This document shows positions 1 through 64,000 of a stretch of 64,000 bases of DNA, piece by piece. The notes under the pieces are model-generated. The model was not told where the DNA came from. It made no database searches and was given only the letters and a program-made list of their open reading frames with translations. The position numbers and the translations under genes are program-made. Position 1 is the first letter of the stretch. Every line of letters starts with the position of its first letter. This DNA comes from an uncultured Clostridia bacterium. Lineage in GTDB: Bacteria; Bacillota; Clostridia; Oscillospirales; Acutalibacteraceae. Where the stretch lies: positions 1 through 64,000 of the forward strand of contig CAMNST010000003.1 of assembly GCA_946555465.1 (NCBI GenBank). Reading direction: 5' to 3'.

Positions 1-75
1 AACCTCGCCGTGTATTAAGTGTTCTTAAACATCAAGATTCTGTACAAATTTTGCACGCTTTTCTATAAATCACTT
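1..75 (-). repeat. Partial second copy of the gyrB 3' end
   Basis: Bases 1-55 are identical to 164-218, and similarity runs on with a few changes to about base 75. The repeated piece holds the last gyrB codons, the stop codon and 24 bases beyond it, offset by 163 bp. It has no open frame or start of its own, so it is a gene-end remnant. The copy touches the window edge, so its full length and any further repeats are unseen. It may come from tandem duplication or from an element that inserted at the gyrB end. Confidence 0.85.
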
Positions 76-97
76 CTTTAACTTTCACGTCCCGGTA

Positions 98-162
98 TGC
101 ACTTACTGCGAAACAGTCCACCGGACTGTTTCTTCCAAATCATAGATTTGGAGTCACGTGCA
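98..162. repeat. 65-bp cloverleaf palindrome downstream of gyrB
   Basis: Two perfect hairpins lie side by side: GAAACAGTCC/GGACTGTTTC (110-119 with 123-132) and CCAAATC/GATTTGG (135-141 with 145-151). Imperfect outer arms starting and ending in TGCA (98-107 and 153-162) enclose both, giving a three-way junction in single-stranded form. It separates the two copies of the gyrB tail. It resembles REP/RPE-type intergenic palindromes; copy number elsewhere in the genome cannot be judged here. It could also act as a terminator or mRNA stabiliser for gyrB. Confidence 0.75.
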
Positions 163-187
163 GAACCTCGCCGTGTATTAAGTGTTC

Positions 188-2191
<2,004 letters not shown>

Positions 2192-2233
2192 TTATTTTGC
2201 ACTTATGGCAAGATAAAACTATTAAACGCCTGC

Positions 2234-2470
2234 TTACTGCCTACATCTTTTTAACAATGTTATCGTGTTAAGCGGACAAATATAAATTTTATTTTTACAA
2301 ACTATATAACTCTTTGGAAGTTCATAGTTAACATAAATTACTCTTTTTTCTTTTTCGGCTTTGGAAAGAAAATCACGGCTGGCTTTATTTACCGTTGAAG
2401 TATCCATATCAAAAATTCCGATAATATCCTTTGTATTTATAACTGTTTCTCCGCCGAGGTAAAGATACAT
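2234..2470 (-). CDS. remB: RemB-like (DUF370) regulatory protein
   Basis: This 78-residue protein has the DUF370/Rem signature: an MYLYLGGETVI start, a central GIFDMDT segment, and a short basic end. RemA and RemB of Bacillus are DNA-binding regulators of matrix genes, and the remB copy sits between recF and gyrB exactly as here. Its start codon overlaps the end of recF, so the two are translationally coupled. Family and place agree well; the regulatory targets in this organism are unknown. Confidence 0.85.
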   Translation of the reverse strand: MYLYLGGETVINTKDIIGIFDMDTSTVNKASRDFLSKAEKEKRVIYVNYELPKSYIVCKNKIYICPLNTITLLKRCRQ

Positions 2471-3558
2471 TAAATCAAACCTCCGTTTTGAATATGAAAT
2501 GTTTTTCCGTTTTTAAGCCTTAATACAGTATTTGCATCGCAGCAGGTAATAAAAACCTGCCAGTCTTTTATGTGATTTAATATATAATCCTGTCTTGAAA
2601 TATCCAGTTCGCTCATTACATCGTCAAGAAGTGCAAAAGGCTCATCATCCGTCATTTTTTTAAGAAGACTTGCTTCGGCAAGTTTCAGTGAAAGCACACA
2701 TGAACGCTGCTGCCCCTGTGAACCGAAACTTCTTGCACTTTTGCCGTTAATTAATATTTCCATATCATCTCTGTGCGGACCGATTGTGGTTATTCTGTTG
2801 ATAATATCATTTCCCTTATTATTTTCAAAACAAAACATAAGTTGTTTCTGTATCTCATCAACGCCGAGTCCCTCATATTCAAAACAGCCTTTTATGCGCA
2901 AATCTATTTTTTCTCTGCCCTGTGAAAGACCATCATAAACTTCTTTTGCATATGGCAGCAATGCTTCAATATATTTATTTCTCTGATAAATTATTTTTGC
3001 TCCGCTTATTGCCAGGTTTTTATCCCAGATATAAAGCATATCTGCAAGAGAAGAATTTTTTGCAATATCTTTCAACAGCATATTTCTCTGTAAAAGACAT
3101 CTGTTATATTCCTTAACAACATTTCGATAGTTTGATTTCAACTGATAAAGTGCATGATCAATAAAATGTCGTCTTTCTGCAGGACCGTCTTTTACCATTG
3201 ACAGATGAACAGGTGAAAAGATAACTGTTTTTAATTCTTCACCGAGTGCTGCTGCAGATTTTTTCTTTATTCCGTTTAACGAAACATTTCTTTTTTTATC
3301 AATAAAAATTTCTGCATTCTGTTCTCTGTTTTTATTTTCAAACTTAATTTTAAGACGTGAAAATTCTTTTTGAAACTGCACAAGTTCTTTATCTTTGACA
3401 CCTCTGAAACTTTTACTTCCCGTAAAAAGATAAATGGCTTCAATCAGATTTGTTTTTCCCTGTGCATTTTCACCATAAATAATATTAACATCATCAAAAT
3501 TAAGTTTTAAATTTTCAATATTTCTGAAATTTTCTATTTCTATTGAATTAATTTTCAT
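2470..3558 (-). CDS. recF: DNA replication and repair protein RecF
   Basis: RecF is an SMC-like ATPase that, with RecO and RecR, loads RecA at single-strand gaps. The 362-residue sequence has the Walker A motif GENAQGKT near residue 31, the ABC-type signature GSQGQQRS near residue 280, and a Walker B segment ALLDDVMSELD. Length is normal for the family. It overlaps the S4 gene upstream by 11 bp and remB downstream, as in many Clostridia, so it belongs to the dnaA-dnaN operon. Confidence 0.97.
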   Translation of the reverse strand: MKINSIEIENFRNIENLKLNFDDVNIIYGENAQGKTNLIEAIYLFTGSKSFRGVKDKELVQFQKEFSRLKIKFENKNREQNAEIFIDKKRNVSLNGIKKKSAAALGEELKTVIFSPVHLSMVKDGPAERRHFIDHALYQLKSNYRNVVKEYNRCLLQRNMLLKDIAKNSSLADMLYIWDKNLAISGAKIIYQRNKYIEALLPYAKEVYDGLSQGREKIDLRIKGCFEYEGLGVDEIQKQLMFCFENNKGNDIINRITTIGPHRDDMEILINGKSARSFGSQGQQRSCVLSLKLAEASLLKKMTDDEPFALLDDVMSELDISRQDYILNHIKDWQVFITCCDANTVLRLKNGKTFHIQNGGLI

Positions 3559-3796
3559 TTTTTATATGATAATCTGTACTGAAAATGGAAACCGTGTCAC
3601 CGTTTCTTATCTTTTTTCCTCTTGCGGTGCAGATTTCACTGTTTACTTTAACAATACCATCCTGTATAAACTGTTTTGCCTGTCCGCCTGTTTCGGCAAT
3701 TCCTTTAAATTTTAAAAATGAATCAAGTCTTATAAATTCGGTCAAAATTATAACATCTTCACTTTTTCTTTTTGCTGCATTTACTTTAATTTTCAT
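3548..3796 (-). CDS. yaaA: S4-domain RNA-binding protein (YaaA type)
   Basis: The 82-residue protein is mostly one S4 RNA-binding fold: RLDSFLKFKGIAETGGQAK followed by DGIVKVNSE and a basic strand RGKKIRNGD. Small S4 proteins of this type lie between dnaN and recF in most Firmicutes and are thought to bind ribosomal RNA or stalled ribosomes. Both ends overlap the neighbours (dnaN by 11 bp, recF by 11 bp), showing tight coupling. The ATG at 3796 is taken because the family motif begins about 20 residues later. Confidence 0.85.
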   Translation of the reverse strand: MKIKVNAAKRKSEDVIILTEFIRLDSFLKFKGIAETGGQAKQFIQDGIVKVNSEICTARGKKIRNGDTVSIFSTDYHIKNEN

Positions 3797-4898
3797 TTTT
3801 CAACCTCATAGGAAGAACAAGGAATAAGAAAGAATCATCATTAACAGGCATAACTTTTGCAGGACTGACCGCACTGTTAAGTTCAAGTCTTACCTGATCT
3901 GTATCAGCAGCATGAAGCGCGTCAAGAATAAATTTGGAATTAAATCCTATTTCAACTCTTTCGCCGCTTACATTTGCGTGTGTATAATCAACCACTCTTC
4001 CGAGACTTGAAACGGTTGATACTCTCATTTCATCATTATCAAAAAGACATCTGATAGGATTCTTTTTATCATTTTCAACAACAGGAAGCGTCCTTTCAAT
4101 ACAGTTAATGGCATCATCTGTATTGATTAAAACTGTTGTTGATGCTGTTTTTGGAATGGCTGCATTGTAATCAAGAAAATCACCGTCAAGCAAGCGGCTT
4201 ATAATACTGTAGTTTTCAACATCAAAAACAATATGTCTTTTTCCTACGCTTATTGAAATATTTTTATCCGTTTCATTTCCGATAAGTTTAACAAGTTCTC
4301 TGATTGTTTTTTTAGGTACAATAAAACTAATATCTTCACCGTCATACTGAACTGTTTCTGTTCTTACCGCAAGTCTGTATCCGTCAACACCGATAAGTCT
4401 TAACTGATTAAGAGTAAGTTCAAATTTAAGACCCGTGTGCACAGGTTTTGATGATTCATTATCTGCAACTGCAAACAATGTCTGACTTACCATTCCCTGA
4501 AGAACAGACTGATTTAAGAAAAGAGGATAACCGCCTGATACTGACGGAAGTTCAGGATAATCATCTGCATCAATACCCATAATATTATATTGTGCAGCAC
4601 CGCTTATAATTGAAACAGAGGTTGAACTGATATCAAAAGTAACATTTCCGTCAGGAAGTTTTCTTATAATATCGCTTATTACCTTTGCATTAATTACAAT
4701 AGCACCCGGTTCAACAACATTTGCCTGGAGTGTTGTATTGATACCAAATTCAAAATCATAACCTGTAAGGCTGAGTGTATCGGAACCGCATTCGATAAGT
4801 ATTCCTTCTATTGTCGGAATTGTTACTTTGGTGCTTACCGCTCTCATTACATTTGAACATGCTTCGCTTAATTCTTTTGTATTGCAGGTAAATTTCAT
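3786..4898 (-). CDS. dnaN: DNA polymerase III beta sliding clamp
   Basis: DnaN forms the dimeric ring that tethers DNA polymerase III to DNA. The 370-residue product shows the three repeated clamp domains (starts MKFTCNTKEL, ends LPMRLKNEN) with conserved segments such as GILIECG, TGYDFEFG and VDGYRLA. The C-terminal LPMRL is the usual clamp ending, extended by a short KNEN tail that overlaps the S4 gene. It lies directly across the origin gap from dnaA. Confidence 0.97.
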   Translation of the reverse strand: MKFTCNTKELSEACSNVMRAVSTKVTIPTIEGILIECGSDTLSLTGYDFEFGINTTLQANVVEPGAIVINAKVISDIIRKLPDGNVTFDISSTSVSIISGAAQYNIMGIDADDYPELPSVSGGYPLFLNQSVLQGMVSQTLFAVADNESSKPVHTGLKFELTLNQLRLIGVDGYRLAVRTETVQYDGEDISFIVPKKTIRELVKLIGNETDKNISISVGKRHIVFDVENYSIISRLLDGDFLDYNAAIPKTASTTVLINTDDAINCIERTLPVVENDKKNPIRCLFDNDEMRVSTVSSLGRVVDYTHANVSGERVEIGFNSKFILDALHAADTDQVRLELNSAVSPAKVMPVNDDSFLFLVLPMRLKNEN

Positions 4899-5120
4899 AA
4901 AATTTTTCCTCCGTCTATCATAGAATATTGACTTTTAGTATTAGTAATAGAGGGTGTTGAAAATGTGGAAAACATTTTTTTCTCCCATTTTAAGCCATTT
5001 TTTTTGAAAAGTTTTTTAATTGTCAATGTTTAATAATTGTTAATATTGTTGAAAACTATTTTTTTCAACAATATGTGTGCAAAATTTTCTGTGGAAAATT
5101 AATAAAATGTGCAAAATCTG
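4899..5120. other. oriC: Chromosomal replication origin (oriC), dnaA-dnaN gap
   Basis: The 222-bp gap holds five 9-bp DnaA-box-like sites: TTTTCCACA on the minus strand at 4964-4972 and 5090-5098, and TTTTCAACA at 4955-4963 (minus), 5047-5055 (minus) and 5062-5070 (plus). All differ from TTATCCACA at position 3. The pair at 5047-5070 is arranged as a hairpin. The gap is very AT rich. Box clustering beside dnaA, the strand switch at dnaA and the gene order make this the likely origin; the unwinding site may lie here or in 6480-6660. Confidence 0.8.
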
Positions 5121-6473
5121 TCAGTCTCTTTTAACATTAAAGATGATGTCATTTATCTGGCGGGCAAGTTTTGAATTCTTTTCCATCTGTTCTTCAATCT
5201 GGTCTATATTATACATAATTGTGGTATGGTGCTTTTTAAATTCAGCGCCCATATCCTCATAACTCATTCCGGTTACTTTTCTTACAACATAAAAGGTTAT
5301 TTTTCTTGCGTGTGAAACATTTGCTTTTCTTATTTCACTGTAAATATCTTCAACTGAAATACCTGTTGTTCTGCTAACCTCGTCAACAATGCGCTGAATG
5401 GTAACCGGCAGAGGTTCTGTATCTTCCATAACAACTTTGATAACACTCTGTGCAAGTGAAATGGTTGGGTCGTGATCATTAATATCGCAAAGAGCATAAA
5501 GTTTTTTTGTAACACCTTCAAGTTGTCTTATATTTGCTTTTATTTTTTCGGCAATATAATTAACAACAGGTTCGGGAATTTCAAAATTTAAAAGTTTTGC
5601 TTTTCTTTTAATTATTTCACATCTGGTTTCATATTCGGGAATCTGAATATCTGCAAGCAAACCCGCATCAAAACGGGATATAAGTCTGTCAGTAAAAGTA
5701 TGTATATCTTTCGGCGGACGGTCAGAAGTTAAAACAACCTGTTTTCCGCTGAATACAAGTGAATCAAATGTATGGAAAAATTCTTCTTCTGTTGAAGTTT
5801 TTCCTGAAATAAACTGAATATCATCAACAAGAAGAACATCAATATTATTTCTGTACTTGTTGTGAAATTCATCTATTGTTTTATTCTGAAGCGACTGAAT
5901 AAAATCGTTTGCAAACTGTTCTGCACGAACATACATAATATTCATATCGGGAAAATGTTTTTTTATTTCGTGGCAGATTGCATTTAAAAGATGAGTTTTG
6001 CCTAAACCTGAATTACCGTAGATAAAAAGAGGATTATAACTCTGAATATTTGAACCTGCCGAAAGACGTGAACCGGGGTCGGATGCAACTGCTTTTGCTG
6101 CAACATATGCAAATCTGTTGCTGGGTCCTACAATGAAATTTTCAAAGGTAAACTGGTCATTTCTGTAATCTTCAAGATTTTGATCATAATTTTTATTGTT
6201 TTCAACATTTTTTTCTTCTTCAAAAACGTCATCACAAACATATTCAATATTTACTTTAAAACCAAGAACATTTTCAAAAGTTTCTTCAAAAAGGGCACCG
6301 TACTGTGACGGAACGATTGATAAATGCATCGGTTTCGGAACACGAAGGGTTACTGTATTATTTTCATAGCCGCCGAATTCAACTATGCTTATCCATAAAT
6401 TGTATGCAGTTTCATTTACACGGGTTTTAATGCTGTCAAGAACTGCCTGCCATATATCTTTAAATGAATCCAT
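5121..6473 (-). CDS. dnaA: Chromosomal replication initiator DnaA
   Basis: DnaA binds origin boxes and opens the duplex. The 450 residues have domain I at the N terminus (starts MDSFKDIWQAVL), a short linker, the AAA+ core with Walker A GNSGLGKT and Walker B LLVDDIQFISGK, and the helix-turn-helix domain IV. The domain IV signature is unusual: where most DnaA proteins read FGGRDHTTV, this one reads FKKHHTTIM, one residue shorter and with the base-contacting Asp replaced by His. A good AGGAGG box precedes the ATG at 6473. Confidence 0.98.
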   Translation of the reverse strand: MDSFKDIWQAVLDSIKTRVNETAYNLWISIVEFGGYENNTVTLRVPKPMHLSIVPSQYGALFEETFENVLGFKVNIEYVCDDVFEEEKNVENNKNYDQNLEDYRNDQFTFENFIVGPSNRFAYVAAKAVASDPGSRLSAGSNIQSYNPLFIYGNSGLGKTHLLNAICHEIKKHFPDMNIMYVRAEQFANDFIQSLQNKTIDEFHNKYRNNIDVLLVDDIQFISGKTSTEEEFFHTFDSLVFSGKQVVLTSDRPPKDIHTFTDRLISRFDAGLLADIQIPEYETRCEIIKRKAKLLNFEIPEPVVNYIAEKIKANIRQLEGVTKKLYALCDINDHDPTISLAQSVIKVVMEDTEPLPVTIQRIVDEVSRTTGISVEDIYSEIRKANVSHARKITFYVVRKVTGMSYEDMGAEFKKHHTTIMYNIDQIEEQMEKNSKLARQINDIIFNVKRD

Positions 6474-6705
6474 ATAAACCTCCTTATTTTTTTAACATAT
6501 AATCACAAAATTGTGTAAAAATCCATTCTGAATTCATTATATCAGTTTTTAAGTATTAAATCAATATAAATTATAAAAATATATATTAATATAATATATA
6601 TAAAATATTATATATATTACGATATTCTTAATTTTATGTTATTTTGTTGATATTGCAAAAATTTTTTATTATAGTTAAATTAAAAATAAAATAACGGAGC
6701 AGAAA
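6474..6705. other. AT-rich gap between dnaA and the response regulator
   Basis: The gap is almost pure A/T between about 6550 and 6630, with long runs of TATA. It must carry the dnaA promoter on the minus strand. On the plus strand a promoter for the next gene reads TTGATA (6647-6652), 17 bases, TATAGT (6670-6675). A DnaA-box-like ATATCAACA lies at its right end. The AT-rich block could serve as a second part of a bipartite origin; that is inference. Confidence 0.5.
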
Positions 6706-7377
6706 ATGAAACATATTTTAATTGTTGATGATGATGTGCATATTTCAAATATGCTTTATGAAATACTTAAAAAAGAAAATTTCAGGGTGTCACGTGCCTA
6801 TTCGGGAACAGAGGCATTATTATTTTTGTCAAATGAAAAACCTGATTTAATTCTTCTTGATTTAATGCTTCCCGGTTTAAGCGGTGAAGAAATAATTGAA
6901 AAAATAAAAGAGATACCGGTAATCGTTATCAGTGCAAAAGATGATGTGAATGATAAAGTAAATCTTCTTATGACAGGTGCATGTGATTATATTACAAAAC
7001 CGTTTGATACCAAAGAATTAATTGCCAGAATAAAAGTTCAGTTTAGAAAAAATAAATATTCAAAAACCGAAAATAATCTTATTTTTGATGATATAAATCT
7101 TGATAAGAATAAAATGACTGTTTTTTGCGGTGAAAAAAATGTAAAACTTACAAAAACAGAATATGCAATTTTAAAACTGCTTATGGAAAATTCCTCTCAG
7201 GTAATAACAAAAACAATTCTTCTTGAAAGAATCAGCGAAGATACGCCGGATTGCGTTGAAAGTTCTCTAAAAGTTCATATAAGCAATCTGAGAAAAAAAC
7301 TTAAAACCATCAGCAGCAAAAATTATGTTGAATCTGTCTGGGGTATAGGATATAAAATGAATGAAGAAAAATCTTAA
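6706..7377 (+). CDS. OmpR-family response regulator of an ABC transporter module
   Basis: The 223-residue protein has a receiver domain (residues 1-115; acidic cluster DDD near residue 8, phospho-acceptor in LLDLMLPG, conserved Lys in YITKPFD) and a winged-helix OmpR-type DNA-binding domain (about 130-223, SSLKVHISNLRKKL, WGIGYK). It heads a group with an ABC ATPase, permease and histidine kinase, the layout used for sensing and resisting bacitracin or lantibiotics. The promoter is TTGATA/TATAGT at 6647-6675. Target sites are probably the TCTTAAC repeats right after the gene. Confidence 0.92.
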   Translation: MKHILIVDDDVHISNMLYEILKKENFRVSRAYSGTEALLFLSNEKPDLILLDLMLPGLSGEEIIEKIKEIPVIVISAKDDVNDKVNLLMTGACDYITKPFDTKELIARIKVQFRKNKYSKTENNLIFDDINLDKNKMTVFCGEKNVKLTKTEYAILKLLMENSSQVITKTILLERISEDTPDCVESSLKVHISNLRKKLKTISSKNYVESVWGIGYKMNEEKS

Positions 7378-7440
7378 CTATATCTTAACTGTTTTTTTTA
7401 CGGCTCTCTTAACCTTTTATTTTTAAAATACAATCATCAA
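7372..7440 (+). promoter_or_regulatory. TCTTAAC direct repeats and promoter before the ABC transporter
   Basis: TCTTAAC occurs at 7372-7378, 7383-7389 and 7407-7413. The first two are 11 bp apart, one helical turn, as expected for a dimeric OmpR-type regulator. The third can double as a -35 box, 16 bases before a possible -10 TACAAT at 7428-7433. The first repeat overlaps the stop codon of the regulator gene. Confidence 0.5.
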
Positions 7441-7458
7441 ATAAAAGGAGGTTATATT

Positions 7459-8373
7459 ATGGATTATGTTTTTACAGCAAATGTATTGAGTAAAAAATAT
7501 AAAAATTTCAAGGCATTAAGCGAATTATCCATAAATATTCCTAAAGGTTCAATATATGGACTTGTAGGAAAAAACGGAGCAGGCAAAACAACGTTAATAA
7601 GAATTATCTGTGGTTTGCAAAATCCGACGGAGGGTGAATTTACACTTTACGGAGTAAAAAATTCAGATAAAAAAATAAACTGTGCAAGGCGAAGAATGGG
7701 TGCGGTTGTTGAAACGCCGTCACTTTATCTTGATATGACTGCATATGAAAATATCAGGCAGCAGTATCTCATTCTCGGTATTCCGTCTTTTGACGGAATA
7801 GATGAACTTCTCAGGCTGACAGATCTTGAAAACACGGGAAAGAAAAAGGCAAAAAACTTTTCACTCGGTATGCGTCAGCGTCTCGGCATAGCAATAGCCC
7901 TTGCAGGAAATCCGGATTTTCTTGTGCTTGATGAACCTGTAAACGGTCTTGATCCCCAGGGTATTGTTGAAATACGTGAACTTATATTAAAACTTAATAA
8001 AGAACTTAATATTACAGTTCTTATTTCAAGCCATATTCTTGATGAACTTTCAAAATTTGCAACCCATTACGGTTTTGTTGAAAGCGGAAGAATCGTAAAA
8101 GAAATCAGTGCAGAGGAACTTGAAAGAAACTGCCGTAAAGCAATCTCGGTTAAAGTCAGTGATACACAGATACTTGCGGTTGTTCTTGATGAAATGAATG
8201 CCGAATACGATATTTTTTCAAAAAACCGTGCAGAAATATATTCAAAACTGAATATTTCAAAACTTGTTTTAAAACTTGCCGAAAAAAACTGTGATTTAAT
8301 ATCTGTTTCAGAGCGTGACGAAAGTCTGGAAAGTTATTATCTGCATATTTTGGGAGGTAATGAAAATGAGTAA
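7459..8373 (+). CDS. ABC transporter ATP-binding protein (lantibiotic/bacitracin type)
   Basis: The 304-residue ATPase has Walker A GKNGAGKTT near residue 37, signature FSLGMRQRLG, Walker B FLVLDEPVNGLDP and the H-loop SSHILDEL. A C-terminal extension of about 90 residues follows, as in BcrA/LanF-type exporters. It energises the membrane protein encoded next, whose start lies inside its last codons. Ribosome site AGGAGG lies 9 bases before the ATG. Function in peptide-antibiotic export or self-protection is inferred from family and neighbours; the substrate is not visible. Confidence 0.9.
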   Translation: MDYVFTANVLSKKYKNFKALSELSINIPKGSIYGLVGKNGAGKTTLIRIICGLQNPTEGEFTLYGVKNSDKKINCARRRMGAVVETPSLYLDMTAYENIRQQYLILGIPSFDGIDELLRLTDLENTGKKKAKNFSLGMRQRLGIAIALAGNPDFLVLDEPVNGLDPQGIVEIRELILKLNKELNITVLISSHILDELSKFATHYGFVESGRIVKEISAEELERNCRKAISVKVSDTQILAVVLDEMNAEYDIFSKNRAEIYSKLNISKLVLKLAEKNCDLISVSERDESLESYYLHILGGNENE

Positions 8374-9205
8374 ACTTTTAACAGCAAATTTTATGCGCTT
8401 AAAAAAAGATAAAATATTGTGGATTGCATCTGCGGCAATGCTTATTATATCTGCCTATTCAATAATAGTCAGCGGTATGACAATGAGAGACATTGATGAT
8501 GCAAATAATGTTCAAAATCTCAATTCGGTTTATTTCAATTTTTTGCCTTTTGCCATACTTTTTTATTCCGTATTTGTGGCTCTTTTTACAGGCACGGAAT
8601 ACAGTGATGCAACGATAAGAAATAAAATTGTCATTGGTCACAACCGTACAGATATTTATCTCTCAAATTACATTACCTGTTTTGCAGGCACAATGGTTAT
8701 ATTTGCCGCTTTGCTTATCGGCGGTGCTTTTGGTGTGCCGTATTTCGGACATTGGCAGGGCGGAATAAAAAATTATATAGTTGTTGTTATGGTTTGTATT
8801 TTTATAACAGCAGCCTTAACGGCAGTTCTTACATTTGTCGGTATGCTGTCAGCAAACAAAGCAATAACAGTTGTTATTGCAATGGTTATAAGTTTAGTTC
8901 TGGTTTTAATGGTAAGTGTAATGTATAATCAACTTGCCGAGCCTGAATTTACACGTGAATTTGTTTCGCTGTCTGCAGACGGCAATGTGGAGTTCGGACC
9001 TGAAATTAAAAATCCTGCATATGTTTCGGGAGTGCGCAGAAATGTTTACGAATGGCTTTTGCAGTTTCTTCCCACGGGTCAAAATATTTTAGTTTCAAAT
9101 GAAGAACTTACAAAACCACTGATTAATATTATCTATTCTGTTATTTTTACAGCGGCAGTCAACATCTGCGGTATATTTGCTTTCAGAAAAAAAGATTTAA
9201 AATAA
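8366..9205 (+). CDS. ABC-2 type permease
   Basis: About 279 residues with some six hydrophobic segments (for example IASAAMLIISAYSIIVSG, FLPFAILFYSVFVALF, ITVVIAMVISLVLVLMV). It is the membrane partner of the preceding ATPase. The start is placed at 8366 because GGGAGG at 8352-8357 is 8 bases away, whereas an ATG at 8360 would be too close. It overlaps the ATPase stop by 8 bp. A larger outer loop lies between the fifth and sixth segments, as in LanE/BcrB-like proteins. Confidence 0.85.
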   Translation: MSKLLTANFMRLKKDKILWIASAAMLIISAYSIIVSGMTMRDIDDANNVQNLNSVYFNFLPFAILFYSVFVALFTGTEYSDATIRNKIVIGHNRTDIYLSNYITCFAGTMVIFAALLIGGAFGVPYFGHWQGGIKNYIVVVMVCIFITAALTAVLTFVGMLSANKAITVVIAMVISLVLVLMVSVMYNQLAEPEFTREFVSLSADGNVEFGPEIKNPAYVSGVRRNVYEWLLQFLPTGQNILVSNEELTKPLINIIYSVIFTAAVNICGIFAFRKKDLK

Positions 9206-9215
9206 AGGATTTATT

Positions 9216-10106
9216 ATGATTTTTTGGTTATCAGTTTTAATTGTTGTATTGATTTTGATTATTGCGGTATTATCAATAAAAATATGTCTTATGCAAAGGG
9301 GTGCAGATGAAATTGCTGACTCCCTTTCCGAAAGGCTTGAAACCGATACCAATATTCTTATTGACCTTTCCTGCCGTGACTGTCATATGCGCAGACTTGC
9401 AGCGGATATAAATATTCAGTTAAAAAAACTCAGGCAGGAACATATCCGCTTTGAACAGGGTGATTTGCAACTGAAAAATGCAGTAACAAATATTTCCCAT
9501 GATTTGCGAACACCGCTTACGGCAATCTGCGGTTATCTTGATTTGCTTGAAAATGAAGATAAATCACCGCAGGCAAGCCGTTATATTGAAATTATAAAAG
9601 AGCGTACCGAAGTATTAAAGCAAATGACACGTGAACTTTTTCACTATTCGATTGTCAATTCAACAAAAAATGAAATTTCAGTTGAAAAAGTCGAGATTAA
9701 CAGAGTTCTTGAAGAAAGTATTTCTGCACATTATGCCGTAATCAAAGAACATAATATTGAACCCGAAATATGTATTACCGAAAAAAAGATAATAAAAAAT
9801 CTAAATGCCGAAAGTCTTTCACGCATTTTTCAGAATATAATCGGAAATGCTGTAAAGTATTCTGACGGTGATTTAAAAATTATTCTTGATGATAAGGGAA
9901 AAATGATTTTTTCAAACAGAACAAAGACCATTGATAAAATACAGATTCAAAGACTTTTTGACAGATTTTATACAGTTGATACAGCGGATAATAAATCAAC
10001 AGGACTCGGTCTTTCCATTGCTAAAATGCTTACTGAGCAGATGGGCGGAAAAATAACAGCAGAATTTGAAAATACCGTTATAAGTATTATTATTGAATTT
10101 GAATAA
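9216..10106 (+). CDS. Sensor histidine kinase of the ABC module
   Basis: The 296-residue kinase has one N-terminal membrane segment (residues 3-25), almost no outer domain, a HisKA helix with the phospho-accepting His in NISHDLRTPLTAICGY (about residue 96), and an HATPase domain with N-box IIGNAVKYSDG and G-box TGLGLSIAKM. Such intramembrane-sensing kinases usually read the state of a linked ABC transporter rather than a free ligand. It probably phosphorylates the regulator encoded at 6706. Confidence 0.92.
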   Translation: MIFWLSVLIVVLILIIAVLSIKICLMQRGADEIADSLSERLETDTNILIDLSCRDCHMRRLAADINIQLKKLRQEHIRFEQGDLQLKNAVTNISHDLRTPLTAICGYLDLLENEDKSPQASRYIEIIKERTEVLKQMTRELFHYSIVNSTKNEISVEKVEINRVLEESISAHYAVIKEHNIEPEICITEKKIIKNLNAESLSRIFQNIIGNAVKYSDGDLKIILDDKGKMIFSNRTKTIDKIQIQRLFDRFYTVDTADNKSTGLGLSIAKMLTEQMGGKITAEFENTVISIIIEFE

Positions 10107-10110
10107 AAGA

Positions 10111-10154
10111 AACAGAGCCGAAATGAATGGTGTTCAAATCGGTTCTGTTTTTTT
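10111..10154 (+). terminator. Terminator after the kinase gene
   Basis: An 11-bp stem with one G-U pair (10111-10121 with 10139-10149) is followed by a run of eight T. It closes the regulator-ABC-kinase operon. Confidence 0.8.
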
Positions 10155-10173
10155 AATATTAATAATATATATC

Positions 10174-10202
10174 TTGTAAAAAAAAATAACGTATTGTATA
10201 AT
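10174..10202 (+). promoter_or_regulatory. Promoter of the LCP-folate operon
   Basis: TTGTAA (10174-10179), 17 bases, TATAAT (10197-10202), ending 20 bases before the LCP-like start. No other clear promoter is seen before the terminator at 14144, so it probably drives the whole folate group. Confidence 0.65.
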
Positions 10203-10222
10203 GATTTGCAAGGAGGTGCAGT

Positions 10223-11140
10223 ATGAGAATATTCAAAAACCGCGGCGATATTTATTTTTCTAAAAACAACAAAGAAAAATCTGCCGAACAAAGATTTCTT
10301 ATTGCAGCGCTTGCCTTAATTGTGGTGTTCACTTTTATTTTTGTTGTTTTTGTCGGCGTAAAAAATGATTTCAGTGCCAAAGAGTTTTTTAAACCCGATA
10401 ACATCGAAACAACACATGCGTTTAATGATGAACAGCAACTGCCGTCAGTAAGCGGAAAAAGCAATTTTATTTCCGTTGTAAGCGAAGATGAAAATCTGCT
10501 GTTTGTTTCTCTTGTACAGGTTGATCTTGACAGTGTTTCGTATAAGGTGTCAAATCTTAAAGCGCAGACTGTCTGCGACGGAAAACCGCTTTCAGACATA
10601 TTTAAAGACGGCGGAGTGCAAAATGTTCAGAATGCTGTTGAAAGTCTGCTGGATATTAAATTTGATTACTATATTCATCTTGAAAAAGCAAAATATAATG
10701 AATTTTTCAACGAAATGGGCAGAGTAAATTATCCTGTTCTTTCGGAAATTAAGTTCAGAGATAATGAATCGCCGGTGCCTTATTCTGCAAGATTTAAGGC
10801 GGGAGAGCAGAAACTGGATGGCAGTCAGATCATAAATCTTACAAGATATTATCTTGAAGAGGAAAACAATACTGAGGCTGCCAATGAACTTATGCTTGTC
10901 TGTTTATCCCAGCAGATAAATCCTGAAAATCTGAAAAAATCAGATGAATTATTCAGCCTTTTCATGGAACTGTCAGAAACAAATATAACAATACGTGATT
11001 TTTCCGTTGCAGGTGACGGAATTACCGTTTTGAGTGATGAGCGATCAGGCGTAAAGGTTTACAGTGCCGCTGCAGAGTATGATGCAGATTCACTCAGCAG
11101 TGAAAGTTTACAAAAAATAAAGGGCTACTTTGTTAAGTAG
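10223..11140 (+). CDS. Membrane-anchored LytR-CpsA-Psr-like protein, probably inactive
   Basis: The 305-residue protein has a short basic cytoplasmic start, one membrane helix (about 26-46) and an extracellular part that follows the LCP fold loosely: a segment VESLLDIKFDYYIHLEKAKYN matches the LCP core strand-helix, and LDGSQIINLTRYY matches its later helix. Active LCP enzymes join wall polymers to peptidoglycan with conserved Arg residues in a PRDT-like motif; that motif is not seen here. It starts the folate operon, 16 bp before folE. It may be a degenerate LCP protein or only a structural relative. Confidence 0.6.
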   Translation: MRIFKNRGDIYFSKNNKEKSAEQRFLIAALALIVVFTFIFVVFVGVKNDFSAKEFFKPDNIETTHAFNDEQQLPSVSGKSNFISVVSEDENLLFVSLVQVDLDSVSYKVSNLKAQTVCDGKPLSDIFKDGGVQNVQNAVESLLDIKFDYYIHLEKAKYNEFFNEMGRVNYPVLSEIKFRDNESPVPYSARFKAGEQKLDGSQIINLTRYYLEEENNTEAANELMLVCLSQQINPENLKKSDELFSLFMELSETNITIRDFSVAGDGITVLSDERSGVKVYSAAAEYDADSLSSESLQKIKGYFVK

Positions 11141-11155
11141 ATTAAGGTAAAAAAT

Positions 11156-11713
11156 ATGGATAAAGAGAGAATTATGAATGCGGTGAGAGAAATTCTTATT
11201 GCTGTGGGTGAAGACCCTGACAGACCGGGTCTTGTTGAAACACCTAAGCGTGTTGCAAATATGTATGAAGAGATATTTGCAGGGCTGAATGAAGACCCTA
11301 AGCAGCACCTTAAGTTTTTTGATGAAAAATCAAATGATGAAATGGTAATTGTGCGCGATATTCCTTTTGCTTCAATGTGTGAGCATCATCTTCTTCCTTT
11401 TGTGGGCAAGGCACATATTGCATATATTCCGAGCGATAATAAAATTATCGGTTTGTCAAAACTTGCAAGAATTGTTGATAATTTTGCAAAAAAACCCCAG
11501 GTTCAGGAAAGGCTTACACACGATATTGCCGATTTTATCAATGACAATATGTCTCCAAAAGGTGTTGCCGTAATTATTGAGGCAGAGCATATGTGTATGA
11601 GTATCAGGGGTGCAAAAGCCTCAGGTTCAAAAACACAGACTTCTGCATTAAGAGGAATACTCAGAACAGATGCCAGAAGTAGGGCAGAGGTTCTTGCTTT
11701 GCTTGATAAATAA
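11156..11713 (+). CDS. folE: GTP cyclohydrolase I
   Basis: FolE opens GTP to dihydroneopterin triphosphate, the first folate step. The 185-residue protein has the zinc and active-site motifs [18 protein letters not shown] and the late [10 protein letters not shown] segment; the Cys and His of CEHH and the later Cys are the usual Zn ligands. It is the first of four folate genes in one operon, 6 bp before folP. No THF riboswitch was recognised ahead of it. Confidence 0.97.
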
Positions 11714-11719
11714 GAGATT

Positions 11720-12532
11720 ATGCCGATGATATGGAAATGTAAAGATAAGACAATAGAATACGGCAAAAAAGTTCTTTTAATGGGAATTGTAAATGTTACG
11801 CCTGATTCTTTTTCAGACGGAGGAGATTATTTTGCCCCTGAAGATGCCGTAAGATGTGCCGTTCAGATGGAAAAAGACGGTGCCGATATAATAGACATCG
11901 GAGCCCAGTCAACAAGACCGGGGCATACTCCTGTATCAGCCGAAGAGGAGTGGAACAGATTAGAACCTGTTTTAAAGGCGCTAAAAGATGAAATTTCTCT
12001 TCCTGTTTCGGTAGATACCTATTATCCTTATGTTGCCGAAAAAGCCCTTGAAATGGGCGCAGACATCATTAATGACGTAAGCGGTGTTGTTTCACCCGAT
12101 ATGGCTCAAATCGTCTGTAAAACGGGCTGCGGCTGGATTATAATGCATAATGGTGCGGGAACACCTGCCGAAATTAAGAGATTTTTTGAGAAATCAGCAA
12201 AAATTTGTAAAAATCTTGGTATAAATCAAAACCAGATTTGTTTTGATATGGGTATCGGATTCGGAAAAGATTATAATGAAAATATGGCTCTTCTTGCAAA
12301 TGTGAAAGAATATAAAATTGATGGTTATCCCCTTCTGCTTGCAACTTCGCGGAAAAGAGTAATCGGCAGGGGCAGCAGTCAGGAAAATCCAAAAGAGCGT
12401 ATTTACGGAAACATTGCCGCCGATACGGCGGCTGTTTTAGGCGGAGTTGATATAATTCGCCTTCATAATATAAAAAATGAGAAACAAGGCGTCTTAATGG
12501 CGCAAAATTTGAAAGGATTTGTGAGATTATGA
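11720..12532 (+). CDS. folP: Dihydropteroate synthase
   Basis: FolP joins p-aminobenzoate to the pterin pyrophosphate and is the sulfonamide target. The 270 residues form a TIM barrel with the two family signatures [14 protein letters not shown] (about residue 22) and [13 protein letters not shown] (about 56), the Asp/Asn of VSVDTYYP and DIINDVSG, and the late SRKRVIG loop. The ribosome site is weak; ATG at 11720 or 11726 are both possible. Its stop overlaps the next start by 4 bp (ATGA). Confidence 0.96.
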
Positions 12533-12852
12533 TTTGTGTAACAACACCAACACTTGAAAACGGAGAAATTGTTGAATATAAAGGCATTGTAACAGGCGAG
12601 GTAATCAACGGCATAAACTTTATCAAAGATTTCGGGGCCTCGTTCAGAAACATTGTGGGCGGACGTTCTGCAGGCTATGAAGAGGAACTTATCAAATCAA
12701 GAATGGATGCTCTTGCAGAAATGGAAATGCGTGCACAGCAGATGGGCGCAAACGCTGTTGTAGGCGTTGATATTGATTATGAAGTTCTTGGTCAGGGCAA
12801 TATGCTTATGGTTTCGGCGTCAGGCACTGCCGTTGTTGTAAGGAATAAATAA
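12529..12852 (+). CDS. YbjQ/UPF0145 family protein
   Basis: This 107-residue protein matches the YbjQ (heavy-metal-binding-domain) family: a start of two short strands, the motif [16 protein letters not shown], a helix rich in Arg and Glu, then [14 protein letters not shown]. The family forms small ring-like oligomers of unknown function. It overlaps folP and folB by 4 and 1 bp, so it is made in step with folate enzymes. Its place between folP and folB is unusual and suggests either a chance rider or a link to pterin handling. Confidence 0.85.
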
Positions 12853-13211
12853 TGGATAAAATATTAATCAGAGATTTAAAACTTTTTGCTTATCACGGAG
12901 TGAATGAAGAGGAAAAGCGCGATGGTCAGAATTTTTATTTTGATATAGATTTATATGTGAATATAACGAAGGCGTGCTATTCCGACAATGTTGATGATAC
13001 AGTCAGTTATGCAAAGGTTGTAAAAACCGTTAGACGTGTTTTTTGCGCCGAAAAGTATGATTTGCTTGAAAAGGCTTCTCAGATTACGGCAGATGCAATT
13101 CTGGCTGAATATCCTGATGTTTTCAGGGTCGATATCACATTGAAAAAACCTGAGGCTCCGATGAAAGCCGATTTCGGCTGGGTAGGCGTTTCAATTTCAA
13201 GGGAAAGATAA
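12852..13211 (+). CDS. folB: Dihydroneopterin aldolase
   Basis: FolB cleaves dihydroneopterin to hydroxymethyl-dihydropterin. The 119-residue protein has the family start IRDLKLFAYHGVNEEEKRDG with the Tyr-His-Gly-Val-x-x-x-E motif, central DDTVSYAKVV and the late catalytic Lys in VDITLKKPEAP. Length is normal. The start codon overlaps the previous stop by one base. Confidence 0.96.
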   Translation: MDKILIRDLKLFAYHGVNEEEKRDGQNFYFDIDLYVNITKACYSDNVDDTVSYAKVVKTVRRVFCAEKYDLLEKASQITADAILAEYPDVFRVDITLKKPEAPMKADFGWVGVSISRER

Positions 13212-13220
13212 TAAGCAGAT

Positions 13221-13697
13221 ATGGAATATATTATAAGCGTCGGCACCAATATGGGCGACAGAAAAGAGAACATTGAAAGAAGTATAGAGGCAATAAATCT
13301 TTTGCCGTATACAGATGTCATAAGGCAGTCATCTCTTTATGAAACAGAACCTGTCGGCTATGCAAGACAGCAGAATTTTTATAATATTCTGCTTGTTGTT
13401 GATTCGATTTTTGAGCCTAATGAAATGCTTGGTGCCTGTCTTGGCATTGAGTCGGGTTTCGGCAGACTGAGAACGGTGCGTTTCGGTCCGCGTATAATTG
13501 ACCTTGATATCATTTTTGCCGAAGACCAGGAAATTGAAAGCAGAAATCTTCTTGTTCCGCACCCAAGATATCAGGAAAGGCGTTTTATTCTTGAACCGCT
13601 TCTTGAACTTTTTCCCGACGGTATGGTTTACGGCACGGATATCAAACCGTATATGGATGTTCTTGAAGGTCAGGAAGTTATAAAACTTGATATTTAA
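13221..13697 (+). CDS. folK: HPPK: 6-hydroxymethyl-dihydropterin pyrophosphokinase
   Basis: FolK transfers pyrophosphate to hydroxymethyl-dihydropterin, giving the FolP substrate. The 158 residues show the N-terminal GTNMGDRKENIERSI, central SSLYETEPVGY, and the catalytic signature GPRIIDLDIIF with the Mg-binding Asp pair, then VPHPRYQERRF. It follows folB by 9 bp. Together folE, folP, folB and folK cover most steps from GTP to dihydropteroate. Confidence 0.96.
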   Translation: MEYIISVGTNMGDRKENIERSIEAINLLPYTDVIRQSSLYETEPVGYARQQNFYNILLVVDSIFEPNEMLGACLGIESGFGRLRTVRFGPRIIDLDIIFAEDQEIESRNLLVPHPRYQERRFILEPLLELFPDGMVYGTDIKPYMDVLEGQEVIKLDI

Positions 13698-13727
13698 AAG
13701 TGAAATATAATCAAAGGAAGTTTAATA

Positions 13728-14117
13728 ATGAGAATTGCAGTAACATTTGAAAACGGAAATATTTATCAGCATTTCGGTCATACCGAAACATTTAAGTTTT
13801 ACGATACTGAAAACGGAGATATAACAAATTTTTCATTGGTAAAAACAAACGGCGAAGGCCATGGTGCCCTTTCATCTTTTCTTTTGCAGAATCATGTGGA
13901 TGTGCTTATCTGCGGCGGTATCGGTGCGGGGGCAAAAAATGCTCTTGAAGATGCAGGCATAAAACTTTACGGCGGCGTAACAGGCAGTGCCGACAGTGCG
14001 GTTATTGCTTTTCTTGCCGGTAAACTTCAGTTCAATCCTGCCGTAAAGTGTGATCATCATCACGAGGGCGAACACCACTGCGGTGAGAACAAACACGGCT
14101 GCGGCGGCAATGATTGA
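13728..14117 (+). CDS. NifX/NifB-family (FeMo-cofactor domain) protein with His/Cys tail
   Basis: The 129-residue protein is a dinitrogenase iron-molybdenum cofactor biosynthesis domain: MRIAVTFENGNIYQHFGHTE, ICGGIGAGAKNAL, GVTGSADSAV. The last 25 residues are packed with His and Cys and end in GCGGND, a metal-holding tail. Such stand-alone domains occur in many anaerobes without nitrogenase, and a role in carrying iron-sulfur or other metal clusters is assumed. It is the last gene of the folate operon, 30 bp after folK. Confidence 0.85.
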   Translation: MRIAVTFENGNIYQHFGHTETFKFYDTENGDITNFSLVKTNGEGHGALSSFLLQNHVDVLICGGIGAGAKNALEDAGIKLYGGVTGSADSAVIAFLAGKLQFNPAVKCDHHHEGEHHCGENKHGCGGND

Positions 14118-14143
14118 TTTAAAATTATAAGAAATAATATTAT

Positions 14144-14196
14144 AAGCCTTTGGCAGTTCTGAATATCAGTAGATTGCCGAAGGCTTAAAATTTTTT
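14144..14196 (+). terminator. Terminator after the folate operon
   Basis: A 12-bp near-perfect stem (14144-14155 with 14175-14186) is followed by AAAA and then six T (14191-14196). It separates the folate operon from the sigma factor. Confidence 0.65.
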
Positions 14197-14247
14197 GTGA
14201 CCGTTTTGGTTTCACAGTTGTGTTATGGGTGAAAGGGGGAAATAAAA

Positions 14248-14736
14248 ATGAAAAATATTGAAGATATCTTCAGAGAAAAGTATGAAAAATATGCAAAACT
14301 GCTTTTCAGAATTGCTTTTATTCAATTAGGCAGCACCCATGATGCGGAGGATGTTTTGCAAAATGTGTTTATGAAACTGCTTTACAATGCTCCAAAATTT
14401 AAAGATGATGAGCATGAAAAAGCATGGCTTATCCGTGTTGTGCAGAATCACTGTAAAAATGTACTTAAATCCTCAGCACGCAAGAATAACTGTGAACTGA
14501 ATAATGAAATTGTATCCGATAATGAAGCGGATATTACTGCGGCACTTGACATCAGTATGAAAATAAAGGCGCTTCCGCCCAATTATAAAACGGCTATTTT
14601 TCTTTATTATTACGAGGATTTAACAACAGATGAAATTTCAAAAATACTTAAGATAAGCAAGTCGGCTGTTAAAATGCGTCTGAAAAGAGGACGTGAATTA
14701 TTGAAATCGGAATTGGAGGAATATAAGTATGAATAA
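14248..14736 (+). CDS. ECF-type RNA polymerase sigma factor
   Basis: The 162-residue protein has sigma region 2 (residues 20-85, HDAEDVLQNVFMKLL, AWLIRVVQNHCKN) and region 4 (about 105-160, TDEISKILKISKSAVKMRLKRGREL). It directs RNA polymerase to a small regulon, usually for envelope stress. Its stop overlaps the next gene by 8 bp, and that gene encodes a membrane protein, the classic sigma/anti-sigma pair. The upstream 50 bp contain TGTGA...TCACA, which might be part of a self-regulated promoter; the -10 is unclear. Confidence 0.92.
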   Translation: MKNIEDIFREKYEKYAKLLFRIAFIQLGSTHDAEDVLQNVFMKLLYNAPKFKDDEHEKAWLIRVVQNHCKNVLKSSARKNNCELNNEIVSDNEADITAALDISMKIKALPPNYKTAIFLYYYEDLTTDEISKILKISKSAVKMRLKRGRELLKSELEEYKYE

Positions 14737-15757
14737 TACAGAATTTAAAAAAGCCTTTGATGATGTATCTCCTGATATGTATATGCAAACCAGAATACTT
14801 GCAAATATAAAAGATAAAAAGAAGAAAAAACATTTCCCCCTAAAACCTGTTATCGGCGGTGTTACGGCTCTTGTGTTGGCAGCGGTTGTTTTTACAGCGG
14901 TGAATAATAAGCAACCTGAATATGTTGATCGGCCGTTCTCTGTGCTGGCAGTTGAGGCTTCGGATGATATCGTTATCAGTAAAGAAATAGAAGAAAATGC
15001 CATAAGTCTGCCAAATTCTATGCGTCTTACAAATGAAAAAAGAGACGGCGAGGTTGTTTCAAGCGAAATGGACACAGGTTTTTATGTGGATGGTTATGAT
15101 ATTGACTATGTGCAGTACAGCAGTGAAAACGGCAGTTTTTATTATACCGATTTTATGAAAATGATATGTGATCTTGAAAATGACGAGTACTATTCTGCGG
15201 TTATTGATGTATCTGACGAAGATGCAAAAACAGTGAACAGTTGGATAAATGAACACAGGTCGGCACTTAATGTTGACAGAGCGGCTTTTAAAGAATATAT
15301 AAAAACGCATGATGTTTCAGAGTATTTTAAAGGGAAATCGGATGACCCCGAAGATTATTTTGTTGAATTTAATAAGTGTTCGGAAATTGTGGGTTATGAA
15401 GATCATGACGGCTATGCTTTTTTCCTTATCAGTATTGAAAAAAACGATAGTTATTATGACGGAAGCGGCACCAACTATGATTTTAAAGGTGAACTTACGC
15501 TTAAAAGGTATGATGTGTCGGAAGAAACATTTAAAAAATATTATCCGGATGAAGACTTTATTGCACTGAGCAGTCCTGTTTACAGTCCAGACCAAGCAAT
15601 ATCTGTGCTTCTGAATAATCCCGATATGGATAAAAGCGAACTTCCGGGTGATGAAATAACAATTATCGTTACGTTTAAAGACGGAAAAAAAGCAAAAAAA
15701 GTTGTAACTGTTGCTTTTGACAGCGATGGTTATGCACAGTTTGCCTATAAAAATTAA
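14729..15757 (+). CDS. Membrane protein, probable anti-sigma factor
   Basis: 342 residues: a cytoplasmic N-terminal part of about 35 residues (EFKKAFDDVSPDMYMQTRIL, similar to zinc-free anti-sigma heads), a membrane helix at about 41-59 (GVTALVLAAVVFTAV), and a large acidic outer domain. The overlap with the sigma gene and this topology make it the likely inhibitor that releases the sigma factor on a signal. No zinc-binding HxxxCxxC motif is seen. The outer domain is not recognised. Confidence 0.7.
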   Translation: MNNTEFKKAFDDVSPDMYMQTRILANIKDKKKKKHFPLKPVIGGVTALVLAAVVFTAVNNKQPEYVDRPFSVLAVEASDDIVISKEIEENAISLPNSMRLTNEKRDGEVVSSEMDTGFYVDGYDIDYVQYSSENGSFYYTDFMKMICDLENDEYYSAVIDVSDEDAKTVNSWINEHRSALNVDRAAFKEYIKTHDVSEYFKGKSDDPEDYFVEFNKCSEIVGYEDHDGYAFFLISIEKNDSYYDGSGTNYDFKGELTLKRYDVSEETFKKYYPDEDFIALSSPVYSPDQAISVLLNNPDMDKSELPGDEITIIVTFKDGKKAKKVVTVAFDSDGYAQFAYKN

Positions 15758-15775
15758 ATAAACCGCAAAATAAAA

Positions 15776-15801
15776 AAAGGCTGTCTTTTGAGACAGCCTT
15801 T
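15776..15801 (-). terminator. Terminator of rpsF-ssb-rpsR (also usable on plus)
   Basis: A perfect 11-bp stem (15776-15786 with 15791-15801) with a 4-base loop. On the minus strand it is followed by a run of seven T. It lies between convergent genes and probably serves both strands. Confidence 0.85.
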
Positions 15802-15814
15802 GATGTTTTAATTA

Positions 15815-16054
15815 TTAGTCTGCTGAATAAGGGAGAAGTGCAACGTGTCTTGCTCTCTTGATAGCAGTTGTAAGTTCTCTCTGGTGCTTTGCACAGGTAC
15901 CTGTTACACGACGAGGAAGAATTTTTGCTCTTTCAGAAGTAAATCTCTTGAGTCTTGTAACATCCTTGTAGTCGATTTCTTCAACCTTTTCTACACAGAA
16001 AACACAAACCTTTCTGCGGCCTTTGCGAGGTCCGCCGGCTTTGTTGTATGCCAT
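15815..16054 (-). CDS. rpsR: 30S ribosomal protein S18
   Basis: The 79-residue basic protein has the S18 pattern with a [15 protein letters not shown] start and the core [20 protein letters not shown]18 binds 16S RNA next to S6. It is the last gene of the standard rpsF-ssb-rpsR operon. A strong GGAGGAAA ribosome site precedes the ATG. Confidence 0.97.
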
Positions 16055-16069
16055 AGTAAGTTTCCTCCT

Positions 16070-16501
16070 TTAAAATGGTAAATCGTCGTCATCATCAACG
16101 ATTTCTTCAAAATCCGAATTATCAGCGCTTGCATAACTTGGTGCAGGCTGTGAGAATGCAGGATTTACTGTACCGCTTTCTGCTTTTGAACCGCAGAATG
16201 ATACATTATTTGCAACAACAGTTACAGATTTTCTTTTATTTCCGTCTTTGTCTGTGAAATTATCGGTCTGGATAGAACCTTCAACCGCAATCATAGAACC
16301 TTTGTGGAAATAGCGTGAAATGAATTCGGCAGTCTGACGCCACGCAGTAACATCAATAAAATCAGCCTTTCTTTCTTCACCTGCTCTTTGATAACTTCTG
16401 TCACAGGCAATCTGAAAACTGATAACGGAAAGACCGTTAGATGTTGTTCTGAGTTCAGGCTCATATGTTAATCTGCCCATCAATACAACAGTATTAATCA
16501 T
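16070..16501 (-). CDS. ssb: Single-stranded DNA-binding protein
   Basis: The 143-residue SSB has the OB fold in residues 1-105 (MINTVVLMGRL, IACDRSYQRAGEERKADFIDV, GSMIAVEGSIQT), a flexible Ser/Ala/Pro linker, and the acidic tip DDDDLPF that recruits repair and replication proteins. It lies between rpsF and rpsR as usual in Firmicutes. Confidence 0.98.
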   Translation of the reverse strand: MINTVVLMGRLTYEPELRTTSNGLSVISFQIACDRSYQRAGEERKADFIDVTAWRQTAEFISRYFHKGSMIAVEGSIQTDNFTDKDGNKRKSVTVVANNVSFCGSKAESGTVNPAFSQPAPSYASADNSDFEEIVDDDDDLPF

Positions 16502-16515
16502 TACAATACCTCCGC

Positions 16516-16806
16516 TTATTCGCCTTTAGCAACGATTAAAGAACGGAGAACGCCGTCTGTAATGTTGATTACACGGTCAAGTTCTGCAGGGAAATCTTCT
16601 TCGCAAGAGAAATTGATAACCATGTAATAGCCCTCGTTTTCGTAGTTGATTGGATAAGCAAGTCTGCGCTTTCCCCAAGTTTCAACTTCGCCAAGAGTGC
16701 CATTTTTGCTGATGAGGTCTGTAAATTTTACTTTAAGAGCCTCTACTGCATCCTCTCCGTTTGCAAGAGAGAAAACCATTACGATTTCGTAATTTCTTAA
16801 TGCCAT
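16516..16806 (-). CDS. rpsF: 30S ribosomal protein S6
   Basis: The 96-residue protein starts MALRNYEIVMVF and has the S6 core ETWGKRRLAYPINYENEGYY. S6 pairs with S18 on the small subunit. AAGGAGGTGC lies just before the ATG. The leader RNA ahead of it may bind the S6:S18 pair. Confidence 0.97.
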   Translation of the reverse strand: MALRNYEIVMVFSLANGEDAVEALKVKFTDLISKNGTLGEVETWGKRRLAYPINYENEGYYMVINFSCEEDFPAELDRVINITDGVLRSLIVAKGE

Positions 16807-16915
16807 TCCTTAGCACCTCCTTCTGGTCTTTTGGCCTATGCTCTTTGGCATAGACAAGGATTACCCTGAAATTTCAAGGCTCGGTTATTATAACAGAAAA
16901 GTATACAAGTGTCAA
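16807..16915 (-). promoter_or_regulatory. rpsF promoter and leader (possible S6:S18 autoregulatory RNA)
   Basis: The promoter is near perfect: TTGACA (16910-16915), 17 bases, TATAAT (16887-16892). The roughly 75-base leader holds a hairpin CTATGC/GCATAG and a following short GG/CC hairpin before the ribosome site. S6:S18 leaders in Firmicutes use a comparable stem beside the ribosome site; whether the required bulge motif is present was not settled by eye. Confidence 0.6.
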
Positions 16916-16940
16916 GAATTATTTAATATATAATAAATAA

Positions 16941-16972
16941 GAGAAAGTTCTGCTTTACGACAGAACTTTCTC
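16941..16972 (-). terminator. Terminator after the zinc-ribbon gene
   Basis: A perfect 12-bp stem, GAGAAAGTTCTG with its complement (16941-16952 and 16961-16972), followed by T-rich sequence on both strands. On the minus strand it ends the rimP-to-zinc-ribbon gene series. Confidence 0.75.
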
Positions 16973-16983
16973 TTTTCATCTGT

Positions 16984-17892
16984 TTATTGTACGTTTTCAA
17001 GCATATTGATATATCCGTCAAGGTCAACCGTTTCAACTGACGGTGCAATCGTTATGCAAATGCATACAAAATAGTTATCAACTTTTTTGCAAAGCATTGC
17101 CTGGTTTATTTCAATTCCGTCGTAAAGGTATGAAACATCCTGTCTGTCATATGTGTCGGTGCCGACAGTAACCTGTGTCACATCGCTGATGGTGGTGTCT
17201 TCTTCTCCGTCGAAAGAACTGAGGGCAACTTCAAGGTATTTTTTTGAAGAGAGGCTGGATGACAATGCGGTTTTTTCCTCAACAATCAAGAACTGCACCG
17301 AAGAGCCGGTTACCGCGTTTGAAACAGCAGCGTCATAATATGTTTTTTCAGCCACTGTGTCAATAACATATAATCCTGTTTCCTCATCAATTACTGCGCC
17401 GTCACCTGCATAACCATCTGTTTCAAATGACCAGTCTTCATCAAATGTAAATTTAAGATTTGCAAATTTATTTGTATAAGAATTTTCTTCTTTAATACCG
17501 GGTGAAAACTGAATTTTTTCTTTTTTTGTGGTTTCTTCCTGAGAAGAACTTACAGAACTGTCAGGAACTGCCGACGGCTCTTTATCGCCATACGATTTTA
17601 CGCCCATAATTACAGCAACGATAATTACGGCAATAACAGCAAAAATAATTCCGATAACAGCGCCTTTTTTTGCACCTTTTTTGGCATTTGCATTTATATC
17701 AGGCTGCGGCTGCTGTGCAGGCATATATCCTTGCTGTGGCTGCTGATAATAGTTTGGCTGCGGATTTTCATATACCTGCTGCGGCGGAGTATATGGGTTT
17801 ACGGGTGTTTCCTGTTCAATCGGTGTGCCGCAGTTGGGGCAGAATACTGCATCGTTATTTACTTCTTGGTTGCATTTTTTACAAATAGCCAT
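16984..17892 (-). CDS. Zinc-ribbon membrane protein with Pro/Gln-rich linker
   Basis: 302 residues: an N-terminal zinc ribbon (CKKCNQEV and CPNCGTPI, residues 4-25), a Pro/Gln/Tyr-rich stretch to about 70, a membrane helix (about 76-97, IIFAVIAVIIVAVIMG), a Ser/Glu-rich linker, and an outer domain of about 180 residues of unknown fold. Zinc-ribbon proteins of this layout are common in Clostridia, and their function is unknown. It follows the HAD gene by 24 bp and may be read with it. Confidence 0.75.
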   Translation of the reverse strand: MAICKKCNQEVNNDAVFCPNCGTPIEQETPVNPYTPPQQVYENPQPNYYQQPQQGYMPAQQPQPDINANAKKGAKKGAVIGIIFAVIAVIIVAVIMGVKSYGDKEPSAVPDSSVSSSQEETTKKEKIQFSPGIKEENSYTNKFANLKFTFDEDWSFETDGYAGDGAVIDEETGLYVIDTVAEKTYYDAAVSNAVTGSSVQFLIVEEKTALSSSLSSKKYLEVALSSFDGEEDTTISDVTQVTVGTDTYDRQDVSYLYDGIEINQAMLCKKVDNYFVCICITIAPSVETVDLDGYINMLENVQ

Positions 17893-17915
17893 ATTTTTCC
17901 CTCTCTTTTAATTGT

Positions 17916-18578
17916 TTATACGAAATTTAAAACATCAATAATATTATCAATTACAGGAATATCATCTCTGAGATCGCAGTCTCTGAACCAGCCGTAATTC
18001 ATACGTATGGCTTTCATTCCTGCCTGAGTTGCCCCCTGAATATCATTTATCGGATGATCACCCACATAAATGCATTCTTCGGGCAGCAGTCCGAGTTTTT
18101 CTGCCGTGTAAGCAAACAGTGCCGGGTCAGGTTTATGAACACCGACATCTCCGCTGACAACAACAATGTCACAATACGGGCGAAGTCCGCTTGTATCCAT
18201 TTTGTGATTCTGAAGTATGGACGGACCGTTTGTGATAACACCTGTGATATAACCTCTGCTGCGAAGTTCTTTTAAAAGTTTTTCGGAATTCGGAAAAATA
18301 ACATTATGATCGCCGAATTTTGTATCATAATGTTCTGCAAGCACGGTGCTTGACGGTGCATTTTTCCATTTCCAGTTTTTAATGAGGTTTGCGTACCACT
18401 CTTCGCGGTTTACATATCCGCCGTTGCCGGTAACACGCATCTCTTCTTTTCTTTTTTCAATTTCGTCGTTACTTATATCGGGGCAGAAATCGGCGATAAA
18501 AGTATCCATATATTTTTCAAACGCCGCAGTTCTGTCCTGCAAAGTTTCGTCAAAGTCAAATAATACTGCTTTTATCAT
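17916..18578 (-). CDS. HAD-family phosphatase (YjjG type)
   Basis: The 220-residue protein has HAD motif I FDFDETL (nucleophile Asp near residue 8), motif II ITNG, motif III Lys in HKPDPALF and motif IV GDHPINDIQGA. The cap is of the C1 helical type. Relatives remove phosphate from nucleotides or damaged metabolites. The start overlaps the end of ribF by 23 bp, so translation is coupled; with ribF next to it, FMN-related phosphate removal is possible but unproven. Confidence 0.88.
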   Translation of the reverse strand: MIKAVLFDFDETLQDRTAAFEKYMDTFIADFCPDISNDEIEKRKEEMRVTGNGGYVNREEWYANLIKNWKWKNAPSSTVLAEHYDTKFGDHNVIFPNSEKLLKELRSRGYITGVITNGPSILQNHKMDTSGLRPYCDIVVVSGDVGVHKPDPALFAYTAEKLGLLPEECIYVGDHPINDIQGATQAGMKAIRMNYGWFRDCDLRDDIPVIDNIIDVLNFV

Positions 18579-19374
18579 AATTAAGTTGTTTTTTCAGTTC
18601 TTCAACCGAAGAAAATTTTTTCTCCTCCCTCAGGTAACGGATAAGTTCAATTCTGATCGTTTTACCGTAAAGATTGCCGTTAAAATCAAAAATATGAGTT
18701 TCGCTCAGCGGTTTATCCACCTGCCATGTAGGGCGTATTCCTATATTTGTAAATGCCTTATATTCTTTATCACCGATAAAACAGCGGCTTTCGTATACGC
18801 CGAATTTTGGAATGGTAAGTTTGTCGGGCAGATGCTGATTTATTGTTGGAAAACCAATGATTTTTCCGCCTCTTTTGTCGCCCTCAATTACAGTTGACTC
18901 AAAGGTAAAATTATACCCCAGCATTTTGTTTGCCTGTTCTATTTCGCCGTTTGAAAGTGCAGTTCTGATTCTTGTTGAAGAAATAGGTTCGCCATTGAAG
19001 TCAAGATGCTCAAGAATTCTTACCCAGACATCTTTGTTTTCAAGATATTTTCGCATATCAAGGGCGCTCCAGCCCGCATTCTTTCCAAAACGAAAATTGA
19101 ATCCGCATAAAATCATTTCTGCAGAAAATTTTTTAAGAAGAACCTTTTCAATAAATTCTTCGCCGCTCATATTTTTTATTTCATCAAAGTTGCTGAAAAC
19201 GGTATTGGGAAAACGCTTTTCAAAAATGCTTTTCTGCAAAAGCGAAAATCTGTTATTTACGCAGTAAATTACAACATCCTCTGCGCCCGTTATTACCGTT
19301 TGGTGTGCAAGGTGCATTCCGTCAAAGTCACCAAGCGCCACGGCTTTTCTTTTTTTATCGTTCAAATTATTCAT
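18556..19374 (-). CDS. ribF: Bifunctional riboflavin kinase / FAD synthetase
   Basis: RibF turns riboflavin into FMN and then FAD. The N-terminal nucleotidyltransferase half has GDFDGMHLAHQTVI near residue 17; the C-terminal kinase half has GDKRGGKIIGFPTINQ near residue 164 and GVYESRCFI. The 272-residue length is slightly short (about 300 is usual). It overlaps truB by 4 bp at the end of the nusA-infB operon, a common place. Riboflavin itself probably enters through RibU, encoded at 59005. Confidence 0.95.
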   Translation of the reverse strand: MNNLNDKKRKAVALGDFDGMHLAHQTVITGAEDVVIYCVNNRFSLLQKSIFEKRFPNTVFSNFDEIKNMSGEEFIEKVLLKKFSAEMILCGFNFRFGKNAGWSALDMRKYLENKDVWVRILEHLDFNGEPISSTRIRTALSNGEIEQANKMLGYNFTFESTVIEGDKRGGKIIGFPTINQHLPDKLTIPKFGVYESRCFIGDKEYKAFTNIGIRPTWQVDKPLSETHIFDFNGNLYGKTIRIELIRYLREEKKFSSVEELKKQLNYDKSSII

Positions 19375-20270
19375 AACTGATTATTAACCAAGAGTTTTTT
19401 TACAGACAGTTCATTTTTTTGAGTGCTGCATTCACCCAGACCGAGAAATACATTATCAGGGGAATAAACACGGTAAAGTCCGTCTGAAAGATCTTTTTTT
19501 ATTCTGTCAAGAAAAAGGGCGCCGCCGTTTGAAAAACGCTTTGCCTGTGCCGGTGAAACAGTCACTTTTTCGTAACAGTCAAGAAGTGTTTCAATATCAA
19601 AAATAATGTCGTCAAACCCGCTGCCGCTGTCTTTTCTCTGCTGCAAATCGGCAATATTTACGCAGTTTTCAAGCGTAAATCCCATTGCAAGAGTTCTGGT
19701 CAGTGAAGTCATTACTGCACCGCAGCCGAGTTTTTTTCCTATATCATCAATCAGTGTTCTTATATAAGTGCCTTTTGTGCAGATTACATCAATGGTGTAT
19801 TCGTTATTTTCAAAGCAGACAAGTTCAAGTTTTTTTATTTCAACACGCCTTGCCTGACGTTCAATTTCAACACCCTGACGTGCAAGGTCATAGAGCCTTT
19901 TGCCGCCGACTGATACAGCCGAATACATAGGCGGAATCTGAGAGATTATCCCTCTGAAACTGCCGAGAACTTTTTCAACATCTTCAGCGGTGGATTTTAC
20001 ATCAAATTCGCCTGTTACTTTTCCTGTAATATCAAGTGTATCTGTTGTTCTGCCGAGAATAAATGAGGCACGGTAGCCTTTGTCGCTGTCGGGCAGATAA
20101 TCCAAAAACTTTGTTGCCTGACCCACCATAACCGGCAGAACGCCGCATGCCATAGGGTCAAGTGTTCCTGTGTGGCCTGCTTTTTTTTCTCTTGTAATTG
20201 CACGCACTTTTGACACAACGCCGAAAGAAGTTATGTCTTTTTCTTTATTAATGCATATTATTCCGGTCAT
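19371..20270 (-). CDS. truB: tRNA pseudouridine-55 synthase
   Basis: TruB makes pseudouridine 55 in the tRNA T loop. The 299 residues carry the catalytic Asp motif HTGTLDPMACGVLPV near residue 36, then DKGYRASFILG and the later KGTYIRTLIDDIG. It begins one base after nrnA ends and overlaps ribF. Confidence 0.97.
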   Translation of the reverse strand: MTGIICINKEKDITSFGVVSKVRAITREKKAGHTGTLDPMACGVLPVMVGQATKFLDYLPDSDKGYRASFILGRTTDTLDITGKVTGEFDVKSTAEDVEKVLGSFRGIISQIPPMYSAVSVGGKRLYDLARQGVEIERQARRVEIKKLELVCFENNEYTIDVICTKGTYIRTLIDDIGKKLGCGAVMTSLTRTLAMGFTLENCVNIADLQQRKDSGSGFDDIIFDIETLLDCYEKVTVSPAQAKRFSNGGALFLDRIKKDLSDGLYRVYSPDNVFLGLGECSTQKNELSVKKLLVNNQL

Positions 20271-21224
20271 TTAATCCTCTTTTGCAGCGTTTAAAATTTC
20301 TGTGCATTTTTCAACAAGACGCCGTCTGGCTTCTTTAACATCACAGTCAAATCTGCAGGCCGCTGCCTGTGCGTGGCCGCCCCCGCCAAACTCTTTTGCA
20401 AGTTTTGCGGCATTTACTGTTTCAAAAGTGCGGATGGATGCTTTGCATGTTGCGTCACTTTTTTCTCTTATTGTAATGCCGACTTCAACGCCCTCTATCT
20501 GCCTTGTCAGAGGCGCAAGAGCCTCTGTTTCCTGTTCGTTTGAACCGGTGAGTTTATACATATCCTGTGTTACCGTGATAATGGCAACCCTTTCGTTTTC
20601 ATAAAAACGCATGGATTCAAGTGCAAGTCTTTCAAGACGGGCATATGTTTTGCTTTTTGTTTCAAACATAATACGGTTTATTCTGCCGTTATCCGCACCG
20701 AGTTCGATAAGTTCGGCAGCGGCACGGTATGTAGCGGCAGTTGTTGAGTCATATCTGAAACAGCCTGTGTCTGTTGTGAGTCCTGTGTAAAGGCACTGTG
20801 CAATTTTTTTATCAATATCTACGCCGAGTTCCTTAATGATTTCAAACATTAACTGGCAGGCGGCGGGAACATCCTCCAACAGCCAGTTATCGGCATATTC
20901 GGTGTTGCTTGAATGGTGATCAATACAAAGATCAATATGATATTTGCCGTCAAGTTCACCGAGAAGATTCGGTGTTGCAACATCAACCGCAACAACAAAA
21001 TCCTGTTTGAATCTTATAGGTGCTATATCTTCATAAAGATAACTGTATTTTTCGGGAATTTTATCTGCGTTGATAACAGCGCAGATTTTTCCCATTTTCA
21101 TAAGTGCGCGGCAAAGTGCAAAGCCACATCCCAATGTGTCACCATCCGGGTGAGCATGCGTTAATATCAGGATATTATCCTTTTCCGAAAGAATTGCGGC
21201 ACACTGTTTAACATCAATTTTCAT
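20271..21224 (-). CDS. nrnA: DHH-family oligoribonuclease/phosphatase NrnA
   Basis: The 317-residue protein has DHH domain motifs THAHPDGDTLGCG (near residue 23) and CIDHHSSN (near 105), with Asp residues that bind Mn, and the DHHA1 end motif GGGGHAQAAACRF. NrnA degrades nano-RNA and converts pAp to AMP. It overlaps rbfA by 11 bp. This position between rbfA and truB is typical. Confidence 0.94.
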   Translation of the reverse strand: MKIDVKQCAAILSEKDNILILTHAHPDGDTLGCGFALCRALMKMGKICAVINADKIPEKYSYLYEDIAPIRFKQDFVVAVDVATPNLLGELDGKYHIDLCIDHHSSNTEYADNWLLEDVPAACQLMFEIIKELGVDIDKKIAQCLYTGLTTDTGCFRYDSTTAATYRAAAELIELGADNGRINRIMFETKSKTYARLERLALESMRFYENERVAIITVTQDMYKLTGSNEQETEALAPLTRQIEGVEVGITIREKSDATCKASIRTFETVNAAKLAKEFGGGGHAQAAACRFDCDVKEARRRLVEKCTEILNAAKED

Positions 21225-21561
21225 TACTTATATCCTTAATTTTCTCAAAAAGGTTCATACCCTTTTCAATAGAATCATCTGCAATAAATTTTAATTCGGG
21301 GCTTTTTCTGAGGTGGAGTCTTGCGCCAAGTTGTTTTCTTATATAACCTCCGGCACTTTCAAGTCCTTTAACAGAGGTTTTTGCAGCCTCCATTCCCTCA
21401 ATAGCACTGATATATACTTTTGCATAACTCAAATCGCCGCTTACCTCAACCTTAACAACGGTCAGCATACTGTTTATGCGTGGGTCTTTAAGTTCTCGCA
21501 TAATTGAGATTATTTCTCTTTTTATATCTTCCGAAATTCTGTCAATATGAAATCCAGCCAT
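21214..21561 (-). CDS. rbfA: Ribosome-binding factor A
   Basis: The 115-residue RbfA (KH-like fold) helps mature the 16S RNA 5' end. Family landmarks are HIDRISEDIKREIISIMRELKDPRI at the start (in two halves) and the late LRKSPELKFIADDSIEKG. It follows infB by 29 bp. Confidence 0.95.
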   Translation of the reverse strand: MAGFHIDRISEDIKREIISIMRELKDPRINSMLTVVKVEVSGDLSYAKVYISAIEGMEAAKTSVKGLESAGGYIRKQLGARLHLRKSPELKFIADDSIEKGMNLFEKIKDISNEN

Positions 21562-21590
21562 AAATTATCAGTTCCTGTTTTTTATTTGCA

Positions 21591-23945
21591 TTAATCTCTG
21601 TATTCCTCAACAATATAAGCCTGAAGAATATCGCCTGCCTGAATGTCATCCCAGCCCTGAAGACTGATACCGCATTCATAACCTGATGAAACTTCTTTAA
21701 CTTCATCTTTGAAACGCTTGAGGTTTGCAAGTTTAACATCGGCAATTTGCTTGCCCTTTCGCATTACTCTTACCTTACCGTCACGTTTGATTGTTCCTGA
21801 AGTTACGAGAGAACCGGCAATCGTTCCTGCAGAAGAAATTTTGTAAACTTCTCTTACTTCAACTTCACCTGTTTCAACATCACGGTATTTTGGTGCCCTC
21901 ATTCCGCGCATTGCTCTTTCAATATCTTCAATAGCATCATAAATAATATCGTACTGTTTAACTTCAATTCCGTCACGCTGTGCATTGTCGGCAGCAATCT
22001 GGTCAACGCCGATATTGAATGCAACGATTATTGCATTTGATGCGGATGCAAGCATTACGTCGCTTTCGCTGACGGTTCCGACTGCACCATGAACGATTTT
22101 TACATTAACTTCATCATTTTCTATTTTAAGAAGCGATTGTTTAACAGCCTCAACCGAACCCTGAACATCTGCTTTGATAATGATATTGAGTTCTTTCATT
22201 TCGCCTTCCTGAAGTGTATCGAAAAGGGTGTCAAGCGTAACTTTCTGGAAGAGTTTGAATTCTTCTTCTTTAGCCTGGGTTTTTCTCTGTTCAACAAGGG
22301 TTCTTGCAAGTTTTTCATCAGATACAGCGTTGAATTCATCGCCGCTCATAGGTGCAGTGTCAAGACCCATAATTTCAACGGGAACAGACGGACCTGCAGA
22401 GCGGATTGAATTTCCGTGATAATCGGTCATGGCTCTTACTTTACCCACAGATGTGCCTGCAACGATAATGTCGCCGGCATTAAGTGTGCCGTTCTGAACA
22501 AGAAGTGTTGCAACAGGACCTCTGCCCTTGTCAAGTTTAGCCTCAATAACAACACCCTTTGCAGTACGGTCAGGGTTAGCCTTGAGTTCTGAAACCTCAG
22601 AAACAAGAAGAATGGTTTCAAGAAGTTTGTCTATGCCCATTTTTGTTTTTGCAGAAACGGGAACGCAGATAACATCGCCGCCCCATTCTTCAGGTACAAG
22701 TTCGTGCTCTGTAAGTTGCTGAAGAATTCTGTCGGGGTTTGCTCCTTCCTTATCCATTTTGTTGATTGCAACAATAATTTCAACACCCGCTGCTTTTGCG
22801 TGGTTGATTGCTTCAATCGTCTGCGGCATAATACCGTCATCGGCTGCAACAACAAGCACGGCAATATCGGTTGCCATGGCGCCTCTTGCTCTCATTGCGG
22901 TGAAAGCGGCGTGGCCCGGTGTGTCAAGGAAGGTGATTTTCTGTCCGTTAACTTCAACCTGATAAGCACCGATAGCCTGTGTGATACCTCCTGCCTCAGT
23001 GGCAGTTACATCGGTATTTCTGATAGCATCAAGAATTGATGTTTTACCATGGTCAACGTGACCCATTACGCAGATAACGGGGGGTCTTGTAACGGCGTTT
23101 TCATCGTCTTCAATTTCTTCTTCAATAATCTGTTCTTCAATCGTAACAACAACTTTGTGCTTAACTTTTGCACCAAGTTCGGTTGCAACAATTTCAGCAG
23201 TATCGTAGTCAATAACTTCATTTACCGTTGCCATTACGCCGAGAACCATAAGTTTTTTAATAACTTCAGTTGCGGTCATACGAAGAAGATTTGCAAGTTC
23301 ACCAACGGTGATTTCGTCAGGAACTTCAATAACAATCTGCTGTTTCTTTCTCTGTTCTGCAATACGTGCAAGGCGCTGTGCCTCTGTTTCTTTTTTAGAA
23401 CGTGCATGCATGCCCTGAGGTCTTTTCTTTCTGTACTGCTTTGATTTCTGATTGAGTTTCTGCTTCTTCTGATAATCGTTTATCTGAGATGCAGGTGCAA
23501 TATCCTCATATTTCTGGTTATATTTTTCAAGGTCAACATTGTTAACGCGGGTGTCAATATGGCGTGCTTCACCTTTTGTTCTTGCCTGAGGTGTTTTGCC
23601 TGCCTTTTTCTTTGCTTTTTCTTCATCACGTTTTGCAGCCTGTTTTGCCATCTGCAGAATATCTGCCTGATTCTGATGCTTTTTGTTGTCAGATTTTTTG
23701 TTCGGCTCTTTTTTTTGATTTTTTGAAGCATCACCTTTGCCTGATGCCTGAAAATATGAATCAAAATTTTTGACACTGCTGTCCTGAGTAAGTTTTTCAA
23801 ATACAATATTCAGTTCATCTTCTTCAAGAACGGTATTTGCTTTTTTTGCAGGACCGGTGCAATATTCACTGAGAATAGAGATAATGTCTTTATTCGTTTT
23901 TCCGAAATCTTTTGCAACATCAGAAACTTTAACTTTTATAACCAT
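21591..23945 (-). CDS. infB: Translation initiation factor IF-2
   Basis: IF-2 brings initiator tRNA to the 30S subunit. The 784 residues show an N-terminal IF2_N helix domain, a Lys/Gln-rich linker (about 80-190), a second IF2_N domain, then the GTPase with G1 [10 protein letters not shown]3 DTPGHAAF and G4 NKMDKEG, and the C-terminal beta-barrel domains. The ATG at 23945 is chosen because AGGAGG lies 7 bases before it; it shares its A with the ylxQ stop TGA. Confidence 0.97.
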
Positions 23946-24265
23946 CAAATTTCCTCCTGTTCTGATAATGTGACAATCCTTTTTGAAAAGTTTTCGTCGT
24001 CAACAGTTATTACTCCTGCTTTGTATCCAACTGAATAATGAATTTCGTTCATCGTAATATTGGTTTTTATAACAGGAATTTTTTTGTTTTTTATTTCTTC
24101 TTTTTTCTGAAATTCATCAATAAGTCTGGGTGAAACGTCACTGCAGAATAAAATTACTTTTGCTTTTCCTTTTTTTACTGCCTGTTCAGCCATATCGTGA
24201 CCCATTGAAAGTTTGCCTGCCCTTCTTGCAAGACCAAGCATTGACAGAACTTTTTCTTTAAGCAT
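23945..24265 (-). CDS. ylxQ: YlxQ, L7Ae-family RNA-binding protein
   Basis: The 106-residue protein has the L7Ae/L30e pattern LGLARRAGKLSMGHD, then AKVILFCSDVSP and IPVIKT. YlxQ-type proteins bind kink-turn RNA; the target is not fixed. It overlaps ylxR by 8 bp and infB by 1 base. Confidence 0.9.
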   Translation of the reverse strand: MLKEKVLSMLGLARRAGKLSMGHDMAEQAVKKGKAKVILFCSDVSPRLIDEFQKKEEIKNKKIPVIKTNITMNEIHYSVGYKAGVITVDDENFSKRIVTLSEQEEI

Positions 24266-24524
24266 TTTTTATTTCTTCTTCCATAGCGTTATATACATCG
24301 TCGCTAATCTTAATAGAGAAAGCACGTTCAAACGCTTTTCTTTTTATTGCCTTTTTTAAACACTCGGAATTTTTGCAGACATAAGCACCTCTGCCTGATT
24401 TTTTTCCTGTCAGGTCAAGCGATACTTCTCCCTCAGGGCTTTTGACAACGCGAACCAATGTGCGCTTGTCAAACATTTCGCCGCAGCCGGTGCATTTTCT
24501 TAAAGGCACTTTTTTTGCTTTCAT
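24258..24524 (-). CDS. ylxR: YlxR family RNA-binding protein
   Basis: The 88-residue protein shows the YlxR (DUF448) marks: PLRKCTGCGEMFDKRTLVRVV, the basic GKKSGRGAYVC, and a helix with KRKAFERAF. Known members bind RNA or RNase P. The place between nusA and ylxQ is fixed across Firmicutes. Confidence 0.93.
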   Translation of the reverse strand: MKAKKVPLRKCTGCGEMFDKRTLVRVVKSPEGEVSLDLTGKKSGRGAYVCKNSECLKKAIKRKAFERAFSIKISDDVYNAMEEEIKNA

Positions 24525-24575
24525 TCTATCACTCCCAAACTTACTATGACATTCTGTTTAAACGATTAATTGCTT

Positions 24576-25634
24576 TTACTGTTCTGTACCCTCAAAAAAT
24601 CCTGATTCCGGTTTGATATCAATATTCCATCCGGTAAGTTTAACAGCAAGGCGAACGTTCTGTCCTTTGTTGCCGATAGCAAGTGAAAGTTGGTCATCGG
24701 GAACAGTAGCCTTGCAGGTTTTTGCTTCTTCGTCAATAACCTCAACAGAACAAACTTCTGACGGAGCAAGTGAAGCAGAAACAAATTCTGCAGGATTTTC
24801 ACTGTATTTTACTATATCTATTTTTTCACCGCCGAGAACTTCAACAATGTTTGAAACTCTCTGTCCTCTCGGACCGATGCAAGCGCCGACCGGGTCAACG
24901 TCACTGTCTTTTGAGAACACGGCGATTTTTGTTCTTGAACCTGCTTCTCTTGAAACAGATTTAATTTCGATTGTTCCGTCATAAATTTCAGGAACTTCCT
25001 GTTCAAACAAACGGCGCACAAGACCCGGATGTGTTCTTGAAATCATAACCTTAGGGCCTTTGCCGGTTTCTTTAACATCAACAATAAATACTTTAATGTT
25101 TGCACCCTCAACGAGTTCTTCACCCGGAACCTGTTCGGATTTTGGAAGAATTGTCTGGTTTTTGCCGATTTCAAGGGTTGCATTTCCTGTGAGTGGGTCA
25201 ATTCTTTCAATTTTTGCAGTGATGAGTTCCTGATTTTTTGATTTGAACTCTTCAAACATCTGACCTCTTTCTGCCTCACGAAGACCCTGGCGGATAACGT
25301 GTTTTGCTTTCTGGGCAACAATTCTGCCGAGATCTTTTGTTTTAATCGGAATGTCAATGGTTTTGCCTGCTTTTGCTGATTTGCGGATTTCCTGTGCCTC
25401 TTCAACTGTAAGGTCTGTATCGGGATCCTCAATTTCTTCAACAATATTTTTTGTTACATAAACTTTAATTTTCTGTTTTTCTTCGTCAATATCGCAGTGA
25501 ACAATATCTTTTCCGTTATAGTCACGTTTGAGTGCAACAATAATGGCCGCAGAAATTTTTTCATAGATATACTCGGCAGGTATACCTTTTTCAGCCTCCA
25601 ACATTTTTACTGCTTCAAAAAATTCTTTGCTCAT
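24576..25634 (-). CDS. nusA: Transcription elongation/termination factor NusA
   Basis: NusA binds RNA polymerase and modulates pausing and termination. The 352-residue product has the N-terminal polymerase-binding domain (SKEFFEAVKMLEAEKGIP), an S1 domain (about 130-200), and two KH domains (GPRGQRVSNIVEVLGGEKID; LAIGNKGQNVRLAVKLTGW). The ATG at 25634 has an AGGA box at correct distance; a further ATG 12 bases earlier sits too close to its AAAGG. It lacks the acidic repeats of proteobacterial NusA, as expected. Confidence 0.96.
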   Translation of the reverse strand: MSKEFFEAVKMLEAEKGIPAEYIYEKISAAIIVALKRDYNGKDIVHCDIDEEKQKIKVYVTKNIVEEIEDPDTDLTVEEAQEIRKSAKAGKTIDIPIKTKDLGRIVAQKAKHVIRQGLREAERGQMFEEFKSKNQELITAKIERIDPLTGNATLEIGKNQTILPKSEQVPGEELVEGANIKVFIVDVKETGKGPKVMISRTHPGLVRRLFEQEVPEIYDGTIEIKSVSREAGSRTKIAVFSKDSDVDPVGACIGPRGQRVSNIVEVLGGEKIDIVKYSENPAEFVSASLAPSEVCSVEVIDEEAKTCKATVPDDQLSLAIGNKGQNVRLAVKLTGWNIDIKPESGFFEGTEQ

Positions 25635-25660
25635 TTTTCCTATCATCCTTTCGTTTTGTA

Positions 25661-26158
25661 TTAATCTGCAAAATCATTTTGAAAATCGTTTATATCAAAA
25701 TCATCAAGTTTTACATAAGAAGTTTCTTTAAAACTAAATGTCATTTCTTTTTTATCGGGAAGTTCTATGGAAATTTCGCCCTTGTCATATGAGAGAAGTT
25801 TTCCCTTGAAATCTCTTACCTTATCAACAGGGCGTATGAATCTGACCATTACATCGCTGCCGATATACTTCATGAAATGTTCATCGCTGACAAGTTCTCT
25901 TTCAATACCGGGTGAACTTACCTCCAGCGTATAACTCTGATGAATCGGGTCTGCCTCATCAAGCGGTTTTGTGATTGCATGTGTAAGGTCAACGCAGTCA
26001 TCTATTGAAACACCGCCGTCTTTGTCTATGAAAATTCTCAGATACCAGTCTGTGCCTTCTTTGACAAACTTGATATCCCAGATTTCAAGACCGAGTTTTT
26101 CTGCAAACGGCTTAACGATTTCGGAAATTCTTGATACTGTATTTCCTTTTGCGGCCAT
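25661..26158 (-). CDS. rimP: Ribosome maturation factor RimP
   Basis: RimP aids 30S assembly. The 165 residues have the family start VKPFAEKLGLEIWDIKFVKEG (read in two parts) and the core DDCVDLTHAI and YTLEVSSPGIERELVSDEH. It is the first gene of the nusA-infB operon. Confidence 0.95.
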   Translation of the reverse strand: MAAKGNTVSRISEIVKPFAEKLGLEIWDIKFVKEGTDWYLRIFIDKDGGVSIDDCVDLTHAITKPLDEADPIHQSYTLEVSSPGIERELVSDEHFMKYIGSDVMVRFIRPVDKVRDFKGKLLSYDKGEISIELPDKKEMTFSFKETSYVKLDDFDINDFQNDFAD

Positions 26159-26205
26159 AAAAATCCTCCTTATATACTCAGAAAAATTGTATCAATAATA
26201 ATAAG

Positions 26206-26287
26206 AGAGCGGGCCGTCTGACCCACTCTCAACCTGAGATTATAAACTTACTGTATAAATAATAACATATTATTTTAAAATGTCAAG
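26206..26287 (-). promoter_or_regulatory. rimP operon promoter and leader hairpin
   Basis: On the minus strand TTGACA (26282-26287), 16 bases, TATTAT (26260-26265). The leader then folds GAGAGTGGG with CCCGCTCTC (26206-26231), a strong hairpin about 50 bases before rimP. A GAGTGGG/CCCACTC-type hairpin ahead of rimP/ylxS recurs in Firmicutes and may act in attenuation or NusA feedback; the short T tract makes termination uncertain. Confidence 0.6.
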
Positions 26288-26335
26288 AACAAATATGCTT
26301 TATTTACTGAATATTGCTCTTTAAAACCCTGTTTA

Positions 26336-27931
26336 TCAGTTAGGGTCATAGTTTTTATTGAGTTTCTGAATTGTTTCAACCGTGTTTTTTATAACATTGT
26401 CAAATTCTGCACCCTTGTCACCTGATAAATATATTACGGAATATTCATTGCTGTCATAACTGCCCTCATCATCAAGAAACAGCGGAACTTCATAACCCTT
26501 GCTGTTAAAGTCGGATTTGTAAACATATTTTCCGTCAAGGTAATATTCGCGGTAACCATAATCATCTTCCATTCTTGCGTTATAGACTGTTTCAAAAGTT
26601 TCATCTTCAAGAGCAAAGATTTTTGATGTTGCCGAATAGGTGTATTTTGTTGCAAATGAATATGTGTTTGTGCAGATTTCGGTTTCATTATCTGATTTTT
26701 TCAGCATAATGTAGTTTGTATCTTCATCGCCGAGGAAAGATGAAACGGAATCCTTGCTGAATATTTTTTTTGCAACAGTGCCGTTCCAGTTATAAACTTC
26801 CATACAGTAAGTAGGTTCTTCAATAATAATGAAATTGCCGTTATAAGCGTTTGTTGCACTGTGTTTAATATGTTTTCGGTAAGCAACCAGCAGTTCGTCG
26901 TTTCCGTCGTTATTAAAATCAATCAGAGAAACAAGGGCAACGCCGTCAATATACGATTTTCCTTCTTTTGTAACTGTTTTTGCTTTTCCGTACTGTTCGT
27001 TTCTTCTTTCAATAATTTCATAATATGCTTCGGCTTTTAACTGCTCGGGAGATTTTGCACTTTCAAGAGCAGCAACCGATACGGTTGAAAAACTGTCAAT
27101 ATTTGCAGTAACTGTGTCTATCAGAACTTCTGCTTTTGTATCTTTTATAACAGAAAGTTTTATTGTTTCAAAATCCTGTGCATTTATTTTGCCTTTTACG
27201 GAATAAATATCGTTTTTATAGTCGTAATCGCATTCTGAATCTTTTTTGAATTTGTCGCCCTTAAGGGCAAAAAGTTCAACAGTATTCGGCGTTTCGGCAG
27301 AGGATTTACAAATATAGTATTTATTTGATTTATAATAAAAACCTACCCAATAACCGTCGGTTATATCATCGGTGTGGTTTGCTTCTTCGCTGTAAAGTTT
27401 TACAAATTCCTTGCCTGAATATCCCCATACTTCGAGGTAATATACATTTTTATTGTTGTAGCAAAGCATAAGTTCATCGTCACCGTCGTTATTGAAATCC
27501 ATCTGACGGGCATAACAAAGACCTGTCAGTTTTGCTTTGTTTTCGCCGTAGATTTCTTTATCGAGAGGTTCGGATTTTATAGTGCCGTAGTCGGTTATAT
27601 AATCTGTACAAACTTTTCCGGCATCGGCATAGAATAAGTCGTTTTTTTCTTTGCGGGTTTGTATCGTGTGGCTGAAACACAGTGTAAAAATAATTACCGC
27701 AATTATGAATAAAACAAATGCAAGAATTTTAAGTGCCGCTCTCTGCAGATTAGGCATTTCTTTAAACTGTGCAATATCGGATAAAGTGCCGCCGTGCAGT
27801 ATTTCATCTATCTTGCTGCGTGCATTGATATTGATTTTTTTAAAATCAATTTTTTTCAGGCTGAATTTTGAAAAGACGTTTTCTCTTCTTAAATTTTCAT
27901 CGTCATCATCAAAATAATTATATCTGCTCAA
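26336..27931 (-). CDS. Membrane-anchored protein with two FG-GAP/EF-hand-like repeats
   Basis: 531 residues from a TTG at 27931, chosen because GAGGTGG lies 4 bases before it. A cytoplasmic N-terminal part (about 75 residues, Asp-rich start) precedes one membrane helix (about 77-96, LAFVLFIIAVIIFTLCF). The outer part holds two matching segments, DFNNDGDDELMLCY and DFNNDGNDELLVAY, typical of FG-GAP/VCBS Ca-binding loops, each followed by YxLEVW/YCMEVYNW. Function is unknown. A minus-strand promoter TTGATA (27992-27997), 17 bases, TAAAAT (27969-27974) serves it. Confidence 0.75.
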   Translation of the reverse strand: MSRYNYFDDDDENLRRENVFSKFSLKKIDFKKININARSKIDEILHGGTLSDIAQFKEMPNLQRAALKILAFVLFIIAVIIFTLCFSHTIQTRKEKNDLFYADAGKVCTDYITDYGTIKSEPLDKEIYGENKAKLTGLCYARQMDFNNDGDDELMLCYNNKNVYYLEVWGYSGKEFVKLYSEEANHTDDITDGYWVGFYYKSNKYYICKSSAETPNTVELFALKGDKFKKDSECDYDYKNDIYSVKGKINAQDFETIKLSVIKDTKAEVLIDTVTANIDSFSTVSVAALESAKSPEQLKAEAYYEIIERRNEQYGKAKTVTKEGKSYIDGVALVSLIDFNNDGNDELLVAYRKHIKHSATNAYNGNFIIIEEPTYCMEVYNWNGTVAKKIFSKDSVSSFLGDEDTNYIMLKKSDNETEICTNTYSFATKYTYSATSKIFALEDETFETVYNARMEDDYGYREYYLDGKYVYKSDFNSKGYEVPLFLDDEGSYDSNEYSVIYLSGDKGAEFDNVIKNTVETIQKLNKNYDPN

Positions 27932-28062
27932 GCGTCCACCTCTTTTCTGTACAATATTACAGTATATTATTTTACCATATTTTGCACAATATATCAACTG
28001 TAATTAATAATATGCTTAAAACTATAAAATAATATCAGTTTATATATTATAAAAACGCAAAA

Positions 28063-28093
28063 TAAAAAAGCAGCAACCAAAACAGTTGCTGCT
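28063..28093 (-). terminator. Terminator of tRNA-Gly
   Basis: A 9-bp stem (28069-28077 with 28085-28093) followed on the minus strand by six T. It lies 4 bases after the tRNA CCA end. Confidence 0.85.
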
Positions 28094-28096
28094 TAA

Positions 28097-28172
28097 TGGA
28101 GCGGATGACGAGGCTCGAACTCGCTACCTCAACCTTGGCAAGGTTGCGCTCTACCGGGTGAGCTACATCCGC
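28097..28172 (-). tRNA. tRNA-Gly (anticodon GCC)
   Basis: The 76 bases on the minus strand fold as a tRNA: acceptor GCGGATG/CATCCGC, D arm GCTC...GAGC, anticodon stem AACCT/AGGTT with loop TTGCCAA (anticodon GCC), T arm GCGAG/CTCGT with GTTCGAG, then discriminator T and an encoded CCA (28097-28099). Its promoter is TTGACA (28209-28214), 17 bases, TATAAT (28186-28191). Confidence 0.95.
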
Positions 28173-28185
28173 AAATGCAAGAATA

Positions 28186-28214
28186 ATTATACATACGATA
28201 ATGCTGTTTGTCAA
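28186..28214 (-). promoter_or_regulatory. tRNA-Gly promoter
   Basis: TTGACA at 28209-28214 and TATAAT at 28186-28191 on the minus strand with a 17-base spacer, both matching consensus. The mature tRNA 5' end lies 14 bases after the -10. Confidence 0.8.
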
Positions 28215-28247
28215 GTGTTTTTATAAAAAAATGTTAACTTTTATCTG

Positions 28248-28276
28248 TTTACATATCAAAGTATTTTTGATAAAAT
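28248..28276 (+). promoter_or_regulatory. dnaD promoter
   Basis: TTTACA (28248-28253), 17 bases, TAAAAT (28271-28276), about 40 bases before the dnaD start and diverging from the tRNA promoter. Confidence 0.6.
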
Positions 28277-28315
28277 AAAAGTCTACAGAAAAAGATGATG
28301 TGTTTGGAGAAATAT

Positions 28316-29308
28316 ATGGATTACCGCATTTCACCCTTTGCAGATATATGGAGCAACGGCATATTTAATGTTCCCACAATTCTTGTTGATAAATATCTGA
28401 AACTGGCAAGCGAATATCAACTCAAGGCTCTGCTTTTTATTTTGAGAAACTGCGGACAGGCTTCTTCTGCGCAAATTGCAAAAGCGCTCGGGCAGACCGT
28501 TTCCGATATAGAAAGTCTGCTTGAATTCTGGGTCGAAGAAGGGATAATATCAGCAGACGGGCAGGAGGTTGTGCCTGTTATTTCGCAGCCCGAAAAGCCA
28601 AAAGAGGAGAAAAAGACTGTTTCTAAAGAGACGCTTTCACCGCCGAGACTTTCGCCTAAAGATGTTGTTGCCTTTTTAAGAGAAAATGAAAATATCCGTT
28701 TTTTGCTGGGAGAAGCACAGCGTGTTTTGGGCAGAACAATCAGCCATGCCGAGCAGGAAATGCTTATTAATATGGTTAATTATTATGGTCTGAAGGCGGA
28801 AGTTATTCTTATGATTCTGGAATTTTACCGCAGCGAAAAAGAACGCGGTAAATCCATCGGCATTGCATATGTTAATGCTATGGCAAAAAACTGGTCTGAA
28901 GAGGGTATTGATAACCTTTCGGATGCCGAGGCGAAACTTGAAGATATTGCAAAGAGCGACAGGCTTTGGAACGAAGTAATTGCCATTACGGGAATACGCC
29001 ACAGACGCCCTTCCGAAAAACAGCGTGAAATGATTAAAGAATGGTTTGCCGATTTTGATATTGCAATGGTAACCCTTGCATCGGATATTATGAAAGAAAA
29101 TACCGATGCACCCAGTCTTCCTTATGTTAATAAAATACTTAAAGAGTGGAAGAAAAACGGCATAACATCACCTTTGCAGGTACAGGCTCAGCAGGAGGAA
29201 TTTGAAAAGAAAAAGCAGAACAAAAATCCCGATAAACTGCAGGGCAAACCTACATATGATCTTGACAGAATTGATAAAGAAACCATGTTCAACACGGATA
29301 TAAAGTAA
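28316..29308 (+). CDS. dnaD: DnaD-domain replication initiation protein
   Basis: 330 residues with an N-terminal winged-helix part (residues 1-75, LVDKYLKLASEYQLKALLFIL) and two C-terminal DnaD/DnaB2 domains (about 110-185, GRTISHAEQEMLINMV; and 200-280, RRPSEKQREMIKEWF), joined by a Lys/Glu/Pro linker. DnaD-type proteins remodel origin DNA and load helicase. ATG 28316 is used because TTGGAG lies at correct spacing. The following gene encodes the helicase loader, giving a primosome pair. Confidence 0.9.
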   Translation: MDYRISPFADIWSNGIFNVPTILVDKYLKLASEYQLKALLFILRNCGQASSAQIAKALGQTVSDIESLLEFWVEEGIISADGQEVVPVISQPEKPKEEKKTVSKETLSPPRLSPKDVVAFLRENENIRFLLGEAQRVLGRTISHAEQEMLINMVNYYGLKAEVILMILEFYRSEKERGKSIGIAYVNAMAKNWSEEGIDNLSDAEAKLEDIAKSDRLWNEVIAITGIRHRRPSEKQREMIKEWFADFDIAMVTLASDIMKENTDAPSLPYVNKILKEWKKNGITSPLQVQAQQEEFEKKKQNKNPDKLQGKPTYDLDRIDKETMFNTDIK

Positions 29309-29320
29309 GGAGGCGGTTTT

Positions 29321-30292
29321 ATGTCCTATTCACAGGAAGTTTATTCACAGGCGCTTGAAATACTTGAACGCAGAAAAGAAAGAGCAAATATTGAAGCACA
29401 GGAACGTTTTGACGAAATAAGCGATAAAATACCCGAACTTGAAGATATAAAAAGAAAACTTGCAAATATAGGTCTCAATATTTCAAAAGTTTTTTTAACA
29501 AGCAGTGATAAACAGGCGGATATTGAGAAACTTATGAATGAAAGCCTTGCTCTTCAGGAGCAGAGAAAACAGGCACTTATAAAAAACGGATATGATGAAG
29601 ATGCCCTTGCAGTTCAGTATTTTTGTTCTGCCTGTCAGGATACAGGATTTATAAAAAGCAGAAGATGCAAGTGCCACAATGAAATTCTTAAAGATATTGA
29701 AAGAAAAAATCTTTCAAAAATTGCACCCATTGAAGACTGCACCTTTGACAGTTTTGATGTCAACTATTATCCCGAAACGGTTATGGAAAACGGCATTTCG
29801 CCAAGAAATCAGGCAGAGAAAATAAAAAACAGTTGTATGAAATATGCTGCCGGTTTTACATCTTCGTCACCGAATATCATGTTTATGGGCGGAACAGGCC
29901 TTGGTAAAACTCACCTTTCTCTTGCAATAGCCAATGTGGCAATTAACCGTGGTTTCAGTGTGGTTTACGGCACCGCTCAGAATATTCTCAGTTCACTTCA
30001 GAATGAGAACTTCGGCAGAACCGATAATCTTAAATATAATGAAAGAGCCGTTTTAAACTGCGATTTGCTTATAATTGATGATTTGGGTACAGAGTTTAAA
30101 AGTTCTTATACCGTTGCCTGTCTTTACAATATAATAAATTCAAGAATTTCTTCAAAACTGCCGACAATTATTTCAACCAATATTCTTTATAAAGAGTTGG
30201 AAGAAAAATATGACCAGCGTATTATTTCACGCCTTGCAGGTGAATATAACAGGCTGAATTTAATCGGAAATGATATAAGATATATTAAATAG
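29321..30292 (+). CDS. dnaI: Primosomal helicase loader DnaI/DnaC-type ATPase
   Basis: The 323-residue AAA+ protein has a coiled N-terminal half, a zinc-type Cys cluster (CSACQDTGFIKSRRCKCH, about residues 106-123), Walker A GGTGLGKTHL near 190, Walker B LLIIDDLGTE near 250 and sensor STNI near 286. DnaI loads the replicative helicase. It follows dnaD by 12 bp with an AGGAGG site, so the two form an operon. Confidence 0.92.
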   Translation: MSYSQEVYSQALEILERRKERANIEAQERFDEISDKIPELEDIKRKLANIGLNISKVFLTSSDKQADIEKLMNESLALQEQRKQALIKNGYDEDALAVQYFCSACQDTGFIKSRRCKCHNEILKDIERKNLSKIAPIEDCTFDSFDVNYYPETVMENGISPRNQAEKIKNSCMKYAAGFTSSSPNIMFMGGTGLGKTHLSLAIANVAINRGFSVVYGTAQNILSSLQNENFGRTDNLKYNERAVLNCDLLIIDDLGTEFKSSYTVACLYNIINSRISSKLPTIISTNILYKELEEKYDQRIISRLAGEYNRLNLIGNDIRYIK

Positions 30293-30303
30293 GTTGATGA
30301 ATT

Positions 30304-30876
30304 ATGAGAGAAATATTTATTAAATTAAAAAATTTGTCTGTTATCACAATCATCGTTTCGCTTCTTATCGGTGCGGTTTTGCTTATAAAACCCGATGAGT
30401 CGCTGAAACTTGTAAGTCTGCTTTGCGGCATTACCGTTATTGCACTTGGCATAGCGGCGCTTTTTTCGTATTTTACTAAGTATAAAACAGCCGTTCTTGC
30501 TGTTCTCGGTGCAGTTTCAATTATCGGCGGAATTATTATCAGTGTAAAATATCAGGCAATTATGTCGGTAATCATTTTTATTTTCGGTCTGTTTATTTTA
30601 CTCAGCGGAATTGTTGATTTTTTCAGCGCCATTGATTCAAAGAAAAGTGACATTTCAAGTTGGATTGTTTCGCTTGTTCTTGCAGTTGTTACAATGGTTT
30701 TCGGGCTTGTAATCATGGTTAATCCGTTCAGCAGTGTTGTTGTGATGACAAGAATTTTAGGCGTTGGTCTGATTGTTTATGCGGTTATGGATTTAATCTC
30801 TTTTATCCAGATAAAAAAGATTGCTAAAATTGCACTTTCGCCGGAAATTGATGCAGATGCAACCGAAGTGGATTAA
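30304..30876 (+). CDS. DUF308/HdeD-like membrane protein
   Basis: 190 residues with six hydrophobic helices, including SVITIIVSLLIGAVLLI, LVSLLCGITVIALGIAAL and SWIVSLVLAVVTMVFGLVIMV, and repeating GxxxLxxGI-type helices of the HdeD/DUF308 family. The C-terminal end is short and acidic. Acid-stress protection is known for E. coli HdeD only. It lies 11 bp after dnaI and may be co-transcribed. Confidence 0.8.
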   Translation: MREIFIKLKNLSVITIIVSLLIGAVLLIKPDESLKLVSLLCGITVIALGIAALFSYFTKYKTAVLAVLGAVSIIGGIIISVKYQAIMSVIIFIFGLFILLSGIVDFFSAIDSKKSDISSWIVSLVLAVVTMVFGLVIMVNPFSSVVVMTRILGVGLIVYAVMDLISFIQIKKIAKIALSPEIDADATEVD

Positions 30877-30896
30877 AAAGTAAGATGAATTTAATG

Positions 30897-30938
30897 AAAA
30901 AGCACACGAAGAGAACAGTTTCTCAGCATGTGCTTTTT
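30897..30938. terminator. Bidirectional terminator
   Basis: A stem AAAAAGCACA/TGTGCTTTTT (30897-30906 with 30929-30938) with an inner GAGAA/TTCTC hairpin, flanked by A and T runs. It lies between the convergent DUF308 and YhcH genes and fits both strands. Confidence 0.8.
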
Positions 30939-30947
30939 GATGTTCGG

Positions 30948-31409
30948 CTATTCAACTGCAATTTTAAAAACAATTTTTCTTACATTTACATCTTTTTGCT
31001 CGCTTAGTCCGGGAAGATGTGCATCCTCGGGATTCAGTAATAAAAATGTGTTTTTTGTTAAAGTGAAATCAATCATGGAATCACCCTCATAAAAGGCAAT
31101 GTCGCCCCCTGATGAGTAATGTTCTTCAACCAGTTTGACGTTATCAAGTTTTGCCCAGCGTATTTTTTCAATGCCGTTCAGAATATATTGCAGGTCAATA
31201 TATTTTTTGTGTGCTTCAAACATCATTTCAGGCGTTTGCTGTTTGGTTCGGTAGGATTGCACCATTGCAAAAACTCTTTTTCCGTCGATTTCATATGTTC
31301 CGTCGGGAAGATTGTTTTTGTTAAAATCACAAACAAAATCATAAACTTTTTTTAATATCGGCATTTTGTCGTAATAATCTGAAATGTTATCCATTTTGTC
31401 AAAAATCAT
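30948..31409 (-). CDS. YhcH/YjgK/YiaL family protein
   Basis: The 153-residue protein is a cupin-type beta-sandwich of the YhcH/EbgC family: EAHKKYIDLQYIL, GDIAFYEG and FLLLNPEDAHLPGL carry the conserved His and Glu residues that line the pocket. Relatives go with sialic acid or other sugar use and bind a metal. GAGGAG lies 11 bases before the ATG. It stands alone here with no sugar genes next to it. Confidence 0.88.
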   Translation of the reverse strand: MIFDKMDNISDYYDKMPILKKVYDFVCDFNKNNLPDGTYEIDGKRVFAMVQSYRTKQQTPEMMFEAHKKYIDLQYILNGIEKIRWAKLDNVKLVEEHYSSGGDIAFYEGDSMIDFTLTKNTFLLLNPEDAHLPGLSEQKDVNVRKIVFKIAVE

Positions 31410-31506
31410 GTTTTATGCAACTCCTCTTTTACAGGTTTGTATTTTTCTATACCTGAATTATATCTTAATATTAAAAACTTATCAATGTTAAATTGAATTG
31501 TATCTG

Positions 31507-31542
31507 AAAAAAGCAGTACGGTCTTATTCAGCCGTACTGCTT
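31507..31542 (-). terminator. Terminator of the two-component operon
   Basis: An 11-bp perfect stem (31511-31521 with 31532-31542), followed on the minus strand by a T run. It ends the kinase gene. Confidence 0.75.
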
Positions 31543-31547
31543 GGTTT

Positions 31548-34007
31548 TTATTTATTCAGAGGAAGTTTAACTTTTGCCTTGAACAAATCACCGTCAATGA
31601 TGATTTCAAGATTTCCGTTTTGTGCACGGCAAAGTTCTTTTGCTATGGAAAGACCGAGACCGTTGCCTTCCTGATTTCTTGATTTATCACCGCGTACAAA
31701 TCGTTCTGTCAGTTCGTCGGGCGAAATATCAAGTGCCTGTGCCGATATGTTTTTCACTTCAAAGACGCCGTAAGTGCCTTCTTTATATACATTTATATAA
31801 ACACGTGAATGCACAGCGCTGTATTTTCTTGCATTTGAAAGCAGATTTTCAATGATTCTGAATGTTTTTGCACCGTCGGCAAAAATGACCGGTGCATTCT
31901 GACAGTCTTTTATGACCAGTTCAAGTCCTGCCTTTTCAAAATCGGACTGAACATCAACCGTTGCCTGAAGGCTGAGTTCCGCCAGATTAAGGGGAGATGC
32001 GTTAATTGTAATATTCCCCGATGTAACTTTTGATGCTTCAATTAAATCTTCAATCAGCCGTTTCAGTTTGGCACCTTTTTCGTCAATTACTTTAATATAT
32101 TTCTGTGCGGTTTCATCTTCAATATTGCATTTTGAAAGCAGGTCAACGTAACTGATGATGGATGTCAGCGGCGTTTTTAAATCGTGCGAAACGTTTGTAA
32201 TCAGTTCTGTTCTGAGCCGTTCGTCTTTAACCGCCTGATTAATTGCATTCTGCAGTTCAACGCTTGTGTAGTTGATGCCTTCTGCAAGTGTTTTGAGTGA
32301 TTTTGGCAGTGCATTCATATCACCCGTGTATTCCTGATGATTGCTTGCCGCCGATATAATTTCGTCAAGAAGTTTGATGTATCTGAGAAGAAAAATCAGT
32401 GCGGCAGTGTTTCCGCCTATAATTGTTAATGCAGATAAGAAAGCAAGAACTCCTGCCCCGCTGCAGGCGCATACAGACGTAAACGTAAACAGAAAAGCAT
32501 TTGCAAAAATATAAAGTGCGGCAGCGGCAAAAACTTTTTTAGAGAATTTTTTCGGTGCATATTCGTAAAAACGCTTTATACTGCCAAAAATCTTTTTGTT
32601 TGTTTTAATAAAGAAGTTAAAGATTTTTCTGCATGTTTTTATAACGAAACGCAAAATCATTACAATAAGGAAATTTCTGTAAAAGATTTTTTCGCTTTTT
32701 GCATATCTTGCAACCGATGCGCAGAACTCCATTATAAGCAGCCATGCGGCGGCTGCAAAGAGTAATGACATTCCGATAAAGAATTTTGATACTCCCATAA
32801 AATCAAAGGAGTGCATAGTTAGGTATGCTGCACCGACGCCGAGTACAATATTTACCGCAAGGTGAATTTCAAACGGTATTTTATCTGTAATTGCCGGTTT
32901 TGCAGGCGAATTTTCATCTTTTTTTCCTGCCGCAAAAAGATAGGCAAATCCAAATATGCAGGACGCAATAAGGCAGATTACCGCAACAGCGGCATATGCG
33001 TTAAAATAATTCATCGTTTTCACCGCAACAGGGTGAAATTCTTTAAGTTCCTGATATCTGTCGTAATATCTGATTTTATCAATTATATTTGATTTATATG
33101 TGCCGTCTTTTAAATTATCATCTGAAAAATCAAAATAGAAATAAGCCGTATAGTTTCGGTAACTATCCTGACTGAAACTATAATGGGTCATAAGACTTAC
33201 ATTGTCTTCGCTGATGCCGCCGGAACTTACTTTTCCGGCATCATATATATAATAAATATCATTTTTTGCAATTTCGTTTTCATTGAAATTTTCAATGTTT
33301 GTAAATGAATATTCTTCATATTCAACATAGTATTTTAACGATTTGATATGCTCATCCGGATAAGCATAGTGGTAATTATTGTAGTTTCGGTCGATGGAAT
33401 CGCTTTCAAATGTATCGTACAAACTGTTGAGTATGGATTTAACTTCATCTTCATCTACATTTTCAAGTGCACTGTTTTCGCTGTAGTTTTCACATTGCGA
33501 GGCAACATCTGTATATGAAAAATCAAATGTGTTGTTGAAACTTTCGTTGTCAACAATAAGGATATCGGTTTTGATTTGTATCGGTTCATCTGACCAGTCA
33601 TTTATGGATTCGTCAACAAAAGTGGTACTTTCGTCTCCGTCTAAAATTTCTTTGCCGAATTCTTCCGAGTTTTTATACTCCCGTTTCAGCATTGCATTTT
33701 TTTCAACAAATTTTTTATATGCCTCATCAACAATGTCGTTTCGTTTTTCGGCAAGTTTTTCTGCAAGGGTATCCTTGTTTATCTGATTTTGAATGTTTTG
33801 GTTTACATAAGATATATCAGATACGAATTCACTGCGAAAAGCCGAAGAGTCAGCAGGATTTTCTGAAATTTTGCCGTCGTCATAGGTATATGCCATTGCA
33901 CATACCACCGCAAGACCTGTTGAAATCATCATGGTAATAAAGCAAAGAGCCAGACATATTAATTTTTTGAGTTTTGAATATTTAAAGTTTTTCGCACTTG
34001 TATCCAA
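31548..34007 (-). CDS. Large sensor histidine kinase
   Basis: 819 residues: a first membrane helix (about 15-38), an extracellular domain of roughly 300 residues (Asn/Asp/Tyr-rich), four or five more helices (about 335-560, for example AAVAVICLIASCIFGFAYLF), then HisKA with His in NVSHDLKTPLTSIISYVDLL (about 609) and the HATPase with NLLSNARKYS and GNGLGLSIAKEL. It overlaps its response regulator by 26 bp. The multi-helix layout resembles kinases of envelope stress; the signal is unknown. Confidence 0.93.
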   Translation of the reverse strand: MDTSAKNFKYSKLKKLICLALCFITMMISTGLAVVCAMAYTYDDGKISENPADSSAFRSEFVSDISYVNQNIQNQINKDTLAEKLAEKRNDIVDEAYKKFVEKNAMLKREYKNSEEFGKEILDGDESTTFVDESINDWSDEPIQIKTDILIVDNESFNNTFDFSYTDVASQCENYSENSALENVDEDEVKSILNSLYDTFESDSIDRNYNNYHYAYPDEHIKSLKYYVEYEEYSFTNIENFNENEIAKNDIYYIYDAGKVSSGGISEDNVSLMTHYSFSQDSYRNYTAYFYFDFSDDNLKDGTYKSNIIDKIRYYDRYQELKEFHPVAVKTMNYFNAYAAVAVICLIASCIFGFAYLFAAGKKDENSPAKPAITDKIPFEIHLAVNIVLGVGAAYLTMHSFDFMGVSKFFIGMSLLFAAAAWLLIMEFCASVARYAKSEKIFYRNFLIVMILRFVIKTCRKIFNFFIKTNKKIFGSIKRFYEYAPKKFSKKVFAAAALYIFANAFLFTFTSVCACSGAGVLAFLSALTIIGGNTAALIFLLRYIKLLDEIISAASNHQEYTGDMNALPKSLKTLAEGINYTSVELQNAINQAVKDERLRTELITNVSHDLKTPLTSIISYVDLLSKCNIEDETAQKYIKVIDEKGAKLKRLIEDLIEASKVTSGNITINASPLNLAELSLQATVDVQSDFEKAGLELVIKDCQNAPVIFADGAKTFRIIENLLSNARKYSAVHSRVYINVYKEGTYGVFEVKNISAQALDISPDELTERFVRGDKSRNQEGNGLGLSIAKELCRAQNGNLEIIIDGDLFKAKVKLPLNK

Positions 34008-34677
34008 GACCGTACACCACCTTCAAGTATTTCGGATCTTTGGGATTAATTTCAATTTTTTCACGGAGATTACGGATATGAACGGTAACTGTTTTTTCAC
34101 TTGTAAACGACGGTTCGTTCCAAACCGCCTCGTAAATCTGCGAGGATGAAAGAACTCTGCCCATATTTTTCATCAGGTGGGCAAGAATTTTAAATTCAAT
34201 CGGTGTAAGTTTTACCGCCTCGCCGTCAACGGTAACCTCTTTTGTGTCGGTATCAAGCACAATTCCGCCCGTTACAAGTTGGCTTGCCTTGATTTCAAGG
34301 CTTCCGAGCATCGTGTAACGCCGTATCTGTGATTTGACCCTTGCCACAAGTTCAAGCGGGTTAAACGGTTTTGTTACATAATCGTCTGCACCGAAACTGA
34401 GACCGCCGATTTTATCCGTGTCCTCACTTTTTGCTGAAAGCAGTATAATCGGAAAATTATATTTTTCCCTGATTTTCAGCGTGGTTTTCAGTCCGTCAAG
34501 CTGAGGCATCATAATATCGAGCACAATGCAGTGAATTTCGTTTTTTTCAATCTGCCCAAGCGCTTCAATGCCGTTTGTTGCTGTCAGAACGTTGTAACCT
34601 TCGTTATCAAGATAAATTCGCAGCGACTCAAGAATGGCATCGTCATCATCGCATACAAGCACAGTTTTTGTTTCCAT
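33982..34677 (-). CDS. OmpR-family response regulator
   Basis: 231 residues: receiver (CDDDDAILES, phospho-acceptor in VLDIMMPQLDG, Lys in YVTKPFNPLE) and winged-helix effector (KLTPIEFKILAHLMKNMG, VTVHIRNLREKIE, GLGYKCEK). It is first in the operon and its end overlaps the kinase gene. A 9-bp inverted repeat in the upstream gap may be a binding site. Confidence 0.93.
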   Translation of the reverse strand: METKTVLVCDDDDAILESLRIYLDNEGYNVLTATNGIEALGQIEKNEIHCIVLDIMMPQLDGLKTTLKIREKYNFPIILLSAKSEDTDKIGGLSFGADDYVTKPFNPLELVARVKSQIRRYTMLGSLEIKASQLVTGGIVLDTDTKEVTVDGEAVKLTPIEFKILAHLMKNMGRVLSSSQIYEAVWNEPSFTSEKTVTVHIRNLREKIEINPKDPKYLKVVYGLGYKCEKL

Positions 34678-34704
34678 ATTTTTCTCCCGTGTATAAATTC
34701 AATC

Positions 34705-34752
34705 CTTATCCGTTGTATATATTTAATCATCTGATTTCAAAGAACGGATAAG
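34705..34752 (-). promoter_or_regulatory. CTTATCCGT inverted repeat before the response regulator
   Basis: CTTATCCGT (34705-34713) and its exact complement ACGGATAAG (34744-34752) flank 30 bases that could hold the promoter of the regulator gene on the minus strand (TTGAAA, 17 bases, TACAAC). The spacing places the two arms on either side of RNA polymerase. It may be an operator; no partner is identified. Confidence 0.4.
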
Positions 34753-34793
34753 TAAAAAAGTTAAGAAATAGTAAAGATATTAAAAGTTAAAGA

Positions 34794-34814
34794 GGGCAGT
34801 TCAGTGAACCGCCC
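34794..34814 (-). terminator. Hairpin after the uracil-DNA glycosylase gene
   Basis: A 10-bp stem with one mismatch (34794-34803 with 34805-34814), followed on the minus strand by TCTTTAACTTTT. It is a weak terminator candidate. Confidence 0.45.
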
Positions 34815-34828
34815 TGATATCAGTCAGA

Positions 34829-35392
34829 TTATATTTCAATGCCAAGTTCTTCAATTTTATCTCTGACTTTAAGCCAGTCGGCAAAGGCAAGTTCCTTGTT
34901 GTTAGGATTTCGCAGAATGGCAGCGGGGTGAAATGTTCCCATAAACAGAGTTCCGTTTTTATCAATAAATTCACCATGCTGTTTTGTTACTCTGAAATCT
35001 TTGTCTATAAGCCGCTGTGCAGAAATTCTGCCCACGCATATCACAATTTTCGGGCGGATAATTTTAAACTGCTCTCTGAGCCAGTTGATGCACATATCCT
35101 GTTCTTCGGGTTTAGGGTCGCGGTTTTTCGGCGGGCGGCATTTAACCATATTGGCTATGTAAACATTTTTATCGCGTGAAAGGTCAATGCTGTCAAGAAA
35201 TTTGTCAAGAAGTTGACCCGATCTGCCGACAAACGGTTTGCCCTGCAAATCCTCGTTCTCGCCGGGGCCTTCGCCGATAAGCATAATATCGGCATCCTTT
35301 TTGCCCATACCGAAAACAAGGTTTGTTCTGCCTTCGCATAATGCGCATTTTGTGCAGTCTTTACATTTTATTTCAAGTTCATCCAAAGTCAT
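34829..35392 (-). CDS. Family 4 uracil-DNA glycosylase (Fe-S)
   Basis: The 187-residue enzyme removes uracil from DNA. Motifs are GEGPGENEDLQGKPFVG near residue 40 and the late FHPAAILRN. Four Cys (CKDCTKC near residues 10-16, and CRPP with a later Cys near 86-103) are the usual 4Fe-4S ligands of this anaerobe-typical family. It stands alone on the minus strand. Confidence 0.93.
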   Translation of the reverse strand: MTLDELEIKCKDCTKCALCEGRTNLVFGMGKKDADIMLIGEGPGENEDLQGKPFVGRSGQLLDKFLDSIDLSRDKNVYIANMVKCRPPKNRDPKPEEQDMCINWLREQFKIIRPKIVICVGRISAQRLIDKDFRVTKQHGEFIDKNGTLFMGTFHPAAILRNPNNKELAFADWLKVRDKIEELGIEI

Positions 35393-35499
35393 TTTTTATC
35401 ACCAAAAACATTATATCAAAATTATTGTTGAAAAACAATGCAATAAGGTATAAAATATTATGGTAAATTCATTTCATACATAAAAGGAGATTATTTAAA

Positions 35500-36078
35500 A
35501 TGGAAAATAAAGTTTTAGTTGAAATTTCAGCACGTCACGTTCACGTGTCTCAGGAAGATCTTGAAACTCTTTTCGGCAAGGGTTATGAACTCACCGTGAA
35601 AAAAGAACTTTCACAGCCGGGTCAGTTTGCCTGCGAAGAAAGAGTTAAGGTTATCGGCGCAAAAGGTGAATTCCCTGCAGTTTCAATTTTAGGCCCTGTA
35701 AGAAAAGAAACCCAGGTTGAAGTTTCTTTGACAGATGCACGTTCAATCGGTGTTCAGGCTCCTGTAAGAGAAAGCGGTGACCTTGAGGGTTCGGGCACCT
35801 GCAAACTTGTTGGTCCGGCAGGCGAGGTTGAACTTGAAAAAGGCGTTATTGCTGCTAAAAGACATATTCACGCAACAACGGAAGATGCAGAAAAAATGGG
35901 ACTTGAAAACGGCGAAATCGTTTCTGTTGAAATTCCGACAGCCAACGGAAGAAACCTTACTTTCGGCGATGTTGTTGTTCGTGTTTCAGACAGTTATGCC
36001 CTTGCAATGCACATTGATACAGATGAGGCAAATGCAGCAGGCATGGCGCCGAACACAATGGGAACTGTAATTAAATAA
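35500..36078 (+). CDS. pduL: PduL-type phosphate propanoyltransferase
   Basis: The 192-residue protein is a PduL phosphotransacylase: two repeated beta-barrel halves carry the zinc His motifs ARHVHVS (residue 11 on) and KRHIHAT (residue 125 on), plus the late ALAMHIDTDEANAAG. It exchanges CoA for phosphate on acetyl or propanoyl groups. No microcompartment shell genes lie nearby, and no encapsulation peptide precedes the domain, so a free housekeeping phosphotransacetylase role is likely. AAGGAG precedes the ATG by 9 bases. Confidence 0.92.
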   Translation: MENKVLVEISARHVHVSQEDLETLFGKGYELTVKKELSQPGQFACEERVKVIGAKGEFPAVSILGPVRKETQVEVSLTDARSIGVQAPVRESGDLEGSGTCKLVGPAGEVELEKGVIAAKRHIHATTEDAEKMGLENGEIVSVEIPTANGRNLTFGDVVVRVSDSYALAMHIDTDEANAAGMAPNTMGTVIK

Positions 36079-36096
36079 TTATTATTACACATTATG

Positions 36097-36134
36097 AAAA
36101 AACCTTCTCTTTTTTGAAGAGAAGGTTTTTCTTT
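36097..36134 (+). terminator. Terminator after pduL
   Basis: An 11-bp perfect stem (36101-36111 with 36117-36127) with A run before and T run after. It ends only 5 bases before the -35 box of the first structured RNA unit. Confidence 0.85.
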
Positions 36135-36138
36135 ATTA

Positions 36139-36332
36139 TTGACTAATGTATTTGAAATGTGATATAATAATCATGCCAAATAACCTTAATAGTTTCCTAA
36201 ATCAGTGTGTATTTTTTATTTTAATAAAAATACATGCTCTATTTTCACATGCTCTTTTAGGAAATGTGAGGTTGTTTGGCGACAGTTGGAGTATGCGTTT
36301 TTTATGCGTGGCTCCGGCTGCGCATTTTTTTA
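36139..36332 (+). ncRNA. Structured RNA unit, copy A (unknown family)
   Basis: Promoter TTGACT (36139-36144), 18 bases, TGA-TATAAT (36163-36168) with extended -10. From about 36175 the RNA closes with stem 1 (36175-36187 with 36268-36280, 13 pairs including two G-U), stem 2 (TTTCCTAAA 36193-36201 with TTTAGGAAA 36256-36264, then GTGTG with CACAT), an apical hairpin of T and A runs, and a conserved strand TGCTCTATTT. It ends in an 8-bp stem with UCCG loop (36305-36324) plus seven T. GTTGGAG (36285-36291) can pair instead with 36312-36318, breaking the terminator. No gene lies inside. Confidence 0.8.
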
Positions 36333-36338
36333 TTTCCA

Positions 36339-36542
36339 TTGACTAATGAATTTAATTTGTGGTATAATATTTTTGCTAGATTAATTTAATAGATTACAAT
36401 AAACAAAGTGTGGCTATTTTTATTTTTTTGATAAAAACGTCGTGCTCTATTTGTCATACTTTGTTTGTGATAATATTAAATTAGTCTAGCAACTAAAAGG
36501 AGCCGCACGTTTTTTATGCGCGGCTTCGGCTGCGCATTTTTT
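36339..36542 (+). ncRNA. Structured RNA unit, copy B (unknown family)
   Basis: It lies exactly 200 bases after copy A: -35 TTGACT at 36339, -10 TATAAT at 36363, stem start at 36375. Stem 1 is 17 pairs (36375-36391 with 36474-36490, one G-U) with sequence mostly different from copy A. Stem 2 pairs AAACAAAGTGTGGC with GTCATACTTTGTTT. The apical T/A hairpin and GTGCTCTATTT strand are kept. The terminator 36517-36536 has a UUCG loop and six T. GGAGCCGC (36499-36506) can pair with GCGGCTTC (36520-36527), excluding the terminator. Confidence 0.8.
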
Positions 36543-36639
36543 GTTTTTTGGGGGGTGAATCTTAATTATACATTGTTCTGACTGCCGCCAAATGTTTATT
36601 TAAAATGAGAACAGCCGCGATTTTGTCGCGGCTGTTTTT
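36543..36639. terminator. Spacer with bidirectional terminator
   Basis: After copy B a G run and short A/T sequence hold no gene. A 10-bp perfect stem ACAGCCGCGA/TCGCGGCTGT (36611-36620 with 36626-36635) with T run on the plus strand blocks read-through into the convergent PAS gene and also closes that gene. Confidence 0.75.
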
Positions 36640-37791
36640 TTATGCGTTGTTTGTATTCTGATATTTTTTTGTTATGTTTTTCAGGCTGCAAAGCATTGCG
36701 TAAGAGCCGTCATCCTGTGTTATGATTTTTCGTATATCTTCAACGATGATAATTTTGCCTGCCCCTGTTTTTATAGAATAGCGAACACAGATTTTTTCGT
36801 TGCTTTCAGTCTGCTTTTTTATGGTTTCGCAAACATATTCTGCCTCTTTTTTATCCATAAAATCGGCAAGGTTTCCGCCGTGTTCATCAAAGAGTTTTGA
36901 ACGGCTGTAACCAAGAAATTTTGTGAAATCTTCGCTTACCAACTGAAGAACAAGCGGTTCTTCGGTATTGGTGCTGAAAACTGCTGTCGGCAGGTTTTTG
37001 AACATAGTAACCAGGTTGTCGTAAAGGCTGTCTGCTTTTGCCTCTGCCTCTTTAACACTTGTTATATCGGTAAACATAGCGTGAAAAACGGGGCTGCCGT
37101 CTTCATTATAATTCTGAATAGCAGCGTTTACCTTGCACCAGCGAAATTCATTTTTATGCACCACTGTGCGAAATTCCATATCAATAGGTTCGTCGGTTGC
37201 CATTGCTTTTCCTATGGCCTGAAATACGCTGCTTTTATCGTCGGGATGAATCAGTTCGTCAATTCTGTATGCTGATTTTTTATAAATTCCCTTAGATGTT
37301 CCGAACAGGCGGCATCCGCCTTCATTGAGGTATTCAACTTCTATGTGCATATCATCGGTAACTTTAAACAGGCAAACGCCGCCTGTTACAAGGTCGATAA
37401 GGTAATTCATTCTTTTTGCCTGATTGCGAAGTTCAATCTGTTTTTGCCGTGATTTTGAAACATCGGCGAGCGTTAAACGGCAGAGGGTTGAGTTTTCAAA
37501 GTTCTGCCCTGTGCAGTGGATAAAAACATCATTATCATTTTTATCCGTAAATTCTGCATCAAAATAAACGTACGGCGAGTTCTTTTTGCACAGTGATTTC
37601 ATTGTTTCCTCGCGGTAAACAGGCTTTATAATATCAAGCAGAAATAATTTTCCCTGCTTTATTTTTGATGGGTGAACACCCGTAAATTCACAAAAGTGGC
37701 TGTCACAGTCAATTACTTTAAGGTTATCTGCTTTGTCTGCCACCAGATTCATAAAATCAACTTCATATGTACTTTCATAGATGTCTTCCAA
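36640..37791 (-). CDS. Protein of three PAS domains without output domain
   Basis: 383 residues arranged as PAS 1 (about 15-120, CEFTGVHPSKIKQG), PAS 2 (about 130-250, LNEGGCRLFGTS, FRWCKVNAAIQN, FHAMFTDITSVKEAE, typical PAS plus PAC) and PAS 3 (about 265-378, SEDFTKFLGYSRSKL, MLCSLKNITKK). No kinase, GGDEF, EAL or DNA-binding part follows, so it either acts by partner binding or is a truncated sensor. It stands alone on the minus strand. Signal unknown. Confidence 0.8.
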   Translation of the reverse strand: MEDIYESTYEVDFMNLVADKADNLKVIDCDSHFCEFTGVHPSKIKQGKLFLLDIIKPVYREETMKSLCKKNSPYVYFDAEFTDKNDNDVFIHCTGQNFENSTLCRLTLADVSKSRQKQIELRNQAKRMNYLIDLVTGGVCLFKVTDDMHIEVEYLNEGGCRLFGTSKGIYKKSAYRIDELIHPDDKSSVFQAIGKAMATDEPIDMEFRTVVHKNEFRWCKVNAAIQNYNEDGSPVFHAMFTDITSVKEAEAKADSLYDNLVTMFKNLPTAVFSTNTEEPLVLQLVSEDFTKFLGYSRSKLFDEHGGNLADFMDKKEAEYVCETIKKQTESNEKICVRYSIKTGAGKIIIVEDIRKIITQDDGSYAMLCSLKNITKKYQNTNNA

Positions 37792-38128
37792 TTTTATTCG
37801 TAAGGCATTTATCAGTTATGAAAATGTTTTATTTGTCTGATAATCTGCCTCTTTTTTGCCCCCCTTTCGTCAATAGATATGATATAATTTTTATAAAAAT
37901 GATAATTGTTAATTTTTTAACAATCGACCGCGTGCTTTTATGCACGACTACCGATAATTATAACATAAAAGATGAATAGAATGAATAGTTAATATGAACA
38001 AAAAGTTAATTTAATTTTTGTTACTATTTTTTTTGCCGAAAATAAAATTTTGTTGTAAAAAATATAAATTAGGTATATGAATTTGATTTGTTTTGTGATA
38101 GAATATATCAGTATTATTATATATATAA
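37792..38128. other. AT-rich gap with hairpins before the PAS gene and purL
   Basis: No gene is seen. On the minus strand an extended -10 TGT-TATAAT near 37957-37965 could start the PAS transcript; its leader would hold a hairpin CGTGC/GCACG (near 37930-37945) inside a TCG/CGA-ended stem, then a TTGTTAA/TTAACAA hairpin. On the plus strand TGA-TAGAAT near 38095-38103 is a possible purL -10 without a clear -35. No known riboswitch class was recognised for the PAS leader. Confidence 0.45.
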
Positions 38129-38170
38129 CTCGGGCAAAGGTGCCGCCCACCCGAACGGCAGTGTGCGGCA
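38129..38170 (+). promoter_or_regulatory. H-type pseudoknot in the purL leader
   Basis: TCGGG (38130-38134) pairs with CCCGA (38150-38154), while TGCCGC (38041+100 region, 38141-38146) pairs with GCGGCA (38165-38170). The order of the four strands is that of an H-type pseudoknot with a 6-7 base first loop and a 10-base last loop. A competing pair GCCG/CGGC (38142-38145 with 38156-38159) exists. It is GC rich in an AT-rich setting and lies 43 bases before the purL start, suggesting translation control. It does not match the ligand-contact bases I know for guanidine-III, preQ1-II or ZTP. Confidence 0.5.
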
Positions 38171-38212
38171 ATGCTCTTGTTGCATAATTTCTGACAAAAA
38201 AGGAGAAAGCAG

Positions 38213-41200
38213 ATGTCAAAAGTTTATCGAGTTTTTGTTGAAAAGAAAAAAGGAAACGATATTGAGGCAGGTCAGACGCTGGCTGACCTTAAAGAAAATG
38301 TAGGCATAACCGGTCTTGAAGATTTAAGAATTATCAACCGTTATGATGCACAGGGTCTCAGTGAGGAAGAATTTGAAATTGCAGTTAAAACAATTCTTTC
38401 CGAACCGAACCTTGATAATGTATATTATGAACTTTCAATCCCCGAAGACTGGAAGTATTTTGCAACCGAATATCTTCCCGGTCAGTATGACCAGAGGGCA
38501 GATTCGGCAGCACAGTGCATTCAGTTGCTGACTGCAGGCGAAAGACCTGATGTTCTTTCTGCAAAAGTAATTGCAGTTAAAGGCGATATAACCGATGAAG
38601 AATTTGAAAAAATCAAATCATACATAATCAACCCTGTTGAATCCCGTGTGGCTTCTCTTGAAATTCCGCAGTCACTTGATTTAAAATCGGATGTTCCTGC
38701 AGATATTGTGCGCATAAACGGCTTTATTGCAAAGAGCGATGAAGAAATTGCAGAATATCACGCATCTATGGGCTTTGCCATGAGCGTTGCCGATTTGTGC
38801 TGGGTAAGAGATTATTTTGCAAAAGATGAAAAACGTGACCCGAGTTTAACCGAACTCAAGGTTATTGACACATATTGGTCAGACCACTGCCGTCACACCA
38901 CATTTGCAACTCAACTCGATGAAATTAAAATCAACGAAAGCAAATATAACAAGGCAATCAATCAGGCACTTGAAGAATATTTCAACATAAGAAAAGAAGT
39001 TTACGGTGACAGAGATAAAATTGTCTGCCTTATGGATATGGCATGTATCGGCACAAAGGTTCTTAAAAAGCGCGGATACGTTAACAATCTTGATGAAAGT
39101 GAAGAAATCAACGCCTGTTCAATAGAAGTTCCGGTTGTTATTGACGGAAAAGAAGAAAAATGGCTTGTTCAGTTTAAAAACGAAACCCATAACCACCCAA
39201 CTGAAATTGAGCCTTTCGGCGGTGCGGCAACCTGCCTCGGCGGTGCAATCCGAGATCCGCTTTCAGGCAGAGCCTATGTTTACCAGGCAATGCGTGTAAC
39301 AGGTGCCGGTGACCCTACAACTCCTTTTGAGGAAACGCTCGATGCAAAACTTCCTCAGAGCAAAATTACAACAGGTGCTGCAGCAGGCTATTCAAGTTAC
39401 GGCAACCAGATTGGTCTTGCAACCGGTCAGGTTACGGAACTTTATGATGCAGGCTATGTTGCAAAGAGAATGGAAATCGGTGCTGTTATCGGTGCATCAC
39501 CAAAGAAAAACGTTATTCGTGAATGTCCGCAAAAAGATGATGTTATTGTTCTTCTCGGCGGCAGAACAGGACGTGACGGCTGCGGCGGTGCAACAGGTTC
39601 TTCCAAGGCTCACGATTCTTCTTCTATCGAAACCTGCGGTGCGGAAGTTCAGAAGGGTAACCCTCCTACGGAAAGAAAAATTCAGAGATTGTTCCGCAAA
39701 ACCGAGGTTGCACAGATGATTAAACGCTGCAATGATTTCGGTGCAGGCGGTGTTTCCGTTGCTATCGGCGAACTTGCCGACGGGCTTAAAATTGACCTTG
39801 ACAAAGTTCCTAAGAAATATGACGGTCTTGACGGAACGGAACTTGCCATTTCCGAATCACAGGAAAGAATGGCAGTTGTTCTTGATAAAAATGATGTTGA
39901 TAAGTTTATTGCCCTTTCAAATGAAGAAAACCTTGAAGCAACTCCGGTTGCCGTTGTTACAGATGATAACAGACTTGAAATGACTTGGAGAGGCGATAAG
40001 ATTGTAAGCCTCAGCAGAGATTTTCTGAATACAAACGGAGTTACCCAGCACGCAGTTGCAGAAATTGCTGCTGTTGATGAAACGCTTGATTATACAAAAC
40101 AGGTTCCCGATTGCCTTACTGAACTTGACAACGCCGAGGCCCTTAAGGCTAACCTTTCACGTCTTGAAGTGTGTTCTCAGAAAGGGCTTGTTGAGCGTTT
40201 TGACTCTTCAATCGGTGCGGCAACTGTTTTAATGCCTTATGCAGGCAAATATCAGTTCACACCTGAAGAAGCAATGGTTGCCAAAATTCCTCTTCTTGAG
40301 GGTGAAACAGATACCGCAACCGTAATGGCTTACGGCTTTATTCCTAAACTTTCGCGCTGGTCGCCTTTCCATTCCGCTGCTTTTGCAGTTTCGGAATCGC
40401 TGGCAAAACTTGCCGTTGTAGGCTGCGACCCTTCTCAGGCAAGACTTACTTTCCAGGAATATTTTGAAAGACTCAATGATGTGCCTTCACGCTGGGGCAA
40501 GCCGACTGCGGCGCTTCTCGGTGCATTGATGGCTCAGGTTGGATACAAGTGTCCGTCAATCGGCGGCAAAGACTCTATGAGCGGTTCGTTTAACGAACTT
40601 GATGTTCCTCCGACCCTTGTTTCTTTTGCCGTAGGTATGAGTGAGGCTTCAAAAACCGTTTCCTCACAGTTCAAGAGAACAGGTTCTGTTGTTAAACTTT
40701 TGCCTCTTCCTGTTGATGAAAATACAGGACTTCCTGTTTTTGACAAAGCAATGGAACTTATGGTTAAAGTTTATGAAGGTGTAAGAAACGGAAAAATCCT
40801 TGCAGCATCGGTAGTTAAAGAAGGCGGTGCGGCAGCATGTGTCTGCAAAATGGCATTCGGTAATAAATTTGGTTTCACTTTTGCACAAAATCTTGACAAA
40901 GAAACTCTTTTTGCTGCAAAAGAGGCATCTTTTGTTGTTGAACTTGCAGATGAAAATGCATTTGACGGAATAACGCTCGGTTCAACAAACGACAACGGTG
41001 TATTCATTATTGACGGTGCTGTTCAGACGGTTGATGAACTTATTGATGCGTGGACAGGAAAACTTGAAAAAGTATTTGCTACCGAGTCGGGCAAAAAGGC
41101 AGAAATGCCGTTTGATGTTCCGCTTTATAAAGAACGTTCCATTTTTGTTGCCAAGAATAAAGTTGCAAAGCCTAAGGTATTTATTCCGGCTTTCCCCGGT

Positions 41201-41965
41201 ACAAACTGTGAGGTTGATACGGCAAGGGCTTTTGAAAAAGCAGGTGCCGAGGCATCAATTCTTGTTGTAAACAACCTTTCATCTGCAGCAATCAATGAAA
41301 CGATTGATAAAATGGTTAAGGAAATTGAAACATCTCAGATTATTATGCTTCCCGGTGGTTTCAGCGGTGGTGACGAACCTGAAGGTTCGGGCAAATTTAT
41401 TGCAACAACTTTCAGAAACCCAAGAGTAAAAGAGGCAGTTACAAAACTTCTCAACTGCCGCGATGGTCTTATGCTTGGTATCTGCAATGGTTTTCAGGCT
41501 CTTATTAAACTTGGTTTGGTGCCTTACGGCGAAATCAGAGAAATAAAAGAAGATGACCCGACTCTTACATTCAATACCATCGGCAGACATATTTCCTCAA
41601 TGGCTTACACAAGAGTATCAAGCGTTAAATCTCCGTGGTTCAGCAGTGTAAATGCAGGTGATGTATTTGCTGTTCCTATCAGCCATGGTGAAGGCAGATT
41701 TGTTGCAAATGATGAAGTTATGAAAAAACTTATTGAAAACGGTCAGGTTGCAACCCAGTATGTAAATCCGGAAGGAATGCCTGTAAGCGATATGCCGTTT
41801 AATCCTAACGGCTCGGTTTGTGCGGTTGAGGGTATCACTTCACCGGACGGCAGAGTGCTCGGTAAAATGGGTCACTGCGAAAGAAAGGGTGCAGACCTTT
41901 ACGCCAATGTTCCTTTTGAAAAAGATATGCAGATTTTTGAAAGCGGCGTAAAATACTTTAAATAA
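38213..41965 (+). CDS. purL: Phosphoribosylformylglycinamidine synthase (single-chain)
   Basis: PurL turns FGAR to FGAM with glutamine in purine synthesis. The 1250 residues hold an N-terminal PurS-like part, two AIRS-type ATP domains (DTYWSDHCRHTTF near residue 222, NETHNHPTEIEPFGGAATC near 323, the second half from about 660) and a C-terminal glutamine amidotransferase (FPGTNCEVDTA; nucleophile Cys in GICNGFQALI; late His/Glu in SHGEGRF). This large-type PurL is found in Proteobacteria and many Clostridia. No other pur genes are next to it. AAAGGAG gives the start. Confidence 0.97.
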   Translation: MSKVYRVFVEKKKGNDIEAGQTLADLKENVGITGLEDLRIINRYDAQGLSEEEFEIAVKTILSEPNLDNVYYELSIPEDWKYFATEYLPGQYDQRADSAAQCIQLLTAGERPDVLSAKVIAVKGDITDEEFEKIKSYIINPVESRVASLEIPQSLDLKSDVPADIVRINGFIAKSDEEIAEYHASMGFAMSVADLCWVRDYFAKDEKRDPSLTELKVIDTYWSDHCRHTTFATQLDEIKINESKYNKAINQALEEYFNIRKEVYGDRDKIVCLMDMACIGTKVLKKRGYVNNLDESEEINACSIEVPVVIDGKEEKWLVQFKNETHNHPTEIEPFGGAATCLGGAIRDPLSGRAYVYQAMRVTGAGDPTTPFEETLDAKLPQSKITTGAAAGYSSYGNQIGLATGQVTELYDAGYVAKRMEIGAVIGASPKKNVIRECPQKDDVIVLLGGRTGRDGCGGATGSSKAHDSSSIETCGAEVQKGNPPTERKIQRLFRKTEVAQMIKRCNDFGAGGVSVAIGELADGLKIDLDKVPKKYDGLDGTELAISESQERMAVVLDKNDVDKFIALSNEENLEATPVAVVTDDNRLEMTWRGDKIVSLSRDFLNTNGVTQHAVAEIAAVDETLDYTKQVPDCLTELDNAEALKANLSRLEVCSQKGLVERFDSSIGAATVLMPYAGKYQFTPEEAMVAKIPLLEGETDTATVMAYGFIPKLSRWSPFHSAAFAVSESLAKLAVVGCDPSQARLTFQEYFERLNDVPSRWGKPTAALLGALMAQVGYKCPSIGGKDSMSGSFNELDVPPTLVSFAVGMSEASKTVSSQFKRTGSVVKLLPLPVDENTGLPVFDKAMELMVKVYEGVRNGKILAASVVKEGGAAACVCKMAFGNKFGFTFAQNLDKETLFAAKEASFVVELADENAFDGITLGSTNDNGVFIIDGAVQTVDELIDAWTGKLEKVFATESGKKAEMPFDVPLYKERSIFVAKNKVAKPKVFIPAFPGTNCEVDTARAFEKAGAEASILVVNNLSSAAINETIDKMVKEIETSQIIMLPGGFSGGDEPEGSGKFIATTFRNPRVKEAVTKLLNCRDGLMLGICNGFQALIKLGLVPYGEIREIKEDDPTLTFNTIGRHISSMAYTRVSSVKSPWFSSVNAGDVFAVPISHGEGRFVANDEVMKKLIENGQVATQYVNPEGMPVSDMPFNPNGSVCAVEGITSPDGRVLGKMGHCERKGADLYANVPFEKDMQIFESGVKYFK

Positions 41966-42033
41966 TATATTATATATTGTGTCTGCGTTTCTTTTTCGGG
42001 AAACGCAGATATATAATCGGGAGATATTGATTT

Positions 42034-43242
42034 ATGAAATATGTAGTAGTTTTATATGATGGTATGGCTGATTATCCTGTTCCGGCACTTGACGGCAAAA
42101 CACCGATGATGTGTGCAAAAAAACCGAATATGGATATGCTTGCATCAAAAGCCGAAGTCGGTCTTATCCGAACGGTTGCTGAGGGACTTAAACCCGGAAG
42201 CGATGTTGCAAATATGAGCGTTATGGGTTTTGACCCGATGAAATATTATACCGGCAGAAGTCCGCTGGAGGCTGCATCTATCGGCATTGATATGAAATCG
42301 ACAGATGTTTCCCTCAGAACAAATCTTGTTACCCTTTCGGAAGATGATTTGCCGTATGAAGAAAAAACAATCGAAGACTATTGTGCCGATGATATTTCAA
42401 CCGAAGAAGCAGAAATCCTTATTAAATATATTGATGAAAAACTCGGTACGGATGAATTTAAATTTTATCCGGGTGTATCTTACCGCCATTGTCTTATATG
42501 GGATAACGGCACAACAGATTTGGGCAAACTCACTCCTCCTCACGATATTACGGGAAAAGTTATAACCGAACATCTTTCAACAGCGGAAAATGCAAAGCCG
42601 ATTATTGAAATGATGAAAAAATCCTATGAACTTCTCAAGGATCATCCTGTGAACATTGCCAGAAAAGCAGCGGGCAAAAGACCTGCCAATTCAATATGGA
42701 TGTGGGGCGAGGGCAAACGCCCGGCACTTTCACCGTTTGAAGAAATTTACGGCATAAAAGGTGCGGTTGTATCTGCTGTTGACCTTATCAAGGGTATAGG
42801 CGGATGTGCCAAAATGGAGGTTGCCGAAGTTGAAGGCGCAACAGGTTATATTGACACAAACTTTGAAGGCAAGGCAGAAGCAGGCATTGAACTTCTTGAC
42901 AGAAATGATTTGGTTTATATTCATTTTGAAGCACCTGATGAATGCGGTCACAGAAATGAACCTGAAAACAAGGTAAGAGCGATTGAACTTATCGACGAAA
43001 GAGTTCTTCCTATCTTGTTCAAAGGACTTGAAAAGTTTGATGATTACAAAATTATGATTCTGCCGGATCATCCTACTCCTATTGTTACACGTACTCACGC
43101 AAGCGACCCTGTTCCTTACCTTATTTATCATAAGAATAAAGAAGTTGAGGGTGTTGAAACAATCAATGAAGAAACCGCAAAACAGACAGGAAACTTTATT
43201 GAACACGGACCGAGTGTTATGAAACACTTTCTTAATGACTGA
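42034..43242 (+). CDS. ApgM-family phosphoglycerate mutase / proposed homoserine kinase
   Basis: 402 residues of the archaeal-type cofactor-independent phosphoglycerate mutase (alkaline phosphatase superfamily): start VVVLYDGMADYPV with metal Asp, SDVANMSVMGFDP with the catalytic Ser, EAPDECGHRNEP and LPDHPTPIVTRTHAS with metal ligands. One branch of this family is annotated as a proposed homoserine kinase. The next gene, O-acetylhomoserine sulfhydrylase, also works on a homoserine product, which favours the homoserine reading, but glycolytic mutase activity is not excluded. Confidence 0.85.
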   Translation: MKYVVVLYDGMADYPVPALDGKTPMMCAKKPNMDMLASKAEVGLIRTVAEGLKPGSDVANMSVMGFDPMKYYTGRSPLEAASIGIDMKSTDVSLRTNLVTLSEDDLPYEEKTIEDYCADDISTEEAEILIKYIDEKLGTDEFKFYPGVSYRHCLIWDNGTTDLGKLTPPHDITGKVITEHLSTAENAKPIIEMMKKSYELLKDHPVNIARKAAGKRPANSIWMWGEGKRPALSPFEEIYGIKGAVVSAVDLIKGIGGCAKMEVAEVEGATGYIDTNFEGKAEAGIELLDRNDLVYIHFEAPDECGHRNEPENKVRAIELIDERVLPILFKGLEKFDDYKIMILPDHPTPIVTRTHASDPVPYLIYHKNKEVEGVETINEETAKQTGNFIEHGPSVMKHFLND

Positions 43243-43260
43243 TTGAAGGAGACTATAAAA

Positions 43261-44529
43261 ATGAATTTGGAATCAATCTGCGTTCAGGGTGCTTATGAGC
43301 CTAAAAACGGTGAACCGCGAGTTATACCCATCGTTCAGAGCACAACTTATAAATATGATTCAAGTGAAGAAATGGGCGATTTATTTGACCTGAAAAAAAC
43401 AGGCTATTTCTACTCAAGACTTCAGAATCCAACCTGTGATTACGCAGCGGGAAAAATAACCATGCTGGAGGGCGGCGTTGCAGGTATGCTTACCTCAAGC
43501 GGTCAGGCAGCAAACTTCTATGCTGTTTTCAACATTGCTCATGCCGGTGATCATGTTGTTTCTTCCTCGGCAATTTACGGCGGAACTTTTAATCTTTTCA
43601 ACGTAACAATGCGCAAACTCGGAATAGATTTTACTTTTGTTTCACCCCAGGCAAGCGAAGAAGAAATTCAGGCTGCAATTCAGCCTAATACAAAAGCAAT
43701 TTTCGGCGAAACAATTTCAAATCCGAGTCTTGATATTCTTGATTTTGAAAAATTTGCAAATGTTGCTCATAGAAACGGTATTCCTTTTATAGTTGATAAT
43801 ACTTTTGCAACCCCTATCAACTGCCGCCCGTTTGAATTCGGTGTTGATATTGTTACGCATTCAACAACAAAGTATATGGAGGGCCATGCCTCAACAATCG
43901 GCGGTGCTATTGTTGATTCGGGTAATTTTGACTGGACTCAGAATGATAAATTCCCGGGTCTTACAACTCCGGATGAGAGTTATCACGGAATTACTTATAC
44001 CGAAACTTTCGGCAAAGCAGCATATATTACCAAAGCAACGGTTCAGTTGATGCGCGATCTTGGTTCCATTCCCGCCCCTCAGAATGCATTTTTGCTTAAT
44101 GTCGGTCTCGAGACACTTCATCTCAGGATTGAACGCCATTGCGAAAATGCAAAGAAAGTTGCACAGTATCTTAAGAATAATGATAAAATCAACTGGGTTA
44201 AATGTGCAATGCTTGAAGATGACGAACAGTATGAACTTGCGCAGAAGTATATGCCTAAGGGAACCTGCGGTGTCGTTTCTTTCGGAATAAAAGGCGGCAG
44301 AAAAGCAGCAACTGTGTTTATGGATTCATTAAAACTTGCGGCAATCGTTACGCATGTTGCAGACGCACGCACCTGTTGTCTGCATCCTGCATCGACTACC
44401 CACCGTCAACTTACAGACGAACAACTTGACGAATGCGGTGTAAGCCCCGATCTTGTTCGTTTCAGCGTTGGTATAGAAAATGCAGACGATATTATTGCAG
44501 ATATCCAGCAGGCGCTTGATAAAATATGA
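43261..44529 (+). CDS. O-acetylhomoserine sulfhydrylase / aminocarboxypropyltransferase
   Basis: The 422-residue PLP enzyme joins O-acetylhomoserine with sulfide (or methanethiol) to give homocysteine (or methionine). Family marks are YFYSRLQNPTCDYAAGKI, TSSGQAANF, VDNTFATPINCRPFEFG and the PLP Lys in THSTTKYMEGHASTIGG. The ATG at 43261 is used because AAGGAG lies 9 bases before; an earlier ATG lacks a site. It ends overlapping the CsoR start by 4 bp. Confidence 0.94.
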   Translation: MNLESICVQGAYEPKNGEPRVIPIVQSTTYKYDSSEEMGDLFDLKKTGYFYSRLQNPTCDYAAGKITMLEGGVAGMLTSSGQAANFYAVFNIAHAGDHVVSSSAIYGGTFNLFNVTMRKLGIDFTFVSPQASEEEIQAAIQPNTKAIFGETISNPSLDILDFEKFANVAHRNGIPFIVDNTFATPINCRPFEFGVDIVTHSTTKYMEGHASTIGGAIVDSGNFDWTQNDKFPGLTTPDESYHGITYTETFGKAAYITKATVQLMRDLGSIPAPQNAFLLNVGLETLHLRIERHCENAKKVAQYLKNNDKINWVKCAMLEDDEQYELAQKYMPKGTCGVVSFGIKGGRKAATVFMDSLKLAAIVTHVADARTCCLHPASTTHRQLTDEQLDECGVSPDLVRFSVGIENADDIIADIQQALDKI

Positions 44530-44822
44530 GTGACAGCATCCATTCGCACAAACATAATCATGACCATAAACACACAAAGGAAGTTACCAATCGCCTTGCA
44601 AGGGCAATCGGTCACCTCAATAAGGTTAAACAAATGGTTGAGGACGGCGAAGATTGCTCGGATGTTCTTGTTCAACTTGCCGCTGTAAAATCGGCACTGA
44701 ACAATGCAGGAAAACTGATTTTAAAAGATCATCTTGAACACTGTATCGTTCACGCAGTTGAAGAGGGCGATATTGATGCACTTGACGAACTGAATAACGC
44801 AATAGATAAATTTATGAAATAG
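44526..44822 (+). CDS. csoR: CsoR-family metal-sensing repressor
   Basis: The 98-residue all-helical repressor begins with a His-rich stretch (residues 6-16) and then the CsoR core RLARAIGHLNKVKQMVEDG. Cys44, His69 (in KDHLEHC) and Cys73 match the Cu(I) triad of CsoR; the formaldehyde and persulfide branches differ at these places. Being coupled to the sulfhydrylase (ATGA overlap) is odd for a copper sensor and leaves sulfur-linked sensing open. No copper transporter lies next to it; a Zn/Cd ATPase is at 53584. Confidence 0.85.
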   Translation: MSDSIHSHKHNHDHKHTKEVTNRLARAIGHLNKVKQMVEDGEDCSDVLVQLAAVKSALNNAGKLILKDHLEHCIVHAVEEGDIDALDELNNAIDKFMK

Positions 44823-44851
44823 GAGATATCATTGATATCTCCTGTTTTTTT
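44821..44851 (+). terminator. Terminator after csoR
   Basis: A perfect 10-bp stem AGGAGATATC/GATATCTCCT (44821-44830 with 44834-44843) with a 3-base loop and seven T. It closes the purL-side gene series. Confidence 0.9.
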
Positions 44852-44941
44852 GGCCGAAAATCGAGACAACGTCTACTAAAAGACTTTTTTGTTATTTAAA
44901 ATTGCTAAAAATCTTTGTCGATTTTGACAAGTGTATAAATG

Positions 44942-44970
44942 TTGAAAAAATGTCGAATTTAATCTATAAT
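44942..44970 (+). promoter_or_regulatory. Promoter of the giant secreted protein gene
   Basis: TTGAAA (44942-44947), 17 bases, TATAAT (44965-44970), leaving a leader of about 70 bases. Repeated TGTCGA(T/A)TTT strings at about 44917 and 44951 surround the -35 and could be a regulator site. Confidence 0.6.
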
Positions 44971-45048
44971 TAATATGTATTAATATAATTACAATTATAC
45001 TGTTAAAGTGGATTAAAATGCTGAAATGAATTGTGGGAGGAGATTTAT

Positions 45049-48000
45049 ATGACACATTCTTTTAGACCGCAGAAAAAGTTAATTAGTCTTGTGCTGGCAG
45101 TTCTGATTGCTTTTACGGGAATTCTGCCGGCTGCTTCTGCTTTTGCCGCAAACGGTGTGGAAGGCTATTATGATATTGAACTTTTTTATAAAGACAGCAA
45201 TACAATAGTTCCCACATACATTGATGATACGGCAGCGGAAAAAGAGACGTATATTGAGTATATGGTTGAGGGTGAAGAACTGAACCTTACCTATAAACTC
45301 ATTGATACCGAAATGCCGGATAACGGCTATATTAAATGGTATAGTGAAACACCGACTCTTGTTGATGTTACACAGGAGGGTGTTGTTAAAGCGTTTGACT
45401 CATCAAAAGGTGCCGTTATCCACACATGGATTGATAACGAAGTAAAGACAATTCCGCTTGTCGGTTCAATTATGGCAAAGGCAATCGAAAAAGCACTTTT
45501 CAACGAATATGTTGATGTTGATACAATGGATACGCAGGCAATCATTGAAATCGTTGAGGGACTGTTCGGTTCCGATTCTCCTCTTGCCAAATGGGTTGAG
45601 TCGTATAAAGGAGAACTTATTGATTCGTTAAGATATTATCTTGATAATATCAATTCAAACATTCATGTTCAGTTATTTGCTGCTGACGGAACACTTCTTG
45701 ATGATGACTATGTTCAGATATGTGTTTTGAAAAATGAGGAATGGTATGCAAATTTTCTTCCTAACGGAACACATATTACAAATAAATCTCAGATAAATAC
45801 TACTGTAGCAAAAGGCTCTACCGTTCAGATTTATGCAGTTACTACCCCTGTAAGACTCAAATACGGCGTTATATATTCCGTAAAGAGTTCGTCAATTTTT
45901 GATAAAGGTAAGGTTGTTGCAACTGTTGATGACAGCGGTCTTGTAACCTTTAAAAATACCGGTACGGTAACCATTATGGTATCTCCCGATACAGAGCAGA
46001 TTATACAGGGGATACTGGAACTTGTTAATTACATTTATAAATTAGAGAATACCGGCACGATTAATACGGACAAGGTGGCCGATATACTTATCAAATATGT
46101 AGGTTTGGATATCAACCGAACGGTTCTCGCCGCAATTCTTGATGTGTGTTTTGCAATAAAGGATATTGTCGGTGATGCTGCTGACCCGGTTCAGTTGACA
46201 GCAACTGCTATTGAAATTATCAGTAACCTCGTTCTTCAGTTTGTGTATAATGATACAATAACTTTCAATGTTGTTGAAGCACAGCCTCTGACCGATTTCC
46301 AGATTGAAGGTGCAAATACCGTTAAAGAAGGTTCGCAGATACAACTTGAAATAACCAATATTGTTCCTGAAGTAGGTGACACAAGTGATATCACATGGTC
46401 ATCTTCCGATCCGTCAATCGCAAGTGTTGACCCTGTTACCGGTGTTATTACGGGCCGTGATGCAGGCAGAGCATTGTCACAACAGCAATGTACGATTTAT
46501 GCAACTTCTGCCGCAAACAATGTTCAGAAATCCTATGTGATTACCGTAACGGGTAAGGCGGGTAAAAACTATCTTTCCGATGTTGAAATTCAGGGACCGC
46601 AGATGCTGCAGATGGGTGACGAAGCCGACTACAGTTATTCCGTATTCCCCAAGCGTACTGCCGAGTCAGACAGCCTTTATATAAGTTGGGGTATTCAGAA
46701 TGGCGTTGATGAAGAAGAAAATCCGATATATATCTGGGCAGACAGCGAAACCCCTGCAGATAACGGCATAGGTGTTATTGATTCTTCTGGTCATTATACT
46801 GCTTATGGCGGCGGTGAATGCACAATCGCAGTTAAGGCAACAACGGGATATTATATTTCAAACGGTTCTTTTTATGAAGTTTCCTCATTTATCGGTACGC
46901 TTGATGTGAAAAACGGTATTCCGATTGATGATATTACGATTAACGTTTCCAAAGCAACGGGCATAGCATCAAGTCTTAAACAGCCTGTTACCGTAAATAT
47001 AAATGGTGAAGATTATACTTATGTAACCGTTAAAGCGGGAACACAGTATGCCGGTCTGGGCGCGGTTGTTGATGCCGTAATTACACCTGCAGATGCATCA
47101 AACCAGAATTTAAGATGGGTTGTTGATAACGGATATTATAATTATAAAGACAATATTTCGGAGGATACCCATTCTGTAACCGTAAAACAGAATGTCGGCC
47201 ACGAAACCGCGGATACCTTTAATGTTTATGCTGTTTCGGAAGACGGCAGAGTAAAATCAAACACAATTACAGTCTGCGTTGCAAAAAATGACGCATCATC
47301 AAATACGATACTGAATAAACCGATTGAACTTGTTAACGGTTATCAGACTGAAGCAGTTCATAAAATTGATTTTGATAAATCTACCGACGGAACGTATTCT
47401 GCCTGCTACAAGTGCAACTGGTATTCAAGCGATGAATCCGTATTTACGGTTCAGGCTAAAAACAACGATAACCGCGATGCTGTGATAACAGGTGTAGATG
47501 TCGGTGTGGCAACGCTTTACTGCGTATCGGCAGACAGCGGCAAGATGGATACCTGTCAGGTTACGGTTTATCCCGATAAGGACAGGCTGAGAAGTATTGT
47601 TAACCTTTGCGATAAAACGGTTGTAAAAAGAACAAAAGACAACAAAACACTTTATAAAGACTATATGAACAAACTGGATTTGGCATATTATGTTCTTTAT
47701 GATGAGCCGCTTGCATCACAGACCACTTGTGATACTTATGCAAATGAACTTCTTTATGCATTCTATAAACTTGGCGGATTTGTAGGTATCGCCGGGCTTG
47801 ATATTCTTGCAACAGGCAAAAAGCCGCTTGAAAGCGACTATGTATCTGTTAAAGTCGGTTCAACAACAAACTATACAAAATACAGTTACGATTTTGATTA
47901 TGAAATTTATCCTGCAAATTCAATGTACAGCAGTATAAAATGGACCTCTTCAAATCCTGACATAATAACTGTTGACCAGAACGGAAAATGCAAACCGGTA

Positions 48001-51000
48001 AATAATGACCCGTGTGCAGCAAAAATTACCTGTACGGTAACAGACTATATGGGAACCGAAATCTCCGAAAGTGCTTACATTGCGTTTGCAAGGAATCAGG
48101 TTACGGGTGTTACGCTTGATAAGACTGAAATTATCGGCGGTAACATCGGTGAAACACAGACGCTCAAAGCAACTGTTCTGCCAAATTCAATAACAGGCGG
48201 TGCAAACTGCAAAGATGTTTTCTGGTCATCAAGTGATGAAAGTATTGCAACGGTTGATCAGAATGGCGTTGTATCTTTCCTCAGAGGCGGCGACTGCCTG
48301 ATTTACTGCACAACTTTTGACGGCGGCTATGCAGCACAGTGCAGTGTAAATGTTGTTACAAACTATAAAAACCTTCAGAATCTTATAAATCAATATAATG
48401 ATTTGTCACTTAATTCCGTAAACTATTATCCTGATTCTTGGGGAGAGTTTACCAATAAAATGACGGCTGCCCAGGATATGATAAACCGCGGCGGTTATTC
48501 ACAGGATGAAGTTGACAAGATGTATTCTGAACTTGAAAATTCATATAAATCACTCCAAAAATATAATTATCTTCAGAAAATTGAACTTTATCTTGACGGT
48601 GAGGCAACAAAAGAATTCTACCAGTATGACCTCAGTCTTCTTTCAGAGGGCATCAGTTACAAAAATGCAAACCTGAATCTCAATGTTCGCCTTTATCCGA
48701 ATAATGCATCATATAAAGATGTTAAATGGGAATCTTCCACAACAAATATTTCGGTAACTTCCGACGGTGTCTGCTCACCGACTGTCAACGAAAGTTGCTA
48801 CGGAATGATTACCTGTACCGTTTCCGACCACTACGGAAATGTGTTTACAGATTCTGTATGGGTTTCATTCTCTTATGTGCCGGTAACAGCACTCGTTCTT
48901 TCGAAAGATAATATTTCCGGACCTATCGGAGAAACCTGCCAACTTGCCTGCACGGTTGAACCTACCGGTTCGTCGCTTCTTCATATTGCTGCTGCAAGTA
49001 TTCAGGATTATTTCTGGGAATCAGATGACGAGAATATTGCAACGGTTGATGAAACCGGTCTTGTAACATTTGTAAATGCCGGTTCAACAATCGTAAGAGC
49101 CGTTTCGTACGACGGCGGTATAACAGGTGAATGTATTGTTTCAAGTGAAGGCGACAGAAGTCTTCTTAAAAAGGCACTTGATGATTACAAAGATATTGAT
49201 TATACCCAGTATGAGTATAACTGCGGTGTTGCATTCAGAGAAGCATATGCCGCTGCCGAAGAGGCGCTTGTTGACAGAACCCTTTCTCAGGACCAGATAG
49301 ATGAAGCAGCAGGTAATCTGATGAATGCATATGCATCCATGATTGAAAATCCTTATATTAAAACAGAATCCATAACGCTTAAATATTCAAATATCAAGAG
49401 AGATTTGGCTAATAAGAAAACAACGGTTGCAAGCGGTGTGGTTTCATCTTCAGATGCACTTTCTATCGATCTTTCTTCAAAATATTCAAATTATAATAAT
49501 TATAATGATTCCACAATAACCGCAGAACCTTATCCGTCAAATGCAATGTACAAGTCAATTACATGGAGTGTTGATGATTCTTCGCAGATGGATAAGCCAA
49601 GCATTGATAATTCTAAAATAACCCTTACTCCGAAAGAAAGAAATGACGGAGCATGGGCAAAGATAACCGTAAAAATTGTTGACCATTATGACAGAGAAAT
49701 TTCAAGAACCATTTATGTTTCCATGTCAGACAAGGTTTGCAGCGGTTTTGATATTACTGACGGCACACAGACGCTCTATGCAACTGCTGAGCCGAAGCAG
49801 TTGGCATACACCGTTTCGGGCTCACCTGAATTTTCAACTGTTTTCTGGTCTTCATCAGATGAAAATGTTGTAACGGTTGATGCAAACGGTATTGTAACTC
49901 TGGTCGATAAGGGTACTGCAGAAATAACGGGTAAAACGCTTGACGGCGGTTACAGTGATACGGTTACCATTCAGGTTTTAACCGACTTTACCACTCTTGC
50001 ATCAAAGAACAGTGAGTATAACCATCTGATTGAAAATGTTAAAGACAGTTATACATATACCGAAGATTCACTGAAAGCACTTACCGTTTGCGTTGCAGAA
50101 GCAACAACAATGGTAAATGAAGGAAAAGCAACGCAGGCAGAAGTGAATGCTATGGTTGAAAAACTGGATGCGGCTTATCATTCACTTATTGATTATGTTC
50201 CGGTTAACAGCATTAAACTTACAGCCTACGAAGAAGATAACGTAAACGTAACGGTTGTTAAAGAAGGTTTCATACGCAGCACAAATGCTCTTCTCAATGG
50301 CAAATACGTTCAGTTGTCACCGGTGTTCAATAATGAAAATGCGGTTTACACTTCAATTAATTGGGAGTGCTCAGGCAACAATAATATAACAGTTGACCAA
50401 AACGGTCTTGTTACAAATAAATCAGCACAGGCAGGTGTTGCAAAAGTAACCTGCACCGTAACAAATATCAATAACGAAACGTATTCTGCAGAATGCTATG
50501 TTTCTTTTGTAAGATACGGTGCAACAGGTGTAAGTTTCAGTGACGAAAAAGTTTTCGGCGCACCGTCGCAGACAGTTACACTTTCACCAACGGTTACCAA
50601 TACAAATAATTCAAATCTTGCCAGTGCAACTGTAAGACTCTGTGATTACACATCAAGTGATGAAAACATAGCAACAGTTGATGAAAACGGTGTTGTAACC
50701 TTTATTTCTCAGGGTTCTGCAACAATTACTGCAACAACCCGCGACGGCGGTTACACAGCAACAATTATTGCGTATACCACATGGGATACAACCGCACTTA
50801 AAGCAGCAATAGACGAGGCGGCAGCAATAGACTATATGGATTATGCCTATGAATACGGAACTGCTTTTAAAACGGTTTATGATAACGCCCTTGAAGTTTA
50901 TGCAAATGTTTATGCAACCCAGGAAGAAATAGACACAGCCTGCGAGGTTCTTATCCTTGCCAAGAATAATCTTGAAGGACATGAATTTATTTCCCCTGTC

Positions 51001-51618
51001 ATTTCAGTAAAGCAGAATGGTGAAGTTGTTGAAAACGACGGAATTGTTCTTGTTGATGATAACAATGTTGCTGTTCTTGATATTGCACTCAATGACGGTG
51101 CAATGGTTAAGTCTGTTTCCTGGTCGGTATCTGCTTCAACGGGTGCAGATGCGGTTGTAAACGACAGCAATCAACTTGTGATTACCAAAACAGCAGACGA
51201 GGCAGATGTAACTGTTGCAATAACCGCTGTTGATGATTACGACAGAGAAGTAACTGCCGAATACAGTTTCAAAGTTTTATATCAGGTTGTAAATGTCGAA
51301 TCAATTATTCTTACAGCAGACGGCGAGGAACTTGCCGACGGTCAGAAAATTGTGCGTTCCTGCGGCGGCACATATACGAAATACAGCCCGATTACCATCG
51401 GTTATATTGCCGTTCCGGGCAATGCAAACGCTATTGCGGATGTAACATACACCTCATCGGCAGCAACTTATGTTACCGTTGACAAAAACGGTGTTATTGA
51501 ACTTACAACAGGCGGAAAACTGCGTTCTTCAAATAATGCCAATATCACCTGCACGGTAACAAACAGCGACGGTACTACGGTATCAAAAACAGTTAATGTT
51601 ACAATAACAAGAGCATAG
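45049..51618 (+). CDS. Giant secreted protein with Ig-like (BIG2) and FIVAR repeats
   Basis: 2189 residues with a signal peptide (basic FRPQKK, hydrophobic to about residue 35, AFAANG cut). Residues 40-400 are unrecognised; a BIG2 domain starts near 415. Five helical FIVAR-like modules begin near 842, 1108, 1371, 1649 and 1916, a period of about 270, each later one preceded by a BIG2 end of the type SSDENIATVDENGVVTF...DGGY. A last Ig-like part ends the chain with no LPXTG, SLH or dockerin anchor. It is probably a stalk or adhesin. GGGAGGAG supports ATG 45049; codons are uniform with neighbours. Confidence 0.85.
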   Translation: MTHSFRPQKKLISLVLAVLIAFTGILPAASAFAANGVEGYYDIELFYKDSNTIVPTYIDDTAAEKETYIEYMVEGEELNLTYKLIDTEMPDNGYIKWYSETPTLVDVTQEGVVKAFDSSKGAVIHTWIDNEVKTIPLVGSIMAKAIEKALFNEYVDVDTMDTQAIIEIVEGLFGSDSPLAKWVESYKGELIDSLRYYLDNINSNIHVQLFAADGTLLDDDYVQICVLKNEEWYANFLPNGTHITNKSQINTTVAKGSTVQIYAVTTPVRLKYGVIYSVKSSSIFDKGKVVATVDDSGLVTFKNTGTVTIMVSPDTEQIIQGILELVNYIYKLENTGTINTDKVADILIKYVGLDINRTVLAAILDVCFAIKDIVGDAADPVQLTATAIEIISNLVLQFVYNDTITFNVVEAQPLTDFQIEGANTVKEGSQIQLEITNIVPEVGDTSDITWSSSDPSIASVDPVTGVITGRDAGRALSQQQCTIYATSAANNVQKSYVITVTGKAGKNYLSDVEIQGPQMLQMGDEADYSYSVFPKRTAESDSLYISWGIQNGVDEEENPIYIWADSETPADNGIGVIDSSGHYTAYGGGECTIAVKATTGYYISNGSFYEVSSFIGTLDVKNGIPIDDITINVSKATGIASSLKQPVTVNINGEDYTYVTVKAGTQYAGLGAVVDAVITPADASNQNLRWVVDNGYYNYKDNISEDTHSVTVKQNVGHETADTFNVYAVSEDGRVKSNTITVCVAKNDASSNTILNKPIELVNGYQTEAVHKIDFDKSTDGTYSACYKCNWYSSDESVFTVQAKNNDNRDAVITGVDVGVATLYCVSADSGKMDTCQVTVYPDKDRLRSIVNLCDKTVVKRTKDNKTLYKDYMNKLDLAYYVLYDEPLASQTTCDTYANELLYAFYKLGGFVGIAGLDILATGKKPLESDYVSVKVGSTTNYTKYSYDFDYEIYPANSMYSSIKWTSSNPDIITVDQNGKCKPVNNDPCAAKITCTVTDYMGTEISESAYIAFARNQVTGVTLDKTEIIGGNIGETQTLKATVLPNSITGGANCKDVFWSSSDESIATVDQNGVVSFLRGGDCLIYCTTFDGGYAAQCSVNVVTNYKNLQNLINQYNDLSLNSVNYYPDSWGEFTNKMTAAQDMINRGGYSQDEVDKMYSELENSYKSLQKYNYLQKIELYLDGEATKEFYQYDLSLLSEGISYKNANLNLNVRLYPNNASYKDVKWESSTTNISVTSDGVCSPTVNESCYGMITCTVSDHYGNVFTDSVWVSFSYVPVTALVLSKDNISGPIGETCQLACTVEPTGSSLLHIAAASIQDYFWESDDENIATVDETGLVTFVNAGSTIVRAVSYDGGITGECIVSSEGDRSLLKKALDDYKDIDYTQYEYNCGVAFREAYAAAEEALVDRTLSQDQIDEAAGNLMNAYASMIENPYIKTESITLKYSNIKRDLANKKTTVASGVVSSSDALSIDLSSKYSNYNNYNDSTITAEPYPSNAMYKSITWSVDDSSQMDKPSIDNSKITLTPKERNDGAWAKITVKIVDHYDREISRTIYVSMSDKVCSGFDITDGTQTLYATAEPKQLAYTVSGSPEFSTVFWSSSDENVVTVDANGIVTLVDKGTAEITGKTLDGGYSDTVTIQVLTDFTTLASKNSEYNHLIENVKDSYTYTEDSLKALTVCVAEATTMVNEGKATQAEVNAMVEKLDAAYHSLIDYVPVNSIKLTAYEEDNVNVTVVKEGFIRSTNALLNGKYVQLSPVFNNENAVYTSINWECSGNNNITVDQNGLVTNKSAQAGVAKVTCTVTNINNETYSAECYVSFVRYGATGVSFSDEKVFGAPSQTVTLSPTVTNTNNSNLASATVRLCDYTSSDENIATVDENGVVTFISQGSATITATTRDGGYTATIIAYTTWDTTALKAAIDEAAAIDYMDYAYEYGTAFKTVYDNALEVYANVYATQEEIDTACEVLILAKNNLEGHEFISPVISVKQNGEVVENDGIVLVDDNNVAVLDIALNDGAMVKSVSWSVSASTGADAVVNDSNQLVITKTADEADVTVAITAVDDYDREVTAEYSFKVLYQVVNVESIILTADGEELADGQKIVRSCGGTYTKYSPITIGYIAVPGNANAIADVTYTSSAATYVTVDKNGVIELTTGGKLRSSNNANITCTVTNSDGTTVSKTVNVTITRA

Positions 51619-51628
51619 GAGGGGTAAA

Positions 51629-52972
51629 ATGAACAAATCAATAAAAAAATCTTTATCTCTTTTCCTTGCGCTTGTTATTGCGTCATCCATGCTTTGTGCA
51701 GAAACGATTGTGTTCGGTGAAAATCTCATTGCAATAAATGAAACAAATTTCAGTGACCCGGTATTCAGAGATGTTTTATCAGAGTATTATGATACTGAAC
51801 CGGGTACACCGGGATTTCTCAGTGAAAGCGAAAGAAGCCAGTATGACGGCGTTATGGCGCTTTCGGGCAGAGTAAAAGGCAGAAAAATCAAATCGCTTGA
51901 CGGAATAGAATTTTTTGCCGATTATTTAACAAATCTTTACTGCGGCGGTATCGGTATTGAAGAATTTGACCCGTCGTCGCTTGTTAATCTGACAGAACTT
52001 ACCTGTGAGGGCAATGATTTGATAAGTCTTGATGTTTCTGCTCTTAAAAGCCTTGTTTCTCTCAACTGCAGCGGCAACGAACTCGAAACGATTGTTCTCG
52101 GTAATTTGCCGTCACTTGTAAAAGTTCATTGCTATGCAAACTTTTTAACCGAAATTGATACATCGGGTCTTGCTAATCTTACAGATTTTCGCTGTGACCA
52201 GAACCAACTGGCTTCCCTCGATGTTTCAAATAATACAAAACTGACTGCTTTTAACTGTTCCGATAACTGTATTTCAAAACTTGATTTAAGTTCAAATGCG
52301 TCACTCGGCACGGTTACCGATTATATGATTGGCGAACAGATAATAAGCGAAGAAGCATCGGCTTATCTCAGCACAATTTATGTTGATTTTGCAAAGTATA
52401 ATCTTGATCCTGAAAAACTTGTAAAATGTTCTCTTGAAGATTATGGAGACGGTTCCGGTTTTGACGGCGAAAAGTTTGTTTCGTTTGATGTTTCGCAGAT
52501 GGATAACGGCTTTGATTATTACTATGATGTAAATCTTCCCGGCAGTGAATATATGCAGGTTACGGTTGAGGTTCAAAGAGATTTTTATCAGGTTAATTTC
52601 TATAATGATTCTGATATGACGCAGTTAATCACAAAGTCTTTTACAGATGAAAGCGGCACGGTTATGGTGCCGAACGTTACCGATATTCCTCAGTGCAAAG
52701 CCTTTGATAAATGGAGCAGTGATGTCAGCCATGTAACATCTGATATGAATGTTTACAGCATCCTGAAAGATGCACATTCATATGCGCTTACCGCGTTTGA
52801 CGGCGATATTGCCACGGTTACATGCAGCACCTGCGGCAATCATTTTACGCTTTCGTTTAAAGCGGCAATAAATGCCCAATCGGGTGACAGTAATTACAGC
52901 CCTTATCTTGATGTTGTTTCTGATGGATATATAAACGCAAAAGACTATGCAAAACTCACCAAAATGTTTTAA
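51629..52972 (+). CDS. Secreted leucine-rich repeat protein with dockerin-like end
   Basis: 447 residues: signal peptide (1-24, LSLFLALVIASSMLCA), about six internalin-like leucine-rich repeats (residues 85-215, LTELTCEGNDLISLDVSAL pattern), a beta region similar to the InlB B-repeat (about 310-365), a small CSTCG zinc-like knuckle, and a final segment with NYSPYLDVVSDGYINAKDYAKL that fits half of a dockerin-type Ca loop. It lies 10 bp after the giant gene, so the two are likely made together and may form one surface structure. Confidence 0.8.
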   Translation: MNKSIKKSLSLFLALVIASSMLCAETIVFGENLIAINETNFSDPVFRDVLSEYYDTEPGTPGFLSESERSQYDGVMALSGRVKGRKIKSLDGIEFFADYLTNLYCGGIGIEEFDPSSLVNLTELTCEGNDLISLDVSALKSLVSLNCSGNELETIVLGNLPSLVKVHCYANFLTEIDTSGLANLTDFRCDQNQLASLDVSNNTKLTAFNCSDNCISKLDLSSNASLGTVTDYMIGEQIISEEASAYLSTIYVDFAKYNLDPEKLVKCSLEDYGDGSGFDGEKFVSFDVSQMDNGFDYYYDVNLPGSEYMQVTVEVQRDFYQVNFYNDSDMTQLITKSFTDESGTVMVPNVTDIPQCKAFDKWSSDVSHVTSDMNVYSILKDAHSYALTAFDGDIATVTCSTCGNHFTLSFKAAINAQSGDSNYSPYLDVVSDGYINAKDYAKLTKMF

Positions 52973-52982
52973 ACATAAATAA

Positions 52983-53018
52983 AATGCTGCCCGGTTTTTC
53001 CGGGCAGCATTCTTTTTG
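52983..53018. terminator. Bidirectional terminator
   Basis: A perfect 12-bp stem (52983-52994 with 53000-53011) between convergent genes; T run on the plus strand (53014-53018), AAAA before it for the minus strand. Confidence 0.85.
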
Positions 53019-53019
53019 C

Positions 53020-53295
53020 CTATTTTTTCAGCATATTCTGCATCTGTTTGCTGCATTGGTCAGATAGTTCGCTCAGTTCTTCTGAATAATCAAATGCTTC
53101 GCTGATTGCCGTGCAGAGCAGGTCGTACTCCCTGTTTTTATATGCCTCCAGTTCCACACAGCGCTCCTCAAGAATCCGCAGCAATGCAACTTTGTTTGTC
53201 AGTTTGTACAGACTGTCGTTCAGCCGGTTGTGCAGTTTGAAAAACTCATGCAAATCCTTGTCCTCAATATTGTATACAGTTCTTTCTTCAGCCAT
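53020..53295 (-). CDS. Small coiled-coil protein behind structured RNA C
   Basis: 91 residues, highly charged and helical throughout (LHEFFKLHNRLNDSLYKLTNK, ILEERCVELEAYKNREYDLL, FDYSEELSELSDQC), with no signal peptide or membrane helix and three Cys. No family is recognised. The ATG at 53295 has GGGGG 7-12 bases before it; a longer frame to 53361 would run through the RNA terminator and lacks a site. Its start lies 21 bases after the terminator of RNA copy C, so expression may depend on read-through. Confidence 0.65.
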   Translation of the reverse strand: MAEERTVYNIEDKDLHEFFKLHNRLNDSLYKLTNKVALLRILEERCVELEAYKNREYDLLCTAISEAFDYSEELSELSDQCSKQMQNMLKK

Positions 53296-53315
53296 TTTTA
53301 TGACCCCCTTAAAAT

Positions 53316-53517
53316 AAAAAATGCGCAGCCGAAGCCACGCACAAAAAACGCATTGCTCCAACTGTCGCTAAACTCAATGAATACTTTTCGTTTAAAAGTA
53401 TGCAAATAAGAAGCATGCGTTTTTATCAGAAGATAAAAAATACATACCTATAAACGAAAAATTTTATTCAGTTGAGTTTAGCAAAATCATTATATCACAA
53501 ATAGGAATATTAGTCAA
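53316..53517 (-). ncRNA. Structured RNA unit, copy C (unknown family)
   Basis: Promoter on the minus strand: TTGACT (53512-53517), 17 bases, TGA-TATAAT (53489-53494). Stem 1 pairs 53465-53482 with 53367-53383 (17 pairs, one bulge). Stem 2 pairs TTTTCGTTTA with TAAACGAAAA, then GTATG with CATAC. The apical TTTTTTATC/GATAAAAA hairpin and CATGCTTCTTATTT strand follow copies A and B. GACAGTTGGAG is shared with copy A. The terminator (53322-53341) has a UUCG loop and six T; GTTGGAGC can pair with GCTTCGGC to exclude it. It leads into the small protein gene at 53295. Confidence 0.8.
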
Positions 53518-53528
53518 TAAATGAATAA

Positions 53529-53554
53529 CCCGACTGAAAAATTTTTCAGCCGGG
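53529..53554 (-). terminator. Terminator of the P-type ATPase operon
   Basis: A 13-bp stem with one pair that is G-U on the minus-strand RNA but A-C on the plus (53529-53541 with 53542-53554), showing it serves the minus strand. It lies 12 bases upstream of the RNA C promoter. Confidence 0.7.
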
Positions 53555-53583
53555 CTGTATTTGTTTTGTTTATTAACCTGCAT

Positions 53584-55635
53584 TTATTTTTTCTTTCGCA
53601 CAATAAGTGTACGCATGGAATTTGCTATTGCAATAAGGCAAACGCCTACGTCGCCGAAAACGGCAAGCCACATTGCGTTTTCATCAAATATTCCAACGGC
53701 GCAGCCGATAATGATAAGTATTTTAACAAGAAGTGAAAAGATAATGTTTTCATGAACAATTCTTACGGTTTTTCTTGCTATTCTTCTTCCCACAGGAATT
53801 TTTGAAAGCGAGTCGCCCATAATAACCATATCGCTTGCCTCAATGGCAACGTCTGAGCCGACACCGCCCATTGCAATGCCCAAATCTGCCTGGGCAAGAA
53901 CAGGTGCGTCGTTGATTCCGTCACCCGTATAAAGAACAGATTTGCCCTGCGCCTGAAGTTCTTTAACTTTGTTAACCTTTTCATCGGGAAGAAGTTTTGC
54001 ATAAACGGCATCAATGCCGGCTTTTTTGGCAACGTCTTCTGCAATGTTCTGTTTGTCGCCGGTCAGCATAACCGTGTGGTGTATGCCCAGTTTGTGCATA
54101 TCTGAAATTGCCTTTTTGCTGTCTTGTTTAATGATATCGGCAAAAACGATATCTCCCATAAAATGATCGTCGCTGCAGCAGTAAACCGCTGTGCCGATAC
54201 TTTTTGTTTCTTTAAAATCTATGCCGATTTCTTTCATCAGTTTTTCATTTCCGACATAGTATTTTACACCGTCAACAACTGCCGAAACGCCTTTGCCTGC
54301 GTAATTTTTTGCGTCTTTTACTTCGCATTCGTCAGCATAATGGCCAAATGCAAGCGTTATGGATTTTGCAAGGGGGTGGGTTGAATATCTTTCGCAGGCT
54401 GCAATGATTTTAAGCAGTTCCCTGTGCTGGTTATCCGAGCAGTGGCAGTTGAAACATTCGCACTGAACATATTCAAATTTGCCGCTGGTAATGGTTCCCG
54501 TTTTGTCAAAAACGCCTGTGTCAACCTTTGCAAGCGCTTCAAGAAAGTTACCGCCCTTAATAAGGATTCCTTCCTTTGAGCAGGCACCTATACCGCCGAA
54601 AAATCCGAGCGGTATTGAAATAACCAGTGCACAGGGGCAGGATACAACGAGTGCGGAAAGACCTCTGTAAATCCATTCATGCCAGTTTCCCTTGTCAAAG
54701 AAAAGCGGCGGAATAAGAATAATTGCAAGTGCAACGGCACAAACAATAGGGGTATAAACTCTTGCAAATCTTCTTATAAACTGCTCGGCGTTGCTCTTTT
54801 TGTCTTCGCTGTCTTCAAGCATATCAAGAATTTTTGCAACGGTTGAATCTTTATATTCTTTTGTTGCTTTTACGGTAACAGCCCCGTCAATAACAACCGA
54901 ACCTGCAAGCAGTTCATCGCCGGCTGTTTTTGAAACGGGAATGGATTCTCCCGTAAGCGCTTTCATATCAACTTCGGCATTGCCCTCAACAATCACGCCG
55001 TCAAGATCTGTTTTTTCGCCCGGCTTGATAATCATCAGGTCACCGATTTTCAGTTCCTCGGGTTTAAGCACAATTTCTTTTCCGTCACGTATAACCGTGG
55101 TTTCCTGCGGTTTAAGTTCAAGCATATTTTTAATTGATTTTCTGCTTTTTGAAACGGCGAGACCCTGGAGAAATTCGCCGATTGTGAAAAGAAACATAAC
55201 GGCACAGCCCTCGGTGTATTCACCAACGGCAAAAGCACCTATTGATGCAATGACCATTAAAACGTTTTCGTTGAAAACATCACCGTGAATAACACCCTCA
55301 ACAGCCTCTTTGATAATTGAAAAACCGACGATGAGATATGAAATTCCAAAACAGATAAGCGCGATAAACTCGGGAATGTTGATGATTGTGCGTTCGCCGA
55401 GTTCGTTTAATATGTAACCGACAACAAGAAAAAGCCCCCCGCAGATAACTTTAAACGCAAAATCTTTTTTGTTTATATTTTCGTGGTTATGTCCGCATCC
55501 GCATCCGTCATGGTGGTGCTCGTGGTGGTTATGGTCGTGGCCGCAGCCGCAGTCACCGTGTTCATGGTGATGTTCATGATTGTGATGATGTTCGCAGCAG
55601 TTGCTGCATTCGTTGTGTTTGTTTTTTTCTGCCAT
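53584..55635 (-). CDS. Zn/Cd/Pb-exporting P-type ATPase
   Basis: 683 residues: a His-rich N-terminal tail (about 1-52, in place of the usual HMA domain), six to eight membrane helices, actuator TGES, the metal motif SCPCALVIS, phosphorylation motif FDKTGTITSG, the HP motif STHPLA, MLTGDKQN and GDGINDAPVLAQAD. CPC plus a late Asp fits Zn/Cd exporters. The repressor gene lies 6 bp upstream in the same operon, so metal stress controls it. Confidence 0.94.
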   Translation of the reverse strand: MAEKNKHNECSNCCEHHHNHEHHHEHGDCGCGHDHNHHEHHHDGCGCGHNHENINKKDFAFKVICGGLFLVVGYILNELGERTIINIPEFIALICFGISYLIVGFSIIKEAVEGVIHGDVFNENVLMVIASIGAFAVGEYTEGCAVMFLFTIGEFLQGLAVSKSRKSIKNMLELKPQETTVIRDGKEIVLKPEELKIGDLMIIKPGEKTDLDGVIVEGNAEVDMKALTGESIPVSKTAGDELLAGSVVIDGAVTVKATKEYKDSTVAKILDMLEDSEDKKSNAEQFIRRFARVYTPIVCAVALAIILIPPLFFDKGNWHEWIYRGLSALVVSCPCALVISIPLGFFGGIGACSKEGILIKGGNFLEALAKVDTGVFDKTGTITSGKFEYVQCECFNCHCSDNQHRELLKIIAACERYSTHPLAKSITLAFGHYADECEVKDAKNYAGKGVSAVVDGVKYYVGNEKLMKEIGIDFKETKSIGTAVYCCSDDHFMGDIVFADIIKQDSKKAISDMHKLGIHHTVMLTGDKQNIAEDVAKKAGIDAVYAKLLPDEKVNKVKELQAQGKSVLYTGDGINDAPVLAQADLGIAMGGVGSDVAIEASDMVIMGDSLSKIPVGRRIARKTVRIVHENIIFSLLVKILIIIGCAVGIFDENAMWLAVFGDVGVCLIAIANSMRTLIVRKKK

Positions 55636-55641
55636 AATATA

Positions 55642-55950
55642 TCACTCCTCAATATGTTCTGTTGCGCAGTCTATAATTGTTTTTACATGGTCGTCTGCAA
55701 GGGAATAAATCATGCTTTTTCCCTGCCGTCTGTATTTGATAAGGTGGTTTTGTTTTAGCACCCTTAATTGGTGTGAAATTGCCGTCTGCGACATTTCAAG
55801 TTTTACGGCAATGTCACCAACGCAAAGTTCGCCCTCAAATAATGCCACAAGTATTCGTATTCTTGTTGAATCCGAAAACACCTTGAACAGGTCGGCAAGG
55901 TCATATGCTATTTCCTCATCAAACATACCCTCGTTGAGTTGTTCGTTCAT
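55642..55950 (-). CDS. ArsR/SmtB-family metal-responsive repressor
   Basis: The 102-residue winged-helix repressor has FKVFSDSTRIRILVALFEGELCVGDIA (read in parts) and the recognition helix SQTAISHQLRVLKQNHLI. The last helix keeps the Asp-x-His...His-x-x-Glu zinc site seen in CzrA/SmtB (ADDHV and TEHIEE). ELCVGD retains one Cys of the CadC site but not the second. ATG 55950 follows GAGG at good distance; an earlier ATG at 55980 lies inside the operator. Confidence 0.9.
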   Translation of the reverse strand: MNEQLNEGMFDEEIAYDLADLFKVFSDSTRIRILVALFEGELCVGDIAVKLEMSQTAISHQLRVLKQNHLIKYRRQGKSMIYSLADDHVKTIIDCATEHIEE

Positions 55951-55960
55951 AATATGTACC

Positions 55961-56015
55961 TCATATGAATAATTGTTCATATGAGCATTATATACTAACC
56001 TTCAAAAATTGTCAA
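55961..56015 (-). promoter_or_regulatory. Promoter and operator of the metal-export operon
   Basis: TTGACA (56010-56015), 17 bases, TATAAT (55987-55992) on the minus strand. Directly after it TCATATGAA-TAATTG-TTCATATGA (55961-55984) is a perfect 9-bp inverted repeat with a 6-base centre, of the ArsR/SmtB operator type. The -35 overlaps the end of the yetF-like gene. Confidence 0.8.
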
Positions 56016-56666
56016 CTGTTTATTTGCATCAACTGTTGCAAGCATTATATTTTCAATTTTTTTGTTCTGTGCCTTTACCTGTCTTTCAAGTTCTTTTTTT
56101 GTCATATTTGCATTTTTTAAATCGTTTTCCATAATTTTTCCGTCTATAATAACATTTATATAAAGCCCCTCGCGCACAGGTGCAAAGTTAAAATCTTTCG
56201 GGTTAAGTTGTCTTTTGAGCGGAACAGGCAGAAAACTTATTTTTCCCGTAGTTTCCATAATGGCATAATCTATGTCGGAAAGGTCAAAATATCCGTTTGA
56301 GCGTGCACTTGTCAGCAAATCATCAATTTCTATTTTGGCTTTTTTCATATTTTCTTTAATTATTTTTCCCCTCTCAACAAGAATAATCGGCTGCCCCGAA
56401 ATAAACTTTCTTGCCTTAATACTTTTCTGTGACAGAAAGGAAAGCAGAATTCCTATTACGGCGTAAATTGTCATTGCTGTTACGCCTTTCCACCATTCAA
56501 TATCAATATTGGTTGCCATTTCTGCGGCAACAGAACCGATGGTTATGCCTATAATGTAATCAAAAAAACTGAGTTCGCTTATCTGGCGGTATCCCATAAG
56601 TTTTGCCAGAATAAAAAGCACTGCTATTGAAAGCAGTGAAAGCAGTATAACATAAAAAAATTCCAT
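55995..56666 (-). CDS. YetF-like (DUF421) membrane protein
   Basis: 223 residues with three N-terminal helices (FYVILLSLLSIAVLFILAKL, ISFDYIIGITIG-type second helix, MTIYAVIGILLSFLS) and the DUF421 cytoplasmic domain (GQPIILVERGKIIKENMKKAKIE in two parts, DDLLTSARSNGYFDLSDIDYAIMETTG). YetF/YdfS-type proteins occur in spore-formers; the function is unknown. Its last codons carry the -35 of the metal operon. Confidence 0.88.
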   Translation of the reverse strand: MEFFYVILLSLLSIAVLFILAKLMGYRQISELSFFDYIIGITIGSVAAEMATNIDIEWWKGVTAMTIYAVIGILLSFLSQKSIKARKFISGQPIILVERGKIIKENMKKAKIEIDDLLTSARSNGYFDLSDIDYAIMETTGKISFLPVPLKRQLNPKDFNFAPVREGLYINVIIDGKIMENDLKNANMTKKELERQVKAQNKKIENIMLATVDANKQLTIFEG

Positions 56667-56749
56667 AAAAAATCACCGTTTTTATTTTACACGGTTTTTT
56701 TATTTTTATGAATAAAATTTTATACTATTATATGCAGGTGTTATTTTTC

Positions 56750-56778
56750 TTGTCAGTTGTGCTTTGGTATGATATAAT
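56750..56778 (+). promoter_or_regulatory. Promoter of the CDF-like gene
   Basis: TTGTCA (56750-56755), 17 bases, extended -10 TGA-TATAAT (56773-56778), about 37 bases before the TTG start. It diverges from the yetF-like gene. Confidence 0.65.
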
Positions 56779-56814
56779 CATATTATTACGTGATATATTT
56801 ACGGAGGTGGGGTT

Positions 56815-57417
56815 TTGGGCAAAGTCGGAATAAAAACAGCCTCATTCGGATTTATTGTAAATTTGGCTTTGTTTTTTGTTAAATTCTACCTTGGAATAAG
56901 TTCAAACTCACTTTCCATTTATTGCGACGCGGTAAATAATCTGGCAGATGTTTTTTCCTGTGCGGTTGTTTTCGGCGGATTTGTGCTTATGTCAAAACTC
57001 AGCGAAAAGAAAGGGGCAAGGCTTCAGGCGCTTCTTTCTTTTGTGATTTCGCTGGTGGTTGGTTTTACCGGATTCGCTTTTGTTTATAACGGAACCGAAA
57101 GATTTCTGTATCCGGTAACGGTTTCCTATTCAAAAACTTTTGCCGCTGTTGTTTTTGCAACAATTATTGTAAAAGTTATAATGGCGGCTGTGTATTTCTT
57201 TATCCATAAAAAATCGCCTTCGCCTGTCTTTAAAACGCTTATTCTTGACAGTGTTCTTGACAGCAGCGTAACACTTATGGCATTTCTGGGCTTTTCTTTA
57301 ATTGAAAAGGTCAACTTTGCTGTTGACGGAATTTTCGGAATTGTTATCGGGCTTATTGTTTCGGCAAGTGCGATAAAAACACTTATGGAACAGGCAAAAT
57401 TTTTAATAAATGATTAG
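56815..57417 (+). CDS. Cation diffusion facilitator-like membrane protein, short form
   Basis: 200 residues from a TTG start (GGAGGTGGGG just before). Six helices follow the CDF order, with the metal-site motifs YCDAVNNLADV in helix 2 and LDSVLDSSVT in helix 5 (Asp pairs retained). The chain ends right after helix 6, so the cytoplasmic C-terminal domain of usual CDF transporters is absent. C-terminally short CDFs can be functional. Substrate unknown; the nearby Zn/Cd ATPase suggests metal handling. Confidence 0.82.
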   Translation: MGKVGIKTASFGFIVNLALFFVKFYLGISSNSLSIYCDAVNNLADVFSCAVVFGGFVLMSKLSEKKGARLQALLSFVISLVVGFTGFAFVYNGTERFLYPVTVSYSKTFAAVVFATIIVKVIMAAVYFFIHKKSPSPVFKTLILDSVLDSSVTLMAFLGFSLIEKVNFAVDGIFGIVIGLIVSASAIKTLMEQAKFLIND

Positions 57418-57429
57418 GGGGAAATCAGT

Positions 57430-58677
57430 GTGAAAAAAGCAAAAGAGAAAAAAACACCTAAACAAAGATTCAGAAAGTTTTTAAAAATATTTCTGATTAT
57501 TGTTCTGGTAATCGCAATTCTCTGTTCGATAGCAACTGTTGTAACGGTTATCGGCACAAAGTCAAACGCAAATTTCATTTCGACTCTGTCGAGCGTGGAA
57601 TACAGCGAACAACTTGTTCCCGAAACAGATGAAAACGGTTATGTTACATTCACAACAGACAGGGATTTTAAGGTTCTTCAACTTACCGACGTGCATATCG
57701 GCGGCGGTTTTATGAGTACAAATAAAGACTCAATGGCGATTAATGCGGTTGCGGCAATGGTAACGGCAGAAAAACCCGACCTTGTAATTGTAACAGGTGA
57801 CATTGCTTATCCTGTTCCGTTTCAGGCCGGAACTTTTAATAACAAAACCGGTGCAAAACTTTTTGCGCAGTTAATGGAGCAACTGGGTGTTTACTGGTGT
57901 TTTGCTTTCGGAAACCATGATACAGAAGCGTATTCTTATTACAGCCGTGAAGATATGTCGGATTTCTATACCGGCGGAGATTACAGCCACTGCCTGTTCA
58001 GTGCCGGTCCTGCAGATGCAGACGGATTCGGAAACTACATAATAAATGTTAAAAACACAAAAGGTGAAATTACGCAGAGTCTTGTTATGTTTGACAGTCA
58101 CTCCTATGTTGACGGCGATATATTCGGTGCATTGTGGAAATATGACAGCATTCACGAAAATCAGATTGAATGGTACAAAAATGAGATGAATCATCTTCAG
58201 CAGATGAATAACGGCAAAATGCCTAAATCACTTGCGTTTTTCCACATTCCTGCTCAGGAATACAGAGATGCGTGGTATGAATACAGAGACAATGGCTTTA
58301 ACGATACCGACAATGTTAAATATATTTACGGTAAAGCAGGTGAAAAAAATCTTGTTGTTTACACAGGTGAGCACAACTACGGATTTTTTGACGCTGTAAA
58401 AGAGGTTGGCTCAACACAGGGTATCTTCTGCGGACACGACCATCTCAATAACTTCTCGATTGATTATCAAGGCGTAAGACTTACTTACGGTTATTCTGTT
58501 GACTATCTTGCATATCAGGGAATTATGAAATATGGTCTGCAGAGAGGCTGTACGGTTATAATGGTTAAACCTGACGGAACTTTTGACTGCACGGGTGAGA
58601 ATTATTACCAGGATAAATATCAGTCTGCAAAAGAAAAAGAGCAGGTTACAATGGAAGATTATAATTCCGAAGACTAA
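57430..58677 (+). CDS. Membrane-anchored metallophosphoesterase
   Basis: 415 residues: one membrane helix (about 18-40, FLIIVLVIAILCSIATVVTV) and an outer calcineurin-like phosphoesterase with LTDVHIGGG, VIVTGDIAYP, FGNHDTEAYS, a His in FFHIPAQEY and GHDHLNN, all five metal blocks. Start is GTG at 57430 behind GGGGGAAA. Substrate unknown; relatives act on nucleotides or phospholipids outside the cell. It follows the CDF gene by 12 bp. Confidence 0.88.
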   Translation: MKKAKEKKTPKQRFRKFLKIFLIIVLVIAILCSIATVVTVIGTKSNANFISTLSSVEYSEQLVPETDENGYVTFTTDRDFKVLQLTDVHIGGGFMSTNKDSMAINAVAAMVTAEKPDLVIVTGDIAYPVPFQAGTFNNKTGAKLFAQLMEQLGVYWCFAFGNHDTEAYSYYSREDMSDFYTGGDYSHCLFSAGPADADGFGNYIINVKNTKGEITQSLVMFDSHSYVDGDIFGALWKYDSIHENQIEWYKNEMNHLQQMNNGKMPKSLAFFHIPAQEYRDAWYEYRDNGFNDTDNVKYIYGKAGEKNLVVYTGEHNYGFFDAVKEVGSTQGIFCGHDHLNNFSIDYQGVRLTYGYSVDYLAYQGIMKYGLQRGCTVIMVKPDGTFDCTGENYYQDKYQSAKEKEQVTMEDYNSED

Positions 58678-58716
58678 AAAAATCATATACTTTTGCTATT
58701 TTGCCGGATTTTTCAC

Positions 58717-58744
58717 TTGACAATTTGGCACAATGGCATATAAT
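58717..58744 (+). promoter_or_regulatory. Promoter of the FMN riboswitch-ribU unit
   Basis: TTGACA (58717-58722), 16 bases, TATAAT (58739-58744), about 30 bases before the aptamer. Confidence 0.75.
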
Positions 58745-58775
58745 AGATTGTGCAGACAATAGTCTGACTAAAAAT

Positions 58776-58905
58776 ATTTTCGGGGCGAGGTGCAAATCCT
58801 CACCGGCGGTTAAAGTCCGCGACCCATAGTGATATGGCTGAATCGGTGAAATTCCGATACCGACGGTAAGTGCGAAATTTCGTATAAGTCCGGATGAGAG
58901 AAAAT
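58776..58905 (+). ncRNA. FMN riboswitch (RFN element)
   Basis: The conserved RFN strings are present in order: GGGGCGAGGTGCAAATCC, CACCGGCGGT, AGTCCGCGACCC, GGTGAAATTCCGATACCG, CGGTAAG and AGTCCGGATGAGAGAAAATG. P1 pairs ATTTTC (58776-58781) with GAAAAT (58900-58905). It senses FMN and controls the riboflavin importer that follows, so FMN excess would lower vitamin uptake. Confidence 0.97.
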
Positions 58906-58952
58906 GTTGGGTGATATATGCAGGTATTATTGCCCTCGGTCAAAACATTTGC

Positions 58953-58986
58953 GCCCTGATACGTTTTGTATCAGGGCTTCTCTTTT
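58953..58986 (+). terminator. Riboswitch expression-platform terminator
   Basis: A perfect 10-bp stem GCCCTGATAC/GTATCAGGGC (58953-58962 with 58968-58977) followed by TTCTCTTTT. It stands between the FMN aptamer and ribU, the usual place for FMN-induced termination. Confidence 0.85.
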
Positions 58987-59004
58987 GCCCAAAAAGGAGA
59001 AAAA

Positions 59005-59649
59005 ATGAAAAACAAAACAAAAACCCTCACACTCACTGCTATGTTCTGTGCATTGGCATTTGCAATGACCGCAGTTATAAGAATACCGGTTGTGCTGTTT
59101 CTGAAGTATGACCCGAAAGATATTATTATAACTCTGTGCGGATTTATACTCGGTCCGCTTGCATCAATCGTTGTCAGTGTTATTTCCTCGCTTATTGAAA
59201 TGGTAACGGTAAGCGACACCGGAATTATCGGCTGCATTATGAATATTGTTTCAAGTTGTTCTTTTGCATTTACGGCGGCAGTCGTGTATAAGAAGAAAAA
59301 AACGGTATCAGGCGCAGTTATTGGACTTCTTGCAGGCTGTGCGGTAATGACAGTTGTTATGCTTGCGTGGAATTATTGTATTACACCGCTTTATATGGGC
59401 TATCCAAGGGAAGCCGTTGCAGACTTGCTTCTGCCTGCGTTTTTACCATTTAACCTTATTAAAAGTTTTCTTAATGCTGCATTTACATTTTTGCTTTATA
59501 AGCCTGTTGTAACTGCTTTGCGCAAAACGCATCTTATTCCTGAAAGCGAATCAGGAAAATCAAAGGCAAACATACCTGTAATTGTTGTTTCGGTTCTTGT
59601 AATCGTGACATGCGTTTTACTTATTTTATCCATGAATGAAATTATATAA
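59005..59649 (+). CDS. ribU: Riboflavin ECF transporter S component
   Basis: The 214-residue membrane protein has five to six helices, including TAMFCALAFAMTAVIRIPVV at the start, LCGFILGPLASIVVSVISSL and GLLAGCAVMTVVMLAW, typical of RibU. It binds riboflavin and works with the shared EcfAAT module, not seen here. The FMN riboswitch ahead of it confirms the vitamin. ATG 59005 follows AAAGGAG. Confidence 0.93.
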   Translation: MKNKTKTLTLTAMFCALAFAMTAVIRIPVVLFLKYDPKDIIITLCGFILGPLASIVVSVISSLIEMVTVSDTGIIGCIMNIVSSCSFAFTAAVVYKKKKTVSGAVIGLLAGCAVMTVVMLAWNYCITPLYMGYPREAVADLLLPAFLPFNLIKSFLNAAFTFLLYKPVVTALRKTHLIPESESGKSKANIPVIVVSVLVIVTCVLLILSMNEII

Positions 59650-59694
59650 TGTAAACCGGTTGCATATTTGTTTGCATCTTGCTTAAATTAAATG

Positions 59695-59723
59695 TTGATA
59701 TTTACGAAACATTGTATTATAAT
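59695..59723 (+). promoter_or_regulatory. fba promoter
   Basis: TTGATA (59695-59700), 17 bases, TATAAT (59718-59723), about 50 bases before the aldolase start. Confidence 0.7.
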
Positions 59724-59775
59724 ATATCTAAATAGGCAGATATTGCCTTAGATATTATTAAAAGGAGATAAAAAT

Positions 59776-60717
59776 ATGCCACTCGTTACTACTACAGAAA
59801 TGTTTAAAAAAGCATATGAAGGCGGCTATGCAATCGGTGCTTTCAATGTAAACAATATGGAGATTGTTCAGGGTATCACAAGAGCATGCAAAAAAATGAA
59901 TGCTCCTGTTATTCTTCAGTGTTCAGCAGGTGCAAGAAAATATGCATCTCATGACTATCTTGTTGCTATGGTTAAAGCAGCAGCAGAGGAAACAGGTCTT
60001 CCAATCGCTCTTCATCTTGACCATGGTCCGGATTTTGAAACATGTAAGTCATGCATTGACGGCGGTTTCACATCTGTTATGATTGACGGTTCTTCACTTC
60101 CTTATGAAGAGAATGTTGCTCTTACCAAAAAGGTTGTTGAATATGCTCATGCTCACGGTGTTGTTGTTGAGGGTGAACTCGGTACTCTCGCAGGTGTTGA
60201 AGATGATGTTCAGGTTGATGCTGAAAACGCTTCTTACACAAGACCTGAAGAAGTTTATGACTTCGTTACAAGAACAGGTTGTGACTCACTTGCTATTGCT
60301 ATCGGCACAAGCCATGGTGCTTACAAATTTAAGCCCGGTCAGAATCCTCAGTTAAGATTTGACATTCTTGAAGAAGTTGAAAAGAAACTTCCGGGTTTCC
60401 CAATCGTTCTTCATGGTGCATCATCAGTTAATCAGGATCATATCAAAATGATTAACGAGTTCGGCGGCGAAATGCCTGATGCTATCGGTATTCCTGAAGA
60501 TATGCTTCGCAAGGCTGCTTCAATGGCTGTTTGCAAAATCAACGTTGACTCAGATATCCGTATTGCAATGACTGCTGCTCTCAGAAAACATTTCACCGAA
60601 AACCCAACTCACTTTGACCCTCGTCAGTATCTTACTCCTGCAAGAAATCTTATTGAAGAGGTTGTTGCTCATAAAGTTGATGCAGTATTCGGTGCTGCAG
60701 GTCACGCAAATGACTGA
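59776..60717 (+). CDS. fba: Class II fructose-bisphosphate aldolase
   Basis: The 313-residue zinc enzyme splits fructose 1,6-bisphosphate in glycolysis. Signatures are HLDHGPDFETCKSCIDGGFTS (in two parts) with the catalytic Asp and Zn His, EGELGTLAGVED, AIGTSHGAYKF with Zn His, and VLHGASSV with the last Zn His. Codons are biased to a small set, as in highly expressed genes. It has its own promoter and terminator. Confidence 0.96.
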   Translation: MPLVTTTEMFKKAYEGGYAIGAFNVNNMEIVQGITRACKKMNAPVILQCSAGARKYASHDYLVAMVKAAAEETGLPIALHLDHGPDFETCKSCIDGGFTSVMIDGSSLPYEENVALTKKVVEYAHAHGVVVEGELGTLAGVEDDVQVDAENASYTRPEEVYDFVTRTGCDSLAIAIGTSHGAYKFKPGQNPQLRFDILEEVEKKLPGFPIVLHGASSVNQDHIKMINEFGGEMPDAIGIPEDMLRKAASMAVCKINVDSDIRIAMTAALRKHFTENPTHFDPRQYLTPARNLIEEVVAHKVDAVFGAAGHAND

Positions 60718-60734
60718 TTAATATTATAAAGAAC

Positions 60735-60770
60735 AAACGGAACCGGCATATAATGCCAGTTCCGTTTTTC
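60735..60770 (+). terminator. Terminator after fba
   Basis: A 15-bp stem with one mismatch (60735-60749 with 60753-60767), 3-base loop and T run. Confidence 0.88.
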
Positions 60771-60818
60771 TGTTTTATGAAGATTATATAAACTGTTTTT
60801 TGAATTCTTTGGGTGTTA

Positions 60819-61556
60819 TCAGTCGACAAGTCCGCCGATTATTCCGCCCACAAATTCACCTGCACCTCCGTTGCCTCCGCCTGATTCTGCAGAAAAGCCT
60901 GCAAGGGTGCGTGCCATATTGCTTATCGGCATTGTCTGAAGAATAATTTCTCCGGGACCTTCAACAACTGTATTAAAAAGTCCTTCCCCGCCGAAAATGA
61001 CGTTTTTTGCACCTTTAATCATCTGAACATCCATTTTGCAGGTTGCGCTCATCATAACAAGATGACCTGTATCAATAATCATTTTTTCGCCTGTACCCAG
61101 TTGGTATTTTATAGCAGAACCATCAACTTCAATAAATAAAAGTCCCTGACCGTCAAATTTCTGCATAATAAAGCCTTCACCGCCGAAAAAGCCTGTTTTA
61201 AGTTTTTTTCTGAAGTAAACAGACATATTTACTCCCGGTGTTGATGCGAGAAAAGAACTTTTCTGACAAATGTATTCTTCACCCGGTTTCACTTCAAGTG
61301 CAATTATATCACCGGGAAAGCAGGATGCAAAAGCAATAAGACCGCTGCTGCCGCGGCAGGTATATCTGTTTTGAAACATTTTGTCATTTGAAAACATTCT
61401 TCCGATTGCTTTTCCCAGTCCGCCGTTTGTTGTGGTTTCCATAACCATGGTCGGACTCATCCACGACATTCCGCCGCCTTCCGTAATCATTTGTTCTCCG
61501 TTTTCAAGATAGCAGATTGCCACCGGAAGAGGGGTGCCCTTAATTTCGTAACGCAT
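60819..61556 (-). CDS. AIM24/TIGR00266 family protein
   Basis: The 245-residue beta-rich protein belongs to the AIM24 family: MRYEIKGTPLPVAI start, GGMSWMSPTMVMET, then repeating Gly-rich strands (FFGGEGFIMQKFDGQG, VIFGGEGLFNTVVEGPG) and a Gly-rich end. Function in bacteria is unknown; the yeast relative is mitochondrial. ATG 61556 is chosen for its CAGGAG site. It stands alone, convergent with fba. Confidence 0.88.
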   Translation of the reverse strand: MRYEIKGTPLPVAICYLENGEQMITEGGGMSWMSPTMVMETTTNGGLGKAIGRMFSNDKMFQNRYTCRGSSGLIAFASCFPGDIIALEVKPGEEYICQKSSFLASTPGVNMSVYFRKKLKTGFFGGEGFIMQKFDGQGLLFIEVDGSAIKYQLGTGEKMIIDTGHLVMMSATCKMDVQMIKGAKNVIFGGEGLFNTVVEGPGEIILQTMPISNMARTLAGFSAESGGGNGGAGEFVGGIIGGLVD

Positions 61557-61629
61557 AATGATTCTCCTGTTTTTCATCTGTTAGATTTGTTTAGATTTAA
61601 CATAATAATGGTATCATATTTGTTATTTT

Positions 61630-61674
61630 ATTGCAATATTTTATGTTGCAATGAAATAAATATCGGTATATAAT
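61630..61674 (+). promoter_or_regulatory. uxaC promoter with ATTGCAA inverted repeat
   Basis: TTGCAA (61646-61651), 17 bases, TATAAT (61669-61674). ATTGCAA (61630-61636) and TTGCAAT (61646-61652) are exact complements 9 bases apart and cover the -35 box, as a repressor site would. The likely reader is a hexuronate regulator outside the window. Confidence 0.65.
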
Positions 61675-61718
61675 TACTATGAATTAATATATTGAAACAT
61701 AATGCAAAGGAAGAAATT

Positions 61719-63122
61719 ATGAAAGATTTTATGGATAAAGATTTTCTTTTGGATACGGATATTGCGAAGAAACTTTTTCATGATTTTGCTGAAAATATGC
61801 CGATTTGCGATTATCATTGCCATTTAAGTCCTAAAGAAATCTATGAGAACAAAGCACCTGAAAATATTTCAGAACTCTGGCTTTCCGGCGACCATTATAA
61901 ATGGAGAGCAATGAGAAGTTGCGGTGTTGAAGAAAGATACTGCACGGGAGATGCAAGTGCAAAGGAAAAGTTTGAAAAATTCGGTTATACACTGCAGTAT
62001 TGTATCGGCAACCCCCTTTATCACTGGGCACATATTGAACTTCAGAGATATTTTGGAATTGATACCCCTCTTAATGCAAAAACGGCAGCAGATATTTTTG
62101 AGCGTGCAAACAAAGTGATTGCCGACGGCGATTTCAGACCGCAGACCCTTATTACCAAAAGCAATGTAAAAATTGTCTGCACAACGGATGACCCGATTGA
62201 TGATTTAAAATATCACAAACTTTTAAAAAATGCCGATGGTTTTGACTGTAAGGTTCTGCCGAGTTTCAGACCTGATAAAGCACTCAACGCTCATCTTGCC
62301 GGTTTCGCAGACTATATCCGCACTCTTGGTGAAGTGAGCGGTGTGGAGATTAAATCCTATAAAGATGTAATTACCGCTCTTTTAAAGAGAGTTGATTATT
62401 TTCATAGTGTCGGCTGCCGCGTTTCAGACCAGGCATTTGATTATCCGCCGTACAGCATTGCCGATGACGATGAAATTGAAAATGTTTTTGAAAAAGCAAT
62501 GAAAGGTGAAAAAATCACCCTTGCAGAATGTGATAAATACAGAACACCTATTCTTATTGCTCTGGGCAAAAAATATTATGAACTTGGCTGGGCAATGGAA
62601 ATTCATATAGGCGCAATGCGTAATAATAATACGCTGATGTTTAATAAACTCGGTGCAGATACAGGTTTTGACTCAGTAGGTGACTGCGAAATTGCGCAGC
62701 CGCTTTCACGTTTTCTTGATGCACTGAATAAAGATGAAAAACTTCCTAAAACAATTCTTTTCAATCTTAACGATAAAGATAATGTTGTTCTTGCAACAAT
62801 GCTCGGAAACTTTCAGTCTGCAGATGCCGAATCTAAAATTCAGTTCGGTCCTGCATGGTGGTTCCTTGACACAATGGATGGAATGACAAACCAGATGAAA
62901 ACACTTGGAAATCTCGGTGTTCTCGGAAAATTTGTCGGTATGGAAACAGATTCGCGTTCATTTACTTCTTATGGAAGGCACGAATATTTCAGAAGAATTA
63001 TGTGTGCCCTTATCGGCAGATGGGTAGAAAACGGATGGTATGCCTATGATGAAGATATTCTTAAGGAAATTGTTCAGGGCATATGTTTCAATAATGCAGT
63101 TAAATATTTTAATTTTGAATAA
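61719..63122 (+). CDS. uxaC: Glucuronate/galacturonate isomerase
   Basis: UxaC isomerises D-glucuronate to fructuronate and D-galacturonate to tagaturonate. The 467-residue amidohydrolase-fold protein has the start PICDYHCHLSPKEIYENK with the metal His-x-His, the central MEIHIGAMRNNN, and late GMETDSRSFTSYGRHEYFRRI (in parts). ATG 61719 follows AAAGGAAG; an earlier ATG at 61692 has no site. It leads the kdgK gene by 16 bp, giving part of the KDG pathway from pectin or glucuronides. Confidence 0.96.
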   Translation: MKDFMDKDFLLDTDIAKKLFHDFAENMPICDYHCHLSPKEIYENKAPENISELWLSGDHYKWRAMRSCGVEERYCTGDASAKEKFEKFGYTLQYCIGNPLYHWAHIELQRYFGIDTPLNAKTAADIFERANKVIADGDFRPQTLITKSNVKIVCTTDDPIDDLKYHKLLKNADGFDCKVLPSFRPDKALNAHLAGFADYIRTLGEVSGVEIKSYKDVITALLKRVDYFHSVGCRVSDQAFDYPPYSIADDDEIENVFEKAMKGEKITLAECDKYRTPILIALGKKYYELGWAMEIHIGAMRNNNTLMFNKLGADTGFDSVGDCEIAQPLSRFLDALNKDEKLPKTILFNLNDKDNVVLATMLGNFQSADAESKIQFGPAWWFLDTMDGMTNQMKTLGNLGVLGKFVGMETDSRSFTSYGRHEYFRRIMCALIGRWVENGWYAYDEDILKEIVQGICFNNAVKYFNFE

Positions 63123-63138
63123 ATCGGAGGATTAGACA

Positions 63139-64000
63139 ATGGATTTGAAATTAAGACCTAAAGAAGAATGTATGTTTGATGAAATTTCACTTGGTGAAAT
63201 TATGCTCAGACTGGACCCCGGCGAGGGAAGAATTAAAACAGCCCGTTCTTTCCGTGCGTGGGAAGGCGGCGGAGAATACAATGTTGCAAGAGGGCTTCGC
63301 AGATGTTTCGGTCTTAAAACAAGTGTGGTTACTGCCTTTGCAGAAAATGAAATCGGCTATCTTATGGAAGATTTGATTTTACAGGGCGGTGTAGATACAT
63401 CTCTTATTAAATGGATGCCTTATGACGGTATCGGCAGAACTGTAAGAAACGGTATCAACTTTACCGAACGCGGTTTTGGTATCCGCGGTGCTGTCGGTGC
63501 ATCAGACAGAGGCAATACCGCCGCATCAAAATTAAAACCGGGCGATATTGATTGGGATTATATTTTCGGCACTCTCGGCGTTCGCTGGCTTCATACAGGC
63601 GGAATTTATGCTGCCCTTTCTGAAACTGCAGCCGAGGTTGTTATTGAGGCAGTTAAAAAGGCAAAAGAATACGGAACAGTTGTTTCTTATGACCTGAACT
63701 ATCGTCCGTCTCTCTGGAAAGATATCGGCGGTCAGGAAAAGGCTCAGCAAGTAAATAAGGAAATTGCAAAATATATTGATGTTATGATTGGCAATGAAGA
63801 AGATTTCACGGCTTCCCTCGGTTTTGAGGTTGAGGGCAACGATGCCGATCTTAAAGAACTTAATATGGACGGTTACTACAAGATGATTGAAACCGTAACA
63901 AAAGCATATCCTAATTTTAAGGTTATTGCAACAACGCTCAGAACCGTTAAAACTGCAACGGTAAACGACTGGAAAGCAATCTGCTGGGCAGACGGTCAAA
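63139..64000 (+). CDS. kdgK: 2-keto-3-deoxygluconate kinase (PfkB family), cut by window end
   Basis: An open frame runs from ATG 63139 (CGGAGG 11 bases before) to the window end without a stop, about 287 residues. PfkB marks are GEIMLRLDPGEG, EGGGEYNVARGLRR and SYDLNYRPSLW, the KdgK-type sugar-kinase motif. The late PfkB signature with the catalytic Asp is beyond the window. It phosphorylates KDG, the product of fructuronate or tagaturonate reduction and dehydration, matching uxaC. Confidence 0.88.
   Translation, partial: MDLKLRPKEECMFDEISLGEIMLRLDPGEGRIKTARSFRAWEGGGEYNVARGLRRCFGLKTSVVTAFAENEIGYLMEDLILQGGVDTSLIKWMPYDGIGRTVRNGINFTERGFGIRGAVGASDRGNTAASKLKPGDIDWDYIFGTLGVRWLHTGGIYAALSETAAEVVIEAVKKAKEYGTVVSYDLNYRPSLWKDIGGQEKAQQVNKEIAKYIDVMIGNEEDFTASLGFEVEGNDADLKELNMDGYYKMIETVTKAYPNFKVIATTLRTVKTATVNDWKAICWADGQ

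Follow-up and report, generated by a model that had tools for sequence, protein, structure and literature searches.

A promoter-fused family of structured leader RNAs in Clostridia, probably acting as pseudoknot-gated transcription attenuators

Known attenuators and three units in the window

Riboswitch-type attenuators are 5' leaders placed just before a start codon, in which a terminator and an antiterminator exclude one another and a further helix blocks the antiterminator. T-box leaders likewise choose between terminator and antiterminator, and are defined by a UGGN bulge in the latter. In plasmids pT181 and pIP501 the antisense RNA is encoded on the strand opposite its target. There, according to the passages of PMC5415839 that deal with these plasmids, RNA complementary to the nascent leader favours termination. 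MRSC-65-2 is presented, in the corresponding passages of PMC11109978, as a mobile or repeat sequence candidate that is present in many copies per genome and has a long stem with covariation.

Three copies of a structured RNA unit, here called A, B and C, lie in the window, the whole 64,000-nucleotide stretch of DNA analysed (Table 1). On the strength of sequence comparison, we read the family to which they belong as a pseudoknot-gated, promoter-fused, cis-acting transcription attenuator, a reading to which we give a probability of roughly 78%. Its leader RNA would choose between terminator and antiterminator as T-box leaders do, and it resembles riboswitch-type attenuators in all three properties named above. 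It differs from the latter in having no recognisable aptamer, a promoter inside the conserved unit, diverse downstream genes and no Rfam match at threshold. The sole sequence enrichment found besides the pairing strands is an AATA bulge in the long stem (96/140 units versus 41 in one shuffle); typical metabolite aptamers show more conservation than such a bulge alone. With MRSC-65-2-type candidates, as portrayed in those passages of PMC11109978, the family shares its many copies per genome and covarying long stem; it is set apart from them by a mostly constant orientation upstream of genes, by its promoter and terminator, and by additional exclusive helices.

Unit B follows unit A at an offset of exactly 200 bases, as the first-pass annotation had reported: the -35 TTGACT stands at 36139 and 36339, TATAAT ends at 36168 and 36368, and stem P1 starts at 36175 and 36375. 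Also present, as it described, are a long stem in two parts, an apical T/A hairpin, the strand TGCTCTATTT and the terminators (UCCG in A, UUCG in B). The third copy that it listed was confirmed on the minus strand, where the conserved strand reads TGCTTCTTATTT rather than TGCTCTATTT. A fixed 200-base period as a feature of the family was rejected: three other tandem pairs in the genome (L016, L020 and L023) start 223-225 bases apart, and 200 is the spacing of the A/B pair alone. An FMN riboswitch is also found in the window, at 58772-58909 (102.4 bits).

Table 1. Features of units A, B and C and of their surroundings in the window.
Feature	Position	Strand	Basis
Unit A promoter, -35 TTGACT and extended -10 TGTGATATAAT	36139..36168	+	sequence
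Unit A RNA: P1/P2/X stem, apical T/A hairpin, central strand, strand D, terminator	36175..36331	+	137 bits (covariance model)
Unit A central strand ACATGCTC; partners: upstream strand (Y) or D (pseudoknot Z)	36232..36239	+	
Unit A strand D CAGTTGGAGTATGCG, antiterminator 5' half and pseudoknot partner	36283..36297	+	
Unit A intrinsic terminator, UCCG loop	36305..36331	+	sequence; terminator helix paired in 30/30 rows
Unit B promoter	36339..36368	+	sequence
Unit B RNA, architecture as unit A	36375..36542	+	131.3 bits (covariance model)
Unit B strand D, diverged: AACTAAAAGGAGCCGCACG	36491-36509	+	
Tail after unit B, complementary to the D strands of units A and C and more weakly to that of B	36571..36594	+	duplex energies
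Hairpin, terminator-like with T run, closing the unit B tail	36611..36641	+	sequence
Unit C: promoter 53517-53489 and leader RNA 53482-53316	53316..53517	-	153.9 bits (covariance model)
91-aa gene under unit C	53023..53295	-	ATG at 53295

A cmscan search of Rfam 15 at gathering thresholds returned, for the whole window, only the FMN riboswitch and tRNA, both outside the units, and, for 20 loci of other species, four tRNA matches alone. Searches at relaxed E-values, covering part of the window and five loci, gave sub-threshold matches alone. The earlier statement that the units could not be assigned to a known class is upheld to the extent that Rfam 15 holds no family matching them at threshold, and on the same ground membership of a known Rfam class, including 6S, raiA and ROOL, was rejected. 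A T-box was also rejected: no Rfam T-box match was obtained in the window or in the 20 other-species loci, and the common sequence of strand D, GCAGCAATCGGAG, has no UGG; some units do contain UGG. Supplementary motif tables aside, where it may be listed, the element is undescribed in the relevant passages of PMC8632094, PMC11109978, PMC8040213 and PMC5415839 and in the wider literature searched. Judged from its sequences, this is a structured RNA family under selection for structure and absent from the Rfam catalogue.

Copy number, spread and compensatory pairing

An nhmmer profile built from A, B and C was searched against 23 further loci of this genome together with the window, and gave 35 matches, comprising 30 full-length and five truncated units. 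A covariance model was then built from the 30 full units, with a structure hand-drawn from single-sequence folds. Across the whole genome this model found 34 matches, and it located the family in other Clostridia as well, so the further copies for which the first-pass annotation had proposed such a search do exist. Counting the genome itself, matches were obtained in 50/60 genomes of the genus, 69/200 of the family, 101/295 of the order and 72/291 of the class (E up to 1e-5). In a draw of 299 genomes from the phylum, the genome itself was matched and none of the 298 others, at least nine of which belong to the same order or class. Since only 47 candidates per genome were scored in the genus draw, 14 in the family draw and nine in the order, class and phylum draws, copy numbers in the draws are lower bounds and weak matches may have been missed. 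In named genomes a pattern scan picked up 68 stretches, mostly from gut or rumen samples with Oscillospiraceae, Ruminococcaceae, Ruminococcus, Eubacterium or Clostridia in their titles, and it is on these titles that the class is taken to be Clostridia. A leader RNA that covaries and is present in roughly one in four of the sampled genomes of the class, one in three of the order and the majority of one genus has no Rfam entry; it would offer a way into the control of genes in uncultured Clostridia of gut and rumen.

The five truncated units (L011:1678-1791, L023:1653-1765, L027:1530-1671 and two in L031:1461-1688) are without promoter and upstream strand. Three of them head an array with a full unit next, and the L031 pair is consecutive with no full unit. 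Four start near the central AAAATACATGCTC strand; the L027 unit retains the apical hairpin. Because the competitor strand is missing, truncated units could serve as plain terminators. Separately, a contig from a viral collection (L214:6412-6585) carries near its end what looks like a family unit, with a Shine-Dalgarno sequence and start codons behind it.

The first-pass annotation also held that pairing is kept by matching changes on both sides of the stems. Compensatory change indeed exceeds chance, both in the 30 full units of this genome and in 87 units of other genomes. With the hand-drawn structure, 88.3% of cells pair in the 30 units against 79.0% after shuffling, with covariation scores of 0.324 and 0.158, respectively. 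For the 87 units, in an alignment fitted to the model, the corresponding values are 95.4% against 81.3% and 0.458 against 0.191. In each set, 0/500 shuffles reached the observed pairing or the observed covariation score, and sliding the 3' partners abolished the pairing signal in the 30 units. RNAalifold, run on a MAFFT alignment, recovered pseudoknot Z and the terminator unprompted; it did not return P1/P2, the basis for which is the hand-drawn structure together with the strand test described below.

In the strand test, the duplex energy of two strands within one unit is compared with that of the same strands taken from different units. Among other genomes, 140 of the 147 unique units entered the test, the remaining seven not being segmentable. 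Strong unit-specific pairing was found for P1 (z -27.7) and X (-26.0), followed by Y (-10.3), Z (-10.2) and the antiterminator (-7.7); six control strand pairs lay between 0.1 and 1.5. All five helices held when strands were exchanged only between units of one sequence type and one taxon set (z -6.0 to -24.5, the antiterminator giving -6.0 and -6.3). Two controls run under this restriction gave 1.5 and 2.2, the own partner being slightly weaker than the permuted one. In the 30 units of this genome, P1, P2, X and Z each gave p 0.0001, Y 0.0025 and the antiterminator 0.0023, with four other strand pairs at p 0.30-0.54. Column counts agreed for Z, whose covariation score was reached by 0/500 shuffles. 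Among the five helices the antiterminator has the least support: its score was reached by 4/500 shuffles and its count of further pair types by 110/500.

The abundance of the unit raises the question whether it is a selfish repeat propagating a cassette of promoter, hairpin and terminator, and the 34 matches in one genome, the tandem arrays, the five truncated copies and the similar 91-aa genes under 13 full units would all suit such an element. However, orientation and distance to the gene are mostly constant, the genes are diverse, and the stems change sequence yet keep their pairing. Viral contigs, moreover, yielded one stretch matching the signature pattern and no confirmed relative of the 91-aa protein. 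We regard a selfish repeat as very improbable.

Exclusive helices, promoters and downstream genes

Neighbouring helices of the unit compete for strands: X and Y share one, as do Y and Z, Z and the antiterminator, and the antiterminator and the terminator. Two combinations are complete, namely X with Z and the terminator, and Y with the antiterminator. Terminator and antiterminator, although exclusive, are both maintained, the former being paired in 30/30 rows and the latter keeping its unit-specific pairing (z -7.7). In predicted stability, the antiterminator hairpin exceeds the terminator in 118/140 units, whereas the terminator together with the Z core exceeds the antiterminator in 140/140; X, Y and the cost of the pseudoknot lie outside this sum. 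These energies are consistent with a switch.

The promoter holds a fixed position relative to the RNA. Among testable units of other genomes, 124/136 have a promoter with a score of 9 of 12 or more, compared with 16/272 control windows, and in 112/136 the -10 of such a promoter ends exactly 6 nt upstream of RNA base 1. Downstream, a Shine-Dalgarno sequence and a reading frame on the same strand follow within 80 nt in 112/145 evaluable units, at a median of 21 nt. The same units gave 19 with a gene on the divergent-strand control, units with short flanks being counted as misses. Of the 33 units that are not followed by such a gene, ten are followed by another unit.

Genes some 21 nt downstream, combined with a terminator and an antiterminator that exclude one another, make a cis-acting attenuator the best reading. 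Transcription would probably start at base 1 of stem P1. In the off state, the long stem P1/P2/X would close and free the central strand (consensus AAAAAUGCAUGCUC), which would then pair with strand D (consensus GGAGCAUGCGUUUUUU) as pseudoknot Z. With D held in Z the antiterminator could not form, and the terminator would. In the on state, the central strand would remain paired with the upstream strand (Y), leaving D to pair with the 5' half of the terminator, and the polymerase would continue into the Shine-Dalgarno sequence and the gene. Sequence comparison itself establishes where promoter and gene lie and which helices keep unit-specific pairing, and covariation shows these helices to exclude one another. 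We infer that the helices switch in the cell, that control runs in this direction and that some signal, be it a ligand, a protein, an RNA or the speed of transcription, shifts the balance. The mutually exclusive helices lend themselves to directly testable mutations.

A unit with its own promoter and terminator might alternatively be a small-RNA gene whose terminated product, about 160-170 nt long, acts in trans, the nearby gene being incidental or reached by leaky read-through; gene-less copies, A and B among them, would fit this. Such an account leaves the excess of same-strand genes with a Shine-Dalgarno sequence within 80 nt (112/145 against 19 on the divergent strand) to be explained. Furthermore, the antiterminator keeps unit-specific pairing, for which a pure terminator has no evident use. 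We therefore consider small-RNA genes an unlikely explanation of the family. The proposal of the first-pass annotation that the units act as free RNAs fails as a general statement, given the gene at a median of 21 nt in 112/145 units and the exclusive helices. For A and B themselves, which would be gene-less copies of the switch and end in terminators, a free-RNA product is likely. The accompanying remark that no gene lies downstream holds for A and B and does not extend to C, which sits directly before a gene (ATG 53295), the usual case elsewhere (112/145).

The arrangement of terminator and antiterminator would also accommodate a leader-peptide attenuator mediated by the ribosome. In 68/140 units a stretch resembling a Shine-Dalgarno sequence does precede a start codon, in 58 of these 68 within bases 90-159. 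However, the stretch has no single conserved place, the fullest 10-base bin holding 17/68, and 72/140 units have none; the GGAG and ATG near base 130 fall within strand D and could be accounted for by the pairing of that strand alone. We judge this the least probable of the explanations weighed, slightly below the selfish repeat.

Under the cis-acting attenuator, diverse genes would be placed under control. Signal- or membrane-like N-termini were found in 66 of the 112 downstream proteins and a lipobox in 28 (raw counts from a crude test, not a measure of enrichment); many genes behind the leader look secreted or membrane-bound. A Pfam search of 74 downstream proteins identified BspA-type leucine-rich repeats in 10, LRR_8 in eight, and zinc ribbon and HTH_3 in three each; the other families, among the 25 of 67 shown, have one or two members each. 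No single pathway emerged from the Pfam assignments of these 74 proteins. In one other species (L096:1501-2285), two units stand in tandem, and behind each lie a Shine-Dalgarno sequence and the start of a gene. The two starts are similar, one reading MAYSNFD before a stop and the other MARSNFAVPYI..., as if leader and gene start had been duplicated.

In the genome of the window, 13 of the 30 full units precede paralogous genes for 91-aa proteins, one of which is cut by a contig end. The other 17 comprise ten gene-less units with a tail, five units upstream of another in tandem (unit A is one of these), one ending near a contig end and one before a different reading frame. Counting the gene under unit C, the 91-aa family has 12 members matched over their full or nearly full length, with 60-99% identity to the query, and two contig-edge matches. 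The protein has no Pfam or NCBIfam family above cut-off and only weak PHROGs matches, and no match was found in 39 other genomes (24 of the same genus and 15 of the same order). Viral contigs contained 17 pattern matches, none of which was confirmed as a relative. Folding from a single window sequence predicted one long helix (mean pLDDT 92.8, pTM 0.53), with four further models weaker.

Complementary tails of the gene-less units

The regions following the ten gene-less units, B included, are extensively complementary to strand D, the antiterminator strand, of the coding leaders; the tail of B goes unmentioned in the first-pass annotation. Against D of the 13 coding leaders the ten tails give a mean duplex energy of -28.3 kcal/mol, compared with -21.0 against their own D and about -16 for shuffled tails. 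Regions downstream of coding units give -17.1 kcal/mol against coding D. For the tail of unit B the energies are -22.3 (D of A), -24.5 (D of C) and -16.5 kcal/mol (D of B). A coding D is the better partner than the own D for 9/10 tails (Wilcoxon p 0.006; label permutation p 0.004), and tail-adjacent D strands pair worse with tails than coding D does (Mann-Whitney p 0.0005). These p-values are indicative, since related copies were treated as independent and the tests were made after the pattern had been seen. The common D motif ACAGTT is absent from 8/10 tail producers and from 2/13 coding leaders (16 and 29).

This complementarity suggests that the gene-less units of this genome make trans-acting antisense RNAs by way of their tails, and unit B may drive one such short RNA. 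A wider reading, which we hold only tentatively, is an RNA-only network in which gene-less units act as antisense-RNA genes that terminate coding leaders, with feedback and self-immunity. Read-through of a gene-less unit's own switch would release the tail, a lengthened and diffusible version of the central strand; the tail would bind the antiterminator strand in each of the 13 coding leaders and so force termination, while the diverged D of most producers would let them escape their own product. The tails of units 2 and 6 pair strongly with their own D, which for unit 2 is the better partner, so self-immunity would not be universal. Should the tails be active, one attenuator would be reused as both the target and the source of a trans-acting RNA.

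The parallel with pT181 and pIP501, as those plasmids are treated in the relevant passages of PMC5415839, is that an RNA complementary to the leader would push it towards termination. The layout differs: the tails would act in trans and lie downstream of a copy of the targeted switch, after gene-less units elsewhere in the genome, and not on the strand opposite their target.

A general role for tails across species was rejected. In other species, 146 post-terminator regions gave a mean of -17.7 against consensus D, versus -16.1 when shuffled; one of the 146, located inside a coding region (L075), reached -26 or less. Against their own D the means were -17.1 and -15.4 when shuffled, with 2/138 at -26 or less (L059 and L127). 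Given this slight excess and no general tail elsewhere, the tails look particular to this genome. Within it, searching the whole genome for the core of the tail and allowing three mismatches at most returned 33 matches, of which 22 fall on the reverse strand of units, six in tails and five elsewhere; as a reversed control pattern gave 15 matches, the weaker ones prove little by themselves. Variation of strand D is also seen at two coding loci with tandem units, L016 and L020, where the upstream unit has a D of the AGCAAACG type and the unit adjacent to the gene has the common or near-common D.
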